Positions 1 through 64,000 of a stretch of DNA of 64,000 bases are shown here, in pieces (position 1 is the stretch's first letter; each line of letters begins with the position of its first letter). The notes under the pieces were generated by a model, which worked only from the letters and a program-made list of their open reading frames with translations, was not told the origin of the DNA and made no database searches. The position numbers and the translations under genes were made by a program. Source of the DNA: an uncultured Pelagibacteraceae bacterium (lineage in GTDB: Bacteria > Pseudomonadota > Alphaproteobacteria > Pelagibacterales > Pelagibacteraceae); the NCBI GenBank assembly GCA_902588895.1, contig CACIRC010000001.1, forward strand, positions 143,948 through 207,947, in the 5' to 3' direction.

Positions 1-2
1 AA

Positions 3-431
3 AAAATAGGGAAATACAAAGATTGGGAGGCAATGGTAGTTTTAGATGCTGATGGGAAAGTATGCTTTGCTCAATCACTACCTATTTTACAAGCACCAAA
101 AACAAACAAAAGAGATGCAAAATTATTTGTAGCATTCAGACCAAACGACAATATAAAAAATGAAGTAAGTGTTACCCCGGGTTATGAATTTAACAAAAAT
201 AATTCTGTAACAGCTGCTTCAGGGAAGAATAAATTTAAATTTGATATTAAAGAACAAGGTTTTGCGTGGATTGCAGACAATAAAATCGAATTAAAAATGA
301 TAAAACAAATGAGAAAAGGATCTAGAATTATGATCACTGGATACAATCAACAAGGTTCTCAAACAATTGATCATTATTCATTATTAGGATTTACTAAAGC
401 TTATAACGCTTCAAGAAAAGCTTGTAGTTAA
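3..431 (+). CDS. IalB-like (invasion-associated locus B family) protein, 5' end truncated by window
   Basis: Frame stays open upstream of the listed ATG (KIGKYKDWEAMVVLDADGKVC...), so the 5' end is probably outside the window; C-terminal 'GSQTIDHYSLLGFTKAYNA' resembles IalB. Confidence 0.65.
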   Translation, partial: KIGKYKDWEAMVVLDADGKVCFAQSLPILQAPKTNKRDAKLFVAFRPNDNIKNEVSVTPGYEFNKNNSVTAASGKNKFKFDIKEQGFAWIADNKIELKMIKQMRKGSRIMITGYNQQGSQTIDHYSLLGFTKAYNASRKACS

Positions 432-435
432 TTCA

Positions 436-1623
436 ATGAAATCAAAAAAGAAAATTGTTCTAGCTTATTCTGGAGGGCTCGATACTTCTATAATTTTAAA
501 ATGGCTTCAAGAAAATTATGATGCAGATGTAATTTGTTATACAGCAGATGTTGGACAAGAAATTGATAAAAAAAAAATTATAACAAATGCAAAAAAATTT
601 GGTGTTAAAAATATAATTATTAAAGATTTAAAAGATATTTTTGTTAAGGATTATGTTTATCCCATGATCAGAGGACACGCGATCTATGAGGGTGTTTACT
701 TATTGGGGACATCAATAGCAAGACCTCTTATTGCAAAAGATCAAATAAGAGTAGCTAAAAAATTTAAAGCTTATGCGGTTTCTCATGGAGCAACTGGTAA
801 AGGCAATGACCAAGTTAGATTTGAATTAGGCTATCATTATTTTGGTCCTAAAATTAAAATTATAGCTCCGTGGAGAATTTGGAAACTAAAATCTAGAACT
901 GACTTAATTAATTATGCAAAAAAACATGGCATAGCTATTCCTAAAGATAAAAAAGGTGCACCTCCTTTTTCAGTGGATGATAATTTATTTCATACATCAA
1001 CTGAAGGTAAGGTTTTAGAAAATCCAAAAAATTCTGCTCCAGAATTTATTTTTCAACGAACAGTTTCTCCAGAAAAGGCACCTAACAAACCATCTTTTGT
1101 TACTATCAATTTTAAAAATGGTGATCCTTTTGGAATTAATGGAAAAAAATTATCACCAGCTAAATTATTAACAAAGCTGAATGGCCTAGCAGGAAAAAAT
1201 GGAATTGGAAGAGTTGATTTAGTAGAGAATAGATTTTTAGGTATAAAATCTAGAGGAGTATATGAAACTCCTGGTGGAACTCTTTTAATAAATGCTCATA
1301 GAGCAATTGAGTCTGTTACCTTAGATAAAGAAACTATGCACAAAAAAGATCAGGTAATGTCTAGATATGCTGAGTTAATTTATAATGGTTATTGGTATTC
1401 AAAGGAAAGATTTAAACTTCAAAAAATTATTGATCTAAAAAGAAACAAAGTTAATGGCTCAGTAAAACTTAAATTGTATAAAGGGAATATTACAATTCAA
1501 TCAAGAGTTACTAATAGCAGCGCATATTCAATGAAGAAGGTATCTTTTGAAGAAAATAGATCATTTAATAAATCTAACGTCGAGAGATTTATCAATTTTC
1601 ATAAGAAAAAGCTTCGTACTTAG
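436..1623 (+). CDS. argG: argininosuccinate synthase
   Basis: N-terminal KKIVLAYSGGLDTSIILKWL and full-length argG-like sequence. Confidence 0.97.
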   Translation: MKSKKKIVLAYSGGLDTSIILKWLQENYDADVICYTADVGQEIDKKKIITNAKKFGVKNIIIKDLKDIFVKDYVYPMIRGHAIYEGVYLLGTSIARPLIAKDQIRVAKKFKAYAVSHGATGKGNDQVRFELGYHYFGPKIKIIAPWRIWKLKSRTDLINYAKKHGIAIPKDKKGAPPFSVDDNLFHTSTEGKVLENPKNSAPEFIFQRTVSPEKAPNKPSFVTINFKNGDPFGINGKKLSPAKLLTKLNGLAGKNGIGRVDLVENRFLGIKSRGVYETPGGTLLINAHRAIESVTLDKETMHKKDQVMSRYAELIYNGYWYSKERFKLQKIIDLKRNKVNGSVKLKLYKGNITIQSRVTNSSAYSMKKVSFEENRSFNKSNVERFINFHKKKLRT

Positions 1624-1680
1624 ATTGCTTTAGGACAAATTGACATTTGTTTAAATCACTAAAAATTATATCCTTAAATC

Positions 1681-2139
1681 ATGGAATCAATAAAGAATTG
1701 GATGAGAGATGCTGCAAATATTTTATTTGATGATAGCAAGAATGATCTACGCGCACTTCCTAAGACAGTTAGATTACAAATTCTTTTAGTTTTAAGTTTT
1801 ATTTGGACTACTGTTTTTAGTTTATATGTTTTTTCTTACACAACTTTCGCATTTGGATGGGCTGGACTTTTTTTAGCTCATATAGGTTTAATATTTGCCG
1901 TCTATATGACTTTTAAACAATTCCATAGAGCAGAAGAGAAGTCCGCAAGTGTTTTTCAAACAAAAAATTTTGATCCTTTTAAAATCATGGTCATAGTTTT
2001 TGTAATAGTATTTATATTCGTATTTTCAAAAGGAATTGAGGTTTTGACAAGTCCAAACCCTAACTCTTATTCAATCCCTTATGATGGTCCCTTAAAATCT
2101 GCAATTGAAAAATGGTTACCTTTTAGTAAAGATAAATAA
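1681..2139 (+). CDS. conserved hypothetical membrane protein
   Basis: 152 aa ORF with about 3 hydrophobic segments; stop overlaps next start. Confidence 0.7.
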   Translation: MESIKNWMRDAANILFDDSKNDLRALPKTVRLQILLVLSFIWTTVFSLYVFSYTTFAFGWAGLFLAHIGLIFAVYMTFKQFHRAEEKSASVFQTKNFDPFKIMVIVFVIVFIFVFSKGIEVLTSPNPNSYSIPYDGPLKSAIEKWLPFSKDK

Positions 2140-2519
2140 TGGATAAGATAGCAAAAAACTTACAATTAGCATTAATGGTTATTATTTTAATCAGTACTGT
2201 TATTGCTGTTGGTATTGAAATGAAAAACATGTTCTTAAATCAATCTGTTACATTAGCAGATTTGCTTTTAATGTTTCTTTATTTGGAGGTACTAGCAATG
2301 GTTAGGGTTTTTTGGAACCAACAATCTATTAGTATTACCCTACCACTTCTTATTGCAATTACTGCCCTTGCACGATTTATTATTCTACAAGGTAAAGAAA
2401 TGGATCCTACTGCACTTGTTTATGAAGCAGTAGCTATTTTGTTAATAGCTGGAGCAATTGTTGTTTTAAGATTAAGGCATAGTGACAAATTGGGTCTTAA
2501 GAAAAAAAAATCAAAATAA
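2139..2519 (+). CDS. PsiE-family (phosphate-starvation-inducible-like) membrane protein
   Basis: LLLMFLYLEVLAMVRVFW...RFIILQGKEMDP pattern typical of PsiE family. Confidence 0.7.
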   Translation: MDKIAKNLQLALMVIILISTVIAVGIEMKNMFLNQSVTLADLLLMFLYLEVLAMVRVFWNQQSISITLPLLIAITALARFIILQGKEMDPTALVYEAVAILLIAGAIVVLRLRHSDKLGLKKKKSK

Positions 2520-2525
2520 TTTTAA

Positions 2526-3665
2526 ATGATATTTGAAGCTTCAAGGGCTAAGGCCTTAAATCAGTTAAATAATTTTGTTGATAATAATCTTGGAAAGTAT
2601 TCAAAATTAAGGAATTTTGATTTTGGGCCTGAAAAAAGATCTAATATATCTTGCTTATCACCGTACATAACTCATGGAATAATTAATGAACAAGAAGTCA
2701 TTCAGAAAGCGCTGAGTAAATTTTCTTTTTCAAAAAATGAAAAGTTTATTCAAGAAGTTTTATGGCGAATTTATTGGAAGGGTTGGTTAGAATTAAGACC
2801 GAATGTTTGGGCAGATTACCTTGTTGAATTAAATCAAATTAGAAATGAATTTCAAAATAATCAAAATTATCTTAATGCAATTGAGGGAAAAACAAACATA
2901 GATTGCTTTAATGAGTGGGTGAAAGAGCTTAAAGAAAACAATTATTTGCATAATCACACAAGAATGTGGTTTGCTAGTATTTGGATTTTTACTCTAGAAT
3001 TACCTTGGCAATTAGGAGCAGAATTTTTCATGCAACATCTTTATGATGGAGATGCTGCATCAAATACTCTTGGCTGGAGATGGGTTGCGGGTGTTCAGAC
3101 TCAAGGAAAACACTACCTTGCAACTGAATGGAATATCAAAAAATTTACTAACAATAGATTTCAAAATATAAAATTAAATGAAAATGCTCCTCCAAAAGTA
3201 TCTGAAAAATCTTACCAAATAATTAAATATGATTTCAATAACCCACAAAATATTGAGAATAAGAATCTTTTAATTTTTGAAAATAATCTCTCGTTTGAAA
3301 TCACTGACTTTAAAGAAAACGACTTTAAAAAAATTTACTTAGTTTCTAATAAAAATGAAAATAGAGCAATAAAACTCAGTGATAAATTAGTGAAATTTAA
3401 ATCTCATTTAATAGAAGACCAAGAAAAAAGATTAAAAAATAAATCTATTGATTGTCAAATTATAGATATAAGTGAATTAACAAATATTGAAAATTATTAC
3501 GGTTTGTATCCAACTGTAGGTGAAAATTTAGATTTTTTAAATTCTAATAATTTAAAGATAGATTTTTTATATAGAAATCTTGATCAATTGGCTTGGCAAT
3601 ACTGTAATAAAGGTTTTTTTAATTTTAAAAATTATATTCCCAAAATAGTTTCAAGCTTTGATTAA
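2526..3665 (+). CDS. photolyase/cryptochrome FAD-binding-domain protein
   Basis: FAD-domain motifs (RSNISCLSPYITHGII..., EVLWRIYWKGWLELRP, NHTRMWFASIWIFTLELPWQLGAEFFMQHLYDGDAASNTLGWRWVAG); no N-terminal antenna domain. Confidence 0.85.
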   Translation: MIFEASRAKALNQLNNFVDNNLGKYSKLRNFDFGPEKRSNISCLSPYITHGIINEQEVIQKALSKFSFSKNEKFIQEVLWRIYWKGWLELRPNVWADYLVELNQIRNEFQNNQNYLNAIEGKTNIDCFNEWVKELKENNYLHNHTRMWFASIWIFTLELPWQLGAEFFMQHLYDGDAASNTLGWRWVAGVQTQGKHYLATEWNIKKFTNNRFQNIKLNENAPPKVSEKSYQIIKYDFNNPQNIENKNLLIFENNLSFEITDFKENDFKKIYLVSNKNENRAIKLSDKLVKFKSHLIEDQEKRLKNKSIDCQIIDISELTNIENYYGLYPTVGENLDFLNSNNLKIDFLYRNLDQLAWQYCNKGFFNFKNYIPKIVSSFD

Positions 3666-3883
3666 AACCAACGAACCATCCCAATAATTCCAGCGGTTGC
3701 ATAAAAAAATTGCAAAAATAAAATTCCTTTATGACCACCTCTATAGGCCCAAATTCCAATTAAAATGGCTGACAATAACAGTAGACAAAAACCAAAAAAT
3801 TCTATCCCTATATTTAAAGCGACAAACAAAGAATACAATATTGCAGTTATAACCCCTGCCCATTCAAAGATTTTATTATTCAT
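3662..3883 (-). CDS. small membrane protein
   Basis: 73 aa hydrophobic ORF; overlaps both neighbours by 4 bp. Confidence 0.65.
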   Translation of the reverse strand: MNNKIFEWAGVITAILYSLFVALNIGIEFFGFCLLLLSAILIGIWAYRGGHKGILFLQFFYATAGIIGMVRWF

Positions 3884-4599
3884 AAAAGTTTTTTAAAATT
3901 ATTATAAAGGATTGTAGAATAGTTATTCATATCTTTCATGTTATCTTTTGCAGATTGATCAAACTTTTCTAATGCACCAATACCAAGCTGGTCTTCCAAA
4001 GCTTTTTTATACTCCGGAACACACCCCCATTCATTAACAGTGGTATCTTTTATTTCTATATGAAATTGGATTCCATAAGCATGATTTTGATATTTAAAAA
4101 TTTGATACTTTGTTATTGGGGAAGAGGCTAATAAAGTTATATCTTTATTGTTTTCAATACCCTGAACCTCATAAGAATGCCATTGTAAACTTTTAATTTT
4201 ATCAGGAAATTTTGAAAATAATTTATCTACTTTTTTTTCATTAGAGAAATTTATATCCATAATACCAATTTCCGCTGGTTTAGATTTAACCACTTTTCCT
4301 CCCACTACCTCTCCTAGAAGCTGACAACCTAAACAAAAACCTAAATAAGGTTTTTTTAGATTAACAACAAATTCTTTAATTGCTCTCTTTTCCTCTATTA
4401 ACCAAGGATATTCTTGTTCCATATAAGTATCCATTGGACCTCCCATACAAAACATGCCATCAAATTTATTTAAATCGTCTGGTATTTTTTCACCTTCATC
4501 TAACTCAATAGTAGTTAAGTTAAATCCATCAGCTAACATTAAATCTTTAATATAACCTGGGTCTTCTATTTTTATATGCTGTAGTACTATTATGTTCAC
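3880..4599 (-). CDS. type 1 glutamine amidotransferase (GATase1) family protein
   Basis: KPYLGFCLGCQLLGEVVGG nucleophile motif and GIQFHIE. Confidence 0.9.
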   Translation of the reverse strand: MNIIVLQHIKIEDPGYIKDLMLADGFNLTTIELDEGEKIPDDLNKFDGMFCMGGPMDTYMEQEYPWLIEEKRAIKEFVVNLKKPYLGFCLGCQLLGEVVGGKVVKSKPAEIGIMDINFSNEKKVDKLFSKFPDKIKSLQWHSYEVQGIENNKDITLLASSPITKYQIFKYQNHAYGIQFHIEIKDTTVNEWGCVPEYKKALEDQLGIGALEKFDQSAKDNMKDMNNYSTILYNNFKKLL

Positions 4600-4604
4600 T
4601 AAGG

Positions 4605-4733
4605 TTAGCTTAGCTTAGAACACTTCTTGGAACAATATTTTACTCTATCCCAATTCAACTTCCATTTTTTCCGCCAAGTAAATGGTCTTTTGCAAACTGG
4701 ACAAATTTTTGTTGGTAAATTTTCTTTTTTCAT
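4605..4733 (-). CDS. DUF2256-family small zinc-ribbon-like protein (42 aa)
   Basis: Manual translation [42 protein letters not shown]; two CxxC-type pairs (CPVC, CSKKC); start overlaps photolyase stop (TGATG). Confidence 0.88.
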
Positions 4734-6223
4734 CAAATTGTATTTAGTTTAATAAATTTATCAGCTTCAGATAAAATTAATTTTTTTCTATCAGATTTCA
4801 TTTTATCAAATATTCTTACCATCATTGATAGACGAGGATTTTTTAAAAAGAATTTTCTGTTTCGATCTATGAATCTCCAGTAAAGACCATCCATGGTGTT
4901 ACACCAATCACCTTTTTTAAAATCCATCATTTTCATAAAATAACTAGAGCCACAAATATAAGGTTTGGTCGCAAAAATTCCTCCATCACTAAATAATCCC
5001 ATTCCATAAACATTAGGAACCATTACCCAATCTGAAGAGTCTACGAACATTTCCATGAACCATTTGTAAACAATTGTTGGCTTAATTTCACAAAGGTTCA
5101 TAATATTTGATAAGATCATTAACCGTTCAATGTGATGTGACCAACCATGATTAACAGCATTTTTAATTGCATAATCCAAAGGTGGAAGACCAGTGGTGGC
5201 ATCATACCAAGAACTTTTCATTTTTTTATTTTGTTTAAAAAAATTTCCAGTTTCCATTTCTTGAGAATAAGACTGATAAATTCCACGCATAAATTCTCGC
5301 CAACCAATCACCTGGCGAATATAGCCCTCTAAAGAATTCATTCTAATTTTATTTTTTTTATGAAAATCTAAAATTTTTTGGACAACAAATTCAGGAGTAA
5401 TTAAACCTAAATTTATATAGGGACTTAATGCACTATGAAATAGAATATTATCTTTTTGATCAACTGCATCCTCATAATCACCAAATAAGTTTGATTTTTC
5501 TTTTATAAAAAAATTTAAAAGTTTAACTACATCTTCGTATTCTGTTGCAAACCAAAAATTATTTGTACTCCCTGGGTGATTTTTAAATTCCTTTTCAATA
5601 ATAGGCTTTAATTTTTTTGTGTGAGTGGTTTCATTGATTTTTGGAAATTTAGGGATTGAAATATTTTTGGGTAATTTGTTTCTGTTATCTTCGTCAAAGC
5701 TCCATTTTCCACCGATAGGATTACCATCTGAACCCATCAATATTCCAGATTTTTTTCTAACATCTTTGTAGAAAGTTGCCATAAAAGGTTTTTTTGATTT
5801 TAATAAATAATTTCTAAATTCAGCTCTTGAATTTAAAAACATGGGAGTTTGAATAACATTCCAGTGTATTTTTTCTTTTTTTAAAAATTGTGAAATTTTT
5901 TTTTCAAAAAATTTATCCTCTACTTCAAAACTTGCAATTTCTTTTACTTTTTTTTGTGTAATTATTTTTTTTAATTTTTTTAAATAATCTTCATTAAATT
6001 CTTTATCTTCGATTTTAAAGTAATCTAATTTAAATTTGTTTTTTCTTAATCCATCTGCATAAGAACGCATAGAAGATAAAAATAATAAAATTTTTTGTTT
6101 ATGATGCTTTTCATAAGTGCATAAACCCTTATCTTCAGCCATAAAAAATAGGTGGTCTTTTTTGTAGCGGTCTAGGTATTTTGTTGGAAATAATTGATTA
6201 CCAAGTATAAAAAATAACTTCAT
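4733..6223 (-). CDS. cryptochrome/photolyase family protein, FeS-BCP/PhrB-like
   Basis: DPRP-like N-terminus ([13 protein letters not shown]...FFMAED...[14 protein letters not shown]) and C-terminal FAD domain ([34 protein letters not shown]). Confidence 0.92.
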
Positions 6224-6250
6224 AGTTAAATATAACTAATAAAATTTTTT

Positions 6251-6961
6251 ATGTCAGAAAAATATGTAATTTTTGGTGCGACAGGTTCTATTGGGTCAAG
6301 TTTGGCGGAACAATTAAAAAACTCTAGAAACGATATTCATTTAGTTGGAAGAAATGAAAGTGAACTTAGTTCTATCTCTAAAAAACTTGGATGCTCACAT
6401 ACCGTTGCAGATGTTTTAGAAGATGGGTTTATAGAAAAAGTTAAATCAGATATTTCTGAAATTAAAGGCCTAGCTTATTGTATCGGTTCAATTGATTTAA
6501 AACCATTAAGAATGGTAAATGAACAAGACTTTCAAAAATGCATGAAGCTTAATCTTTATTCTGCTGTAGAAGCTATTAAAGGATATCAGGAAAGTTTAAA
6601 ACAAAATAAAGGTTCGATAGTATTATTTTCTACCGTTGCTGCTCAAAGAGGTTTTACTAATCATGCAATAATAGCTTCAGCAAAAGCTGCTATTGAAGGA
6701 TTGACGGTTTCTCTTGCAGCAGAATTTGCTCCAAACATAAGAGTAAATTGCGTGGCACCAAGTTTAACAAAATCTAAAATAGCAGAACCAATGTTAAAAA
6801 ATACTGTTATTGCTGAAGGTATTGCAAAAGCACATCCCCTTAAAAGATTAGGGGAAGGTAAAGACTCTGCTGCTCTTGCTAAATTCTTACTAACAGAAGA
6901 TAGTTCTTGGGTTACAGGCCAAATAATTGCTGTTGATGGTGGTAGGTCTAAACTTTCATAA
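6251..6961 (+). CDS. SDR-family oxidoreductase
   Basis: VIFGATGSIGSSLAE nucleotide-binding motif and C-terminal GQIIAVDGGRS. Confidence 0.93.
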   Translation: MSEKYVIFGATGSIGSSLAEQLKNSRNDIHLVGRNESELSSISKKLGCSHTVADVLEDGFIEKVKSDISEIKGLAYCIGSIDLKPLRMVNEQDFQKCMKLNLYSAVEAIKGYQESLKQNKGSIVLFSTVAAQRGFTNHAIIASAKAAIEGLTVSLAAEFAPNIRVNCVAPSLTKSKIAEPMLKNTVIAEGIAKAHPLKRLGEGKDSAALAKFLLTEDSSWVTGQIIAVDGGRSKLS

Positions 6962-6962
6962 A

Positions 6963-8030
6963 GTGATCAAATATTTTTTATCTATATTTTTATTTTTTTT
7001 ATTTTCATCAAAAAGTTTTTCTGAAAATTTTACTTTTAAAAAATTAGCAAGTTTAAATGACCCATGGGGATCGTCTTTTATAAGTGATGAAGAACTTATT
7101 ATCACTGAAAAAACTGGAAAAATAAAAATAGTAAATATTATTTCTGAAGAAGCTTATGAAGTTGAACATAACCTAAATTATTTTGTACACGGACAAGGAG
7201 GTTTATTAGATATAATTTACAAAAATAATTACTTATGGATTTCTTATTCAGAAAATCGAGGAGATTGGAAAACAAGCACCTCTATTGCAAAAGCTGAATT
7301 AAATAAAAAAAATTTAGATTTTAAAAATATATTTCAAGCTGAACCACCGATAGAATCTGGTTATCATTTCGGTTCAAGACTGACTATAAAAGATAATTAT
7401 CTTTTTGTATCCACTGGTGAAAGAGGTGGAGGCATGATTGCTCAAGATCCAACAAAACATCCTGGAAGTATTATCAGAATTTATTTAGATGGCAGTATAC
7501 CAAAAGATAACCCTAAGTTTGAAGGTAAATCAGATTGGTTACCAGAAATTTATCAAATTGGTGTTCGTAATCCTCAAGGCCTAACCTATTCTTCTTTTGA
7601 TGGAAAAATTTATGCAAGCAACCATGGTGCAAAAGGCGGTGATTGGTTTGGTGAAATAAAAAAAGGAGAAAATTATGGTTGGAAAATTTTAGGTTGGGGT
7701 GGAACAAATTATTCAGGCTCAAAGATTGGACCTAAATGGAAACTAGGTTTTACCAAGGCAATCCAATACTGGGTGCCTTCAATAGCAGTAAGCGCAATAA
7801 CTATATACAAAGGAAAGGAGTTTAATGAATGGAATGGGGAAGCACTTATTACTTCTTTAAAAGATAAATCATTAAGAAAATTAAATTTTCAAAATTTATC
7901 AAACGTAAAAGAAACAATTATTTTCCAAGACAAAATTGGAAGAATTAGAGATATTCAAGTACACCCAGCTAATGGAAAAATTTATTTTCTTGCAGGAAAC
8001 GGCCTGTGGTTAATGGAAAGAAAAAGTTAA
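6963..8030 (+). CDS. PQQ-dependent sugar dehydrogenase (glucose/sorbosone dehydrogenase family), exported
   Basis: GTG start in frame at 6963 gives a signal peptide VIKYFLSIFLFFLFSSKSFS; NPQGLTY and HGAKGGD motifs; track start 6927 would overlap the SDR gene. Confidence 0.85.
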   Translation: MIKYFLSIFLFFLFSSKSFSENFTFKKLASLNDPWGSSFISDEELIITEKTGKIKIVNIISEEAYEVEHNLNYFVHGQGGLLDIIYKNNYLWISYSENRGDWKTSTSIAKAELNKKNLDFKNIFQAEPPIESGYHFGSRLTIKDNYLFVSTGERGGGMIAQDPTKHPGSIIRIYLDGSIPKDNPKFEGKSDWLPEIYQIGVRNPQGLTYSSFDGKIYASNHGAKGGDWFGEIKKGENYGWKILGWGGTNYSGSKIGPKWKLGFTKAIQYWVPSIAVSAITIYKGKEFNEWNGEALITSLKDKSLRKLNFQNLSNVKETIIFQDKIGRIRDIQVHPANGKIYFLAGNGLWLMERKS

Positions 8031-8034
8031 AATT

Positions 8035-8961
8035 TTATAATGTTAAATATTTTATTGCAAAAAATATTGTCCCTATAGATGCAATAGTAGATACAAAAAT
8101 TGCTTTTATTATATTTTCGGGACTTACATTATAAGCGGCACATAAAACTATAGAAGTAACCCCGCAAGGTGCAACACTCACGAAGAAAGCACCTGGTATT
8201 TCAGCAGGCAATCCTGCATTAAAAAACACTAATCCAATTAATAATAAAATAATCGGGGAAATGACTAATTTTAAAACTGAAATAGAAACAGACAATTTGT
8301 TAATTACATTTTTAGTATAAAATGAAAGAGTTATGCCAATTGCAAACAATCCAACTGGTGAAACACATGCTGCAAGTTTAGACAAAGTGTATTCAATCGG
8401 TGTTTGATCAATATTAAAATTTAATAATAAAAATAATAGACCTATAATTATTGAAAGAATAAATGGGTTTAAAAATAAATTTTTAATAAAATTAAATAAA
8501 TTTACATTTTTTTTTGTAGATAATTCGAGAAAAAAAGCAATTACAGATAATAAAATTATTCCATCCATTAATATGATGCTTGCAACCTGTGTAATTACAT
8601 CTTGTTGAAAATATATTTCTGTTATTGGCAAAAGCAAAGTCACATGGTTTGATAATGCAACTGTTAAAGCCCAAATAATTGACTCTGAGATTGATCTTTT
8701 AAAATATTTTGAAGTAATTAAGTAAGCGATAATTCCACATATCGATTGCATAATTAAATAAGAGAAAATTTGTTTGAAATCTACTTGTCCAATTTCATTT
8801 TGTGCTATTAGTTTAATTATCAATGCCGGAACTGCAATATAGAACAAAAAAAGATTTAAAATTTTAGCATGACTAAGGTCTAAAACTTTTAACTTACCAA
8901 ATACAAACCCTAAAAAAGTAATAAATATAAATGGAGTTAGTCCTAAAAAAATTGAGAACAT
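8035..8961 (-). CDS. AEC (auxin efflux carrier) family transporter
   Basis: multi-TM protein with AEC-like organisation (FGKLKVLD, APCGVTSIVLCAAYNV). Confidence 0.85.
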   Translation of the reverse strand: MFSIFLGLTPFIFITFLGFVFGKLKVLDLSHAKILNLFLFYIAVPALIIKLIAQNEIGQVDFKQIFSYLIMQSICGIIAYLITSKYFKRSISESIIWALTVALSNHVTLLLPITEIYFQQDVITQVASIILMDGIILLSVIAFFLELSTKKNVNLFNFIKNLFLNPFILSIIIGLLFLLLNFNIDQTPIEYTLSKLAACVSPVGLFAIGITLSFYTKNVINKLSVSISVLKLVISPIILLLIGLVFFNAGLPAEIPGAFFVSVAPCGVTSIVLCAAYNVSPENIIKAIFVSTIASIGTIFFAIKYLTL

Positions 8962-8964
8962 AAA

Positions 8965-9756
8965 TTATTTAATCGTTATTCTATGCATTATTCTATTTCC
9001 CTTAAAGGGTGTTGCCTGATGAAGCATAGATCTATTATCCCATATAGCCAATTGATTTTTGTCCCAAGGTAAAGAAAATTGAAACTTCCTTTTTATTTGA
9101 TGATTAAATAAAAATTTTTTGAACTTTTCTTGATTTTTTATTTTTGTACTAAAACCAACAAAATGTCCTGGGCTACAATAAATCGAATAATTTGTACTGA
9201 TTTTTCTAATTATTTTATGTGAGGATCTAAGTTCTTTAATATTTTTTCCCTTTTCTTTTACTCTTTCTTTTGTTGTAACCGAAATTGGACCCTCAGAGGA
9301 ATATTTGGCTTTAATATTTTTAAATTTTCTTTTTATTGAATTTGGTAATTCTTTATAAGCAAGATATTGAGAACAAAATTCTGTATTAGCCTTTCCTTTT
9401 TTTGGCACAAGTTTTGAAAGCAACATCGTAAATCTTGGTGGCTTTTTTGTATAAATGGAGTCTGTATGAAATTGTTCACCAAAACTTGGTCCTTTATCTG
9501 TTGATTTTCTTTGCACTACTGTAATTTGAGGAAATTTTTTATTTAAACCTTTTAGTCTTGGATAGTTGGCTAAATTTCCAAAATATTTTGCAAACTTAAT
9601 ATAAAGTTTAGAAGTTAATTTTTGATCCTTAAAATATAACATTCCATATTTATTCAGTGCTTTCTTAATTTTTAAAATATCTTTATTCGTAATATCTTTT
9701 AAATTTACAATTATTTCAGCTCCAATATTTTTTTTATTTGGAATTATCTTTAACAT
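8965..9756 (-). CDS. TauD/TfdA-family Fe(II)/2-oxoglutarate dioxygenase
   Basis: FHTDSIY (HxD) and IWDNRSMLHQATPF motif. Confidence 0.92.
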   Translation of the reverse strand: MLKIIPNKKNIGAEIIVNLKDITNKDILKIKKALNKYGMLYFKDQKLTSKLYIKFAKYFGNLANYPRLKGLNKKFPQITVVQRKSTDKGPSFGEQFHTDSIYTKKPPRFTMLLSKLVPKKGKANTEFCSQYLAYKELPNSIKRKFKNIKAKYSSEGPISVTTKERVKEKGKNIKELRSSHKIIRKISTNYSIYCSPGHFVGFSTKIKNQEKFKKFLFNHQIKRKFQFSLPWDKNQLAIWDNRSMLHQATPFKGNRIMHRITIK

Positions 9757-10621
9757 TTTTTAAAAAAAATTTTTTTAGGTGATTTATAGTTTGTTTAGGA
9801 CTTTCCTCTGGAATGAAATGATCGGAATTAATTTCTGCACCGTAAATTTTTTTATTTGTATATTTTTGCCAAATTTTAATCGAATTAAATTGCTTTCCAA
9901 CTACTCCTTTTTTTCCCCACAAAACTTGGATAGGAATATTTAATTTTTTATTTCTATCTTTTTTATCGTGCTCTAAGTCTATAGTCGCCGCAGCTCTATA
10001 ATCTTCACATGTTGCATGAATTCTTTTATTTTGTTTAAAGGCTCTTAAATATTCATCTTCAACTCTTCCAATCGCACGTTTAGATGATCTATTAAACCGA
10101 CTATGTAGCCATCTTTTAGGGTCTGACATTATCATTTTCTCTGGTAAAGGTGCAGGCTGTATTAAATAAAACCAATGAAAATATCCTTTTGCAAATTTCA
10201 TATCTGTATGCTCGTACATATCAAGCGTTGGACAAATATCTAATACACTTAAAGCCATAATTTTATTTCTATAATCTCTTGCCATTCTATGTGCAACTCT
10301 TCCACCCCTATCATGTCCAGCAACAAAAAATTTTTTAAAATTTAATTTATTCATCAACTGAACCATATCTTTTGCCATTTCTCTTTTAGAATAATTTTTA
10401 TGATTAATTCCACCAGGCAAAACCAAACTGTCCCCGTATCCCCTAAGATCAGCAACTATTACTGTGAAATAATTACTAAGTTCAGGGGCAGTCTTGTGCC
10501 ACATTACATGTGATTGTGGATATCCGTGAAGTAGCAATAAAGGAGGACCATTACCTTTAAATCGACAAAATATTTTACCCTTGTTTACCTTAACAAATTT
10601 TTTTTTAAATTCCTTGAACAT
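9734..10621 (-). CDS. alpha/beta hydrolase, haloacetate (fluoroacetate) dehalogenase-like
   Basis: LLLHGYPQSHVMWH, GHDRGGRVAHRMARD, GYFHWFYLIQPAPLPE, CEDYRAAATIDLEHD, SDHFIPEESP. Confidence 0.88.
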   Translation of the reverse strand: MFKEFKKKFVKVNKGKIFCRFKGNGPPLLLLHGYPQSHVMWHKTAPELSNYFTVIVADLRGYGDSLVLPGGINHKNYSKREMAKDMVQLMNKLNFKKFFVAGHDRGGRVAHRMARDYRNKIMALSVLDICPTLDMYEHTDMKFAKGYFHWFYLIQPAPLPEKMIMSDPKRWLHSRFNRSSKRAIGRVEDEYLRAFKQNKRIHATCEDYRAAATIDLEHDKKDRNKKLNIPIQVLWGKKGVVGKQFNSIKIWQKYTNKKIYGAEINSDHFIPEESPKQTINHLKKFFLKNVKDNSK

Positions 10622-10632
10622 GATTAAACTAT

Positions 10633-10908
10633 TTAATTATTTAATAGTTTGTTTTTGGCTTTTTCAAATTCCTCTTGAGAAATAATTCCTTTTTCTTTTA
10701 AATCATTCAATTTAGTAAGTTCATCACTTAAATTGCTGCTTTTTTCATCAGAAGTCTCACTTGTCTCCCTACCCTCACTTTCAGCTTCCTCTTTCTCTGC
10801 TCTATTAGCTTCCTTAGACTTAAAACCATTCATAATTGCCATTCCACCTAAGTATAAAACATAAGCCATGATAGGAATAACCAATCCAAAAAAAATTATT
10901 TTTTCCAT
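10633..10908 (-). CDS. SHOCT-domain membrane protein
   Basis: C-terminal ELTKLNDLKEKGIISQEEFEKAKNKLL. Confidence 0.85.
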   Translation of the reverse strand: MEKIIFFGLVIPIMAYVLYLGGMAIMNGFKSKEANRAEKEEAESEGRETSETSDEKSSNLSDELTKLNDLKEKGIISQEEFEKAKNKLLNN

Positions 10909-10911
10909 AAT

Positions 10912-11115
10912 TTAATCTTCATCTTCTTCACGCCAGTTTTTTTCATACATTAAATATGCAGCGTATATTACTGATACAGTACCTACAATCATACCATAAT
11001 CAAAACCAGTTTGCTTGTCATGCAAATACCAACCTAGCTGAGTTGCCCCAATAGGTGGAACTGTAAGAAGCAAAAAAATTATACCAAATCTGTATGGTCG
11101 TTTAGGTTTTTTCAT
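10912..11115 (-). CDS. small membrane protein
   Basis: 67 aa ORF, two hydrophobic segments. Confidence 0.6.
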   Translation of the reverse strand: MKKPKRPYRFGIIFLLLTVPPIGATQLGWYLHDKQTGFDYGMIVGTVSVIYAAYLMYEKNWREEDED

Positions 11116-11153
11116 CCTAATAAATTAACAGATTACAGCTTATGGTTTAATTA

Positions 11154-11999
11154 TTAAATTTGCGATCTTTTGAAACAGTCGATCGTATTTTTAAGCAAAC
11201 AAGCAATGGTCATTGGACCTACACCGCCTGGAACTGGTGTAAGTGCTTTTGCATTTTTTGAAACTTCATCAAAATGAACATCACCAACTATACCGTTGTC
11301 AGTTTTATTTATACCAACATCAATAACAATAGCATCTTTTTTAACCCAATCTCCTCTAACAAGTTCGGGTATACCTACAGCTGCAACAATTATATCTGCC
11401 TCTAAACATTCAGCTTTTAAATCTTTAGTTTTTGAATGAGTTATAGTTACGGTGCAATTTTCTTTTAAAAGAAGTTGTGTCATTGGTTTGCCATTTAAAT
11501 TTGATCTACCCACAACCACAGCTTTTTTACCACTTAAATTAGGTTCAATTTTTTTTATCAACAAATAACATCCAAGCGGAGTACAAGGTATCGAACTTTC
11601 ATAACCAGATGAAAGATTGCCTACATTCATTGGATGAAATCCATCTACGTCTTTTGAGGGATCAATAGCTTCTATAACCTTCTGCTTATCAATATGCTTA
11701 GGTAAAGGAAGTTGAACTAAAATTCCTGAAACAGTTTCATCACTATTTAGTTCTTGAATTTTTTCTAGAACAGTCTTTTCTTCAACTGAATCTGGATATT
11801 TAATTACTTCAGATTTTAATCCTACCTCATTTGCTGACTTCTCTTTATTTCTTACATAAATCTGACTAGGTGTTAAATCACCTATCAGTATTACTGTTAA
11901 ACCTGGTACTTTATTATGTTTTGATTTTAACTCTGCAACTTCCTCTTTTAACTCTGCTCTTAATTCTGCGGCTGCTTTTTTTCCATCAATTAAAATCAT
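11154..11999 (-). CDS. folD: bifunctional methylenetetrahydrofolate dehydrogenase/cyclohydrolase
   Basis: GILVQLPLPKH, VVGRSNLNGKPMTQLLL, TPVPGGVGPMT. Confidence 0.97.
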   Translation of the reverse strand: MILIDGKKAAAELRAELKEEVAELKSKHNKVPGLTVILIGDLTPSQIYVRNKEKSANEVGLKSEVIKYPDSVEEKTVLEKIQELNSDETVSGILVQLPLPKHIDKQKVIEAIDPSKDVDGFHPMNVGNLSSGYESSIPCTPLGCYLLIKKIEPNLSGKKAVVVGRSNLNGKPMTQLLLKENCTVTITHSKTKDLKAECLEADIIVAAVGIPELVRGDWVKKDAIVIDVGINKTDNGIVGDVHFDEVSKNAKALTPVPGGVGPMTIACLLKNTIDCFKRSQI

Positions 12000-12008
12000 A
12001 TTTCTCTC

Positions 12009-12299
12009 TTAAAAAATCATTGGTGCAATGTACAGCTTCATACACATTTCGATAAACCAAATCAATAAAAGAAGAATGATTGGAGAAATATCTAGTGAAC
12101 CTAAATTTGGCAAAAAACGTCTAATTTTATTCAGGAAAGGCTCGGTTAATTTGTAACTCAACTCTAAAATTGCATACACAAACCTATTTTGAGTATTAAG
12201 TACGTTAAAAGCTATTAACCAACTTACAATAACATTGGCGATTACAACATAAGAATACAATTTTAAAATTTGTAAAACTAAATAAAAAATAGCTATCAT
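12009..12299 (-). CDS. YggT family membrane protein
   Basis: 96 aa, two TM halves; LTEPFLNKIRRFLPNLGSLDISPIILLL. Confidence 0.88.
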   Translation of the reverse strand: MIAIFYLVLQILKLYSYVVIANVIVSWLIAFNVLNTQNRFVYAILELSYKLTEPFLNKIRRFLPNLGSLDISPIILLLLIWFIEMCMKLYIAPMIF

Positions 12300-13381
12300 T
12301 TTTTCTCAACATAAATCGACTGACTTGGGAAAGCAAATGAAGCGCCATTTTTTTCTACAATTTCCTTAATCGCAATTGCTAATCTTTCTTTTACATCAAG
12401 CCAATTATTCCAACTTCCTGTTTTTGTAAAGCATCTTACATACATATCTATTGAACTATCAGAAAATTTATCAACTCTTACCGCAACACCAATTGAGGTA
12501 TTATAATCTTCGCTTGAATTAATATGACTTTCGATTTCATCTCTAATTTTTTTTAACTGATCTACCGTAGTGTCATATTGAAGTGTAATAATCCAACTGA
12601 TTAACCAATTTGAAGTTTCACTTACATTTACTACTGCGTTTTCGGCAAATTGAAAATTTGGAATAATAGCAAGAGATTTGTCAAACTTTCTAATTGTTGT
12701 TGATCTAAATCCAATCTTTTCTACCACACCTTCAATAATACCCTCGACAGCTATCCAGTCTCCAATTTTAAATCTCTTTTCAACTAAAACTAAAATTCCT
12801 GATATTAAATTTTTGAATAAATCTTGTGCCCCTAATGCTACAGCAACACCAAATAATCCAAGACCTGCAATTATTGGACCTATTTTAATTCCCCACAATT
12901 CTAAAACTGCTGCTAAACCTAAAATAAAAATTAAAATTTTTAGCGATTTAATTATCCAGCCAATAAGTTCTCTTGTTAACAATTTGTCTAAACCACTAAG
13001 TATGTATGAGATTGGTTCTATTATTTGGTGAATTACCCAAAAAATTAAAATAGTGATCAACGTTCTATTAATTGTATCTACCACTTCTCTTCCTTCTAGT
13101 GAGAAAGTCATGTAGTAGCTTGCAATAAAAAATCCTAATACAATTGGTAAAAATCTTGCTGGACCTACAAGTGATTGAACAAAAGTATCATCTAATTTAT
13201 TCGTTGTTCTTTTCGAGATAATTTCTAATTTTTTAATAACTAATTTGCTTATTAGACCTCTGAAAATTAAGAATAGTAAAAATATTCCAATACCAATTAA
13301 GATTTGAAAAATATCAACACCAAGAATTCCTTTATTCCATACTGATAAAAATATCTCCGAAAAATTATTAATTAATTCCAT
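12296..13381 (-). CDS. MscS-type mechanosensitive ion channel family protein
   Basis: GVAVALGAQDLFKNLISGILVLVEKRFKIGDWI and VEKIGFRSTTIRKFD. Confidence 0.93.
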   Translation of the reverse strand: MELINNFSEIFLSVWNKGILGVDIFQILIGIGIFLLFLIFRGLISKLVIKKLEIISKRTTNKLDDTFVQSLVGPARFLPIVLGFFIASYYMTFSLEGREVVDTINRTLITILIFWVIHQIIEPISYILSGLDKLLTRELIGWIIKSLKILIFILGLAAVLELWGIKIGPIIAGLGLFGVAVALGAQDLFKNLISGILVLVEKRFKIGDWIAVEGIIEGVVEKIGFRSTTIRKFDKSLAIIPNFQFAENAVVNVSETSNWLISWIITLQYDTTVDQLKKIRDEIESHINSSEDYNTSIGVAVRVDKFSDSSIDMYVRCFTKTGSWNNWLDVKERLAIAIKEIVEKNGASFAFPSQSIYVEKK

Positions 13382-13384
13382 TTT

Positions 13385-14083
13385 TTAAATTTTATATAAC
13401 AAAAACTCTTCTTCTCCAGGGTTAAAAAGAAAAATCTTTTTCCATTTGATTTCGTTCAGTATTGACGAGGTTTTTTCAGCTATACACATCAAATTTGTAT
13501 TCATCCATAAATTTTCGGTTTGGTAAATCTTTATAAAATTTAAGAAACTTGACGCACTATTTTGGGAGTAAACATAGACCATATCAGGCATATTTAATTT
13601 TAATTCATTAACAAATTTCTCATCAAATTTTTGATTATGATCTACTCTGTAATTAATAATTCTTTTTACCTTAAAACCTTCGCTTAATAACTGTTGATCT
13701 AAATCAACCGATATTGTTTCACCACTAACGTAAAGTAATTCTTTATTTTTGGAGTCATAACTTTGTATAATTAACTCCTTTAAGTTTGTAACATTTCCTT
13801 CGGCCGCAATTGTATTTTGAAAACCAAAACTTCTTGCTTTGTTTTCTGTAGCGTTTCCAACACAAAAGCATTTAATATTTTTATCTAATTTTACTGTGTT
13901 TAAAAATTTTACTGCATTTGCACTAGTAAAAACAATTCCACCATATTCAGAAAAGTTAATTTCTTCATAATTAACCTTTTCAATTCTTATTAATGGAAGA
14001 TGAGAAACTTGATGTCCTAATGATTGAAATTTTAATATCATTTCAGAGCAGTCCTCCAGTGGTCTAGTTAACAAAATATGCAT
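13385..14083 (-). CDS. hemD: uroporphyrinogen-III synthase
   Basis: HemD-like sequence directly downstream of hemC. Confidence 0.85.
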   Translation of the reverse strand: MHILLTRPLEDCSEMILKFQSLGHQVSHLPLIRIEKVNYEEINFSEYGGIVFTSANAVKFLNTVKLDKNIKCFCVGNATENKARSFGFQNTIAAEGNVTNLKELIIQSYDSKNKELLYVSGETISVDLDQQLLSEGFKVKRIINYRVDHNQKFDEKFVNELKLNMPDMVYVYSQNSASSFLNFIKIYQTENLWMNTNLMCIAEKTSSILNEIKWKKIFLFNPGEEEFLLYKI

Positions 14084-14084
14084 A

Positions 14085-15002
14085 TTATCTTTTATATGAA
14101 TTATTTGATTTTGTTCTTAAAAGTATTCCAATCTCTTTACCAATTTCTTTAAACTCATTCAAATTACCAATTTTTTTTTCATAAAACCTTTGTTTACCAT
14201 CTAAAGAAAAAAGTTCAGCCTCCACTATAATCTTATCTCCATCAACCACTGCATGAGCACCAATTGCTGTTTCACAATCTCCATCTAAAACTTTTAAAAT
14301 ATTCCTCTCAAGGTGAGCTCTTTTATATGTTTCCTCATGATTAATTTTGTTTAAAATAGAAATTGTCTCATCATCATTCTCCCTGCACTGAAGAGCAATT
14401 ACGCCTTGTCCTGCACTAGGAATTATTTCTTCAGCTGAAAAAATTTCAGAGATTTCATTTTCAAATTTTAAAAATTTGATACCAGCATAAGACAAAATAA
14501 TTGCGTCATACATTCCTTCATTCAATTTTCTAATTCTAGTATCTACATTTCCTCTAATTAGTTTACAGTTTAAATCTTGTCTAATTTTTTTTATTTGAAA
14601 TTCTCTTCTGTATGATGAAGTGCCAACAATTGACTTATGATCTAAGTCTTTAAGTTTCTTTTTATCCTTTGTAATTAAAATTTCCCTAGGATCATTTCTT
14701 TCAAGAAAAGAATCTGTCCTTAATCCTTCTGTCTCATTAGCTGGCATATCTTTCAGCGCATGAACTGCAACATCAATATTTTTAAACTGAAGTTCTTTTT
14801 CTATATTACTAGAAAACAAACCTTTGCCACCAAGCTCTGATAATCTTACATCCTGCACTTCATCACCTTTAGTTGTGATTGACTTAATTAAAATATCGTC
14901 ATTACCAAGGTTGGTATTTTCAATAATTTTATTTTTAGCTTGTTGGGCATAAAGTAAGGCAAGCTTGCTACCTCTAGATCCAATAATTATTTGTTTACTC
15001 AT
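14085..15002 (-). CDS. hemC: porphobilinogen deaminase
   Basis: MSKQIIIGSRGSKLALLYAQ start (track ORF over-extended); GDCETAIGAHA. Confidence 0.96.
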   Translation of the reverse strand: MSKQIIIGSRGSKLALLYAQQAKNKIIENTNLGNDDILIKSITTKGDEVQDVRLSELGGKGLFSSNIEKELQFKNIDVAVHALKDMPANETEGLRTDSFLERNDPREILITKDKKKLKDLDHKSIVGTSSYRREFQIKKIRQDLNCKLIRGNVDTRIRKLNEGMYDAIILSYAGIKFLKFENEISEIFSAEEIIPSAGQGVIALQCRENDDETISILNKINHEETYKRAHLERNILKVLDGDCETAIGAHAVVDGDKIIVEAELFSLDGKQRFYEKKIGNLNEFKEIGKEIGILLRTKSNNSYKR

Positions 15003-15057
15003 AAAAAATTTATTTCTTACTTGTATAAAGATTGTACAATTATTAAAAACTATTTTA

Positions 15058-16131
15058 ATGAGCAAAAAACCCTTAATTCTAGGAATAGAGTCTAGTTGTG
15101 ATGAAACTGCAGCTTCTCTTGTTACTGAAAATGAAGAAGGATTTCCAGTGGTTTTATCCAATATTGTTTCAAGTCAGGTGGAAGTTCATAAGGAGTTTGG
15201 TGGTGTTGTTCCTGAACTAGCAGCCCGTTCACATATTGAAAAAATAGATTGGATTGTAAAAAAAGCTATTAATGAAAGTGGAAGAAAAATTGAAGAAATA
15301 GATGCTGTTGCTTCTACAGCTGGTCCTGGATTGGTTGTGTGTTTATCAGTAGGATTAAGTTTTGGTAAAGCATTTTCTTCTGCAATGAATAAACCTTTTA
15401 TCGCTGTTAATCATTTAGAAGGACATGCTTTAAGTCCAAAACTAAATACAAATTTAAATTATCCATATTTACTTCTTTTAATTTCTGGTGGGCACTCACA
15501 ATACTTGAATGTTAAAAATCTTGGAAAATATAAAAGGTTGGGAACAACAATTGATGACGCATTAGGTGAAGCGTTTGATAAAACAGCAAAACTTTTAGGA
15601 ATAGAATTTCCGGGGGGACCTCAAATAGAAATTTTGGCTGAAAAAGGCGATCCCAAAAGATATGATTTACCTAAACCAATTTTTAGCAGAGGAGGATGTA
15701 ATCTTTCTTTTGCAGGTCTAAAAACTGCTGTATTGAAAATAAGTAAAACAATTAAATCAGAACAGGATAAATATGATCTCGCAGCTTCCTTTCAAAAAAC
15801 AATTGAGGAAATTTTATATAAAAAAACAAAAATTGCTTTTACCGAATTTGAAAAAGTAAATGAACTTAATGAAAAAATCTTTGTAGTCGCAGGGGGTGTT
15901 GCGTCAAATAAAAAAATTAGGTCTATGCTGATCAATCTATGTAAGAAAAATAATTATAAAAGTATTTTTCCCCCTATAGAATTCTGTGGAGATAATGCAG
16001 CAATGATCGCAATTGTAGGTTTGGAAAAATTTAAATTAAATCAATTTAGTAATTTAGATTATCCAGCCAAACCTAGATGGCCTTTAGATGAAGATGCTGC
16101 TTTTCTCAAAGGTGCTGGAGTAAAAATTTAA
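15058..16131 (+). CDS. tsaD: tRNA threonylcarbamoyladenosine (t6A) biosynthesis protein TsaD
   Basis: ILGIESSCDETAASLV, NHLEGHALSP, AGGVASNKKIR; start reset to MSKKPL. Confidence 0.97.
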   Translation: MSKKPLILGIESSCDETAASLVTENEEGFPVVLSNIVSSQVEVHKEFGGVVPELAARSHIEKIDWIVKKAINESGRKIEEIDAVASTAGPGLVVCLSVGLSFGKAFSSAMNKPFIAVNHLEGHALSPKLNTNLNYPYLLLLISGGHSQYLNVKNLGKYKRLGTTIDDALGEAFDKTAKLLGIEFPGGPQIEILAEKGDPKRYDLPKPIFSRGGCNLSFAGLKTAVLKISKTIKSEQDKYDLAASFQKTIEEILYKKTKIAFTEFEKVNELNEKIFVVAGGVASNKKIRSMLINLCKKNNYKSIFPPIEFCGDNAAMIAIVGLEKFKLNQFSNLDYPAKPRWPLDEDAAFLKGAGVKI

Positions 16132-16136
16132 ATTTT

Positions 16137-16697
16137 TTATCTAAATTTTGGACCAGAAAGCCAAATTGCCAAAGTATAGCGTTTACCTGACGTTATTTTA
16201 TTAACTTTATGATTTATAAATGATGGAAATATAATTGCGCTTCCAGGTTTATTAAATTCAGTACAAACTATCTCATTCGCTCTAAATAAAACTAATTCAC
16301 CACCTTCATAGGAATCTTCAGATAAATTTAATAAAGCAGTCAGCTTGATATCTCTAACAGGATCTCTAGGAACAGCATCTATATGCCAACTATACTCAGT
16401 ACCTTCGTCATAAATATTGTAATTTAATTTTTTCAAAGATGTTAAAGAATGAAGGTCAAAACCAAAAAAATTATTATTTGCTGTTTTGCAAAAATCTATG
16501 AATGGAAAAATATATTGTTGAATTTTTCCTAAGTATACAAACTTTACATCAGATGTTTTATGAGAATCTGTTGCAAAATCATCTTTTCCCTCTACAAAAT
16601 TTGATTTAATTACTTTATTAATTTCTTTAACTTGATTATCATTAAATATGTTCATTGATGAATAATTTGCTGCTCTCATAAAATAAGAAGTTATCAA
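16137..16697 (-). CDS. 2OG-Fe(II) oxygenase (prolyl 4-hydroxylase-like)
   Basis: YSWHIDAVPRD (HxD), YEGGELVLF, HKVNKITSGKRYTLAIWL; true start possibly 16679. Confidence 0.88.
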   Translation of the reverse strand: MITSYFMRAANYSSMNIFNDNQVKEINKVIKSNFVEGKDDFATDSHKTSDVKFVYLGKIQQYIFPFIDFCKTANNNFFGFDLHSLTSLKKLNYNIYDEGTEYSWHIDAVPRDPVRDIKLTALLNLSEDSYEGGELVLFRANEIVCTEFNKPGSAIIFPSFINHKVNKITSGKRYTLAIWLSGPKFR

Positions 16698-16770
16698 TTA
16701 TTTTTTTTCATACAATGAGTAATTTTAAAAAACATTATAAATACAAGGTAATTAATTATATAAATAGGCA

Positions 16771-17184
16771 ATGAAATATTGGTTACTTAAGTCTGAACCA
16801 GATGTTTGGTCAATTGACCAACAAAAAAAAGCTGGGATAAAAGGTGCACCTTGGGATGGAGTAAGAAATTATCAAGCTGCAAAGAATTTAAAGAGTATGA
16901 AGAAAGGAGATCTTTGTTTTTTTTATCATTCAAACATTGGAAAAGAAATAGTTGGAATAATAAAAGTTATTAAAGAATCTTATTTAGATAAAACAGACAA
17001 AAGAGGTAGGTTTGTTGCCGTTACTGTTCAATTTAAATCTAAATTTTTAAAGCCTATAACACTAGAAAGCATTAAAAAAAATAAGAATTTAAGCCATTTA
17101 GCTCTTATAAAGCAAAGCAGGCTTTCTGTAATGCCTATTGATTATAAAAGCTGGAAAATTATAAATAACATGAGTAGAATTTAA
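16771..17184 (+). CDS. EVE domain-containing protein
   Basis: YWLLKSEPDVWSI...WDGVRNYQAAKNLKSMKKGDLCFFYHS. Confidence 0.95.
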   Translation: MKYWLLKSEPDVWSIDQQKKAGIKGAPWDGVRNYQAAKNLKSMKKGDLCFFYHSNIGKEIVGIIKVIKESYLDKTDKRGRFVAVTVQFKSKFLKPITLESIKKNKNLSHLALIKQSRLSVMPIDYKSWKIINNMSRI

Positions 17185-17199
17185 AAAAAAAATTATCCT

Positions 17200-19296
17200 A
17201 TGCCAAAAAAAAAGAAGAAGAAAAGAAAGGTAAGAAAAAAAAAGTCTAAAGTTAGAAAAAAAACCTCAAAAAAGGTGAAGAGAAGATCTAAAGTTAGAAA
17301 AAAATCTTCTAAAAAAGTAAAAAAAAGAATTAAAGCAAAAAAAGAAAACGGAAATACACCTCCTGAAGTGGTTATTAAAACAAAACCGGAATGGGTTAAA
17401 AGTAGCTTAGCAAATAAAAGTAAATATCAACAAAAATATTCTCAATCTATAAAGAGTAATGATGAATTTTGGAGAAAAGAGGGAAAAAGAATTACTTGGA
17501 TAAAACCTTATAAAAAAATTAAAGACGTAAAATACAGTACAAAAGAAGTCAAAATAAAATGGTTTGAAGATGGTACTTTAAATGCTTCAGCAAATTGTAT
17601 TGATAGACATTTAAAAGATAAAAAAGATAAAACTGCTATTATTTGGGTAGGAGATGATCCAAAAGATAGTCAAAAAATTTCTTATAAACAGCTTCACCAA
17701 AAAGTTTCTAAAGCTGCAAATGGTTTAAAAAAATTAGGAATTAAAAAAGGAGATAGAGTAACAATTTATTTAACGATGATACCAGAGTTAGCAATTTTAA
17801 TGCTGGCCTGTGTAAGAATTGGTGCAGTACATTCAATTATTTTTGGAGGTTTTTCAGCAGATTCTATTTCGGGAAGAGTGAATGATTGCGAATCTGAATA
17901 CGTTATTACTGCAGATGAAGGAGTGCGAGGTGGAAAAACTATTCCACTGAAATATACAGTCGATGAAGCTTTAATGAGTTGCCCAAATGTTAAGAAATGT
18001 ATAGTTGTAAAACGAACAGGTAACTACATCAACTGGGATCAAAATAGAGATGTTTGGTATCATGATCTAATAAAAGACGTTCCTAATCATTGTGAACCTG
18101 AAGAAATGAATGCAGAGGATCCGTTATTTATTTTATATACTTCGGGTTCAACAGGTAAACCTAAAGGAGTTCTTCATACTACTGGTGGTTATATGGTTTA
18201 TGCATCAATGACACATCAATATATTTTTAACTATAAACCAAAGGATATTTATTGGTGTACTGCTGATATTGGTTGGGTTACTGGACATAGTTATATAATT
18301 TATGGACCACTTTCAAATGGCGCAACGACTATAATGTTTGAAGGAATTCCAAATTATCCTGATAGTTCAAGATGGTGGCAAATAGTTGATAAATATAAAG
18401 TTAATACATTTTATACTGCACCAACTGCAATTAGAGCATTAATGCGTGAAGGAGATAAACCAGTTAAAAAAACCTCTAGAAAATCACTTAAACTTTTAGG
18501 AACAGTAGGAGAACCAATAAATCCAGAGGCTTGGATGTGGTATTATAAAACTGTGGGTAATTCTAAATGCCCAATTGTAGATACTTGGTGGCAAACGGAA
18601 ACTGGAGGTATAATGATTGCTCCTCAAACAGGTGCTATTCCACTTAAACCTGGATCTGCAACAAAACCTTTCTACGGAATTAAGCCTGTATTGGTTGATA
18701 AAAATGGAAAGGAAATTAAAGGAGCTGGCGAAGGAAGGTTGTGCATAGCTCAATCATGGCCTGGACAAATGAGAACTGTTTATGGTGATCATCAAAGATT
18801 TATTGATACATATTTTTCTCAATTTAACGGAAAATATTTTACTGGTGATGGCTGCCGGAGAGACAAAGATGGTTATTACTGGATCACTGGCCGAGTAGAT
18901 GATGTAATTATTGTTTCGGGGCACAACTTAGGAACTGCTGAAATTGAAAGTGCATTTGTTGCTCACCCAAAAGTAGCTGAAGCTGCTGTAGTTGGTTACC
19001 CTCATGATATTAAAGGTAATGGGTTGTATTGTTATGTAACCTTGAATGCAGGAGAAAATGAAACTGGTGAGCTAGAAAGAGATCTAAAACTTTGGGTTAG
19101 AAAACAAATCGGACCTTTGGCAACTCCAGATCTAATTCATTTTACTCCAGGTCTTCCTAAAACAAGATCAGGAAAAATAATGAGAAGAATTCTAAGAAAG
19201 ATTGCTGCTAATGAGCATGGTCAATTAGGAGATACAACTACTCTAGCAGATCCAAGTGTCGTTGATAGTTTGGTTGATAATAGAAAAAATATTTAG
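17200..19296 (+). CDS. acs: acetyl-CoA synthetase with basic N-terminal extension
   Basis: [39 protein letters not shown]; about 50 aa K/R-rich N-terminus. Confidence 0.96.
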
Positions 19297-19937
19297 AACT
19301 GGATTAAATCTTTAAACTCTTGTTTGACAACATCCCATTTTAAAATCATTGAATTTAAAACGATCTTTCGATCTAAAGTTTTTAATTCATCTGCAATTGG
19401 CGCCCATTTGTATAAAGAGAGTGCACTAGGATTAAAAGGTAAGTCTTGATAATAACCATCCCAATTTATTTTTTCTAATCGTTCATCAAAACTTTTTCTA
19501 GCTTCATCAATAATATTAAGTGGCATCTTATTAGAAATTTCATCATCTAAAATTTTATTAAAAATTTCGTTTGCTTTATGAATATCCTGATAATTAAAAT
19601 TAACTTTCAAATATGAAAAAGTAAAAAAAGTTAAATCTTGTAATGCAACTGAATAAATATTCCATTTAGCAAGATTTACTGATGACATAAATTCATCGTT
19701 ATCAAAATGAAGAACATATCTTGTTCCCATTCTAGTTTTTAGATAATTATATAAAGTAACTTGAGTGGCCCACGCAGATTTTGTTTGGATAAATTGTTCT
19801 AGTTCATCTAAATTTTTTATTTTTTTTTTGGGAATAAACGCCTTAAACATAGCGAATAAATATGTTTTAAAATCCTCAAATTTTACATCTCTCCAAGTTA
19901 ATTTGTATTTTCCCATGTTAATTTGTATGTGCGCCAA
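19293..19937 (-). CDS. conserved hypothetical protein
   Basis: 214 aa ORF, no recognised family. Confidence 0.7.
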
Positions 19938-20051
19938 TTATATCTTAAAAAAGTAAGTAAATAAGTACCTAATATGATCAATTTTTAGGGTTTTCAAAGC
20001 TCTCATAATGGTTATGGTTTTACCCAGTTATAACTAAAAAGAGAGGTATAA

Positions 20052-20312
20052 ATGTCAAATCAAGAAAAACACTGGGAAAAATCCAGAGGTTTGCTATTCA
20101 TTACATTGGCAATCTGGTTTGTATTCTCAATTGGCATCTTTCTCTTTGGAGCTGAAATGAACGAGGTCACAGGACCTTTCGGTTATCCTTGGACATACTG
20201 GTTTACATGTCAAGGATCTCTTGGAGCATTCGTAATCCTAATTTTCTGGTTTGCGAATAGACAAGAAAAAATCGATGAAGAGTTCGGCTTTAGCGAAAGA
20301 GAGGACGAATAA
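20052..20312 (+). CDS. DUF4212 domain protein (small symporter-associated subunit)
   Basis: HWEKSRGLLFITLAIWFVFSIGIFLFG...GYPWTYWFTCQGSLGAFVILIFWFA; overlaps symporter start. Confidence 0.9.
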   Translation: MSNQEKHWEKSRGLLFITLAIWFVFSIGIFLFGAEMNEVTGPFGYPWTYWFTCQGSLGAFVILIFWFANRQEKIDEEFGFSEREDE

Positions 20313-22123
20313 TGAAAGGTAATTTCATAGATAATTTGCCAAAGGTTTATGGAATCTATACTGGAGGATTTATAGGTTTCATAATCATAATGGCAATTGC
20401 TGAACAGATGGGTATGTCAGCTAAAGCGATTGGTATCGCTTTTGTTGCATTTACGGTATTCATCTATGCATTAATCGGTTGGCTATCAAGAACAGCCCAA
20501 GCAGATGCATATTACGTAGCTGGAAGGCAAGTACCAACAGTCTTTAACGGAATGGCGACGGCAGCAGACTGGATGTCTGGTGCTTCATTCGTTGCAATGG
20601 CGGGTGGTATTTACTTTAAAGGTTACGGTTATATGGCACTACTTGTAGGTTGGACTGGTGGTTACGTGCTTGTTGCATCTTTATTAGCACCATACTTAAG
20701 AAAATTTGGCTGTTATACAGTTCCAGATTTTATAGGTACTAGATACGGTGGTAATTTAGCTAGATTTAGCGCAGTTGTAGTTTTAACTGTTGCTTCATTT
20801 ACTTATGTGACTGCACAAATTAACGCTACAGGTACTATTGCATCTGTTGCACTTGATATCCCATTCCAATACGCAGTTTATATTGGACTAATAAGTATTT
20901 TATTATGTTCAATGTTAGGTGGTATGAGAGGGGTAACTTGGACACAAGTTGCGCAATACATCGTACTAATTATAGCTTACTTACTTCCAGTATTCTGGAT
21001 CAGTAACAAAATGGGTGCAGGTTTCTTCCCTCACTTTATGTTAGCTGATGAGGTAGCTAGAATTGGTGAATTAGAGCAACAGTTTGGTTTTGTTAAAAAC
21101 GCAGCTGCTGATCTAAAGACTGTACCTAAAGGCTTAGCAGGAATAACTAAAGCTCACTCTGCAGTTAACGCTACACCTTGGGCATTTATTTCATTAGCAC
21201 TAGCGATGATGATGGGAACAGCTTCATTACCGCATGTGATGATGAGATACTTTACTACTCCAAGTGTAAAAGCAGCTAGAAAATCAGTAGGTTGGTCATT
21301 ATTCTTTATCTTCCTACTTTATTCTTCTGCTCCAATGTTAGCTACGCTATCTAAGTTGTCATTGATCGACCCGAATTTACCAACTGGTATTATCGGTAAA
21401 TCAATTGCAGAAGTTCAAGCTATAGATTGGTATCAAAACTGGAACCAAGCAAACTTAATGTTTGTCAGCGACTTTAACGGAAATGGAACTCTTGAATTAA
21501 ATGAGTTCTTCATGGGTGGTAAAGCCGTTGTATTAGCAACACCAGAGATAGCTGGATTACCTTATGTAATTTCAGGTCTAGTTGCTGCAGGAGGTATGGC
21601 AGCTGCCATGTCTACTGCCGATGGTTTGATTCTAGCGATTGCAAACGCTATATCACATGATGTTTACTATAAGATCATTGATCCAAAAGCGGAAACTGCA
21701 AAAAGACTACTTGTTGCAAGGGTATTACTTGTAGTAATTGGTTTTGCTGGAGCAACTATTGCAGCAATGGAGATTCAAGGAATCTTAGGTTCGGTTATCT
21801 GGGCATTTGACTTTGCAATGTCTGGATTGTTCTTCCCACTTGTACTTGGTGTATGGTGGAAGAGAGCTAACAGACAAGGTGCGATTGCTGGTATGCTAGG
21901 AGGTCTAGCTGCTGGTACTTGGTACTTAGTTTGGGTGCGAACTGGTGGAAGTGGATTCCTAGGAATTACACAGTTAACATTTGGTATCTTCGGATCAGCT
22001 GTTAGTTTAGTTTTAATGGTAGTAGTTAGTTTAATGACTGCAGAACCAGATAAAGCTACTCAAAAAATGGTTGATGATGTACGTGTACCGAGTGGTAAAA
22101 CAATTCTTGGTAAATCACACTAA
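20312..22123 (+). CDS. sodium:solute symporter family protein (acetate/organic acid permease-like)
   Basis: SSS family motifs (YYVAGRQVPTVFNGMATAADWMSGASFVAMAG...); partnered with DUF4212. Confidence 0.92.
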   Translation: MKGNFIDNLPKVYGIYTGGFIGFIIIMAIAEQMGMSAKAIGIAFVAFTVFIYALIGWLSRTAQADAYYVAGRQVPTVFNGMATAADWMSGASFVAMAGGIYFKGYGYMALLVGWTGGYVLVASLLAPYLRKFGCYTVPDFIGTRYGGNLARFSAVVVLTVASFTYVTAQINATGTIASVALDIPFQYAVYIGLISILLCSMLGGMRGVTWTQVAQYIVLIIAYLLPVFWISNKMGAGFFPHFMLADEVARIGELEQQFGFVKNAAADLKTVPKGLAGITKAHSAVNATPWAFISLALAMMMGTASLPHVMMRYFTTPSVKAARKSVGWSLFFIFLLYSSAPMLATLSKLSLIDPNLPTGIIGKSIAEVQAIDWYQNWNQANLMFVSDFNGNGTLELNEFFMGGKAVVLATPEIAGLPYVISGLVAAGGMAAAMSTADGLILAIANAISHDVYYKIIDPKAETAKRLLVARVLLVVIGFAGATIAAMEIQGILGSVIWAFDFAMSGLFFPLVLGVWWKRANRQGAIAGMLGGLAAGTWYLVWVRTGGSGFLGITQLTFGIFGSAVSLVLMVVVSLMTAEPDKATQKMVDDVRVPSGKTILGKSH

Positions 22124-22133
22124 ATAATCTTTT

Positions 22134-22159
22134 AAGGGGCGATTAATTTCGCCCCTTTT
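22134..22159 (+). terminator. Rho-independent terminator
   Basis: AAGGGGCGA-ttaatt-TCGCCCCTT followed by TT. Confidence 0.85.
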
Positions 22160-22190
22160 ATTTCATTACATTTTCCAATATAAATTTTAA

Positions 22191-22541
22191 ATGTCAGCAA
22201 ATTTTCATCCTTTAATATATTTTATTGATTATTTGCTTGGAATTATAATGTGGACTTTGATTGGGAGAGTAGCAATGAACATCTTCCAAAGAGAAGATTC
22301 TCAGTTTTTTTTCATGAGAGTATTTGTAAAATATACCAATCCTTTAATAAAATTATTTAAACCAATAACACCTTCATTTATTATCGGTCCTTTGGTACCT
22401 TTATATGTTGCTTGGTTCTTTTACATGATCAGATTTTATTTGATGCCTTGGATCTTAGGCTATTCAGTGATGGGAATGTTGTCATTTCCTTTGGAGAGTG
22501 AAATTTCTAGACAAATTTATCAATTTTTTAATTCATTTTAA
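22191..22541 (+). CDS. YggT-like membrane protein
   Basis: 116 aa; two hydrophobic segments with NPLIKLFKPITPSFIIGPLVPLYVAWFF. Confidence 0.7.
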   Translation: MSANFHPLIYFIDYLLGIIMWTLIGRVAMNIFQREDSQFFFMRVFVKYTNPLIKLFKPITPSFIIGPLVPLYVAWFFYMIRFYLMPWILGYSVMGMLSFPLESEISRQIYQFFNSF

Positions 22542-22575
22542 TTTTTAAAATTGATACTAGTTAATTTAGTAATCA

Positions 22576-23235
22576 ATGAAAAATATACAAATTTCACCAT
22601 CTATTTTGTCTGCTGATTTTAGTCAGTTAGGCACAGAAATAAAAAGACTTGAAGAAGGTGGAGCTGATATGATTCATGTGGATGTAATGGATGGTCATTT
22701 TGTTCCTAATTTAACAATAGGACCTCCAGTAATTAAAGCTCTTCGAAAACATTGTTCATTAAAATTTGATGTTCATTTAATGATTTCACCAGTTCATAAA
22801 TACATAGAAGCTTACGCTGATGCAGGAGCAGACATAATTACTATTCACCCTGAGGCAACTGATAATTTAGAAAATTCAATAAAAAAAATAAAAGAAAAAA
22901 GAAAAAAAGTTGGAGTTTCACTCAATCCAGAAACTAAAATTGATTTGATTTTAGATTTTCTAGATCAAATAGATTTAATTTTAATTATGAGTGTAAATCC
23001 TGGCTTTGGAGGTCAAAAATTTATGCCAGAAGTTTTAAATAAAATTAAAGATCTAAAAAAAATAAGAGAACAAAAAAACCTAGATTTTGATATAGAAATT
23101 GATGGAGGAATAAATTTTGATAATTGTAAAAGTGCAATTGATGCTGGTGCTAACATTCTTGTTTCTGGGACTACGGTGTTTAAAAGTAATGATGGAGATA
23201 TAAAGAAAAATATTAATTTATTAAAATTAAAATAA
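22576..23235 (+). CDS. rpe: ribulose-phosphate 3-epimerase
   Basis: ISPSILSADFSQLGTEI, HVDVMDGHFVPNLTIGP, MSVNPGFGGQKF, IDGGI. Confidence 0.97.
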   Translation: MKNIQISPSILSADFSQLGTEIKRLEEGGADMIHVDVMDGHFVPNLTIGPPVIKALRKHCSLKFDVHLMISPVHKYIEAYADAGADIITIHPEATDNLENSIKKIKEKRKKVGVSLNPETKIDLILDFLDQIDLILIMSVNPGFGGQKFMPEVLNKIKDLKKIREQKNLDFDIEIDGGINFDNCKSAIDAGANILVSGTTVFKSNDGDIKKNINLLKLK

Positions 23236-23239
23236 GTTA

Positions 23240-24865
23240 ATGATTAATACAAATTCCTTAGGCATTTTAGGTCAATTTTATTTTAATATAAAAGAAAGTT
23301 TTAAATCAATTTATCAAAATTCAAATTTTTACGAAAAAAAAATATCAAAAACTTTTAAAAATAGTTTTGAATACAAGCCTAGTCCTCATTTACTTTCATC
23401 TATAATTAAATACCAAAATAAAAAATATAAAATTGAAGATTTTGCTACTGAGTCAATTTGGCAAAACAATTTAAGTCCTAAAGATTACGAAACATTAAAT
23501 AATTTTTTTTGGTTTTTCAGCTTAGATTTAAAATCCTCCAAAAAAACTACACAAGCAGTTATAAAAAATTGGATTTCAAATAACACTAAATATCAAAAAA
23601 AGAGTTGGGAATTTGATTTAACAGCAAAAAGAATTATTTCATGGTTATCAAATCATCAACTAACGTATGAAGATAGTGATCAAGAATACAGAACTACTTT
23701 TGATCACATGATACAGAAGCAAACTAATCATTTATTAAATGAAATAAAAAATCCAAAAGAAGTAGAAAATAAGATGATTGGGTGTGCTGCAATAATTTTG
23801 ACTGGCTTAGCTTATAAGAATGAAAGACAATATCTTGCTTACGGATTAAATTTATTAAAAAATATAATTAAATCCTCAATCGATAATCAGGGTTTTACAA
23901 AATCAAGAAATATCAGACAATTAATATTTTATTTAAAATATTTTATAATAATTAGAGAGTGGTTTAAAGAATCTCAGAGTTTGATCCCTGAATATATTGA
24001 TGAAACTATCTACTATTTAGGCTCAAGTTACGCTTTCATTTGGCAAAATGTTAAACAAGATATTTTTTTTAATGGTAACTATTCTTCTGATAATGACGAA
24101 TTTGATCAATACTTGAAAAGATTTGGTTACACTTTTAAAAATCAAATTAATGAACTAGGAGGTTACGCAATACTTAAAAGTAAAAAAATAATTCTTGCTG
24201 CTGATATTGGATCTAGCCCTAGCAAAATATTTTCAAACGACTATCAAGCAGGAGCTTTATCATTTGAAATATTTTCTAATGATAAAAAATTAATTTCTAA
24301 TGCTGGTTACTATTCAGATAAAAATAATAAATTTAATAAATTATCAAGAAGTACAGCTTTACATTGTGCTTTATGCATTGAGGATTATTCCTCTTGTAAT
24401 TTTATTAAGCATCAAAAAAATTTGATTGTTGATAAAGGGCTGAAAGTATCAAAAAAAAATGTAGTTTTTGAAAATAATTATTGGAAAATATCAGGTACAC
24501 ATGATGGATATTTAATTAAATTTGGAGCCCTTTATGAAAGAGAAATTGAGTTCTACCCAGAACAAATGAAATTTATTGGCTATGATAAGTTATTTAGAAA
24601 AAATCCAAGTAAAGAAATTAAATTTGATATTAGATTTCATCTTGATCCAAACTCAAAAGTAATGAAAACACAAGATAACAAATCAATACTAATTGAATTA
24701 GATGAGGAAGGTTGGAAATTTAGTTGTGATAACTTTGATATTAATATTGATAATGGTTTATATTTCGGTAATAAAAATTCATATAAAGAAAACCAAAATA
24801 TTTTTATCTCAGGTATGAATAATGGAAAAGAACAGATTATAAAGTGGGAGATAAATAAATTATAA
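23240..24865 (+). CDS. heparinase II/III family protein
   Basis: ADIGSSPSKIFSNDYQAGALSFEI...; located between rpe and purH. Confidence 0.88.
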   Translation: MINTNSLGILGQFYFNIKESFKSIYQNSNFYEKKISKTFKNSFEYKPSPHLLSSIIKYQNKKYKIEDFATESIWQNNLSPKDYETLNNFFWFFSLDLKSSKKTTQAVIKNWISNNTKYQKKSWEFDLTAKRIISWLSNHQLTYEDSDQEYRTTFDHMIQKQTNHLLNEIKNPKEVENKMIGCAAIILTGLAYKNERQYLAYGLNLLKNIIKSSIDNQGFTKSRNIRQLIFYLKYFIIIREWFKESQSLIPEYIDETIYYLGSSYAFIWQNVKQDIFFNGNYSSDNDEFDQYLKRFGYTFKNQINELGGYAILKSKKIILAADIGSSPSKIFSNDYQAGALSFEIFSNDKKLISNAGYYSDKNNKFNKLSRSTALHCALCIEDYSSCNFIKHQKNLIVDKGLKVSKKNVVFENNYWKISGTHDGYLIKFGALYEREIEFYPEQMKFIGYDKLFRKNPSKEIKFDIRFHLDPNSKVMKTQDNKSILIELDEEGWKFSCDNFDINIDNGLYFGNKNSYKENQNIFISGMNNGKEQIIKWEINKL

Positions 24866-26403
24866 TGAAGAAAAAAATCAAAACAGCTCTCATCTCTGTA
24901 TCCGACAAAAATAAATTAAAATCATTGCTAAATATTTTAAAAAAAAATAAAATTAAAATAATTAGCTCAGGTGGTACTTATAAAGAAATTAAAAGATTAA
25001 AATTTAATTGTTTAGAAGTATCTAATTTTACCAATTCCCCTGAGATTTTAGAGGGTAGAGTAAAAACTCTTCATCCAAAAATCCATGCAGGAATTTTAAA
25101 TAAAAGAGAAAAAAAATCTCACTTAAAAGATCTTAAAGATAATAATTTTGAGAATATAGATTTAGTCATAGTTAATTTTTATCCATTTGAGAACACTCTT
25201 AAAAAAACAAATAATCATCAAAAAATTATAGAAAATATAGATGTAGGTGGTCCTACTATGGTTAGATCTGCAGCAAAAAACTATAATGATGTGGCTGTAA
25301 TAACGTCTTCAGATCAGTATGAGGAATTAATTCAAGAACTAAAAAAATTCAAGGGATCTACTTCTTTAAATTTTAGGGAAAAACTATCAAGAATAGCGTT
25401 TGCTGAGACGGCTTATTATGACTCTGTAATTTCAAATTATTTTAACAAAAAAACAAATACTATTTTTCCTAACAAAAAAATTTTTCATGGAAATCTAATA
25501 GAGCAACTTAGATACGGCGAAAATCCTCACCAACTAAGTGCGATTTATTCAAGTAATTCAAATATGAATTTAAAACAAATTCATGGGAAACAGCTTAGTT
25601 ATAACAATTATAATGACATATTTAGCGCTCTAACTATTTCAAGATCTTTACCAAAAGGGAAGGGAACAGTCATAGTTAAGCACGCAAACCCGTGTGGAGT
25701 TTCTGCTAAAAATGATCATTTGGAGAGTTATAAATCTGCTCTTTCTTGTGACCCTGTAAGTGCTTTTGGTGGAATAGTTTCTTGTAATTTTAAAATTACA
25801 AATAATTTAGCTGTTGAATTAAATAAGTTATTTTTAGAGGTAATAATTGCTAATGGTTTCGATAGCAATGCAATCAAAATATTAAAAGCTAAAAAAAACT
25901 TAAGATTGATTGATGGAACAAATTACACATCAGGAGAACTTTTTAAGTTTGTATCATTTAATCAAGATATAATGATACAATCAGAGGACTTAAATATATT
26001 TGCAAAAAAAAATTTTAAAGTTGTATCAAAACGAAAACCATCTTCAAAACAACTTAAAGATCTTATTTTTGCTTTTAATGTATGCAGGTATGTAAAATCA
26101 AATGCAATAGTATTAGCGTCTAATGAAGCTACTGTGGGTATTGGTTCTGGTCAACCAAGTAGACTAGATAGTTGCCAAATAGCAATAAATAAAATGAAAA
26201 AATTTAATCTTCAGACTGATAATTTAGTAGCAGCCTCAGATGCATTTTTTCCTTTTGTAGATGGTATTGAAAAATTAGTACAATCAGGTGTTAGAGCTGT
26301 TGTTCAACCATCTGGATCAATAAGAGATGAAGAAATAATTAATTTTGCAAATGAAACTGACACTGTACTTCTTTTTTCTAAGACAAGACACTTTAGACAT
26401 TAG
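24865..26403 (+). CDS. purH: bifunctional AICAR transformylase/IMP cyclohydrolase
   Basis: GGTYKEI, EGRVKTLHPKIHAGIL, RYGENPHQ, KHANPCGVS. Confidence 0.97.
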   Translation: MKKKIKTALISVSDKNKLKSLLNILKKNKIKIISSGGTYKEIKRLKFNCLEVSNFTNSPEILEGRVKTLHPKIHAGILNKREKKSHLKDLKDNNFENIDLVIVNFYPFENTLKKTNNHQKIIENIDVGGPTMVRSAAKNYNDVAVITSSDQYEELIQELKKFKGSTSLNFREKLSRIAFAETAYYDSVISNYFNKKTNTIFPNKKIFHGNLIEQLRYGENPHQLSAIYSSNSNMNLKQIHGKQLSYNNYNDIFSALTISRSLPKGKGTVIVKHANPCGVSAKNDHLESYKSALSCDPVSAFGGIVSCNFKITNNLAVELNKLFLEVIIANGFDSNAIKILKAKKNLRLIDGTNYTSGELFKFVSFNQDIMIQSEDLNIFAKKNFKVVSKRKPSSKQLKDLIFAFNVCRYVKSNAIVLASNEATVGIGSGQPSRLDSCQIAINKMKKFNLQTDNLVAASDAFFPFVDGIEKLVQSGVRAVVQPSGSIRDEEIINFANETDTVLLFSKTRHFRH

Positions 26404-26737
26404 ATATTTTATCTATTTTTGCAGCAAGAATAAAATCACTCTCAGCTAGACCCTTTATCGCATGCGTAAATATTTTAATTCTTGCATAACCCCATCCAAA
26501 CCATAGATCAGGATGATGACTTTCGGCTTCAGCTATTTGTCCAACTTTATTGACAAATTCCTGACTTTTTAAAAAGTTATCAAATTTAAAATTCTTGATT
26601 AAATGAAAGCCGTCAATTTTATCTTCTAAAACTTCCCAGCCATCAACTTTTTTAAGATATTTATGGATCTCCTCTGCATTAAATGGAGGAATATTTCCTT
26701 CACATGGAACACATTTTTTATTTGCTAAATCACTCAT
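26393..26737 (-). CDS. 4a-hydroxytetrahydrobiopterin dehydratase
   Basis: pterin dehydratase motif AESHHPDLWFGWGYARIKIFTHAIKGL. Confidence 0.93.
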   Translation of the reverse strand: MSDLANKKCVPCEGNIPPFNAEEIHKYLKKVDGWEVLEDKIDGFHLIKNFKFDNFLKSQEFVNKVGQIAEAESHHPDLWFGWGYARIKIFTHAIKGLAESDFILAAKIDKISNV

Positions 26738-27644
26738 TTGAAAGAAAAGCCTTTAGATTTTTTGAGGAATTTTTTATTAAATAAAAATTACCTATTGTTT
26801 TATATCTTTTTTGTAAGTTATTTAACATTTCTAAAATATCCTCTAAATTTTTTTTGTTATAATTTGTATCATATATACAATAATCATATTTATTTAAAAA
26901 ATTATTTAAATAGTCAATATTGTCTTTGTTTTCAAAAATATATTTTGAAAATTCTATAATTATTAGAGGTTCTGATTTTTTTATTACTTCTAAGGCACCT
27001 TTAATTACATTTATTTCATTACCTTCTACATCTAATTTTATAATTACAACATAATCATTTAAAGAATATTCTTTTACCAAACTATCAATCTTAATTGATT
27101 TAACTTTTAATTCTGAGGCAAAATTAAAATTATTGTGAGTTTGAGAACTTTCCCAGTCATTTACACTCTCATAAAAGGAAATAGTTTCATCAATTGTATT
27201 TGAAACTGCATTATTAAAAAAATTAATATTTTTAAAACCATTTAAATTCAGATTTTTAATGAATTCATCAGAAGTATCTTTTGATGCCTCAATTGATAAA
27301 ATTAAATTATTTTCAGATAGTGATGCTGTATAAAAAGAATAAAATCCATAATTACAACCACAATCAATAAATAATAATTTATTTTTATTAGAAAATTTTT
27401 TTATGGTATTAAGTTCATGATAATCACCAAATTCACATTTTTTTAATAAAAAATAAGATGTTTTATTTTTTTTTATGCTCCCATGAACTTTAAAATTATA
27501 TATATTTAGTATTAAATCATTAACTAAAAAATTTCTTAAAATCCTAAAATAAATATAATAAAAAAAATTATTTTTAAATCTTCTTATATCCTTGTTTCCA
27601 AGATATTTTTGAAAAATTGATGTTAAAAAATTCGATTTAATCAC
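26730..27644 (-). CDS. FkbM family methyltransferase
   Basis: FIDCGCNYGFYSFYTA, KLDVEGNEINVIKGA. Confidence 0.9.
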   Translation of the reverse strand: MIKSNFLTSIFQKYLGNKDIRRFKNNFFYYIYFRILRNFLVNDLILNIYNFKVHGSIKKNKTSYFLLKKCEFGDYHELNTIKKFSNKNKLLFIDCGCNYGFYSFYTASLSENNLILSIEASKDTSDEFIKNLNLNGFKNINFFNNAVSNTIDETISFYESVNDWESSQTHNNFNFASELKVKSIKIDSLVKEYSLNDYVVIIKLDVEGNEINVIKGALEVIKKSEPLIIIEFSKYIFENKDNIDYLNNFLNKYDYCIYDTNYNKKNLEDILEMLNNLQKRYKTIGNFYLIKNSSKNLKAFLSNE

Positions 27645-27650
27645 AATTTA

Positions 27651-27725
27651 TGGAGCGGGCAAAGGGGGTCGAACCCTCGACCTTCTCGTTGGCAACGAGA
27701 CGCTCTACCACTGAGCTATGCCCGC
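27651..27725 (-). tRNA. tRNA-Gly (anticodon GCC), CCA encoded
   Basis: Reverse complement GCGGGCATAGCTCAGTGGTAGAGCGTCTCGTTGCCAACGAGAAGGTCGAGGGTTCGAACCCCCTTTGCCCGCTCCA folds as a cloverleaf; anticodon loop TTGCCAA. Confidence 0.96.
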
Positions 27726-27769
27726 AATTATAATAAATATAGATTAAATTACATTTAAAAACAAGCATT

Positions 27770-28627
27770 CTAAAAATATAAAAGTTCATTTAAATCTTTT
27801 TCAAAAACTTTATTTAACTTTCCTTTTAAATTTTTATCTAAAATCTTTCTCCAATCATTTTCTGGACCTAAATTGAAAAATTTAATTTTATTTTGTTTAT
27901 TTTTCTGTGAATTTACTGCCTCTGAGAAACCATATTTAATTTCATTATTTTTTAATTTTGAAAAAGATGTGGATTGAAGTGTATTTTTTAATTTATCTAT
28001 ATTTATTTTTTGCTTATTGTCAGTTACATCATTAATAAATTTAATAATTTCTTTAGAAACGATAAATGTTTCGTTCAATAAATCTTCATACTTTATAAAC
28101 TTTAAGGGTATTTTTTTTTGTAACTTCCATGACTTATAATTCATATCCCATGAACTTATAAATTGAAAATCACTAAATCCAGACTCCTCAACTTTTTCGA
28201 CGTCATATAGAAATTGCTTTTTATTGGTCATCCATTTTAGGGCTTTCTCGTCATCAAGTTCATAATGATTTTTGAGAGAAGAAATTACATTTCTTGGATC
28301 TCTAACAATGTAAATACACCCCACAGAATTTTGTGGGTTAGTAAAATCATAATTATTTATTTTTCCAAATGCATTATGTGTTTTAAAAAATCTTAAATTG
28401 TTATCCAGATTAATTTTTTCCTGTGCCTTTAGCCAATATTTGCAGGTATCACCTATAATTTTTTGGTTATATTCAAAATCTAAAAAATATTTTCTAGTGG
28501 GAAATTGGTCAATTTTTTTTAATAAATTTTCATCAAAAACACCATCTTTTGTAAAATAGTAAGCACTTATTAAAGCTCTTAACCATGTATTCCCGCTTTT
28601 GGGATATGAAGCTATCCAAAATATCAT
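27770..28627 (-). CDS. P-loop sulfotransferase family protein
   Basis: [17 protein letters not shown] (5'-PSB loop), YIVRDPRNVISS (3'-PB). Confidence 0.92.
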   Translation of the reverse strand: MIFWIASYPKSGNTWLRALISAYYFTKDGVFDENLLKKIDQFPTRKYFLDFEYNQKIIGDTCKYWLKAQEKINLDNNLRFFKTHNAFGKINNYDFTNPQNSVGCIYIVRDPRNVISSLKNHYELDDEKALKWMTNKKQFLYDVEKVEESGFSDFQFISSWDMNYKSWKLQKKIPLKFIKYEDLLNETFIVSKEIIKFINDVTDNKQKINIDKLKNTLQSTSFSKLKNNEIKYGFSEAVNSQKNKQNKIKFFNLGPENDWRKILDKNLKGKLNKVFEKDLNELLYF

Positions 28628-28663
28628 TTAAATTTTTTTTAATAATATATTATAAATTAAAAA

Positions 28664-29302
28664 ATGAACAATTTTCCTAAAATAATTCCTGTATTTCCAC
28701 TTAGCAATTTTATAATTTTTCCCAACACCACGGTACCTTTAAATATATTTGAACCACGATACATTGATATGGTTAATGATAGCATGAAGTCAAATAAATT
28801 AATTGGGATGATCCAGCCAAAAAATTCTAAAGATGAATATGGTTTACCAAAATTACATAACATTGGTTGTCTGGGAAAAATAACTAGTTTTAGAGAAACG
28901 GAAGATGGTCGTTATCTAATTGAATTAAAAGGAAAAATCAGATTTCAAATTATAAATGAAATAAATACAGATAAAAAATATAGAAATGTAGAAGTGGACT
29001 ATAAAGATTATTCAAACGATTTAAGTGATGAAAAAGAAAGAATAAATTTTTCAGATCTTGAATTAATTTTCAAAGATTTAAAGTCTTTATTCGAAAAAAG
29101 AGGTTTTATTATAAATTGGAAAGCATTAGAAAAACAAAGTTTAAATGAGACTATTAATGCTTTAGCTATGGCATCTCCATTTTCACTTGAAGAAAAACAA
29201 ATTTTACTTGAAGCTAAAAACTTAGATATCAGAAAAAATAAAATTGCAGAAATTCTTAAAACTTATATTTTTGATGATTACGAAAATACTACACTGCAAT
29301 AG
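28664..29302 (+). CDS. LON peptidase substrate-binding (LON_substr_bdg) domain protein
   Basis: IPVFPLSNFIIFPNTTVPLNIFEPRYIDMV. Confidence 0.92.
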   Translation: MNNFPKIIPVFPLSNFIIFPNTTVPLNIFEPRYIDMVNDSMKSNKLIGMIQPKNSKDEYGLPKLHNIGCLGKITSFRETEDGRYLIELKGKIRFQIINEINTDKKYRNVEVDYKDYSNDLSDEKERINFSDLELIFKDLKSLFEKRGFIINWKALEKQSLNETINALAMASPFSLEEKQILLEAKNLDIRKNKIAEILKTYIFDDYENTTLQ

Positions 29303-29309
29303 ATGCTAA

Positions 29310-30383
29310 TTAAAATAAAAGGCCTCTATCCGCAATTTTTGTAAAGATTTTATTAATACCAGGTGTCTTATTAAAATATTGAATTGATTTACTTAAAAAA
29401 TCGTTTTTAGTTTTTCTTTCTAAGTTAAAAAATTCATGAATTAAATCAATTCCTGTGGAAAATAAATAATTTTTATGCTTTTGATTTTTTTCAAATTCAA
29501 TAGTTGATGTTGAGTCTAAAGGTAAACCAAAGTCAATTTTATTTTGAATTATGTCATTTAAAATCTTTATATCCCTAATTGTCATATTAAAACCCTGTCC
29601 TGCAAGAGGATGAATTCTATGAAGTAAATCTCCAAACGCTAAAATATTTTTATGAAAATAAGATCTCAGACTTAATCCTTTGAGCTCAAAAGAATAAATT
29701 TTATTTATTTTTTTTAGATTATATTTAAGATTATAATTATAAATTAGATTTTTTATTTCTTTATCACTTTTTACATAATTATCAATAGAGTAAACAACTG
29801 ATGTTTCATATTCTGAAATTGGCAAAAAGGCTAGAGGACCATTTTTTGTAAATATTTGTACAGCAATTTTATTGGAAATTTTATCATGTTTTATAACTGT
29901 AGTATAAGCAACACTATTATATTTTTTTTCTATTTTTTTATTAAAATATTTTTTTGTAATTGGGTGATTGTAATCAGTATTAAAAACTAAATCATAATCT
30001 TTAGAATAATTTATTTTTTTTTTTAAATTAATTTTTCTAAAATATTTGTTATTAAATAGATTTTTTTCTAAAATTTCTTGAAGTTTATAGTTTTTTACAA
30101 TCGAGAATAAATAATCACTTTTATTTTCAAAATTAATTAACTTTTGTTTTTTTAAATTGTCACTATAAATTTCTATTTTCTTTAATTTATAAATAATTTT
30201 TTCAATATTAATTATTTTTTCATTAAAAAATTCTATATTGCTTTTAGAAATACCTATTGTCCGAGTTTTATTTATTGAATATGATTTTTTTGAATATAAA
30301 ACATCAACACAAATTTTTTGATTAACTAAAGATTTTGCTAAAGTTAAGCTAGATAAACCACCGCCTAGGATACAAACTCTCAT
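29310..30383 (-). CDS. FAD-dependent monooxygenase, UbiH/UbiF-like ubiquinone hydroxylase family
   Basis: MRVCILGGGLSSLTLAKSL start; LAFGDLLHRIHPLAGQGFNMTIRDIKIL. Confidence 0.88.
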   Translation of the reverse strand: MRVCILGGGLSSLTLAKSLVNQKICVDVLYSKKSYSINKTRTIGISKSNIEFFNEKIINIEKIIYKLKKIEIYSDNLKKQKLINFENKSDYLFSIVKNYKLQEILEKNLFNNKYFRKINLKKKINYSKDYDLVFNTDYNHPITKKYFNKKIEKKYNSVAYTTVIKHDKISNKIAVQIFTKNGPLAFLPISEYETSVVYSIDNYVKSDKEIKNLIYNYNLKYNLKKINKIYSFELKGLSLRSYFHKNILAFGDLLHRIHPLAGQGFNMTIRDIKILNDIIQNKIDFGLPLDSTSTIEFEKNQKHKNYLFSTGIDLIHEFFNLERKTKNDFLSKSIQYFNKTPGINKIFTKIADRGLLF

Positions 30384-30445
30384 ATTATTTTTAATTTTAA
30401 CAACAAAAATTAGATGATACAAAGTGGTATAATTGATTCATATAT

Positions 30446-32530
30446 ATGGATATTAAAAAAACAGCCAATTTGTTCATTGATTTTGCTACTAAGCGATTAG
30501 CTGAGATCTCTGGTTTTATTCTCTTTTTTCTAGGTTTAGCGTTATTTATTGCATTATTTACCTACTCACCTGAAGACCCAAACTTTATTTTTCCAGATAA
30601 CAAGGAAATTAATAATTTTTTTGGTTTTAAAGGTAGTTTTGTTTCTGACTTATTTTTTCAATCAGTAGGATTGGTTGCTTATCTAATTTCTTTAACTTTT
30701 ATTATTACAGGTATTAATCTGTTAAGGAGTAAAGAATTTATTTTAATTATTGAAAACATTTTCTTTGTTGTACTTTATTCTATTTTTGGAACTCTTTTTT
30801 TAACACATTATTATTCTGATGCGTTTACACTTTATATAAATGGAAACGGGGGTTTTATAGGCAGTTTTCTCAACCAAACTTATTTAAACAAAATCTTACT
30901 AAAAAACAGTCAATTTGCTTACTATTTTTTAATAATTTTAATTTTATTCTTATTCTTGAAGAGTATAAATTTTAATTTATTTAAATTATATGAAATAATT
31001 TTACAATTTTTAAGTTTCTTTAAAAAGAAAAAAGAAAAAAATTATACAAATAAAAATGAAATAATAAGTGAATATATACCACAAGATGAAATTAAAAATC
31101 TTATACAAGAAGATTTACCTTTTATAAAAGCTGAAAATAAGAAAGATAATAAAATTAAATTTAAACTACCAGATTTAAAATTATTAAAATTACCCTCTAA
31201 AAAAGAAATAGGGAGATCTGAAAAAAATGAAAATAATGATCCTAAATTTTTAGAAAAGATCTTATTAGATTTTGGAGTCAATGGTGAAATTAAAAAAGTA
31301 AGTCATGGGCCTGTTGTGACACTAAACGAATTTGAACCTGCTGCTGGAGTAAAAGTTTCAAAAATTATTAATTTGTCAGATGATATAGCAAGAAATACTA
31401 GTTCTGAGTCTGCGAGAATTTCAACAATTCCTGGAAGCAATACTATTGGTATTGAACTACCTAATAACTCTAGAGAAAATGTTTATTTAAGTGAAATTTT
31501 AAATAACAGTGAATTTAAAAAAAGAGATATTAAATTACCAATCGCACTTGGCAAAAGTATATCTGGGTATCCAATAGTTGGTGATTTATCATCTATGCCG
31601 CATCTACTTATAGCCGGAACTACTGGATCTGGTAAATCAGTATGCATAAATACAATTATTTTATCACTTCTTTACAGACATACTCCTGAAAAATGTAAAT
31701 TTATTTTAATTGACCCCAAGATGTTAGAGTTGTCTACTTACGAGGGAATTCCACATTTACTGTGCCCAGTGATAACAGAGGCAAAAAAAGCAACTTCGGT
31801 GCTAGGCTGGGTAGTTAAGGAAATGGAGAGTAGATATAAATTAATGACAAAAGAAGGCGTCAGAAATATTGATGGTTACAATGCAAAACATAAACTTCCA
31901 ATGCCTTATATTGTAGTTGTTGTTGATGAAATGTCTGATTTAATGTTAGTTGCTGGTAAAGAAATTGAAAATTATATTCAAAAATTATCTCAAATGGCAA
32001 GAGCAGCAGGGATCCATATTATAATGGCCACCCAAAGACCCAGTGTAGACGTAATTACGGGCACAATAAAAGCTAATTTTCCTACCAGAATATCTTTCCA
32101 AGTAACCTCTAAAATAGATAGTAGGACTATTCTCGGAGAACAAGGAGCTGAACAATTGTTGGGGAAAGGAGACATGTTATACATGTCCTCAGCTAATCGA
32201 ATAGTTAGAATTCATGCACCATTTGTATCTGATGATGAAATTGAGAAAATAAACAATTCTCTAAGATCTCAAGCAGAACCAGATTATGTTGATGAAATTT
32301 TAAATTTTGCTGATGAGAAAGAAATTGGTGATAGCCAAAATCAAGGTGAGAAAGATGAGCTTTACGAGCAGGCTTTAGATATAATTAGGTCTGAAGGTAA
32401 GGCGTCTACTTCATTTTTACAAAGAAAACTTCAAATTGGATACAACAGAGCAGCAAGAATTATTGATATGATGGAGGCAGATGGCATTGTTAGTAAAGCA
32501 AATCATGTTGGCAAAAGAGACTTACTTTAA
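30446..32530 (+). CDS. ftsK: DNA translocase FtsK
   Basis: LIAGTTGSGKSVCINTII, IIMATQRPSVDVITGTIKANFPTRISFQV, C-terminal gamma domain. Confidence 0.97.
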   Translation: MDIKKTANLFIDFATKRLAEISGFILFFLGLALFIALFTYSPEDPNFIFPDNKEINNFFGFKGSFVSDLFFQSVGLVAYLISLTFIITGINLLRSKEFILIIENIFFVVLYSIFGTLFLTHYYSDAFTLYINGNGGFIGSFLNQTYLNKILLKNSQFAYYFLIILILFLFLKSINFNLFKLYEIILQFLSFFKKKKEKNYTNKNEIISEYIPQDEIKNLIQEDLPFIKAENKKDNKIKFKLPDLKLLKLPSKKEIGRSEKNENNDPKFLEKILLDFGVNGEIKKVSHGPVVTLNEFEPAAGVKVSKIINLSDDIARNTSSESARISTIPGSNTIGIELPNNSRENVYLSEILNNSEFKKRDIKLPIALGKSISGYPIVGDLSSMPHLLIAGTTGSGKSVCINTIILSLLYRHTPEKCKFILIDPKMLELSTYEGIPHLLCPVITEAKKATSVLGWVVKEMESRYKLMTKEGVRNIDGYNAKHKLPMPYIVVVVDEMSDLMLVAGKEIENYIQKLSQMARAAGIHIIMATQRPSVDVITGTIKANFPTRISFQVTSKIDSRTILGEQGAEQLLGKGDMLYMSSANRIVRIHAPFVSDDEIEKINNSLRSQAEPDYVDEILNFADEKEIGDSQNQGEKDELYEQALDIIRSEGKASTSFLQRKLQIGYNRAARIIDMMEADGIVSKANHVGKRDLL

Positions 32531-33078
32531 TGCTTCGGTATTCATTAATATTTTTTTTGACTATTTTAACATCTTTTTCAAATGCAGAAATTAAAAATAA
32601 AATAATTCAAAATTTAAAAGATACCAATAATTTAGACTTCAAATTTGAACAAAATATAAATGGGAAGATTGAAAATGGAAACTGTACTATTGAGTATCCA
32701 AAAAAAATTTTTTGTGAGTACACAAGAAGTAATAACAAAATTTTAATTTCAAACGGTAAATCTTTAGTAATAAAAACTAAAACAAGTTATTACAGATATC
32801 CTCTTGAGAAAACTCCTTTAAATTTAATTTTAGATAAAAATTTTTTAATAAATAAAATTTATGATCTTGAGGAAAGAATTGTTGATAATAAACTAATTAA
32901 CTTTACAATTTTTGATGAGAGTAACGAAATTAATATATTTTTTGATAATCAAACTTATGATTTAATTGGCTGGCAAAATACAGATATTTATCAAAATTTT
33001 AATATTACTTTCCTTTCTTCTATAAGAAAAAATAGGGTGCTTTCAAAAAATCTCTTTAAAATCCCTGCGACGAATTAA
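32530..33078 (+). CDS. lolA: outer membrane lipoprotein carrier protein LolA-like
   Basis: signal peptide, EQNINGKIENGNCTIEYPKKIFCEY; directly downstream of ftsK. Confidence 0.85.
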   Translation: MLRYSLIFFLTILTSFSNAEIKNKIIQNLKDTNNLDFKFEQNINGKIENGNCTIEYPKKIFCEYTRSNNKILISNGKSLVIKTKTSYYRYPLEKTPLNLILDKNFLINKIYDLEERIVDNKLINFTIFDESNEINIFFDNQTYDLIGWQNTDIYQNFNITFLSSIRKNRVLSKNLFKIPATN

Positions 33079-33578
33079 ATATTTAATAATTCAGTTTTAA
33101 AAATTTTCATGCCTCTTGACACATAATTGTTTAAAGCATTTTTATGATCTAATGAACATGTATGAACCCAAACACGCTTAGTATTGTTTTGAAAAGATTT
33201 TTTAATTGCTTCTGACAACAAATATGAACCTAATTTTTTATTATGATATTCCTCTAGTATTCCAAAATAAGCGATTTCAGTTTCATTTTTTTCTAGATGA
33301 TAAATTAATTCAAAAAAACCTACTAAATCATCTTTAAATTTAAATACGTATGTTCGAACATTTTCTGCAGAAACATAATTTATCCATTTTTCCTCTGACC
33401 AAGTAAGTCTATCTACCCATTTATGTTTTTTCCCGATATTCTTATAAAAAAATTTGTTCAATTGAAAATTTATTGGATCAATAAAACTTAAGGAATAATC
33501 TTCTGAAGGCTTGGTCCCCTCTTTAAGATCTTGAAGTGAGTTTATTTCTAGATAATTTCTTTTAACTTTCTCAGTCAC
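33075..33578 (-). CDS. GNAT-family N-acetyltransferase
   Basis: ETEIAYFGILEEYHNKKLGSYLLSEAIKKSF. Confidence 0.88.
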   Translation of the reverse strand: MTEKVKRNYLEINSLQDLKEGTKPSEDYSLSFIDPINFQLNKFFYKNIGKKHKWVDRLTWSEEKWINYVSAENVRTYVFKFKDDLVGFFELIYHLEKNETEIAYFGILEEYHNKKLGSYLLSEAIKKSFQNNTKRVWVHTCSLDHKNALNNYVSRGMKIFKTELLNI

Positions 33579-33940
33579 ACCACCATTTTTCCTACTCTTT
33601 CACCTCCAAACAAATGAAAATGTAAATGAGGAACCTCTTGGCCGCCATAATCACTTATATTTGCTAAAGCTCTATAACCTCTACCTACTTCTGTTGAAAT
33701 ACCAAGCTTTTTAGCAACTATATTAATACCTTTTAATAATCCAACCATTTCCTCTGGTGAAGCATTCAGACTAAAATCATCTAAATCAACATATTTCCCT
33801 TTCGGAATAACTAAAGCATGAATTTTTTTTTGTGGATTGATATCGTGAAATGACAAAACAAAATCATCCTCATAAATTTTATTACAAGGAATCTCTCCAC
33901 GTAAAATTTTTGCAAAAATATTATTATTATCGTAACTCAT
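33575..33940 (-). CDS. HIT family (HinT-like) nucleotide hydrolase
   Basis: IFAKILRGEIPCNKIYEDD, GGQEVPHLHFHLFGG. Confidence 0.96.
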   Translation of the reverse strand: MSYDNNNIFAKILRGEIPCNKIYEDDFVLSFHDINPQKKIHALVIPKGKYVDLDDFSLNASPEEMVGLLKGINIVAKKLGISTEVGRGYRALANISDYGGQEVPHLHFHLFGGERVGKMVV

Positions 33941-34209
33941 TTTTTTCTTTTTTCTAACTCTGACATTACTTCTTCAATTTTTATATCATTTGCCTCAAGA
34001 TACATTAGCAAATGGTAAAATACATCTGCAGCTTCATGGATCTTATTAGAATTTTCCTCTACTGCCTCAATCAATTCATTAACTTCCTCTAAAACTTTTG
34101 CCTTGCTTAATAATTTATCAGTAAGCAGCTTATTAGTATAAGAACCTTTAATAGGTGAAGATTTTCTCTCTCGTGCAAGTTTAATTAAGTTTTCTAAAGT
34201 ATTAAGCAT
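33937..34209 (-). CDS. hisE: phosphoribosyl-ATP pyrophosphatase
   Basis: KVLEEVNELIEAVEE...HEAADVFYHLLMYLEA, next to hisF. Confidence 0.92.
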   Translation of the reverse strand: MLNTLENLIKLARERKSSPIKGSYTNKLLTDKLLSKAKVLEEVNELIEAVEENSNKIHEAADVFYHLLMYLEANDIKIEEVMSELEKRKK

Positions 34210-34210
34210 A

Positions 34211-34966
34211 TTAAATTCTAACAGGAATTCCTTTTGAATCCAAATACTCCTTCGCTTCTTTTACAGAATGTTTGCCGTAATGAAATATTGATGCCGCAAG
34301 AACAGCACTAGCATTTCCTAATTTAATTCCATCTACTAGATGATCTAAATTACCGACTCCACCAGATGCAATTACAGGAATATTTACTTTAGAAGATATC
34401 TTTGACATAAGCTCAATATCATAACCAACTTGAGTACCATCCCTATCCATGGAAGTAACCAAAAGTTCACCTGCTCCACTGTCTTCCATTTTTTTTGCAA
34501 ATTCAATTGAATCAATACCTGTGCTATTTCTTCCACCATGAGTAAAAATTTCCCATTTATCTCCATTTTTTTTTGCATCTATTGCAACAACAATGCATTG
34601 TGAACCAAATTTTTTTGAGCTTTCTACTACTACTTTTGAATTTTTAACAGCAGCAGTATTGATTGAAACTTTATCTGCTCCACAATTAAGTAATTTATTT
34701 ATATCCTCAACACTTCTAACGCCACCTCCAACCGTCAAAGGTACAAAACATTTCTTCGAAGTTTTCTCAACAACATCATAGATAATGTCTCTATTTTCAT
34801 TTGAAGCAGTAATATCTAGAAAACAAATTTCATCTGCGCCACCATCTGAATAAATTTTAGCTTGTTCTACAGGATCACCTGCATCCTGTAGATCAACAAA
34901 GTTAATTCCCTTTACTACACGACCATTTTTCACATCTAAACAAGGTATTATTCTGTTCTTAAGCAT
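34211..34966 (-). CDS. hisF: imidazole glycerol phosphate synthase subunit HisF
   Basis: [36 protein letters not shown]. Confidence 0.97.
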
Positions 34967-35684
34967 CTAATTCCTTTACCAATTCCTCTAGCTTGATATC
35001 ACCATCATATATAGCTTTTCCAACTATTATACCCTCGATATTATTATTATTTAATTCCTTGGCTTTTTTAATATCGTCAATTGATGAGACTCCACCCGAT
35101 ATAATTACTGGACAATTGGATGTATTAGCAACCTTTGCTGTCTCTTCAAAATTAGGACTTTGCTTCATCCCATCTCTATTTATATCAGTATAAATCAATC
35201 TGCTTGCACCAAAATTATTCACTTCTTTTAAATAATCTAAAGTTAATTGGTTTGAATTTTCTTTCCAGCCTGAAACTGATAAATACCCATCTTTTGCATC
35301 CAAGCCTAATGCAATCTTGTTTGGAAATTTTTCACAAGCTCCTTTTAAAAAATTTTTATCTTTTATAGCAGCACTTCCTAAAATAACTTTCTCAACGCCA
35401 GAATCGGTATATTTCTGAATACTCTCAAAATTTCTTACTCCTCCACCAATTTCGATCTTAAGTTCAAATTTGGTAACTATTTCTTGAATAATATCCAAAT
35501 TAACTGTTTCACCAGTCAAAGCTCCATCTAGATCAACTATATGTAAATTTTGAAAACCATGATCCTTGTATTTACCCGCTTGTTCAACTGGGGACATTTC
35601 GTATTCAGTTTTGTTATTAAAATCTCCTTTAACTAACCTCACACACTTTTTATCCTTGATATCTATTGCTGGAAATATTTTCAT
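34959..35684 (-). CDS. hisA: phosphoribosylformimino-AICAR ribotide isomerase
   Basis: [22 protein letters not shown]. Confidence 0.97.
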
Positions 35685-35827
35685 TTTTTAATTTTAATAT
35701 TTGGTTTAGTATTTATATCCATCATTATTTTTTTTTGTTTTTTGTTTTTTTCATTTAATTGCATTTGTTTAGTAGTCTCACAAGAATTTAAAATTAATAA
35801 AATAATTAAAAATAAAATATATCTCAT
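35681..35827 (-). CDS. putative small lipoprotein (48 aa)
   Basis: Manual translation [48 protein letters not shown]; hydrophobic N-terminus then LNSC; stop overlaps hisA start and start overlaps hisH stop. Confidence 0.65.
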   Translation of the reverse strand: MRYILFLIILLILNSCETTKQMQLNEKNKKQKKIMMDINTKPNIKIKK

Positions 35828-36453
35828 TATAATTTTATAAAATTATCAATTATCTTAAGTCCAATTTTATCACTCTTTTCAGGGTGAAATTGTGTTCCAA
35901 AAATATTTTCTTTTTCAACAGAACAAACAATAGTGGATGAATAATCAGTCGTTGCAGAAATCACATTTTTATCTTCTGGAACAAATTCATAACTGTGAAC
36001 AAAATACATATGAGAATTATTTTCTATGTCTTTGAAAATTTTACTATCGTTCAAAATGTTTATTTGGTTCCAACCGATATGAGGAAGCTTAAACTTTCCA
36101 TTTTGATTATTGATTTTTGATACCTTACCTGGTATCCAGCCAAAACCCTTAGTTTCTGTTTCTTCATAACCAACATCAGCAAACATTTGAAGCCCAACAC
36201 AAATTCCAAGCAATGGTTTTTTATTGTTAATGGCAAACTCGTTTAAAGTGTCTACCAGACCACTGATGTTATTAAGCGCATCAACACAACTTTTAAACGA
36301 ACCCTGTCCTGGCAAAACAACTTTATCAGAAGAATTAATCTTACTTAAATCTGAAGTTACTTCTATATTTACTTTATTTTTAGCAACCTCTTTAAAAGAG
36401 TTTATTACCGAGCTTATATTGCCCGAATTATAATCAACAATTGTGACGTTCAT
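35827..36453 (-). CDS. hisH: imidazole glycerol phosphate synthase subunit HisH
   Basis: VLPGQGSFKSC, LLGICVGLQMF, GTQFHPEKS. Confidence 0.97.
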   Translation of the reverse strand: MNVTIVDYNSGNISSVINSFKEVAKNKVNIEVTSDLSKINSSDKVVLPGQGSFKSCVDALNNISGLVDTLNEFAINNKKPLLGICVGLQMFADVGYEETETKGFGWIPGKVSKINNQNGKFKLPHIGWNQINILNDSKIFKDIENNSHMYFVHSYEFVPEDKNVISATTDYSSTIVCSVEKENIFGTQFHPEKSDKIGLKIIDNFIKL

Positions 36454-36458
36454 TAAAC

Positions 36459-37049
36459 TTATAATGAGCCTTTAGTTGATGGAATGCTCTTCTTGTTTCT
36501 TGGATCCATTTCTAATGCAGCTCTTAACGATCTTGCTAATGCTTTATAGCAAGATTCAATAATGTGGTGGCTATTATCACCATAAATATTTTCAACGTGC
36601 ATGGTGATACCTGCAGATTGAGAGAAAGCTTGGAACCATTCTTTAAATAATTCTGTATCCATTTCTCCAAGTTTCTCAACTTTAAGTTTTACTTTCCAAA
36701 TCAAATAAGGTCTGTTTGATACATCAATAGCTACTCTAGTTAAAGTTTCATCCATTGGTATAACTGTGTGAGCATATCTTTTTATACCTACAAATTTTTT
36801 TGCCGCTTTTTTTAAAGCTTCTCCAATTGCAATACCTGTATCTTCCGTTGTGTGGTGAAGATCAATGTGTGTATCTCCTTTTGCTTTAACCTTAAGATCA
36901 ATTAAAGAGTGCTTTGATAACTGTTCGAGCATATGATCTAAGAAACCTATACCAGTGTCAATTTGGTACTTACCTTTACCATCAATATTTACTTCAACAT
37001 TAATGCTGGTTTCTTTTGTTTTTCGAGATACTTTTCCTTTTCTAGCCAT
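36459..37049 (-). CDS. hisB: imidazoleglycerol-phosphate dehydratase
   Basis: [37 protein letters not shown]. Confidence 0.97.
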
Positions 37050-37138
37050 ATATTTTCAATGGTATACATACATAATCCCACTATATCAATATCAGTCTAC
37101 ACACTTGAAGTATCAAAAATAGTTACCATTTATTAAGT

Positions 37139-37654
37139 ATGACAACAATTGTACTAGTCAGAAAAAATAATGATGTAGTCGTTGCTGGTGATGGACAAGT
37201 AAGTATGGGAAATACTGTCGTTAAAAGCACCGCTTCAAAAGTTAGAAAAATTGAAAAAAGAGATGTTGTTGCGGGTTTTGCAGGATCAACTGCGGACGCA
37301 TTAACTTTATTTGAAAGATTAGAAGGCAAACTAGAGAAACATGCTGGAAATTTATCTAGGGCTGCTGTCGAATTAGCAAAAGATTGGAGAACAGATAAAT
37401 ATTTAAGAAGATTGGAAGCGTTGATGGCTGTTGGTGATAAAAACAATAGCTATATTATTTCTGGAACAGGTGATGTTCTAGAGCCTGAAGGAGATGTAAT
37501 TGGAATTGGTTCTGGCGGCAATTATGCTCTAGCTGCAGGAAAAGTATTAATGGAAGGAAATATGTCTGCTGAGGAAGTTGCTAAAAAAGCAATTAAAGTT
37601 GCTGCTGATATATGTGTTTTCACAAACGAAAATGTTAAAATTGAAAAAATATAA
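37139..37654 (+). CDS. hslV: ATP-dependent protease subunit HslV
   Basis: [40 protein letters not shown]. Confidence 0.97.
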
Positions 37655-39027
37655 TGGATAAATCAAACGTAACACAACTACACCCAAAAGATAAAAATCA
37701 AAAAGAAGAAGCTTCATTAGTAAGTTCTCTATCTCCTAGGGAAATAGTCTCAGAATTGGATAGATTTGTTGTCGGACAAAACAAAGCAAAAAGAGCAGTT
37801 GCCGTTGCATTAAGAAATAGATGGAGAAGACAAGCACTAAAAGGTGAAATGAAAAATGAAGTTTTACCAAAAAATATTTTAATGATTGGACCAACTGGTG
37901 TAGGTAAAACAGAAATTTCTAGAAGACTATCAAAACTTGCAGAAGCTCCCTTTGTAAAAGTTGAAGCTACAAGATTTACCGAAGTTGGATACGTAGGAAG
38001 AGATGTTGAACAAATTGTAAGAGATTTAATTGAAATTGCTATCTCAATGGAAAAAGTAAAAAAAAGAAAAGAAGTATTTGCACAAGCTCAAAAAGCAGCT
38101 GAAGAAAAAGTTTTAGATGCATTAGTTGGAAAAAAAGCAAGTCTTGCTACAAGAGAAAGTTTTAGAAAAAGATTAAGAAGTGGTGACCTGGATGATAACG
38201 AAATTGAAATTGCCGTGAGTGATTCTGGATCTAGTGGTGCTTCTTTTGAAATACCAGGAATGCCTGGAGCAAATGTTGGGATGATTAACATTGGTGAAAT
38301 GTTGGGTAAATCAATGGGTAATAAAGAAAAAAAGAAAAAAATGACTGTAAAAGAGTCTCATGAAATATTAATTAATGACGAGTCTGATAAATTAATTGAG
38401 CAAGATAAAATTATAAAGACAGCAAAACTTTCAACTGAGAATAATGGAATAGTATTTCTCGACGAAATTGATAAAATTTCTGCAAGAACTGATAGAGTTG
38501 GTGGTGATGTTTCAAGAGAGGGTGTTCAAAGAGATTTGTTGCCATTAATAGAAGGAACAACAGTTAATACCAAACATGGTCCAATAAAAACAGATCACAT
38601 TTTATTTATTGCATCAGGAGCATTTCAACTTGCGAAACCTTCTGATTTGCTTCCTGAATTACAAGGGAGATTACCGATTAGAGTAGAATTAGAAGCCTTA
38701 ACAAGCGAGGATTTTAAAAGGATTTTAAGAGAGCCAGATTTCAGTTTAATCAAACAGTATGTCGCCCTATTGAAGACAGAAAATGTTGATTTAGAGTTTT
38801 CTGATGATGGGATAGATGCAATTGCAAACATAGCATCTGAAGTTAATGCTACAGTTGAAAATATAGGTGCCAGAAGACTTCATACCATAATTGAAAAAAT
38901 ATTGGACGAAATTAGTTTTACAGCTACTGATCGTGCAGGTGATAAAATTATTATAGATAAAAACTATATAAATGAGAATTTAGACACTTTAGTTAAAGAT
39001 ACGGATTTATCGAAGTTTATTTTATAA
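37654..39027 (+). CDS. hslU: ATP-dependent protease ATPase subunit HslU
   Basis: [52 protein letters not shown]. Confidence 0.98.
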
Positions 39028-39858
39028 ATAACTTAACTCTTTCATTTCTTTTTCAAATTTATCTTCTATTTCTTTTTTTAATTTTACATCGAGCATTTCT
39101 TTCCAATCATTTTTTGGACCAAGATAGAAAAATTTATTTTTTTTTCCTGTATTTTTATTCATTAAAGTTTCCGAAAATCCAAATTTATTTTCCATATTTT
39201 GCATTTGATTAAAAGAAGTAGTATCTAAGCATTTCTGAAATTTTTTTTTATCTAAAACTAATTCAATTTTTTTTAATTTATGTATAAATTTTAAGATTTT
39301 AAAAAAAATTTTTTCTTTATCAGTAATTAAATCTTCATATTTAATTAAAAGATATTTGTCTAAACTTTTAAAAGATTTCCAACTATTATAATTTCCACTC
39401 CAAGTTCCTGCATATGTCCAGATATCATCTTTGTTATTTCTCAAAGGTTTTCCACTAATCATATTATCAACACTATTTCTATGTGTTGAACTATTATGGT
39501 TTGCAGATGAAATTATGATATTTCTTGGATCTCTTACTAAGTATATAACTCCTAAAGAATTATTTAGATTGGTAAATGGATTGTTTTCAATATTAAATAA
39601 ATAACTATGAGTTTTTAAAAATTGAATGCTGTTTTTTTCATTAATTGAATTTTGTATTTTTATATAATTTTTAATAACTTCTTTTTCATCACTTACATTG
39701 ACACCATGCTTTAAAAAAAGATTTTTAATTGGAAATTGCAAGATATTGTCGAGTAACTTGAAATGAAAAATACCGTCATTAGAAAAAAAATAAGAGGCCA
39801 ATAATGATCTTGTAAGTGTATTGCCACTTTTGGGGTATGACGCTATCCAAACAAACAT
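39022..39858 (-). CDS. P-loop sulfotransferase family protein (paralog of 27770..28627)
   Basis: [56 protein letters not shown]. Confidence 0.92.
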
Positions 39859-39883
39859 AATAAAAAAAATAAGATATTATAAC

Positions 39884-40297
39884 CTATTTATTTCTTTTTA
39901 AAAAAATATAAAACGCACCTTCGCCTCCATCTTCTATTTTAGCATCTGTTATTTCATTTATCTTATTCATTAAACTTGCATTATTAGTAATAAATTCTGG
40001 AACAGAATATTTTAAAATACCGAGGTCTTTTGAAACATATGGATCTTTTTCATTTTCAGAGTGAAGACCTTTTCCTGTAACAATAATTAGTTTATTAATA
40101 TTTTCAGAAAAAGCTTTGTTTATAAAATCTTCTATTGTTTTATTTGCATCATCTAAAGTAAAACCATGCAAATCTATTGATCTTACTTTTATACTTTTGT
40201 TTTTTTGATATTTAAAATCTTTATTAGGTAATTTTTCAGTGCTATTTATAAATTTGTGCCAATCTTTTTTATCTTTGTCTGAAATATTATCGTTCAA
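39884..40297 (-). CDS. Smr/MutS2 C-terminal domain protein
   Basis: IDLHGFTLDDANKTIEDFI...KLIIVTGKGLHS. Confidence 0.92.
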   Translation of the reverse strand: MNDNISDKDKKDWHKFINSTEKLPNKDFKYQKNKSIKVRSIDLHGFTLDDANKTIEDFINKAFSENINKLIIVTGKGLHSENEKDPYVSKDLGILKYSVPEFITNNASLMNKINEITDAKIEDGGEGAFYIFLKRNK

Positions 40298-40894
40298 TTA
40301 TGTTAATATATTTACTAACTGCCAATTTGGATTTGATGACGTGATATCTCGTGAAAAAATCCACGTATCATAAATTTTTTTAATCTTTTCAGGATCTCCA
40401 GAAACAATTTTTTTATCTTTATCTCTTATGCAGGTAATCACTTCTGCTATAAAATCTACTGTTACGTTTAAAATATTTCCAATTTTTTTATGCTCCTTAA
40501 TCTCAGCTTTATTAACTCCAATAAATGTTATTTCTGCAAAATGACCCCTCTTTGCTCTTTCTTTCAGTGCATCATCAAATTGATTATATATATCTTTATT
40601 TAACAGAGGTTTTGCATTTGTAATCTTATTATCATTATCACTAAAATCAGTAATAATTGTTTCATAAGCAATTTTTGCACCTTTTAAAAATTCTTTTTGA
40701 GCCTCATTATCAAACTTCTCTTTTGGTTTGGCCGCTTGATCTACCTTAATATTTTTTAAAACCTCTTTAAATTGAGCTGGTGATTTTCCCTCAAAACCAG
40801 TTCTTTTACCAAGAATGCCCCGAAGTCTCAAAAAAATAAATCCTGCAATCATCGCCAATAAAATAATGTCGATATATTCAAAACTATAATTCAT
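40298..40894 (-). CDS. Tim44/TimA domain-containing protein
   Basis: FIFLRLRGILGKRTGFE...; start reset to MNYSFEYID. Confidence 0.87.
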   Translation of the reverse strand: MNYSFEYIDIILLAMIAGFIFLRLRGILGKRTGFEGKSPAQFKEVLKNIKVDQAAKPKEKFDNEAQKEFLKGAKIAYETIITDFSDNDNKITNAKPLLNKDIYNQFDDALKERAKRGHFAEITFIGVNKAEIKEHKKIGNILNVTVDFIAEVITCIRDKDKKIVSGDPEKIKKIYDTWIFSRDITSSNPNWQLVNILT

Positions 40895-40952
40895 TATTAG
40901 ATAGTAATTACTATGTTGATTAATTTCAACCAGCAATTTAGATTAAGGACAA

Positions 40953-41378
40953 ATGAACACAATTTTAATATCAATAGTTTTAATACCAATAATTGAAATT
41001 TATCTTCTTATTAAAATTGGGTCACAAATTGGTGCGATTACTACTATATTGCTTATTTTTTCCACAGCAATTATTGGTGTCTACTATGCTAAATATGAGG
41101 GTTTAAATACAATAAAATCAGGATTTATTCAGTTAAGTAAAAATGAGGCACCTGCTTTTGAAATTTTGTCAGGTGCCGCCATAGCTTTTGCCGCTCTTCT
41201 TTTAATAGTTCCGGGGTTTGTAACCGACATTGTGGGTTTTTCATTAATTTTTCCTCCTAGCAGAAAATTAATTTTTAAAAATTTTTCAAAAAAATTCAGT
41301 AAAAAAGAAAATTTAAAAAAAGATTATATTGATGGAGACTTTGAGGATATAGAAGATGACAATGACAGAAAATTATAA
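40953..41378 (+). CDS. FxsA family membrane protein
   Basis: EIYLLIKIGSQIGAITTILLIFSTAIIGVYYAKYEGL, LIVPGFVTDIVGFSLIFPPSR. Confidence 0.92.
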   Translation: MNTILISIVLIPIIEIYLLIKIGSQIGAITTILLIFSTAIIGVYYAKYEGLNTIKSGFIQLSKNEAPAFEILSGAAIAFAALLLIVPGFVTDIVGFSLIFPPSRKLIFKNFSKKFSKKENLKKDYIDGDFEDIEDDNDRKL

Positions 41379-41784
41379 GATTTTAGCTAAATTTATAAAA
41401 GACCTATCTAGTGAAACTCCAAATACAGAAACGTATTTATTTGTTAAAGATAACATCGCAAAATACCAACTTGGAATTGATATCACTTCAAAAGCTTTAA
41501 AAAATCAAATGGTTGAAATTAATACAAAACTTAAATTTGAAGATAAAGAAGAAAACGTAAAAAAATCATATTTTGAAATAATATACGCAACAATAATTAG
41601 AGTGAATGATAAAATAAAAGAAAAGAAAGAATTAGAAAAAATTATATTGTGTGATGTTCAAATTGAAATTTATTCTGATCTGGAAAAATCTTTACTAGAT
41701 CTTCTTCATAACTCTGGATATCCAGGTATTAAATTTGAAAAAAAAGTTGATTTTGAAAAATTATATAATCAAAGATTTAATTAA
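41356..41784 (+). CDS. secB: protein-export chaperone SecB
   Basis: YKILAKFIKDLSSETPNTETYLFV...KYQLGIDITSKAL. Confidence 0.85.
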   Translation: MTMTENYKILAKFIKDLSSETPNTETYLFVKDNIAKYQLGIDITSKALKNQMVEINTKLKFEDKEENVKKSYFEIIYATIIRVNDKIKEKKELEKIILCDVQIEIYSDLEKSLLDLLHNSGYPGIKFEKKVDFEKLYNQRFN

Positions 41785-42443
41785 AAATAATTTCTTTTCA
41801 ATTTGTTCTTTAAGTATTCTTTGTGTTTTTTTTTTTCTGTATCTGATGGTTTAACTATTTTTTTATAATAATTCAAAATAACTTCATCTTTTTTTTCGTA
41901 TTGATCATTTGTTTCTTGAAAATTTAAAGATGGCTCCTTTTGATCTATTAAATTAACATAAACCTTAGCAAGCAAGTCACAATCAGTTAATGCTGTATGA
42001 GTTACTCTTTTAGAATTATCTATTCTAAATCTTTTACATAGGGCATCTAGACTAATTTGAGAACCTGGAAATTTATCTCTAGCTAAAACCAAAGTATCAA
42101 TTACTTCGTTATCAACTTTTCCTGATCCAAGTATTTTAAGTTCATTATTTAAATGTGTTAAGTCAAACTCAGCATTATGAATTATAAGCCTTTTATCCTT
42201 AATAAATTCCAAGAACTCATCAACAATTTCATTAAATTTTTTTTGTTTTGATAAAAATTCGTCACTATAACCATGAACTTTAAAAGCTTGTTCTGAAACC
42301 TTTCTTTCTGGATTTAAGTAACAATGAAATTTATTTTTTGTTGGTATTAAATTTTCAAGCTCAATACAGCCTATTTCAACTATTCTATGACCATCTTTTA
42401 CAGATATTCCTGTGGTCTCAGTATCTAAAACTATTTCTTTCAT
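41781..42443 (-). CDS. dnaQ: DNA polymerase III epsilon subunit
   Basis: EIVLDTETTGISVKDGHRIVEIGCIEL, HNAEFDLTHLN. Confidence 0.96.
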   Translation of the reverse strand: MKEIVLDTETTGISVKDGHRIVEIGCIELENLIPTKNKFHCYLNPERKVSEQAFKVHGYSDEFLSKQKKFNEIVDEFLEFIKDKRLIIHNAEFDLTHLNNELKILGSGKVDNEVIDTLVLARDKFPGSQISLDALCKRFRIDNSKRVTHTALTDCDLLAKVYVNLIDQKEPSLNFQETNDQYEKKDEVILNYYKKIVKPSDTEKKKHKEYLKNKLKRNYF

Positions 42444-42446
42444 TTA

Positions 42447-43013
42447 TTAAATTTTTTTTAAAATTTTTTTTATTTCCTTTTTAACAGATTGTTTTTTAAA
42501 ATCATTTTTAATTATGAAGTGAGATTTTCTCTTTTTATAAAAAGATGAAAGCTGTAATTTTTTAAATTTATTAAACAATTTGCGATCAAAATTTTTTCTT
42601 TTTATCAGTCTTTTTTCAATATCTTTTTTTTTTGAATCAACAAAAATTAATATATCTTTTTTATTATTAATTTTATTTTCTAATAATAGAGGTATATCCA
42701 ATATTACAATTTTCTTATGTTTGTTTTTCTTAAGAAATAATTTCATTTTTTTTCTAATCTCTTTGTGAATAATATTAATTATTTTTTTTAAATTATTGTT
42801 ATTACTTAGTATTGCTGCTTTAATCTCGTTTTTATCTATTGGAAATTTAAAAATATATTTAGGTAATTTTTTATTTAACCTAACAAATATTTTTTTATCT
42901 TTTTTATAAAGTTTTGTTACTTCGTAATCTGCATTAAAAACTGGATAACCAAAAACCTTTGCTACAAAACTTTTTCCAGATCCTATATCTCCTAAAATTC
43001 CAATTCTAATCAT
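42447..43013 (-). CDS. coaE: dephospho-CoA kinase
   Basis: IRIGILGDIGSGKSFVAKVFG, VILDIPLLLEN. Confidence 0.93.
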   Translation of the reverse strand: MIRIGILGDIGSGKSFVAKVFGYPVFNADYEVTKLYKKDKKIFVRLNKKLPKYIFKFPIDKNEIKAAILSNNNNLKKIINIIHKEIRKKMKLFLKKNKHKKIVILDIPLLLENKINNKKDILIFVDSKKKDIEKRLIKRKNFDRKLFNKFKKLQLSSFYKKRKSHFIIKNDFKKQSVKKEIKKILKKI

Positions 43014-43800
43014 TATCTAAAAGCTTTAATGTGTCTGTATTAACTTTTGGTTCTATATTGTGCCATAACTTAAATGCTTCTAGTGCTTGATAAACAAACA
43101 TGGTTTTTCCATTCTCTATCATGTATCCTAATTGTCTCCCCATTTTCAAAAAATGAGTTTCTTGAGGATTATAAATTACATCATAAAATAATTTATCATG
43201 TCCTAAACTTGAAAAATCTAAATTTATTGTTTCATTATTTAAACCAAGACTTGTGGCATTTATTACCATATGAGAATCTGTTAAATCTCCCCATTCTAAA
43301 ATTTTAAGATCATTAAATAAAACTTTCAAATTTTCTGCTTTCTCTCTAGTTCTATTACTAATTATTATCTCTTGAACATGCATATTCTTTAAGGCAAAAA
43401 TTATTGAGGGGACTACACCGCCAGCTCCCAGGATCAAAACCTTCTTACCTTTTATTTTAAAGTTTAACTTTTTAATCGCAGTATCAAAACCACTGATATC
43501 TGTATTATGTCCAACTAAATCACCCTTATCAAAAGTAATTGTGTTCACTGATTGAGTCTGTTCTGCCTCCTGGCTTAATTTATCTAAAAAAGGAATAACT
43601 TTTTTTTTAAAAGGGACGGTTACATTGCAACCAGCTATTTTTTGTTCTTTAATATCTTGAATGAAATTTTTAATTTCATGATCCTCTAGTTTAATTTTGT
43701 CATACGTCGCATCAATATTATTTTCTTTTAACCACCAGTTTTGAAGTTTTGGGGACAGAGAATGATCAATGGGATTACCAATAACGAAATATTTTTTCAT
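43006..43800 (-). CDS. aroE: shikimate dehydrogenase
   Basis: VIGNPIDHSLSPKLQNWW, GCNVTVPFKK, NATSLGL. Confidence 0.96.
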   Translation of the reverse strand: MKKYFVIGNPIDHSLSPKLQNWWLKENNIDATYDKIKLEDHEIKNFIQDIKEQKIAGCNVTVPFKKKVIPFLDKLSQEAEQTQSVNTITFDKGDLVGHNTDISGFDTAIKKLNFKIKGKKVLILGAGGVVPSIIFALKNMHVQEIIISNRTREKAENLKVLFNDLKILEWGDLTDSHMVINATSLGLNNETINLDFSSLGHDKLFYDVIYNPQETHFLKMGRQLGYMIENGKTMFVYQALEAFKLWHNIEPKVNTDTLKLLDND

Positions 43801-44384
43801 TACAAAGAACCTATATATTCCTTTATTTTTGCAACAGGAAGACCCATAATTGTACTTTCATCACCTTTTATACTATCGAATAAATTTCTACCTTCTCCTT
43901 CTATTTGATAAACATTATATGCATAAAGGTTTTCATCTGATATTTGAGACAGATAGATTTTTAACTCATCATTAGAAAGATTTTTCATGGTTAACTCGGC
44001 TTTGTCAGTGTAATTCCAAATCATAGAGCCATTTTTTGATATACAGACAGAGCTAATTAAATGATGAGTTTTACCATTAAGCTTTTTTAAAATAATCATA
44101 GCTTCTTCCCTGTTCTCAGGTTTGGAAATTAATTCACCTTCCAAGTCAATAACACTATCGGCACCTAATACTATTTGATCAATTTTTTTTAAGCTAACCT
44201 TGTTTGCTTTTAGTTCTGCCAAATTTTTTGATATAATTTCAGGACTTGCCTGTTCTTTTAATAAACTAATTTTCACAATTTCTTCATCAACGTTTGATGG
44301 GACAACATCGCTTTCAATGTTATTTCTATCTAAAATTTCTTTTCTGACCTTGCTTTTAGATGCAAGAATGATTTTATTTAACAT
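43800..44384 (-). CDS. Maf-family nucleotide pyrophosphatase
   Basis: ILASKSKVRKEILDRN, LGADSVIDLEGE. Confidence 0.95.
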   Translation of the reverse strand: MLNKIILASKSKVRKEILDRNNIESDVVPSNVDEEIVKISLLKEQASPEIISKNLAELKANKVSLKKIDQIVLGADSVIDLEGELISKPENREEAMIILKKLNGKTHHLISSVCISKNGSMIWNYTDKAELTMKNLSNDELKIYLSQISDENLYAYNVYQIEGEGRNLFDSIKGDESTIMGLPVAKIKEYIGSL

Positions 44385-45207
44385 TGTTTTGATATATTTC
44401 GTGAATTTTAATTATGGAAGCCGCTGTTTCTTCAACAGACTTTCTTGTTACATCAATTAATGGCCATTTATACTTTTGAAAAGTTTTTTTAGCATCCATA
44501 ACTTCTTTTTTAATATTATCTATATCTGTATATTTTATGTTTTCAGTTTCTCTTAAAGTGTTCATTCTGTTTTTTCTTAAATCAACCAATCTTTCTGGCT
44601 CAGTGCTTAACCCTACAACACAGGTTATATTTGGATTTTTCTTAAGAGTCTCTGGCAATGAATTTTCATTTACTAAAGGAATGTTTGATGTTTTAAATCC
44701 CTTATTAGCTAAATAGATGGATGTAGGTGTTTTACTTGTTCTGCTTACACCTACAAGAATAATGTCTGATTTATGTACTTCGTTTATTAAATTTCCATCA
44801 TCGTGATTCATTGTAAATTGAATTGCTTCAATTCTGTCGTAGTACTCTTCATTTAAAATATGTTGACCACTCGGTTCGTGAGTTGCTCTTTGATTAAGAA
44901 TTTTTGAAAAATTTAAAATTAAATTTCCAAGAACACCAAAGCATGGAATTTTTTTATCCTCACTAACATTTGCCAAGTACTTAGCTAAATTGTTGTCTAC
45001 GATAGTATATAAAATTATTGCATTTGTACTTTTTTCCGCATCATCTAAAATCTTTAAAATTTGATTCTCTGTTCTTGTGAAAGAATAGGAATGAACTTTA
45101 TATTCTATATTTAAAAATTGAGCTTTAAGAGCTAAAAATATTCTATCTAAAGTTTCTCCAGTCGAGTCAGAAATTAAATATATTTGATATGTATTATTCA
45201 TGAACAA
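44374..45207 (-). CDS. DUF299/PpsR-type pyruvate,phosphate dikinase/PEP synthase regulatory protein
   Basis: YLISDSTGETLDRIFLALKAQF, DIILVGVSRTSKTPTSIYLANKG. Confidence 0.95.
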   Translation of the reverse strand: MFMNNTYQIYLISDSTGETLDRIFLALKAQFLNIEYKVHSYSFTRTENQILKILDDAEKSTNAIILYTIVDNNLAKYLANVSEDKKIPCFGVLGNLILNFSKILNQRATHEPSGQHILNEEYYDRIEAIQFTMNHDDGNLINEVHKSDIILVGVSRTSKTPTSIYLANKGFKTSNIPLVNENSLPETLKKNPNITCVVGLSTEPERLVDLRKNRMNTLRETENIKYTDIDNIKKEVMDAKKTFQKYKWPLIDVTRKSVEETAASIIKIHEIYQNNVK

Positions 45208-45468
45208 ATTGTTAATAAATTTGTATTATTTTAATTAATTTATACAATTTTAAATTTCTTTAATTACGCTTGTAAAACCTGATTTTTATTAACAATAATA
45301 ATAAATAAGTTAAAACAATCCACAAAAATTAAAATAATCAAAAAAGCTTCATTTTAAACAATTTTGATTAATAAAGATGTAGGTAAACTGTGGATATAAT
45401 GTTTACAAAAAATAATCACCTTTATTCACAGGATATATTACAACTACTATAATTTATAAAGTTAATTT
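45208..45468. other. putative chromosomal replication origin (oriC)
   Basis: 261-bp AT-rich gap with TTATTCACA (45422-45430), TGTGGATAT (45389-45397, reverse strand, 1 mismatch) and CAATCCACA (45316-45324, 2 mismatches) as DnaA-box-like 9-mers; genes diverge on both sides; ppsR/hemE flanks. Confidence 0.65.
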
Positions 45469-46473
45469 ATGAAACCATTACACAAAGTAATAGTTAACAA
45501 AGATACTTCATTTAATCCTATCTGGATTATGAGACAAGCAGGAAGATATTTGCCAGAATTTAGAGAAATTAGAAAAGAAAATCCTAATTTTATTAATCTA
45601 TGTTTAAATGACGATTTATCATCAAAGATAACTTTACAACCCTTAAAAAGATTTGATTTAGACGCTGCAATAATATTCTCAGATATTTTAATGTTGCCGT
45701 ATGGTCTAGGTCAAAAAGTAGAATTTGAAAAAAATTTTGGACCAAAGTTAGGAGAGCTTGATTTAAAAGAAATTGCTAAGATTGATGAAATTGATTTTGT
45801 AGAAAAAATACACCGTGTATACAAGGCAATAAAAAAAGTAAGCTTAAATCCAACTTTAAATAATAAAAATACTATTGGATTTGTCGGTGCGCCGTGGACA
45901 TTATTGGTTTATATGATCAATCAACAGTCCCCAAAAAAAAAATTAAAAAAAGGTTTTTTTGAAGATGAATTTTTAATTAATAGAATTTTGTTAATAATTG
46001 AGAAATTTTTAAAAATCCACATTAATAATCAAGTTGAAAATGGTGCTAACATTATTCAAATTTTTGATAGCTGGGCAGGTTTATTAGAAGAAAAAGATTT
46101 GCCAAACTATGTTTATTCTCCAACTTTAAATTTAGTAAATTATGTAAAATCTTTAAAAGTACCCGTGATATGTTTTCCTAGAGAAATAAAAAATTATAAA
46201 GAATTTTGTGATATTGTTAAACCTGACGCCGTCAGTATTGATTATAGTGTTGACCCAAAAAAAATACTTAGAGATATAAAAATACCTATTCAAGGTGGTT
46301 TAGATCCTAAAATTTTATTAACAGATAAAGAAATTTTGAAAAAGGAAGCCTCTAAATATTTGGAAATTTTTAAAGATCATCCTTATATATTTAATCTCGG
46401 GCATGGCATTTTGCCCGAGACTAATCCAGAAATGGTAGAAAATTTAATCAAGATTGTAAAAGATTTTAAATGA
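45469..46473 (+). CDS. hemE: uroporphyrinogen decarboxylase
   Basis: PIWIMRQAGRYLPEFREIR, GFVGAPWTLLVYMI. Confidence 0.97.
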   Translation: MKPLHKVIVNKDTSFNPIWIMRQAGRYLPEFREIRKENPNFINLCLNDDLSSKITLQPLKRFDLDAAIIFSDILMLPYGLGQKVEFEKNFGPKLGELDLKEIAKIDEIDFVEKIHRVYKAIKKVSLNPTLNNKNTIGFVGAPWTLLVYMINQQSPKKKLKKGFFEDEFLINRILLIIEKFLKIHINNQVENGANIIQIFDSWAGLLEEKDLPNYVYSPTLNLVNYVKSLKVPVICFPREIKNYKEFCDIVKPDAVSIDYSVDPKKILRDIKIPIQGGLDPKILLTDKEILKKEASKYLEIFKDHPYIFNLGHGILPETNPEMVENLIKIVKDFK

Positions 46474-47465
46474 TTGAAAAAAATCACCCTCCTGTAAAGT
46501 TTGGCAAAACCGGCGTTCTGATAATTAATTTAGGAACACCCGACTCTACTAGTTGGCTCGATATAAGAAAATATTTAAGAGAGTTTCTTTCTGATAGAAG
46601 GGTTATTGAAGTAAACCCTGTGATTTGGCAAATAATTTTAAATGTTTTTATTTTAAATTTTAGGCCCTCCAAAACAGCCAAAGCTTATAAGGAAATATGG
46701 ATGAAAGACAAAAATATGTCTCCACTTCTTTATTATACAAAAAAGCAAAGTGAGAAAATTTCAAACTCAATTTCTAAAGAAAATATTATTATAGATTTTG
46801 CAATGAGATATGGAAATCCTAGTATTAAAAGCAAGATTCATAAATTACATGAAATGGGCTGTGAAAATTTAGTCATACTTCCTCTTTATCCACAATATGC
46901 TGCTGCCACAACAGCAACAGTCTGCGATGAGGTTTATAGAACTTTAATGAAAATGAGATGGCAGCCCTCTTTAAAAATAATACCACATTACGAATCTGAT
47001 CCTCTTTATATTGAGGCACTCATTAATTCCATTAACAAAAAACTTAACGAAATAAATTGGAAGCCAGATCTAATTATAGCTTCTTATCATGGCATACCGA
47101 AAAAATATTTTGATAAAGGTGATCCTTATCATTGTTATTGTCATAAAACGACAAGACTTATTTCAGAAAAATTTATTTCAATTAAAATTAAAACTACATT
47201 TCAATCAAGATTTGGTCCACAAGAATGGCTTCAACCATATACTGATAAGACTCTAGAAAACTTACCTAAAGAAGGAGTCAAAAATGTTCTTACAATTTGC
47301 CCGGGCTTTTCATCTGACTGTGTCGAGACGTTGGAGGAGATTTTAATTCAGGGTAAAGAGAGTTTTATTAGTGCCGGAGGAGAAAATTTTGATATGGTTC
47401 CTTGTTTAAATGATAATGATGATCATATCCTTTTATTAAAATCCTTAATTGAAAGAAATATTTGA
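46470..47465 (+). CDS. hemH: ferrochelatase
   Basis: GVLIINLGTPDSTS, FQSRFGPQEWLQPYT, CPGFSSDCVETLEEI. Confidence 0.97.
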   Translation: MIEKNHPPVKFGKTGVLIINLGTPDSTSWLDIRKYLREFLSDRRVIEVNPVIWQIILNVFILNFRPSKTAKAYKEIWMKDKNMSPLLYYTKKQSEKISNSISKENIIIDFAMRYGNPSIKSKIHKLHEMGCENLVILPLYPQYAAATTATVCDEVYRTLMKMRWQPSLKIIPHYESDPLYIEALINSINKKLNEINWKPDLIIASYHGIPKKYFDKGDPYHCYCHKTTRLISEKFISIKIKTTFQSRFGPQEWLQPYTDKTLENLPKEGVKNVLTICPGFSSDCVETLEEILIQGKESFISAGGENFDMVPCLNDNDDHILLLKSLIERNI

Positions 47466-47468
47466 TGT

Positions 47469-47903
47469 ATGAATTCGTATTTATTATTTAAATCTTTGCA
47501 TTTGATTGCAGTCATTTCTTGGATGGCTGGTCTTTTGTATCTTCCTAGAATTTTTGTTTACCACGTTGAAAATAAAGAGAAAAAAGAAGCAACAGATATT
47601 TTTGAAGTTATGGAAAGAAGGTTATTTTACTTCATTATGCGTCCTGCAATGATTTTTACTTGGGTTTTTGGATTAGTATTAATTTATCTCAATGGAATAG
47701 ATATTTTTTCTCAACTATGGTTTCAGATAAAAATTGTCTTAATAATTTTGTTATCAGCTTACAATGATTATTTGGGGAAATGTCTTGTTGCTCTAAAAAA
47801 TTCTACAAACACAAGATCCGCAAAATTTTTTAGAATTATTAATGAAATACCCACGGTTATCTTAATTATTGTTGTATTTTTAGCTATATTTAAGCCAATC
47901 TAG
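47469..47903 (+). CDS. hemJ: HemJ-like protoporphyrinogen oxidase (UPF0093)
   Basis: LHLIAVISWMAGLLYLPRIFVYHVE. Confidence 0.92.
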   Translation: MNSYLLFKSLHLIAVISWMAGLLYLPRIFVYHVENKEKKEATDIFEVMERRLFYFIMRPAMIFTWVFGLVLIYLNGIDIFSQLWFQIKIVLIILLSAYNDYLGKCLVALKNSTNTRSAKFFRIINEIPTVILIIVVFLAIFKPI

Positions 47904-47969
47904 GGTTGAAATAACAACAGTAGTATATATATTAATAGCATCTGATAAGTCCTTATCTAAAAAACAATC

Positions 47970-49238
47970 ATGAATATTCAAGAATTAAAATTAAAATCAT
48001 CTGAACAGCTTATTACCCAAGCTGAAGAGCTTGGTATCGAAAATGCTAGTACATTAAGAAAGCAGGAAATTCTTTTTGCCATTCTTAAGAAAGTTGCGGA
48101 AAAAGAAGAAATAACAGGTGTAGGTGTTTTACAGTTATTACAAGATGGCTTTGGTTTTTTAAGAGCAATGGAGTCAAACTATCTTCCAGGACCAGATGAT
48201 ATTTATGTAAGCCCAAGTCAAATTAGAAAATTTGGTTTGAGAACGGGAGATACTGTTGAAGGACCAGTGAGAGCCCCTAAAGAAGGAGAAAGATATTTTG
48301 CATTATTACAAGTTAGTAAGATAAATTTTGAGGAACCAGAAAAAGCAAGACACAAAATTGCATTTGATAACTTAACGCCGCTATATCCAGATAAACAATT
48401 GGTAATGGAAGTTGAAACTACAAAAGTTGAAAAAAAACAAGATTTAACCCCAAGACTTATTGATCTAGTTAGTCCAATCGGCAAGGGGCAAAGATCTATA
48501 ATTATTTCTCCACCTAAAGCTGGAAAAACAATGATTTTGCAAAGCATAGCAAACTCAATAGCTAAAAATTATCCAGAATGTTATCTGATGGTTCTTTTAA
48601 TTGATGAACGTCCAGAAGAGGTAACAGACATGCAAAGAACAGTAAAAGGCGAAGTAATTAGCTCTACCTTCGATGAACCAGCTCAAAGGCACGTGGCAGT
48701 GGCTGAAATGGTTATTGAAAAAGCTAAAAGATTAACTGAACATAAAAAAGATGTAATCATTTTACTAGATTCTATAACTAGACTAGGAAGAGCGTACAAT
48801 GCAGTGATACCTAGTTCGGGGAAAGTTTTAACAGGGGGTGTTGATGCAAATGCACTTCAAAGACCTAAAAGATTTTTCGGTGCAGCAAGAAATATTGAAG
48901 AGGGTGGTTCATTAACAATTATTTCTACAGCTTTAATTGATACAGGTAGCAGAATGGATGAAGTAATCTTCGAAGAATTTAAGGGAACGGGAAATAGTGA
49001 AACAATATTAGATAGAAAAATTGCTGATAAGAGAATTTATCCCGCTATAGATATAACAAAATCAGGCACAAGAAGAGAAGAATTATTATTTGACAAAAAT
49101 GATTTACAAAAAATGAACGTGCTTAGAAGAATAATCGCTCCAATGGGAACCATGGATGCCATAGAGTTTATTAACTCAAAATTGAAAGACACAAAAAATA
49201 ACGCTGAGTTTTTTAACTCAATGAATAAACCAGCTTAA
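47970..49238 (+). CDS. rho: transcription termination factor Rho
   Basis: [45 protein letters not shown]. Confidence 0.98.
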
Positions 49239-49300
49239 AAGAATTTTTCAATACAATTTTAAGTTTTACAGAGACATAAATTTAAAGATATAATCTTTGA

Positions 49301-50632
49301 ATGACAATTTATGCTTTATCGAGTGGTCCTGGTATATCAGGTGTGGCTGTTATAAGACTTTCAGGACAAAACACCTCAAAAGTAATTAAGCTTTTAACTG
49401 GCAAGGAGCCCCCAAAGCCGAGAGTAGCAACATTAAGAAAAATCAATAAAATCAACACTTCTGAACTGATTGATGAGGGACTAATCCTTTGGTTTCCTGG
49501 GCCTGAGAGCTACACTGGCGAAGATATGGCTGAAATTCAAGTTCATGGCAGTAAAGCCGTTGTGGATGCCCTGCACTCCTCTCTTTCAGATGTAGAAAAT
49601 TGTAGATTAGCTGAGCCAGGTGAATTTACAAAACTAGCATTTCAAAATGGAAAAATAAATTTACTTAAAGCAGAAAGTGTTGCTGATTTGATTTCTTCAG
49701 AAACAGAAATTCAAAGACAACAAGCAATCAAAATCATGAATGGAAAATCATCTGATCAATTTAATTTTCTTAGAGAAAAACTTTTAAAAATTTTATCACA
49801 TGTTGAGGCGAAAATTGATTTTCCAGAGGAAGATCTGCCTAATAATATTTTAGATGAAATCAAAAATAGTTCAGATGAAGTAATAAGTAAAATTAAAAAA
49901 ATATTAAACGATCAAAAAGTTGGAGAAAGAATTAGAGAAGGTTTTAAAATTGCTATCCTAGGACCAACTAATGCTGGCAAATCTAGCTTGATGAATCACT
50001 TATCTAATCGAGATGTTGCTATCGTCTCTGAAATTGCGGGCACAACTAGAGACGTGATTGAAACCCATCTTAATATAGATGGTTATCCAGTTATAATCTC
50101 TGATACCGCTGGAATAAGAGATTCTAAAGATGAGATAGAAAAAAAAGGAATTAAATTATCTCTAAATATAGCCGAGGAAGCAGATTTAAAGCTTGTTGTG
50201 GTAGATGCAAAAAGCCTTGATTTTACTGATGTTTTGAAGAGTTTATTAGATGAGAATGCAATTTTAGTTATAAATAAGTCTGATCTTTTAGAAAAAGATA
50301 TTGATTCAGAAATTAAAAAAACAAATCATATTTTAATTTCAATTAAACAAAATAAAAACATTGAAGAATTAATATCAAAAATAAAAAATAATTTAAAAAA
50401 TAAATTTCTTACAAGTGATGATATTTTAATAACAAGAGAGAGACACAGGCAACATCTTCAACAGTGTTTGGATCATCTAAATTACTTTAATCAAAAAAAA
50501 GAAATTGAAGATTTTGATAAAGCTGCAGAAGATTTAAGATTAGCTACTAGACATCTGGGTATGATTGTTGGAAAAGTTGATGTAGAGGAGATATTAGGTA
50601 GTATTTTCAACGATTTTTGTATCGGCAAGTAA
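49301..50632 (+). CDS. mnmE: tRNA modification GTPase MnmE
   Basis: TIYALSSGPGISGVAVIRLSG, ILGPTNAGKSSLMNHLS, C-terminal FCIGK. Confidence 0.98.
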   Translation: MTIYALSSGPGISGVAVIRLSGQNTSKVIKLLTGKEPPKPRVATLRKINKINTSELIDEGLILWFPGPESYTGEDMAEIQVHGSKAVVDALHSSLSDVENCRLAEPGEFTKLAFQNGKINLLKAESVADLISSETEIQRQQAIKIMNGKSSDQFNFLREKLLKILSHVEAKIDFPEEDLPNNILDEIKNSSDEVISKIKKILNDQKVGERIREGFKIAILGPTNAGKSSLMNHLSNRDVAIVSEIAGTTRDVIETHLNIDGYPVIISDTAGIRDSKDEIEKKGIKLSLNIAEEADLKLVVVDAKSLDFTDVLKSLLDENAILVINKSDLLEKDIDSEIKKTNHILISIKQNKNIEELISKIKNNLKNKFLTSDDILITRERHRQHLQQCLDHLNYFNQKKEIEDFDKAAEDLRLATRHLGMIVGKVDVEEILGSIFNDFCIGK

Positions 50633-50749
50633 TACCCTATTTTGCTGGTTTTTTGCACTTTTTCTATCAAAAAACGTTGATAAATAGGGCTTATTTACAA
50701 AAAATTAAGCCTATCTTGTAAATTATATAATCACATATAAATTTGGATT

Positions 50750-52621
50750 ATGAAAAATGATTTGTCATTTGATGTAGTTGTAATTGGAGGTGGTCATGCT
50801 GGATGTGAAGCTGCAGCAGCTTCTGCACGTCTTGGAGTGAATACTGCCCTATTTACTCATAAAATAGAAACTATCGGTGAGATGTCTTGTAACCCGGCAA
50901 TAGGAGGCTTGGGTAAAGGTCATTTGGTTAGAGAAATAGATGCCCTTGATGGTGTCATGGGAGATGTAGCAGACAAATCAGGTATACAATTTAGATTGCT
51001 AAATAGAAGTAGAGGGCCAGCAGTCAGAGGACCAAGAACTCAATCAGATAGAACACTTTATCGTAAATATATGCAAGAAAAATTGCTAAACTATTGTAAT
51101 TTAAAGGTTTTTTCTGATCCAGTAATAAAGTTTATTTTCGATAAAAATTCAATAAGTGGATTTGAAACCAAAGAAGGTAAGAAAGTTCTATCTAATAAGA
51201 TAATACTCACAACTGGGACTTTTTTGAATGGTTTGATACACATAGGTGATGAAAGAACTCCTGCTGGTAGATACGATGAAAAACCTTCTACAGATTTAAG
51301 TGAGCAATTGGCTAAATATGATTTTAAAATTGGAAGATTAAAAACTGGAACACCACCAAGGTTGGATGCAAGAACAATTAATTTTGAAAACTTAGAAGAA
51401 CAATTTGCAGATGATGATCCTTATTTTTTTTCATTTTTAACAAAAAAAAATTTAAACAAGCAAGTATCATGTCGAATGACATATACAAATGAGAAGGTTC
51501 ATAAAATTATAGAAAAGAATTTATCTAAGAGCGCTATGTATTCAGGCAGTATAAAAGGAGTGGGCCCAAGATATTGTCCATCTATAGAAGATAAAATAGT
51601 AAAATTTGCAGATAAAGTTCGTCACCAGATATTTTTAGAACCAGAAGGACTAAATGATCACACAATTTATCCAAATGGTATCTCCACATCACTTCCAGCT
51701 GAAGTACAACAAGAAATATGTAATAATATCAATGGTTTAGAGAGTGTTAATATATTAAGACCAGGATATGCTATAGAATACGACTACGTAGATCCACGTG
51801 AATTGTTCTTAACCCTTGAAACTAAGAAGATTAGTAATCTTTATCTTGCAGGCCAGATTAACGGAACAACTGGATATGAGGAAGCTGCTGCACAAGGCCT
51901 TATAGCAGGAATAAATGCTGCTCTGTCTGTAAAAAAATTGGAACCATTCATACTTGATAGATCTGACGCTTACATAGGAGTAATGATTGATGATTTGGTG
52001 ACTAAAGGAGTAGCTGAGCCATATCGGATGTTTACATCAAGAGCAGAATATCGATTGAGTTTGAGATCTGATAATGCTGATCAAAGATTAACCGCAAAGG
52101 GAATAGAAATTGGTTTAATAGGTAATGAGAGAAAAGCCACATATTTGAGTAAATTTGAACAAATTAGTCAAATAAATTTAAAAATGAGCGAATCAAAGAT
52201 TTCACCATCTAAAGCTGAAAAGTTTGGAATAAAAATAGCAAAAGATGGAATATTGAGATCATCTAGCGAAGTTTTAACCCAAAAAGGGGTAAATATGAGT
52301 AAAATTAGGGAAATATGGTCTGATATACCTTTTTTTAGCAAAGAAATTGATGAACAAGTGGAAATTAACGCTCATTACAGAGGATATTTAAAGAAGCAAA
52401 AAGCTGATATTTTAGCATTTAAGAGGGATGAAAACCTAATTATTCCCGATAAAATCAATTATGATGGACTATCAGGTTTATCTAATGAGGTAAAAGCTAA
52501 ATTTAAAGAAATAAAGCCCAAAACAATGGGTCAAGCTCTAAGAATTGACGGAATAACTCCTGCCGCTGTATATATTTTGTTGTCACATGTCAAAAGAAAG
52601 TCTATTAAGCATATAGCTTAA
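50750..52621 (+). CDS. mnmG: tRNA uridine-5-carboxymethylaminomethyl modification enzyme MnmG
   Basis: [44 protein letters not shown]. Confidence 0.98.
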
Positions 52622-53265
52622 TGGATCAGGAAATTTTAAATTCTTATTCTAGAATCAATCACTTAAATGTTTCACGTGAAACATTTTTGGACTTTGAAAA
52701 CTATATATCTATGATTCTTGAAAAAAATAAAAAAATCAACATAATTAGCCAAAAAACAGCTTCAAAAAAGGCTATAATTGACCGTCATATTATAGATTCA
52801 GCACAAATTATTGATTTTATTGATTTAAATAGCAATTCAACCACTGATATAGGTTCAGGAGCGGGTATGCCAGGTATAATCGTGGCAATTATACTAAAAA
52901 ATATGAAAAATAATATGAATGTGCACCTTTATGAAAAAAGTTATCATAAAAGCCATTTTTTAAAGGAAGTTTCAAAAAAATTAAATTTAAACACAAAGGT
53001 TTTTCAAAAAAATATTTTTGAAATAAAAAATTTAGAAACAGGAACAATAATGTCTAGAGCATTTAAACCAATGCCAGTAGTTTTAGATTTAGTATTTGAA
53101 AATTTTTCAAAATATAAAAATTTGATTTTTTTTATGGGGAAGAGTGGAAAAAAAATTTTTGAAAATTCTAAAAAAAATTGGGTATTAGAGTATATAGAAA
53201 AGAAAAGTTTAACAAGTGAAGACTCATTTTTGATAAATATAAAAAAAATAAAAAAAAAAAATTAA
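52621..53265 (+). CDS. rsmG: 16S rRNA (guanine527-N7)-methyltransferase
   Basis: NLNVSRET-type N-terminus, DRHIIDSAQI, DIGSGAGMPGIIVAI. Confidence 0.95.
   Translation: MDQEILNSYSRINHLNVSRETFLDFENYISMILEKNKKINIISQKTASKKAIIDRHIIDSAQIIDFIDLNSNSTTDIGSGAGMPGIIVAIILKNMKNNMNVHLYEKSYHKSHFLKEVSKKLNLNTKVFQKNIFEIKNLETGTIMSRAFKPMPVVLDLVFENFSKYKNLIFFMGKSGKKIFENSKKNWVLEYIEKKSLTSEDSFLINIKKIKKKN
52668..52683. promoter_or_regulatory. parS centromere-like site
   Basis: Perfect 16-bp palindrome TGTTTCACGTGAAACA inside rsmG, just upstream of parAB. Confidence 0.95.
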
Positions 53266-53285
53266 AAGGAAATTAAAAATATTAA

Positions 53286-54080
53286 ATGCAAATTATTTCA
53301 GTCATAAATCAAAAGGGTGGGGTCGGAAAAACTACTACGGTGATAAATCTTGCAGCGGGTTTATCTCAAATAGATAAAAAAATTTTAGTAATTGACTTAG
53401 ATCCACAAGGTAACGCTACCACAGGTCTAGGATTATCTAACATGGATAACTCAAGTGATACAATTTATGGAGTTTTGAATGGAACTAGAGAAATTAGTGA
53501 TGTGATTAAAAAAACACAGTTCGAAAATTTAGATATTATAACATCTAATGTAGATTTATCGGGTTTAGAAGTAGAAACGGCTGATGACAGTAATAGGGCA
53601 TTTATACTAAAGACTAAATTAACCTTATATTTAAACGATTCTAGAAGATTATATGATTATGTCTTGATCGATTGCCCACCTTCGTTAAGCTTGTTAACAG
53701 TAATGGCGCTTGTAAGTTCAAACTCTCTATTGGTACCACTTCAGACTGAATTTTTTGCTTTAGAAGGTCTAACACAACTAATGAAAACAATCGAAAGGAT
53801 AAAAGTAAGTTTAAATCCAAATTTGAAAATCAGGGGTATACTTTTAACTATGTACGACAAAAGAAATAAGCTTTCATCCCAAGTTGAGAAAGAAGCTAGG
53901 GATTATTTTAGTGAAAAAGTTTATTCAACTGTCATACCAAGGAATGTCAGACTTTCAGAAGCACCCTCCCATGGTATGCCAGTATTGATCTATGATAAGA
54001 CATGTCCTGGCAGCAAATCCTACTTTAGTTTTACTGACGAGTTTATGAATCAAGAATCAACAATTGGGAGTGCTGCTTAA
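53286..54080 (+). CDS. parA: chromosome partitioning ATPase ParA
   Basis: IISVINQKGGVGKTTTVINLAAGL, VLIDCPPSLSLLTVMAL. Confidence 0.98.
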   Translation: MQIISVINQKGGVGKTTTVINLAAGLSQIDKKILVIDLDPQGNATTGLGLSNMDNSSDTIYGVLNGTREISDVIKKTQFENLDIITSNVDLSGLEVETADDSNRAFILKTKLTLYLNDSRRLYDYVLIDCPPSLSLLTVMALVSSNSLLVPLQTEFFALEGLTQLMKTIERIKVSLNPNLKIRGILLTMYDKRNKLSSQVEKEARDYFSEKVYSTVIPRNVRLSEAPSHGMPVLIYDKTCPGSKSYFSFTDEFMNQESTIGSAA

Positions 54081-54922
54081 TGGATAAGATCAAAAAAGGA
54101 TTAGGAAGAGGACTTTCATCGTTGATTGGTGAGACGAAAATTGAACCTCAAAAAAATCAGGTATCAATTAGTGATCTGGTCCCAAATAAGTATCAACCAA
54201 GAAAGATATTTGATGAAGCTAGTTTAGAAGATCTAACCAATTCGATTAAAGAAAGAGGAATGATACAGCCTATAATTGTTAGAAATTCAAATAATGATAG
54301 AACAAAGTTTGAAATAATCGCAGGTGAGAGAAGATGGCTAGCAGCACAAAGAGCTGGTCTTCACAATGTCCCTGTTGTCATAACGGAAGCAGATGATTTA
54401 AAATCTCTAGAATTTGCTATTGTAGAAAATGTTCAAAGACACGACCTAAATCCTCTTGAAGAAGCTCAAGGATATAAAAGATTGATAGATGAATTTTCTT
54501 ATGATCAAGAAAAAGTGTCAAAGTTCATAGGAAAAAGCAGGAGCCACATAACAAATTCCTTGCGTCTCCTTACCTTACCAGATGATGTGATCAAATTAAT
54601 TGAAACTCAAAAATTAACAGCAGGTCATGCAAAAGTTTTAGTAGGTCTTCAAAATGCAAGTTTTGTAGCATCAAAAATCATTGAAAAAAAACTTTCAGTT
54701 AGACAAGCAGAAAATTTTGTTAAAATATTCAAAAATAAAAAACAAAAATCTCTAATTTCTAAAGACACCAATATTACTGCTCTTGAGTTATCTATTACGA
54801 ACAAAATAGGTTTAAACGTCGACATACAAAATACTAAAAGAAACAAGGGTACAATAAGTTTTGAGTATAAAGACCTAGAGCAATTAAACAAAATTATAGA
54901 TATAATTAAATCTAATTATTAG
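54080..54922 (+). CDS. parB: chromosome partitioning protein ParB
   Basis: GLGRGLSSLIGE, IIAGERRWLAAQRAGL, VENVQRHDLNPLEEAQGY. Confidence 0.98.
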   Translation: MDKIKKGLGRGLSSLIGETKIEPQKNQVSISDLVPNKYQPRKIFDEASLEDLTNSIKERGMIQPIIVRNSNNDRTKFEIIAGERRWLAAQRAGLHNVPVVITEADDLKSLEFAIVENVQRHDLNPLEEAQGYKRLIDEFSYDQEKVSKFIGKSRSHITNSLRLLTLPDDVIKLIETQKLTAGHAKVLVGLQNASFVASKIIEKKLSVRQAENFVKIFKNKKQKSLISKDTNITALELSITNKIGLNVDIQNTKRNKGTISFEYKDLEQLNKIIDIIKSNY

Positions 54923-55907
54923 TTTTTGAAATTGATTGATTAATTATAAAATCTGTTATTAGATTTATCGAGCTCCCTATATTTTTTTTAATTTGAAGTT
55001 CAATTTCATTTAATTTGAAAATTAAATTTTTGATATTTTCTGGTGTCCACTCGTATATTTGTTTTTTTGTAATTTCCTTATCTTTCCAAAAAATTGGCGG
55101 TTTTGCAGATGATATAGTTAATTCAATATTTCTATTTTTTTTAAATTCACTACAAAGATTATAAATTTTTTTTGATTTGTTCAAAAAAATTCTCGTAATC
55201 AGAATACAATCTTCATTGCTGAGATTGTTTTCGTTTAAAATATTTATTGTTTTTTTGTTATTCTTTGCTAGACAATTATCAATTAATTCTGAAATACTAT
55301 GATCTTCTGCTAGGTTTATAAGTTTTAATATTTCATCAGTTTTAATTTTTTTGTTTCTAAGTGTAAAATATTTTATTTTATCTAGTTCATTAAGCAATTT
55401 TTTTCTATCACCACCACATTTATTTATTACAATATTAACATCAGATTGAGATAGCGATATATTATTTTGTTTTAAAAATTTTTTAGCTATATTTGATAAT
55501 AAATCAAAAGTGTCCTCGTAAAATGCAGCTGTAACTAATTTTTTTTCTTTTTCAAAATAATTTCTTAATTTTGATTTTTTATCTAAAACACCGCTATTAA
55601 TTATGATTAGATTATCAGAATTTTTTTCAATTATACTTTTTATAATATCTAAAATTTTATTCGTTGCTCTTTTGATTATAATTATTTTTCTTTCCTCAAA
55701 TAGAGACTTATTTAAAACACTTTCTAGGAATGAATTCTCATCATTTAATATTTGATTTTCTTCATAATTAAATATGTTATCTCTATTAAAATTTTTTAAT
55801 AACTCATCGATTTTTTCATTTTTCGATCCTTCATTTACTCCATAAAATAAATAAAAATTATAATTTTGTAATATACTTTTATTTATTTCAAATAATTTTT
55901 TTATCAC
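54912..55907 (-). CDS. holA: DNA polymerase III delta subunit
   Basis: YLFYGVNEGSKNEKIDELLK...; HolA-like, next to lptE/leuS. Confidence 0.88.
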   Translation of the reverse strand: MIKKLFEINKSILQNYNFYLFYGVNEGSKNEKIDELLKNFNRDNIFNYEENQILNDENSFLESVLNKSLFEERKIIIIKRATNKILDIIKSIIEKNSDNLIIINSGVLDKKSKLRNYFEKEKKLVTAAFYEDTFDLLSNIAKKFLKQNNISLSQSDVNIVINKCGGDRKKLLNELDKIKYFTLRNKKIKTDEILKLINLAEDHSISELIDNCLAKNNKKTINILNENNLSNEDCILITRIFLNKSKKIYNLCSEFKKNRNIELTISSAKPPIFWKDKEITKKQIYEWTPENIKNLIFKLNEIELQIKKNIGSSINLITDFIINQSISKTNN

Positions 55908-56365
55908 TTTATGGTCTTTAATTTAAGTATCAACTTTTCTTGAATTGAAGATGCAAAATTATTTTTTACTACATTTTCATATTTTCGTTGTTCAAAAGAG
56001 TCTTCAATATTTTTAATATTTAATTTTTCTTTAAAAGTAAAAGAAACGTTTTTTTCATTATAATTTATTTGGAAGCTTGAAATTGCTTGGAGTTCATAAT
56101 TGGTAATTTTACCCGTTGCATCTTTTGAAATGATTTCTTTGTTTAAAATAGTATTCATTTTTATTCTAAATATATTTTCTGTTTCATTCGAATAATATTT
56201 TTTAAGTCTAGAATTGATTCTATTATTAATTTCTCTGTTACCATTCATCTCTACAATAATAATATTAATATTTGAAACTGAGTTATTTTTATAAACCGTG
56301 GAATAACCACAATTTGATAAAAAAATTAGTAAAACTATAAAAATTAAATTTTTATGCATTATCAT
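55904..56365 (-). CDS. lptE: LptE-like LPS assembly lipoprotein
   Basis: lipobox [15 protein letters not shown]; between leuS and holA. Confidence 0.82.
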
Positions 56366-58899
56366 AAAATGATGTTTATTAATTTGTCTTTTATATAAAT
56401 TTTTTTCTTAATTGGCTTGTTATCTAAATACTTACTTAATTTGTCATTATTCATTACTAATTTGAGCAAATTTTCTTCAGTTATACCTCTTTGTGATTTG
56501 ATTATTTCTCTTTTCTTTCCGTTAATTTGGACAACTATATTAATTTCATCCTCTTGAATCAAATTTTTATTATATTTGGGCCAAATTATTTTTTCTTTAT
56601 TATTTAGAATTTCTAAACATTCATTTGCAAAATGAGGTATTACAGGAGATATTATAATTAATATATTTTGATAATTTTCAATCAAAGTTTTTTTGGAATA
56701 ATTATTTTCTAAAGCTTTAAACATAAAGGCATACATTTCGTGTAAGTTAGCAACAATTTTATTATAACTAAAGTTCTCCAAATTTTCTGTTACTTTTTTA
56801 ATTAATCTATTTGTAAATTTTGAAATTTCTTTATCATCATCTTTTTGATGTTCTTTTTTAATTTCTTCTAAAAACTTTGAATTTAAATTCCATAATTTTT
56901 GTATAAATTTAAATGAAGAAATAATTCCCTCCTCGGACCATTGGACATCTTTTTCTGGTGGACTATCTGATAAAATAAATAATCTAGCTGCATCTGCTCC
57001 ATAGTTTGAAATAATATTTTCAGGATCAATTGTATTTTTTTTTGATTTAGACATCGACTCTGAAGCACCTACAGTAATTAATTTTGAGTTATCTTTTTTA
57101 AGATATTTTTTTCCTCCGATTGTTTCTATTTCTTCTGGGCTTACCCAATTATTTTCTGGGTCTTTATAAGTTTCATGACAAACCATGCCCTGGGTAAATA
57201 GACCACTGAAAGGTTCTTCCAGATTAAAATTTTTATTTTTATGAGAGATTGCTCTCATAAAAAATCTTGAATAGAGAAGATGTAAGATTGCATGTTCAAC
57301 ACCACCGATATACTGGTCAACAGGCATCCAGTAATTTATATCATCTTTTTTAAAACCATAATCTTTTTCATTAGGTGAGCAAAATCTTAAAAAGTACCAA
57401 GATGAACATACAAAAGTATCAAGTGTATCAGTTTCTCTAGTCATTTTTTTTCCATCAATAATAATTTCTTTCCATGTTTTTTGACTATCTAATGGATTAC
57501 CTTTAACTTTAAGGTCTATATTTTCAGGAAGTTTTACAGGCAGCATTGAAATTGGAATTGGGTGAACATTTCCATTTTCATCATAAGCTATAGGTATGGG
57601 ACATCCCCAATATCTTTGTCTTGAAACACCCCAATCTTTTAATCTATAATTAATTTGTTTTTTTCCTAAATTTTTTTCTTGTAAGATTTTTATTGTTTCA
57701 ATAACTGAATTATCAGGTGCATCAAAACCGTTCAAAAAATTAGAATTAATAATCTTGCCAGGACCAGCATAGGCTTCATTTTTTACCTTAAAATTATCAT
57801 CTTGATCATGTGGTTTGACGACAGTCTTAATTTCTAAATTATATTTTTTGGCAAAATCAAAATCTCTTTGATCATGCGCAGGACAACCAAAAACTGCACC
57901 GAATCCATAATCCATTAAAACGAAGTTAGCAAAATATACTGGCACTTTTTGATCAGGATTTAAAGGATTTATAGCTACAAGATTGGTTTTGAAACCAATT
58001 TTTTCTCCAACCGCTATTGCTTCCTCGGTTGTTCCTGTTTTTGAGCATTCTTTTTTAAATTTTATGAAATCGTTGTTTTCTTTATAATATTTAGAAATTT
58101 CATGGTCAGATGATAAGGCTAAAAAAGATATTCCAAAAAGAGTATCGGGTCTAGTTGTAAAACACTTTATATTATTAACAGGTAAATCACCTTCAATTTT
58201 AAAATCTATTTCACTACCAAATGATTTTCCAATCCAATTTTTTTGCATTGTTTTCACTTTATTTGGCCATGAATTAAGATTCTCTAGGCCGTCTAAAAGA
58301 TCTTGAGAAAACTTTGAAATATTAAAAAACCATTGACTTAGTTTTTTCCTTTCTACAACTGCACCTGATCTCCAACCTTTTCCATCTATGACTTGCTCGT
58401 TAGCAAGAACAGTTTCATCTACGGGATCCCAATTTACATAATTTTCTTTTCTATAGACTAATTTTTTTTGATATAACTCAAGAAAAAAGGCTTGTTGATG
58501 CTTATAATATTCATCTGAACAAGTTGAAATTTCTCTATCCCAATCAATTGAGAGACCAAGTTGTTTTAATTGTGATTTCATTTTTGAAATATTTGTTTCA
58601 GTCCACACTTTAGGATCAAGGTTATTTTGTTTCGCAGCATTCTCAGCTGGCATACCAAAAGAATCCCAACCCATAGGATGCAAAACATTGAACCCCTGTA
58701 GTAATTTATATCTAGCTAAAACATCACCTATTGTATAGTTTCTGACATGTCCCATGTGAATTTTTCCAGATGGGTATGGAAACATTTCTAAGCAATAAAA
58801 TTTCTTTTTATTTTTTTCTATTTTAGTAGAAAAAATTTTATTATTTTCCCAAAACTTTTGCCACTTTTGTTCAATTGATTTAAAATTATATCTATCCAC
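56362..58899 (-). CDS. leuS: leucyl-tRNA synthetase
   Basis: [35 protein letters not shown]. Confidence 0.98.
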
Positions 58900-58934
58900 G
58901 GTAATTTATTTTATATCATGATACTTGAAGTCTA

Positions 58935-59492
58935 TTACTTCTTTTTTTTCATGTCTGGATATTTATATTCAGTTTCTTTATTTTCTTTATAGATTGCAGC
59001 TTTTTTTAAAATTTCTTTTTTTAACTCAACTTTTAAAGTTCCTTCTATCTCGCTAAACTTACAATTTAAAAAAGAGTCTGTACATTTTCTATTAAATATT
59101 TTTACTTCCAGAGCATCAGACCTAATTTCATTTGTCAAAAATCTAATGGATATTTTTATGCTTTCATTAGGTGTGCTATTGTCAGAGTACCAATCTGTGA
59201 TGATTATACCTCCGCTATAATTTACAGATGATAAGGGCATAAAATCAATTACATCAAGTGAAGCTTTCCAAAGTTCATTTGAACTCGCAAAATCAAAAGT
59301 TCCACCTCTTTGCTTAACCATGTCGTTGAGTCTAAATCCACGACCTTCTTTTAAATTTTGCTCAACTCTTTTTTTTGGATCAGCTGGAAATTTTCGAGCA
59401 TCTCCTCCTGGAAGCTTGCCATTACATCCACCCAAAAAAAAGGAAATTAGGGTTAAAAAAGCTATGATTTGTTTAGATTTTAATGATTTCAT
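58935..59492 (-). CDS. DUF3576 domain lipoprotein
   Basis: lipobox FFLGGCNG; LWKASLDVIDFMPLSSVNYSGGIIITDWYSD. Confidence 0.9.
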   Translation of the reverse strand: MKSLKSKQIIAFLTLISFFLGGCNGKLPGGDARKFPADPKKRVEQNLKEGRGFRLNDMVKQRGGTFDFASSNELWKASLDVIDFMPLSSVNYSGGIIITDWYSDNSTPNESIKISIRFLTNEIRSDALEVKIFNRKCTDSFLNCKFSEIEGTLKVELKKEILKKAAIYKENKETEYKYPDMKKKK

Positions 59493-59693
59493 ATTGGTAT
59501 TTTAGTGAGTGTTTTATATAACATAACCTCAATTTTGCTAAAATATATGAAAAAATTGTTTAGAGTGATGCATAAATGCAACAATTTATTAAATTTTTTC
59601 AAAAAATGAGTAAAATCAACATAAATTAGTGTCAAAATATATATAAGTGCCTTGTTTATTATTAATAATAACAATTACAAAGGAGTAATTAAT

Positions 59694-60659
59694 ATGAACA
59701 TTAAAAAAATAGGTTTGACAGCTTTAGCAGCTTCACTTGTTTCAGTATCAGCTCACGCTGGTTCAGTTTCAGTAGCTGGAGGAGCGTCAATGAACACAGA
59801 AGGTTACAGCGGTGAAAACTTAAACGCTGGTACAACTTTCTCTATGGGTAACCAATTAACTTTTACTGGTTCAGGTGAATTAGATAATGGAATGAATGTT
59901 TCAATATCTTTCGTATTGGATCAAGGTGATGACACTGCTGTTACATCAGGTCCATTTGACTCACATTCAGTTAAAGTTTCTTCAGATTCATTAGGTACAT
60001 TAACACTTGCGGGTGAAGGTGGATCTTCAGCAGCTACATCAATCGATGGATCAGCAGCAGGTGATATCTGGGATACATTTGACGGTACTAGAGGTGCTGC
60101 AACAGCGGTTGCTGTTTCTGACTCTGGTCCTGGTAACAACTCTTTATTCTACACATTACCTTCAATCATGGATGGTCTAGATGTTAACTTATCTTACCAA
60201 CCACAAGGTTCTGGAAGAGAGTCTGCTACTGGTATGGGTGTATCTTACACTGGTTTAGAGGGCTTAACTATTAAGTACGCTACAACTGATGAAGCTGGAA
60301 CAACTGTAGCTCTTTCAGGTGATCAAACAGTTTGGAACGCATCGTATGTATACGGACCTGTAACTGCTACTGTATCTGAATCTGAGTTTGACGTTGGAAC
60401 AGGTACATCTGACCAAACAATTTCATCTTATGCATTGTCTTACACAGTGTCTGATGAGATTTCAGTAACTTACGGTGAAGAAACTATTGAAAAAGGTGGT
60501 TCAACTACTGATGCTGAGTACAGCGCAATTAGTGCGTCTTACACAGCTGGTGGTATGACTATTTCAATGGCTCTTAAAGAAGCTGAAAACACAGACCACA
60601 GTACAAATACTAATGCGGACTTTGAATACTGGTCTTTAGGTGCATCATTTGCATTCTAA
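59694..60659 (+). CDS. porin (outer membrane beta-barrel)
   Basis: Signal peptide MNIKKIGLTALAASLVSVSAHA, repetitive beta-strand composition, C-terminal YWSLGASFAF; AAGGAG Shine-Dalgarno; start reset from 59652. Confidence 0.9.
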   Translation: MNIKKIGLTALAASLVSVSAHAGSVSVAGGASMNTEGYSGENLNAGTTFSMGNQLTFTGSGELDNGMNVSISFVLDQGDDTAVTSGPFDSHSVKVSSDSLGTLTLAGEGGSSAATSIDGSAAGDIWDTFDGTRGAATAVAVSDSGPGNNSLFYTLPSIMDGLDVNLSYQPQGSGRESATGMGVSYTGLEGLTIKYATTDEAGTTVALSGDQTVWNASYVYGPVTATVSESEFDVGTGTSDQTISSYALSYTVSDEISVTYGEETIEKGGSTTDAEYSAISASYTAGGMTISMALKEAENTDHSTNTNADFEYWSLGASFAF

Positions 60660-60681
60660 TTTAGTTTAAGTAAATATTATA

Positions 60682-60712
60682 AAAAGGGCCCCTTTTAAGG
60701 GGCCTTTTTTTT
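60682..60712 (+). terminator. strong Rho-independent terminator downstream of porin
   Basis: AAAAGGGCCCCTT-TT-AAGGGGCCTTTTTTTT. Confidence 0.92.
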
Positions 60713-61229
60713 ATTCAAAATAAGAAATTCCAGCAAATTCAGAGCTATTTAAAAGTCTAAGCTTATTTATATTTTTCTTAGAAATACCACCTAAAGCAAC
60801 AATTGTTTTTTTAGTTAAATTAGAAATTAATTTGAATTTATTTATCCCCAGGTAATTATTATTTTTTTTAAAAATAGAGGATAAAAAAATTTTGTTTACT
60901 AGTTGTTTTTCTTTAATTTTAATTTCCTTAATATTATGAGCTGACCCTATTATATTAAATTTTTTTTTGAATGAAAATGCTAAGTGTCTAGTGCATTTAT
61001 TAAAAGAGGGAATGTAAGCGCCATCTAAATCAAATTGAATAGCAAGTTTAACATTATTAGATAAATACAATTTTATCTTATTTTTTTTGCAATATTTTTT
61101 TAATTTTAAAATAGATACTTTGTCTAAGATTTTTGAATTGTAATTTCTATAAATAACAGCAGTTTCTTTATCTAATCTATCAATATTTTTTGTTTCAAAT
61201 TTATTTATAAAGTAATATTTTCTAATCAT
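60711..61229 (-). CDS. ThiE/TenI-like (thiamine phosphate synthase superfamily) protein, divergent
   Basis: LDGAYIPSF..., IIGSAHNIKEI, TIVALGGISKKNINKL; start reset to MIRKYYF. Confidence 0.7.
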   Translation of the reverse strand: MIRKYYFINKFETKNIDRLDKETAVIYRNYNSKILDKVSILKLKKYCKKNKIKLYLSNNVKLAIQFDLDGAYIPSFNKCTRHLAFSFKKKFNIIGSAHNIKEIKIKEKQLVNKIFLSSIFKKNNNYLGINKFKLISNLTKKTIVALGGISKKNINKLRLLNSSEFAGISYFE

Positions 61230-61235
61230 ATTTAT

Positions 61236-61895
61236 ATGCACAATACTGTAAAAAAATTATTAGACATTGAAAATAATATTAAAATTTATTTAGAGAAATT
61301 TAATATTAAAAATAATCCAAAAACTATAGCAGTTTCAAAGACATTTAAAATTGAAAAAATTTTACCTCTTATCGAACATGGTCATTTAGATTTTGGGGAG
61401 AATAAAGTTCAAGAAGCAGTCGAAAAATGGACAGAAATTAAAAAATCCCATTCATCAATCAAATTACATATGATTGGTAAATTACAAACCAATAAAGTTA
61501 AATTTGCTGTACAATTATTTGATTATATTCATTCAGTAGATAATGAAAAACTTGCAAGAAAAATTGCACTAGAACAAAGTAAAATAAATAAAAAGGTTAA
61601 AATTTTTTTACAGGTGAATATTGGAGATGAAAATCAAAAATCAGGGATTAATAAAAGTGAGGTGGAGCAACTAGTTTCTGTTTGTAAAGAAGTTGGTTTA
61701 AATGTCGTTGGCTTAATGTGCATCCCCCCTATAAATGTAGATCCAGAGAATTATTTTTCAGAAATGAATAAATTAAAAAAAGACTTAGATCTTGCTGAAT
61801 TAAGTATGGGTATGTCTTCAGATTATCTAAAAGCTGTTAAACATTTATCAACATATATTAGAGTTGGATCTAGTATTTTTGGTCAGAGAACTTAA
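61236..61895 (+). CDS. YggS-family pyridoxal phosphate homeostasis protein
   Basis: IAVSKTFKIEKI, HLDFGENKVQEAVEKW, HMIGKLQTNKVKFAV, LSMGMSSDYLKAV. Confidence 0.96.
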   Translation: MHNTVKKLLDIENNIKIYLEKFNIKNNPKTIAVSKTFKIEKILPLIEHGHLDFGENKVQEAVEKWTEIKKSHSSIKLHMIGKLQTNKVKFAVQLFDYIHSVDNEKLARKIALEQSKINKKVKIFLQVNIGDENQKSGINKSEVEQLVSVCKEVGLNVVGLMCIPPINVDPENYFSEMNKLKKDLDLAELSMGMSSDYLKAVKHLSTYIRVGSSIFGQRT

Positions 61896-62386
61896 AAAAT
61901 CTTTATTGTAGAATTTTTTTTAATTAATTTTAGCATAATTAAAAAATCTTTTTCCTGTAAAGCAACACATCCAGCCGTAGGTTTGTAATCTTTGGTAAGA
62001 TGAATAAAAATACAACTTCCCATACCACTTTTGGGTTTTTTAAAATTATACTTAATTGGAATTAAGAAATCATATTTGTTGTCTTTTCTTTTTAACTTTT
62101 CGTGTTTAATTTTTTTTTCAATTGTAACAAGTTTATTATATTTTTTAGGAAAGCGAATATCATTACACCAACCCATATTTTTTTTAATTTTGATACATTT
62201 TAGTAAAGTTGATGGTTTTTTTTTACGGTCTTTTCTAAAATAAAGATTTTCAATTTTAAACGTCCCTTTGGGTGTTTTTTTATCTCCTTCCTTTTTATTC
62301 TTAGTTAAACCTTTTTTACCAATACAACACCTGAATTTAAATTCATCTATTTGAAGAGTGTGTTTATTTTTTACAAAAATTGTCAT
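61892..62386 (-). CDS. L,D-transpeptidase (YkuD) family protein
   Basis: CCIGKKGLTKNKKEGDKKTPKGTFKIE, CIFIHLTKDYKPTAGCVAL. Confidence 0.9.
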   Translation of the reverse strand: MTIFVKNKHTLQIDEFKFRCCIGKKGLTKNKKEGDKKTPKGTFKIENLYFRKDRKKKPSTLLKCIKIKKNMGWCNDIRFPKKYNKLVTIEKKIKHEKLKRKDNKYDFLIPIKYNFKKPKSGMGSCIFIHLTKDYKPTAGCVALQEKDFLIMLKLIKKNSTIKIF

Positions 62387-62398
62387 ATTCTCTCTTTA

Positions 62399-62962
62399 GT
62401 GACTACACAGAATTTAATTATTTATAAGTTTAATGCTTTATATCATATTCTTGAAGAACTTGGTTTAGATTTAAATATTAAGGTTACCTTTGCAGAAACT
62501 GAAAATTCTTTAAATGAATGTGTAAAAAATTTAAAAAATTACTTAATTATTTCAAATAAAAAATATTCAGATATTAACAATCAATTAGTTTTAGATAATA
62601 CACCTATCAATATTTTTAAACTGGTTGAAAAGATAAATATTGAATTTTTAAAAATACAATTTAGCAGTCAGTCTGAAGTTAAAGTAAGGAATTATATTAT
62701 TGATCTAAATTCCAGACAAATGATAATAAATAATATTAAGCTTAAGTTGACTGAAAAAGAGATTAATACAATAATTTATTTATCAAAATCAAAAAAACCG
62801 GTAAGTATTGATGAATTACAAGAAAAGGTTTGGAGTTATCAATCTGATATAGAGACTCATACTGTTGAAACACATATCTACCGATTGAGAAAAAAAATTT
62901 TATTAACCTTTAAAGATAATGAATTTATAATTAGTGAAAAAAATGGTTATCAAATCAAATAA
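62399..62962 (+). CDS. OmpR-type winged-helix protein with divergent receiver-like N-terminus
   Basis: LTEKEINTIIYLSKSKKPVSIDELQEKVWSYQSDIETHTVETHIYRLRKKI; GTG at 62399 is a better start than 62351, which overlaps the divergent gene. Confidence 0.82.
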   Translation: MTTQNLIIYKFNALYHILEELGLDLNIKVTFAETENSLNECVKNLKNYLIISNKKYSDINNQLVLDNTPINIFKLVEKINIEFLKIQFSSQSEVKVRNYIIDLNSRQMIINNIKLKLTEKEINTIIYLSKSKKPVSIDELQEKVWSYQSDIETHTVETHIYRLRKKILLTFKDNEFIISEKNGYQIK

Positions 62963-63062
62963 GAAAAACCCAATGGCTAAAGATTTATTTACTAAAAAGT
63001 ATAAATCAAAAATAGTAAAGCCTAAAAAAGGCAAAGGAAGTTTTAAAAGAAAGAAAAGTTAA
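62943..63062 (+). CDS. arfA: ArfA-like alternative ribosome-rescue factor (39 aa)
   Basis: Manual translation MVIKSNKKNPMAKDLFTKKYKSKIVKPKKGKGSFKRKKS; aligns without gaps to the E. coli ArfA core as I recall it ([29 protein letters not shown]). Confidence 0.82.
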   Translation: MVIKSNKKNPMAKDLFTKKYKSKIVKPKKGKGSFKRKKS

Positions 63063-63994
63063 ATTTTAAGTCTCGCTCCGATTTGTTGAATTACCTTTGA
63101 TGACATTTCAGTACCTTTCTCAAGACACTGTTTTGTAGATAGTTTGTTGATGTATCCATGTAAAAATCCTGCAGCAAACAGATCACCTGCACCTGTTAGG
63201 TCAACAATTTTGAGATTTTTTTGGACATTACTTTCAAAAACTTCGTTGCTATTAATTGCAACTGCACCTTTTTCACCTCTAGTTATAATAATTAACTTAT
63301 TAAGTTGTTTTGAAAAATTTATAACCTCATCAAAATTTTTTGCTTCAATTAAAGAGGTGATTTCTTGTTCATTAGCAAAAGTTATATCAAGTTTATTTTT
63401 AACTAAGTTTAAAAAATGAGGTTTATGTCTATCTACACAAAATAGATCAGAAAGTGACATAGCAACTTTATTTGCGTTATTTATAGCTTTATCAAATGCT
63501 TTCTTGGGCTCTCCTTCATCCCATAAGTAGCCTTCTAAAAATATTAATTCACTATTTTTAATTGCATTAGAGCTAACATCATTTTCGTTAATTTTTCCTG
63601 CTGTTCCTAAGAAAGTACACATTGTTCTTTCAGAGTCTGGTGTTACTAATATTAAACATGTTCCAGTTGGCAATTCTTCTTTCTTTTTAAAATAAAAATA
63701 TTCTACATTTTCTTTTTTTAAACCTATTTCATATTCACTACCAAATTCATCATCAGAAACTTTACCAACAAAACCAACTTTATTCCCTAGTTGAGATAAT
63801 CCAACGATTGAGTTTGCTACCGAGCCACCAGAAACTGTTTTTTCAATTTTAAGATTTGCTAATAAACTTTTGAATTCTTTTTCATTGAAAAATAATTTCA
63901 TTGTGCTTTTGGTTAGATTGTTTTTTTCAATGAAATCGTCATCTACTTTGCAGATGACATCAACTATTGCATTTCCTATTCCTAAAATTTTCAT
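63059..63994 (-). CDS. PfkB-family carbohydrate/adenosine kinase
   Basis: GIGNAIVDVICKVDDDFI, VSGGSVANSIVGLSQLG, VDLTGAGDLFAAGFLHG. Confidence 0.95.
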   Translation of the reverse strand: MKILGIGNAIVDVICKVDDDFIEKNNLTKSTMKLFFNEKEFKSLLANLKIEKTVSGGSVANSIVGLSQLGNKVGFVGKVSDDEFGSEYEIGLKKENVEYFYFKKKEELPTGTCLILVTPDSERTMCTFLGTAGKINENDVSSNAIKNSELIFLEGYLWDEGEPKKAFDKAINNANKVAMSLSDLFCVDRHKPHFLNLVKNKLDITFANEQEITSLIEAKNFDEVINFSKQLNKLIIITRGEKGAVAINSNEVFESNVQKNLKIVDLTGAGDLFAAGFLHGYINKLSTKQCLEKGTEMSSKVIQQIGARLKI

Positions 63995-64000
63995 ATTAAG

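Follow-up and report, generated by a model that had tools for sequence, protein, structure and literature searches.

The window analysed here, a stretch of 64,000 nucleotides from an uncultured Pelagibacteraceae bacterium, carries near its 3' end a 39-residue open reading frame (ORF) that is unannotated in this SAR11 genome. The ORF lies between a winged-helix gene and a convergent kinase gene, and the features of the locus are as follows.

62399 to 62962, plus strand: upstream winged-helix gene (Trans_reg_C, PF00486), recurring beside most orthologues of the ORF.
62943 to 63062, plus strand: arfA-like ORF of 39 residues, MVIKSNKKNPMAKDLFTKKYKSKIVKPKKGKGSFKRKKS, with a TAA stop; marked by a PF03889 match at E = 3.6e-5, orthologues and purifying selection.
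62967 to 63023, plus strand: N-terminal, putative decoding-centre half, residues 9-27, aligned with E. coli ArfA 14-32 by profile-profile comparison.
63024 to 63059, plus strand: C-terminal basic tail, KKGKGSFKRKKS, with invariant residues; the Pfam match covers residues 20-38.
63059 to 63994, minus strand: convergent pfkB-family kinase gene, recurring at most orthologous loci.

The initial annotation had given the 39-residue sequence, its ATG at 62943, its TAA at 63060-63062 on the plus strand and its overlap with the winged-helix gene, and all of these proved exact. The 3' end of the gene for the 187-residue winged-helix product overlaps the arfA-like start by 20 nt. The stop codons of the ORF and of the kinase gene overlap each other, so that there is no space for an intergenic terminator. 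A divergent L,D-transpeptidase gene (YkuD, PF03734; window 61892-62386, minus strand) adjoins the winged-helix gene, and an ORF like it in size, strand and position was found in most congener loci examined. The nearest public matches are Pelagibacteraceae single-cell genomes, with 97% protein identity.

An ORF that is short, A-rich and overlaps both neighbours might be a spurious, low-complexity, lysine-rich artefact of AT-rich DNA, in particular as it shows no clear Shine-Dalgarno sequence and its promoter-like sites are no commoner than in shuffles. The conservation of the frame speaks against this. Orthologues with the frame conserved were present in 37 of 48 congeners, and at most loci they fill the same slot between the winged-helix gene and the convergent pfkB-type kinase gene; persistence downstream of the winged-helix gene in relatives, which the initial annotation had proposed to examine along with purifying selection, was thus mostly syntenic. 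Variation among the orthologues falls mainly at third codon positions. For the 29 codons overlapping neither neighbour, the pooled pN was 0.15 and the pooled pS 0.62, a ratio of 0.24, and pN was below pS in 434 of 435 orthologue pairs when the same overlap-free codons were compared. A frame kept in hundreds of genomes, with this ratio, third-position divergence and an invariant motif, rules out a spurious ORF and leaves the artefact a negligible probability. The arfA-like ORF is a real gene.

A profile search covering 297 SAR11-order genomes with a completeness of 85% or more located the arfA-like ORF in 232; among the 152 near-complete genomes it was present in 117. Almost all of the matches fall within the window's own family, with two weak matches in the sister family among the matches listed. 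Three congeners (G287, G377 and G002; L246-L248), of which G287 and G377 are complete genomes, lack the ORF at an intact winged-helix-kinase junction, which indicates that it is gained or lost as a unit. In a further genome, G033 (L250), a different gene fills the slot between the winged-helix and pfkB genes. The sister genus offers another arrangement: in G178 and G455 (L251 and L036) the arfA ORF lies just past a 508-codon open frame that begins inside the 3' end of the same winged-helix gene, so part of the neighbourhood persists across genera.

The initial annotation had read the ORF as a ribosome-rescue factor of the ArfA type, and the Pfam, synteny and selection results are in keeping with that assignment. 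The window protein matched a single Pfam family, PF03889 (ArfA), with an E value of 3.6e-5 over residues 20-38 and a score of 23.6 bits, just under the gathering cut-off of 25.5 bits. Close relatives exceeded it: 32.8 bits were obtained for an orthologue (g5) in a different genus of the family, and 30.5 bits for a homologue from a marine phage. The same family matched all 27 orthologues scanned, the best at 2.6e-8. The window protein had no match in NCBIfam, and searches of PHROGs and NCBIfam returned no informative name. When a SAR11 profile was run against 177,635 PDB sequences with E values up to 10, six matches were obtained, all of them E. coli ArfA from ribosome complexes (E from 3e-6 to 1e-5) and all ungapped over 33 residues, which reproduces against a PDB sequence the gapless alignment to the E. 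coli ArfA core that the initial annotation had proposed. Against a profile of gamma- and betaproteobacterial ArfA the window protein scored 19.6 bits, a value reached by 0 of 19,800 composition-preserving shuffles, and the ArfA alignment is therefore beyond chance. The SAR11 protein corresponds approximately to residues 9-44 of E. coli ArfA. Its membership in the ArfA family is an assignment made from sequence alone.

The basic KKGKGS(Y/F)xRK tail is conserved in the SAR11 proteins. K28, K29, G30, G32, S33 and R36 are invariant among the 27 orthologues and K31 is nearly so, in agreement with the conservation claimed at the outset, and the ORF does end at this tail without any extension, as had also been stated. 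The N-terminal half retains N14, a hydrophobic residue at 16, L20, an aromatic residue at 25, R/K26, R/K28 and V/I29 (E. coli numbering), with A18, L19, L24 and E30 replaced. As a single sequence this half showed no significant similarity to ArfA (p = 0.33 for the window protein). Profiles of it did: in an ungapped comparison of columns 1-20 with the tail left out, where all 20 columns stood in register and the shuffled means were about 6, the SAR11 half scored 14.3 against gamma/beta ArfA (1 of 300 column-shuffles as high) and the viral half 20.3 (0 of 300), and sets including viral copies were matched by 0 of 150 and 0 of 300 column-shuffles. A similarity confined to the tail can be set aside, since the profiles score without it even though single N-terminal halves do not.

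These comparisons bear on the idea that the SAR11 protein arose by independent invention, as a lysine-rich, release-factor-dependent rescue peptide that converged on the KGKGS tail in the way thought for BrfA and ArfT. BrfA of Bacillus and ArfT of Francisella are likewise small basic peptides that depend on a release factor and back up tmRNA, yet no sequence relation to ArfA has been reported for them (PMC6881298), so unrelated peptides do perform this job; the tail, too, carries much of the score. The in-register match of the N-terminal half alone argues against convergence, both for SAR11 alone and for the sets with viral copies, and so does a group of ArfA proteins (L243-L245, LRTPMFK...KPKKGKGSY) that bridges the SAR11 and gamma/beta groups. 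One of these, NALKAQLRTPMFKMQQQKPKKGKGSYSRK (L243), whose beta-type label we infer from published distributions, also connects to the phage type NPIAKDLRTPKYKPRVVKPKKGKGSF. Independent invention is already disfavoured and, in our judgement, highly improbable.

Compared with ArfA (YhdL, PF03889) of E. coli and other gamma- and betaproteobacteria, the SAR11 proteins share the ungapped 33 residues with KKGKGS(Y/F)xRK, N14, the hydrophobic position 20, the aromatic position 25, the basic positions 26 and 28 and V/I29, and both types occur in genomes with tmRNA and RF2. They are shorter (34-42 residues against about 55-72), mostly lack an equivalent of E. coli residues 1-8, have neither the C-terminal extension nor a conserved hairpin within the ORF, and differ by A18 to K, L19 to D/E, L24 to K and E30 to V/I. 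A further family, DUF7230 (PF23876), closely resembles these proteins in its N-terminal half (RNxxAKxLRxPxYRxRVV), which aligns in register, but it lacks GKGS and continues directly with KKxYxRKxKH. Small proteins of the DUF7230 or near-DUF7230 type were seen in other Alphaproteobacteria (L038, L041, L045, L047, L048, L050, L052 and L054). A DUF7230-type set scored 16.1 against gamma/beta ArfA in profile-profile comparison (shuffle maximum 14.9); as the set was chosen by similarity to the SAR11 profile, its likeness to SAR11 is biased and its link to ArfA less so.

The initial annotation had also noted a GCCT-AAAAA-AGGC hairpin inside the ORF. The window does contain it, yet only 2 of 30 orthologues share it, and shuffled sequences fold as well as this region does (z = -0.17). 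A regulatory hairpin was rejected on these grounds, and the feature most likely arises incidentally from the codons for PKKGK. These two values and the missing C-terminal extension leave control through a non-stop arfA mRNA of the E. coli type unsupported; in E. coli that control combines the hairpin with a degradable extension and repression by tmRNA. At many loci arfA and pfkB meet or overlap at their 3' ends, and one may speculate that a transcript ending inside the ORF would yield a non-stop message by another route.

What rescue systems would such a protein accompany? The source genome contains an alphaproteobacterial tmRNA (alpha-tmRNA), RF1 and RF2. SmpB was not found in this genome, which is 79.6% complete, and was present in 20 of 20 near-complete relatives. 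ArfB (YaeJ) is the usual backup in Alphaproteobacteria, recorded in 2,022 of 2,376 genomes of a survey that recorded ArfA in 0 of 2,376 (PMC11633108); it is a backup like the SAR11 protein would be, but has its own GGQ hydrolase domain. The 39-residue protein contains no GGQ RF-1 domain. A search for that domain disclosed no ArfB-like protein in 81 SAR11-order genomes: each had at most two matching proteins, all of the RF1/RF2 type, except G007, whose three matches are presumably fragments at contig edges. ArfB was dropped as a candidate for the SAR11 backup on this result, which, with the tmRNA, answers the question raised initially of whether ssrA and arfB occur in the genome. With no ArfB in the 81 genomes, and with alpha-tmRNA, RF2 and, in relatives, SmpB, no alternative rescue factor other than the minimal ArfA was detected, and SAR11 probably relies on this gene as its chief alternative to trans-translation.

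According to reviews, ArfA is confined to some of the beta- and gammaproteobacteria (PMC8012679). Among the Alphaproteobacteria sampled, PF03889 matched in only three genomes, namely that of the window, one relative and G760; the SAR11 profile brought up further ArfA-like proteins in scattered Alphaproteobacteria, such as MSSSRKSKRRTNPIARALRTPTFRQRKIRPKKGRGSYSR (L039). Our literature search found no report of an arfA gene in a SAR11 host, and in the one paper retrieved that names SAR11 and ArfA together the gene concerned is a phage gene.

In E. coli, the vacant mRNA tunnel receives the C-terminus of ArfA, the A site holds its middle (residues 21-30), and a patch of L19, L24 and F25 contacts W319, V198 and F217 of RF2 (PMC5378476). 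The A18T substitution abolishes activation of RF2 (PMC8012679). In the SAR11 copies, position 18 is K in 30 of 30, in contrast with A or S in beta/gamma ArfA, and these copies mostly have D/E at position 19, with K/R at position 24 and V/I at position 30. Thus the hydrophobic patch and the small residue at 18 are not kept and F25 has become the aromatic Y, a comparison that describes the E. coli interface and is no measure of homology. The RF2 of the source genome retains W319 and F217, with a conservative change of V198 to I. Because positions 18, 19, 24 and 30 are replaced, the release-factor interface must differ from that of E. coli.

This divergence lends some weight to another reading, in which an ArfA homologue binds the empty mRNA channel without recruiting RF2 and has a different job, for example the protection or modulation of idle ribosomes, or that of a phage-derived translation effector. 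A18, L19 and L24 have given way to charged residues in almost every SAR11 copy and in the majority of viral ones. The protein is also very short, it is frequent among phage genomes, and its absence from an intact junction in some complete congeners makes it dispensable. Set against these points are the retention of N14, L20, the aromatic residue at 25 and the full spacing to KKGKGS, the conserved W319 and F217 of RF2, and the fact that retention in organisms without ArfB fits a role in rescue. We regard a role apart from RF2 as unlikely.

The simplest reading is instead that RF2 is recruited much as by ArfA. The KKGKGSFKRKK tail would enter the empty mRNA channel of the 30S subunit, and the short N-terminal half would then occupy the decoding centre and recruit a class-I release factor, most likely RF2. 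The recruited factor would hydrolyse the peptidyl-tRNA and so free the ribosome, as a backup to tmRNA-SmpB in SAR11, where ArfB was undetected. The length of the protein counts against this scheme: it ends at about E. coli residue 44, whereas truncation at N47, the shortest reported to be functional, is tolerated in E. coli and truncation after M40 is not (PMC5378476). We infer ribosome binding, RF2 dependence and the backup role together, and of these steps RF2 dependence, with the recruitment it implies, is the least secure. Overall we consider it probable that the ORF codes for a pared-down ArfA protein, which would back up tmRNA-SmpB in SAR11, where ArfB seems to be missing.

Close homologues are encoded by at least 157 viral contigs in a scan of IMG/VR. 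The contigs checked carry phage hallmarks, including a T4-type clamp loader, RegA and DNA polymerase, a portal and major head protein, a terminase small subunit and an endolysin. Phage ArfA has already been reported. The authors who described Pelagibacter phage HTVC027P identified its gp30 as ArfA and report strong expression at both early and late stages of infection (PMC12753301), and g10 of Citromicrobium phage RXM has been named ArfA (PMC8953757). The record of HTVC027P lists gp30, which lies upstream of the terminase small subunit, as a hypothetical protein, and its region is 65% identical to the marine phage type. With the 39-residue protein as query, tblastn against phages gave no match at E = 10, low-complexity masking being the probable reason; a longer phage homologue as query found HTVC027P and others. 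The phage proteins (HTVC027P gp30, RXM g10) have the same core as SAR11, NPxAK(D/E)(L/V)xTxKY...VKPKKGKGS. They differ in often bearing an N-terminal extension (MPGKWDGKSR...), in mostly keeping P23 and in adjoining terminase, T4-type replication or lysis genes. The extension, MPGKWDGKSR(I/V)SNxxYRxxFDRIF, is fused to the ArfA core in many marine phage copies (L060-L062, L073, L091, L093-L096, other viral contigs and HTVC027P gp30). On two viral contigs, L059 (73.9 kb) and L127 (43 kb), the arfA-like ORF lies within a T4-type replication cluster, with the clamp loader gene immediately upstream of it and RegA on its downstream side.

A wider proposal, possible though doubtful as a whole, is that SAR11 and the phages of marine Alphaproteobacteria share an ArfA subtype with a rewired interface (K18, D/E19, K24, V/I30). 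It would be the only alternative rescue factor of SAR11, the copies in lytic phages would keep host ribosomes turning over, and DUF7230 would be a sister family without GKGS that acts on ribosomes. The putative SAR11 ArfA is a minimal variant of a known family in a class reported to lack it. SAR11 are among the most abundant bacteria of the ocean (PMC12753301), and an arfA-type gene is widespread in them despite the 0 of 2,376 found in the survey of Alphaproteobacteria (PMC11633108); surveys by annotated genes or nucleotide profiles overlook ORFs this tiny. A natural minimal ArfA of 34-39 residues is material for testing what the fold needs, and G287, G377, G002 and G033 are natural absence cases for asking what the gene does. 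It also links a host gene to one that numerous marine phages carry and whose transcription accompanies pelagiphage infection (PMC12753301).
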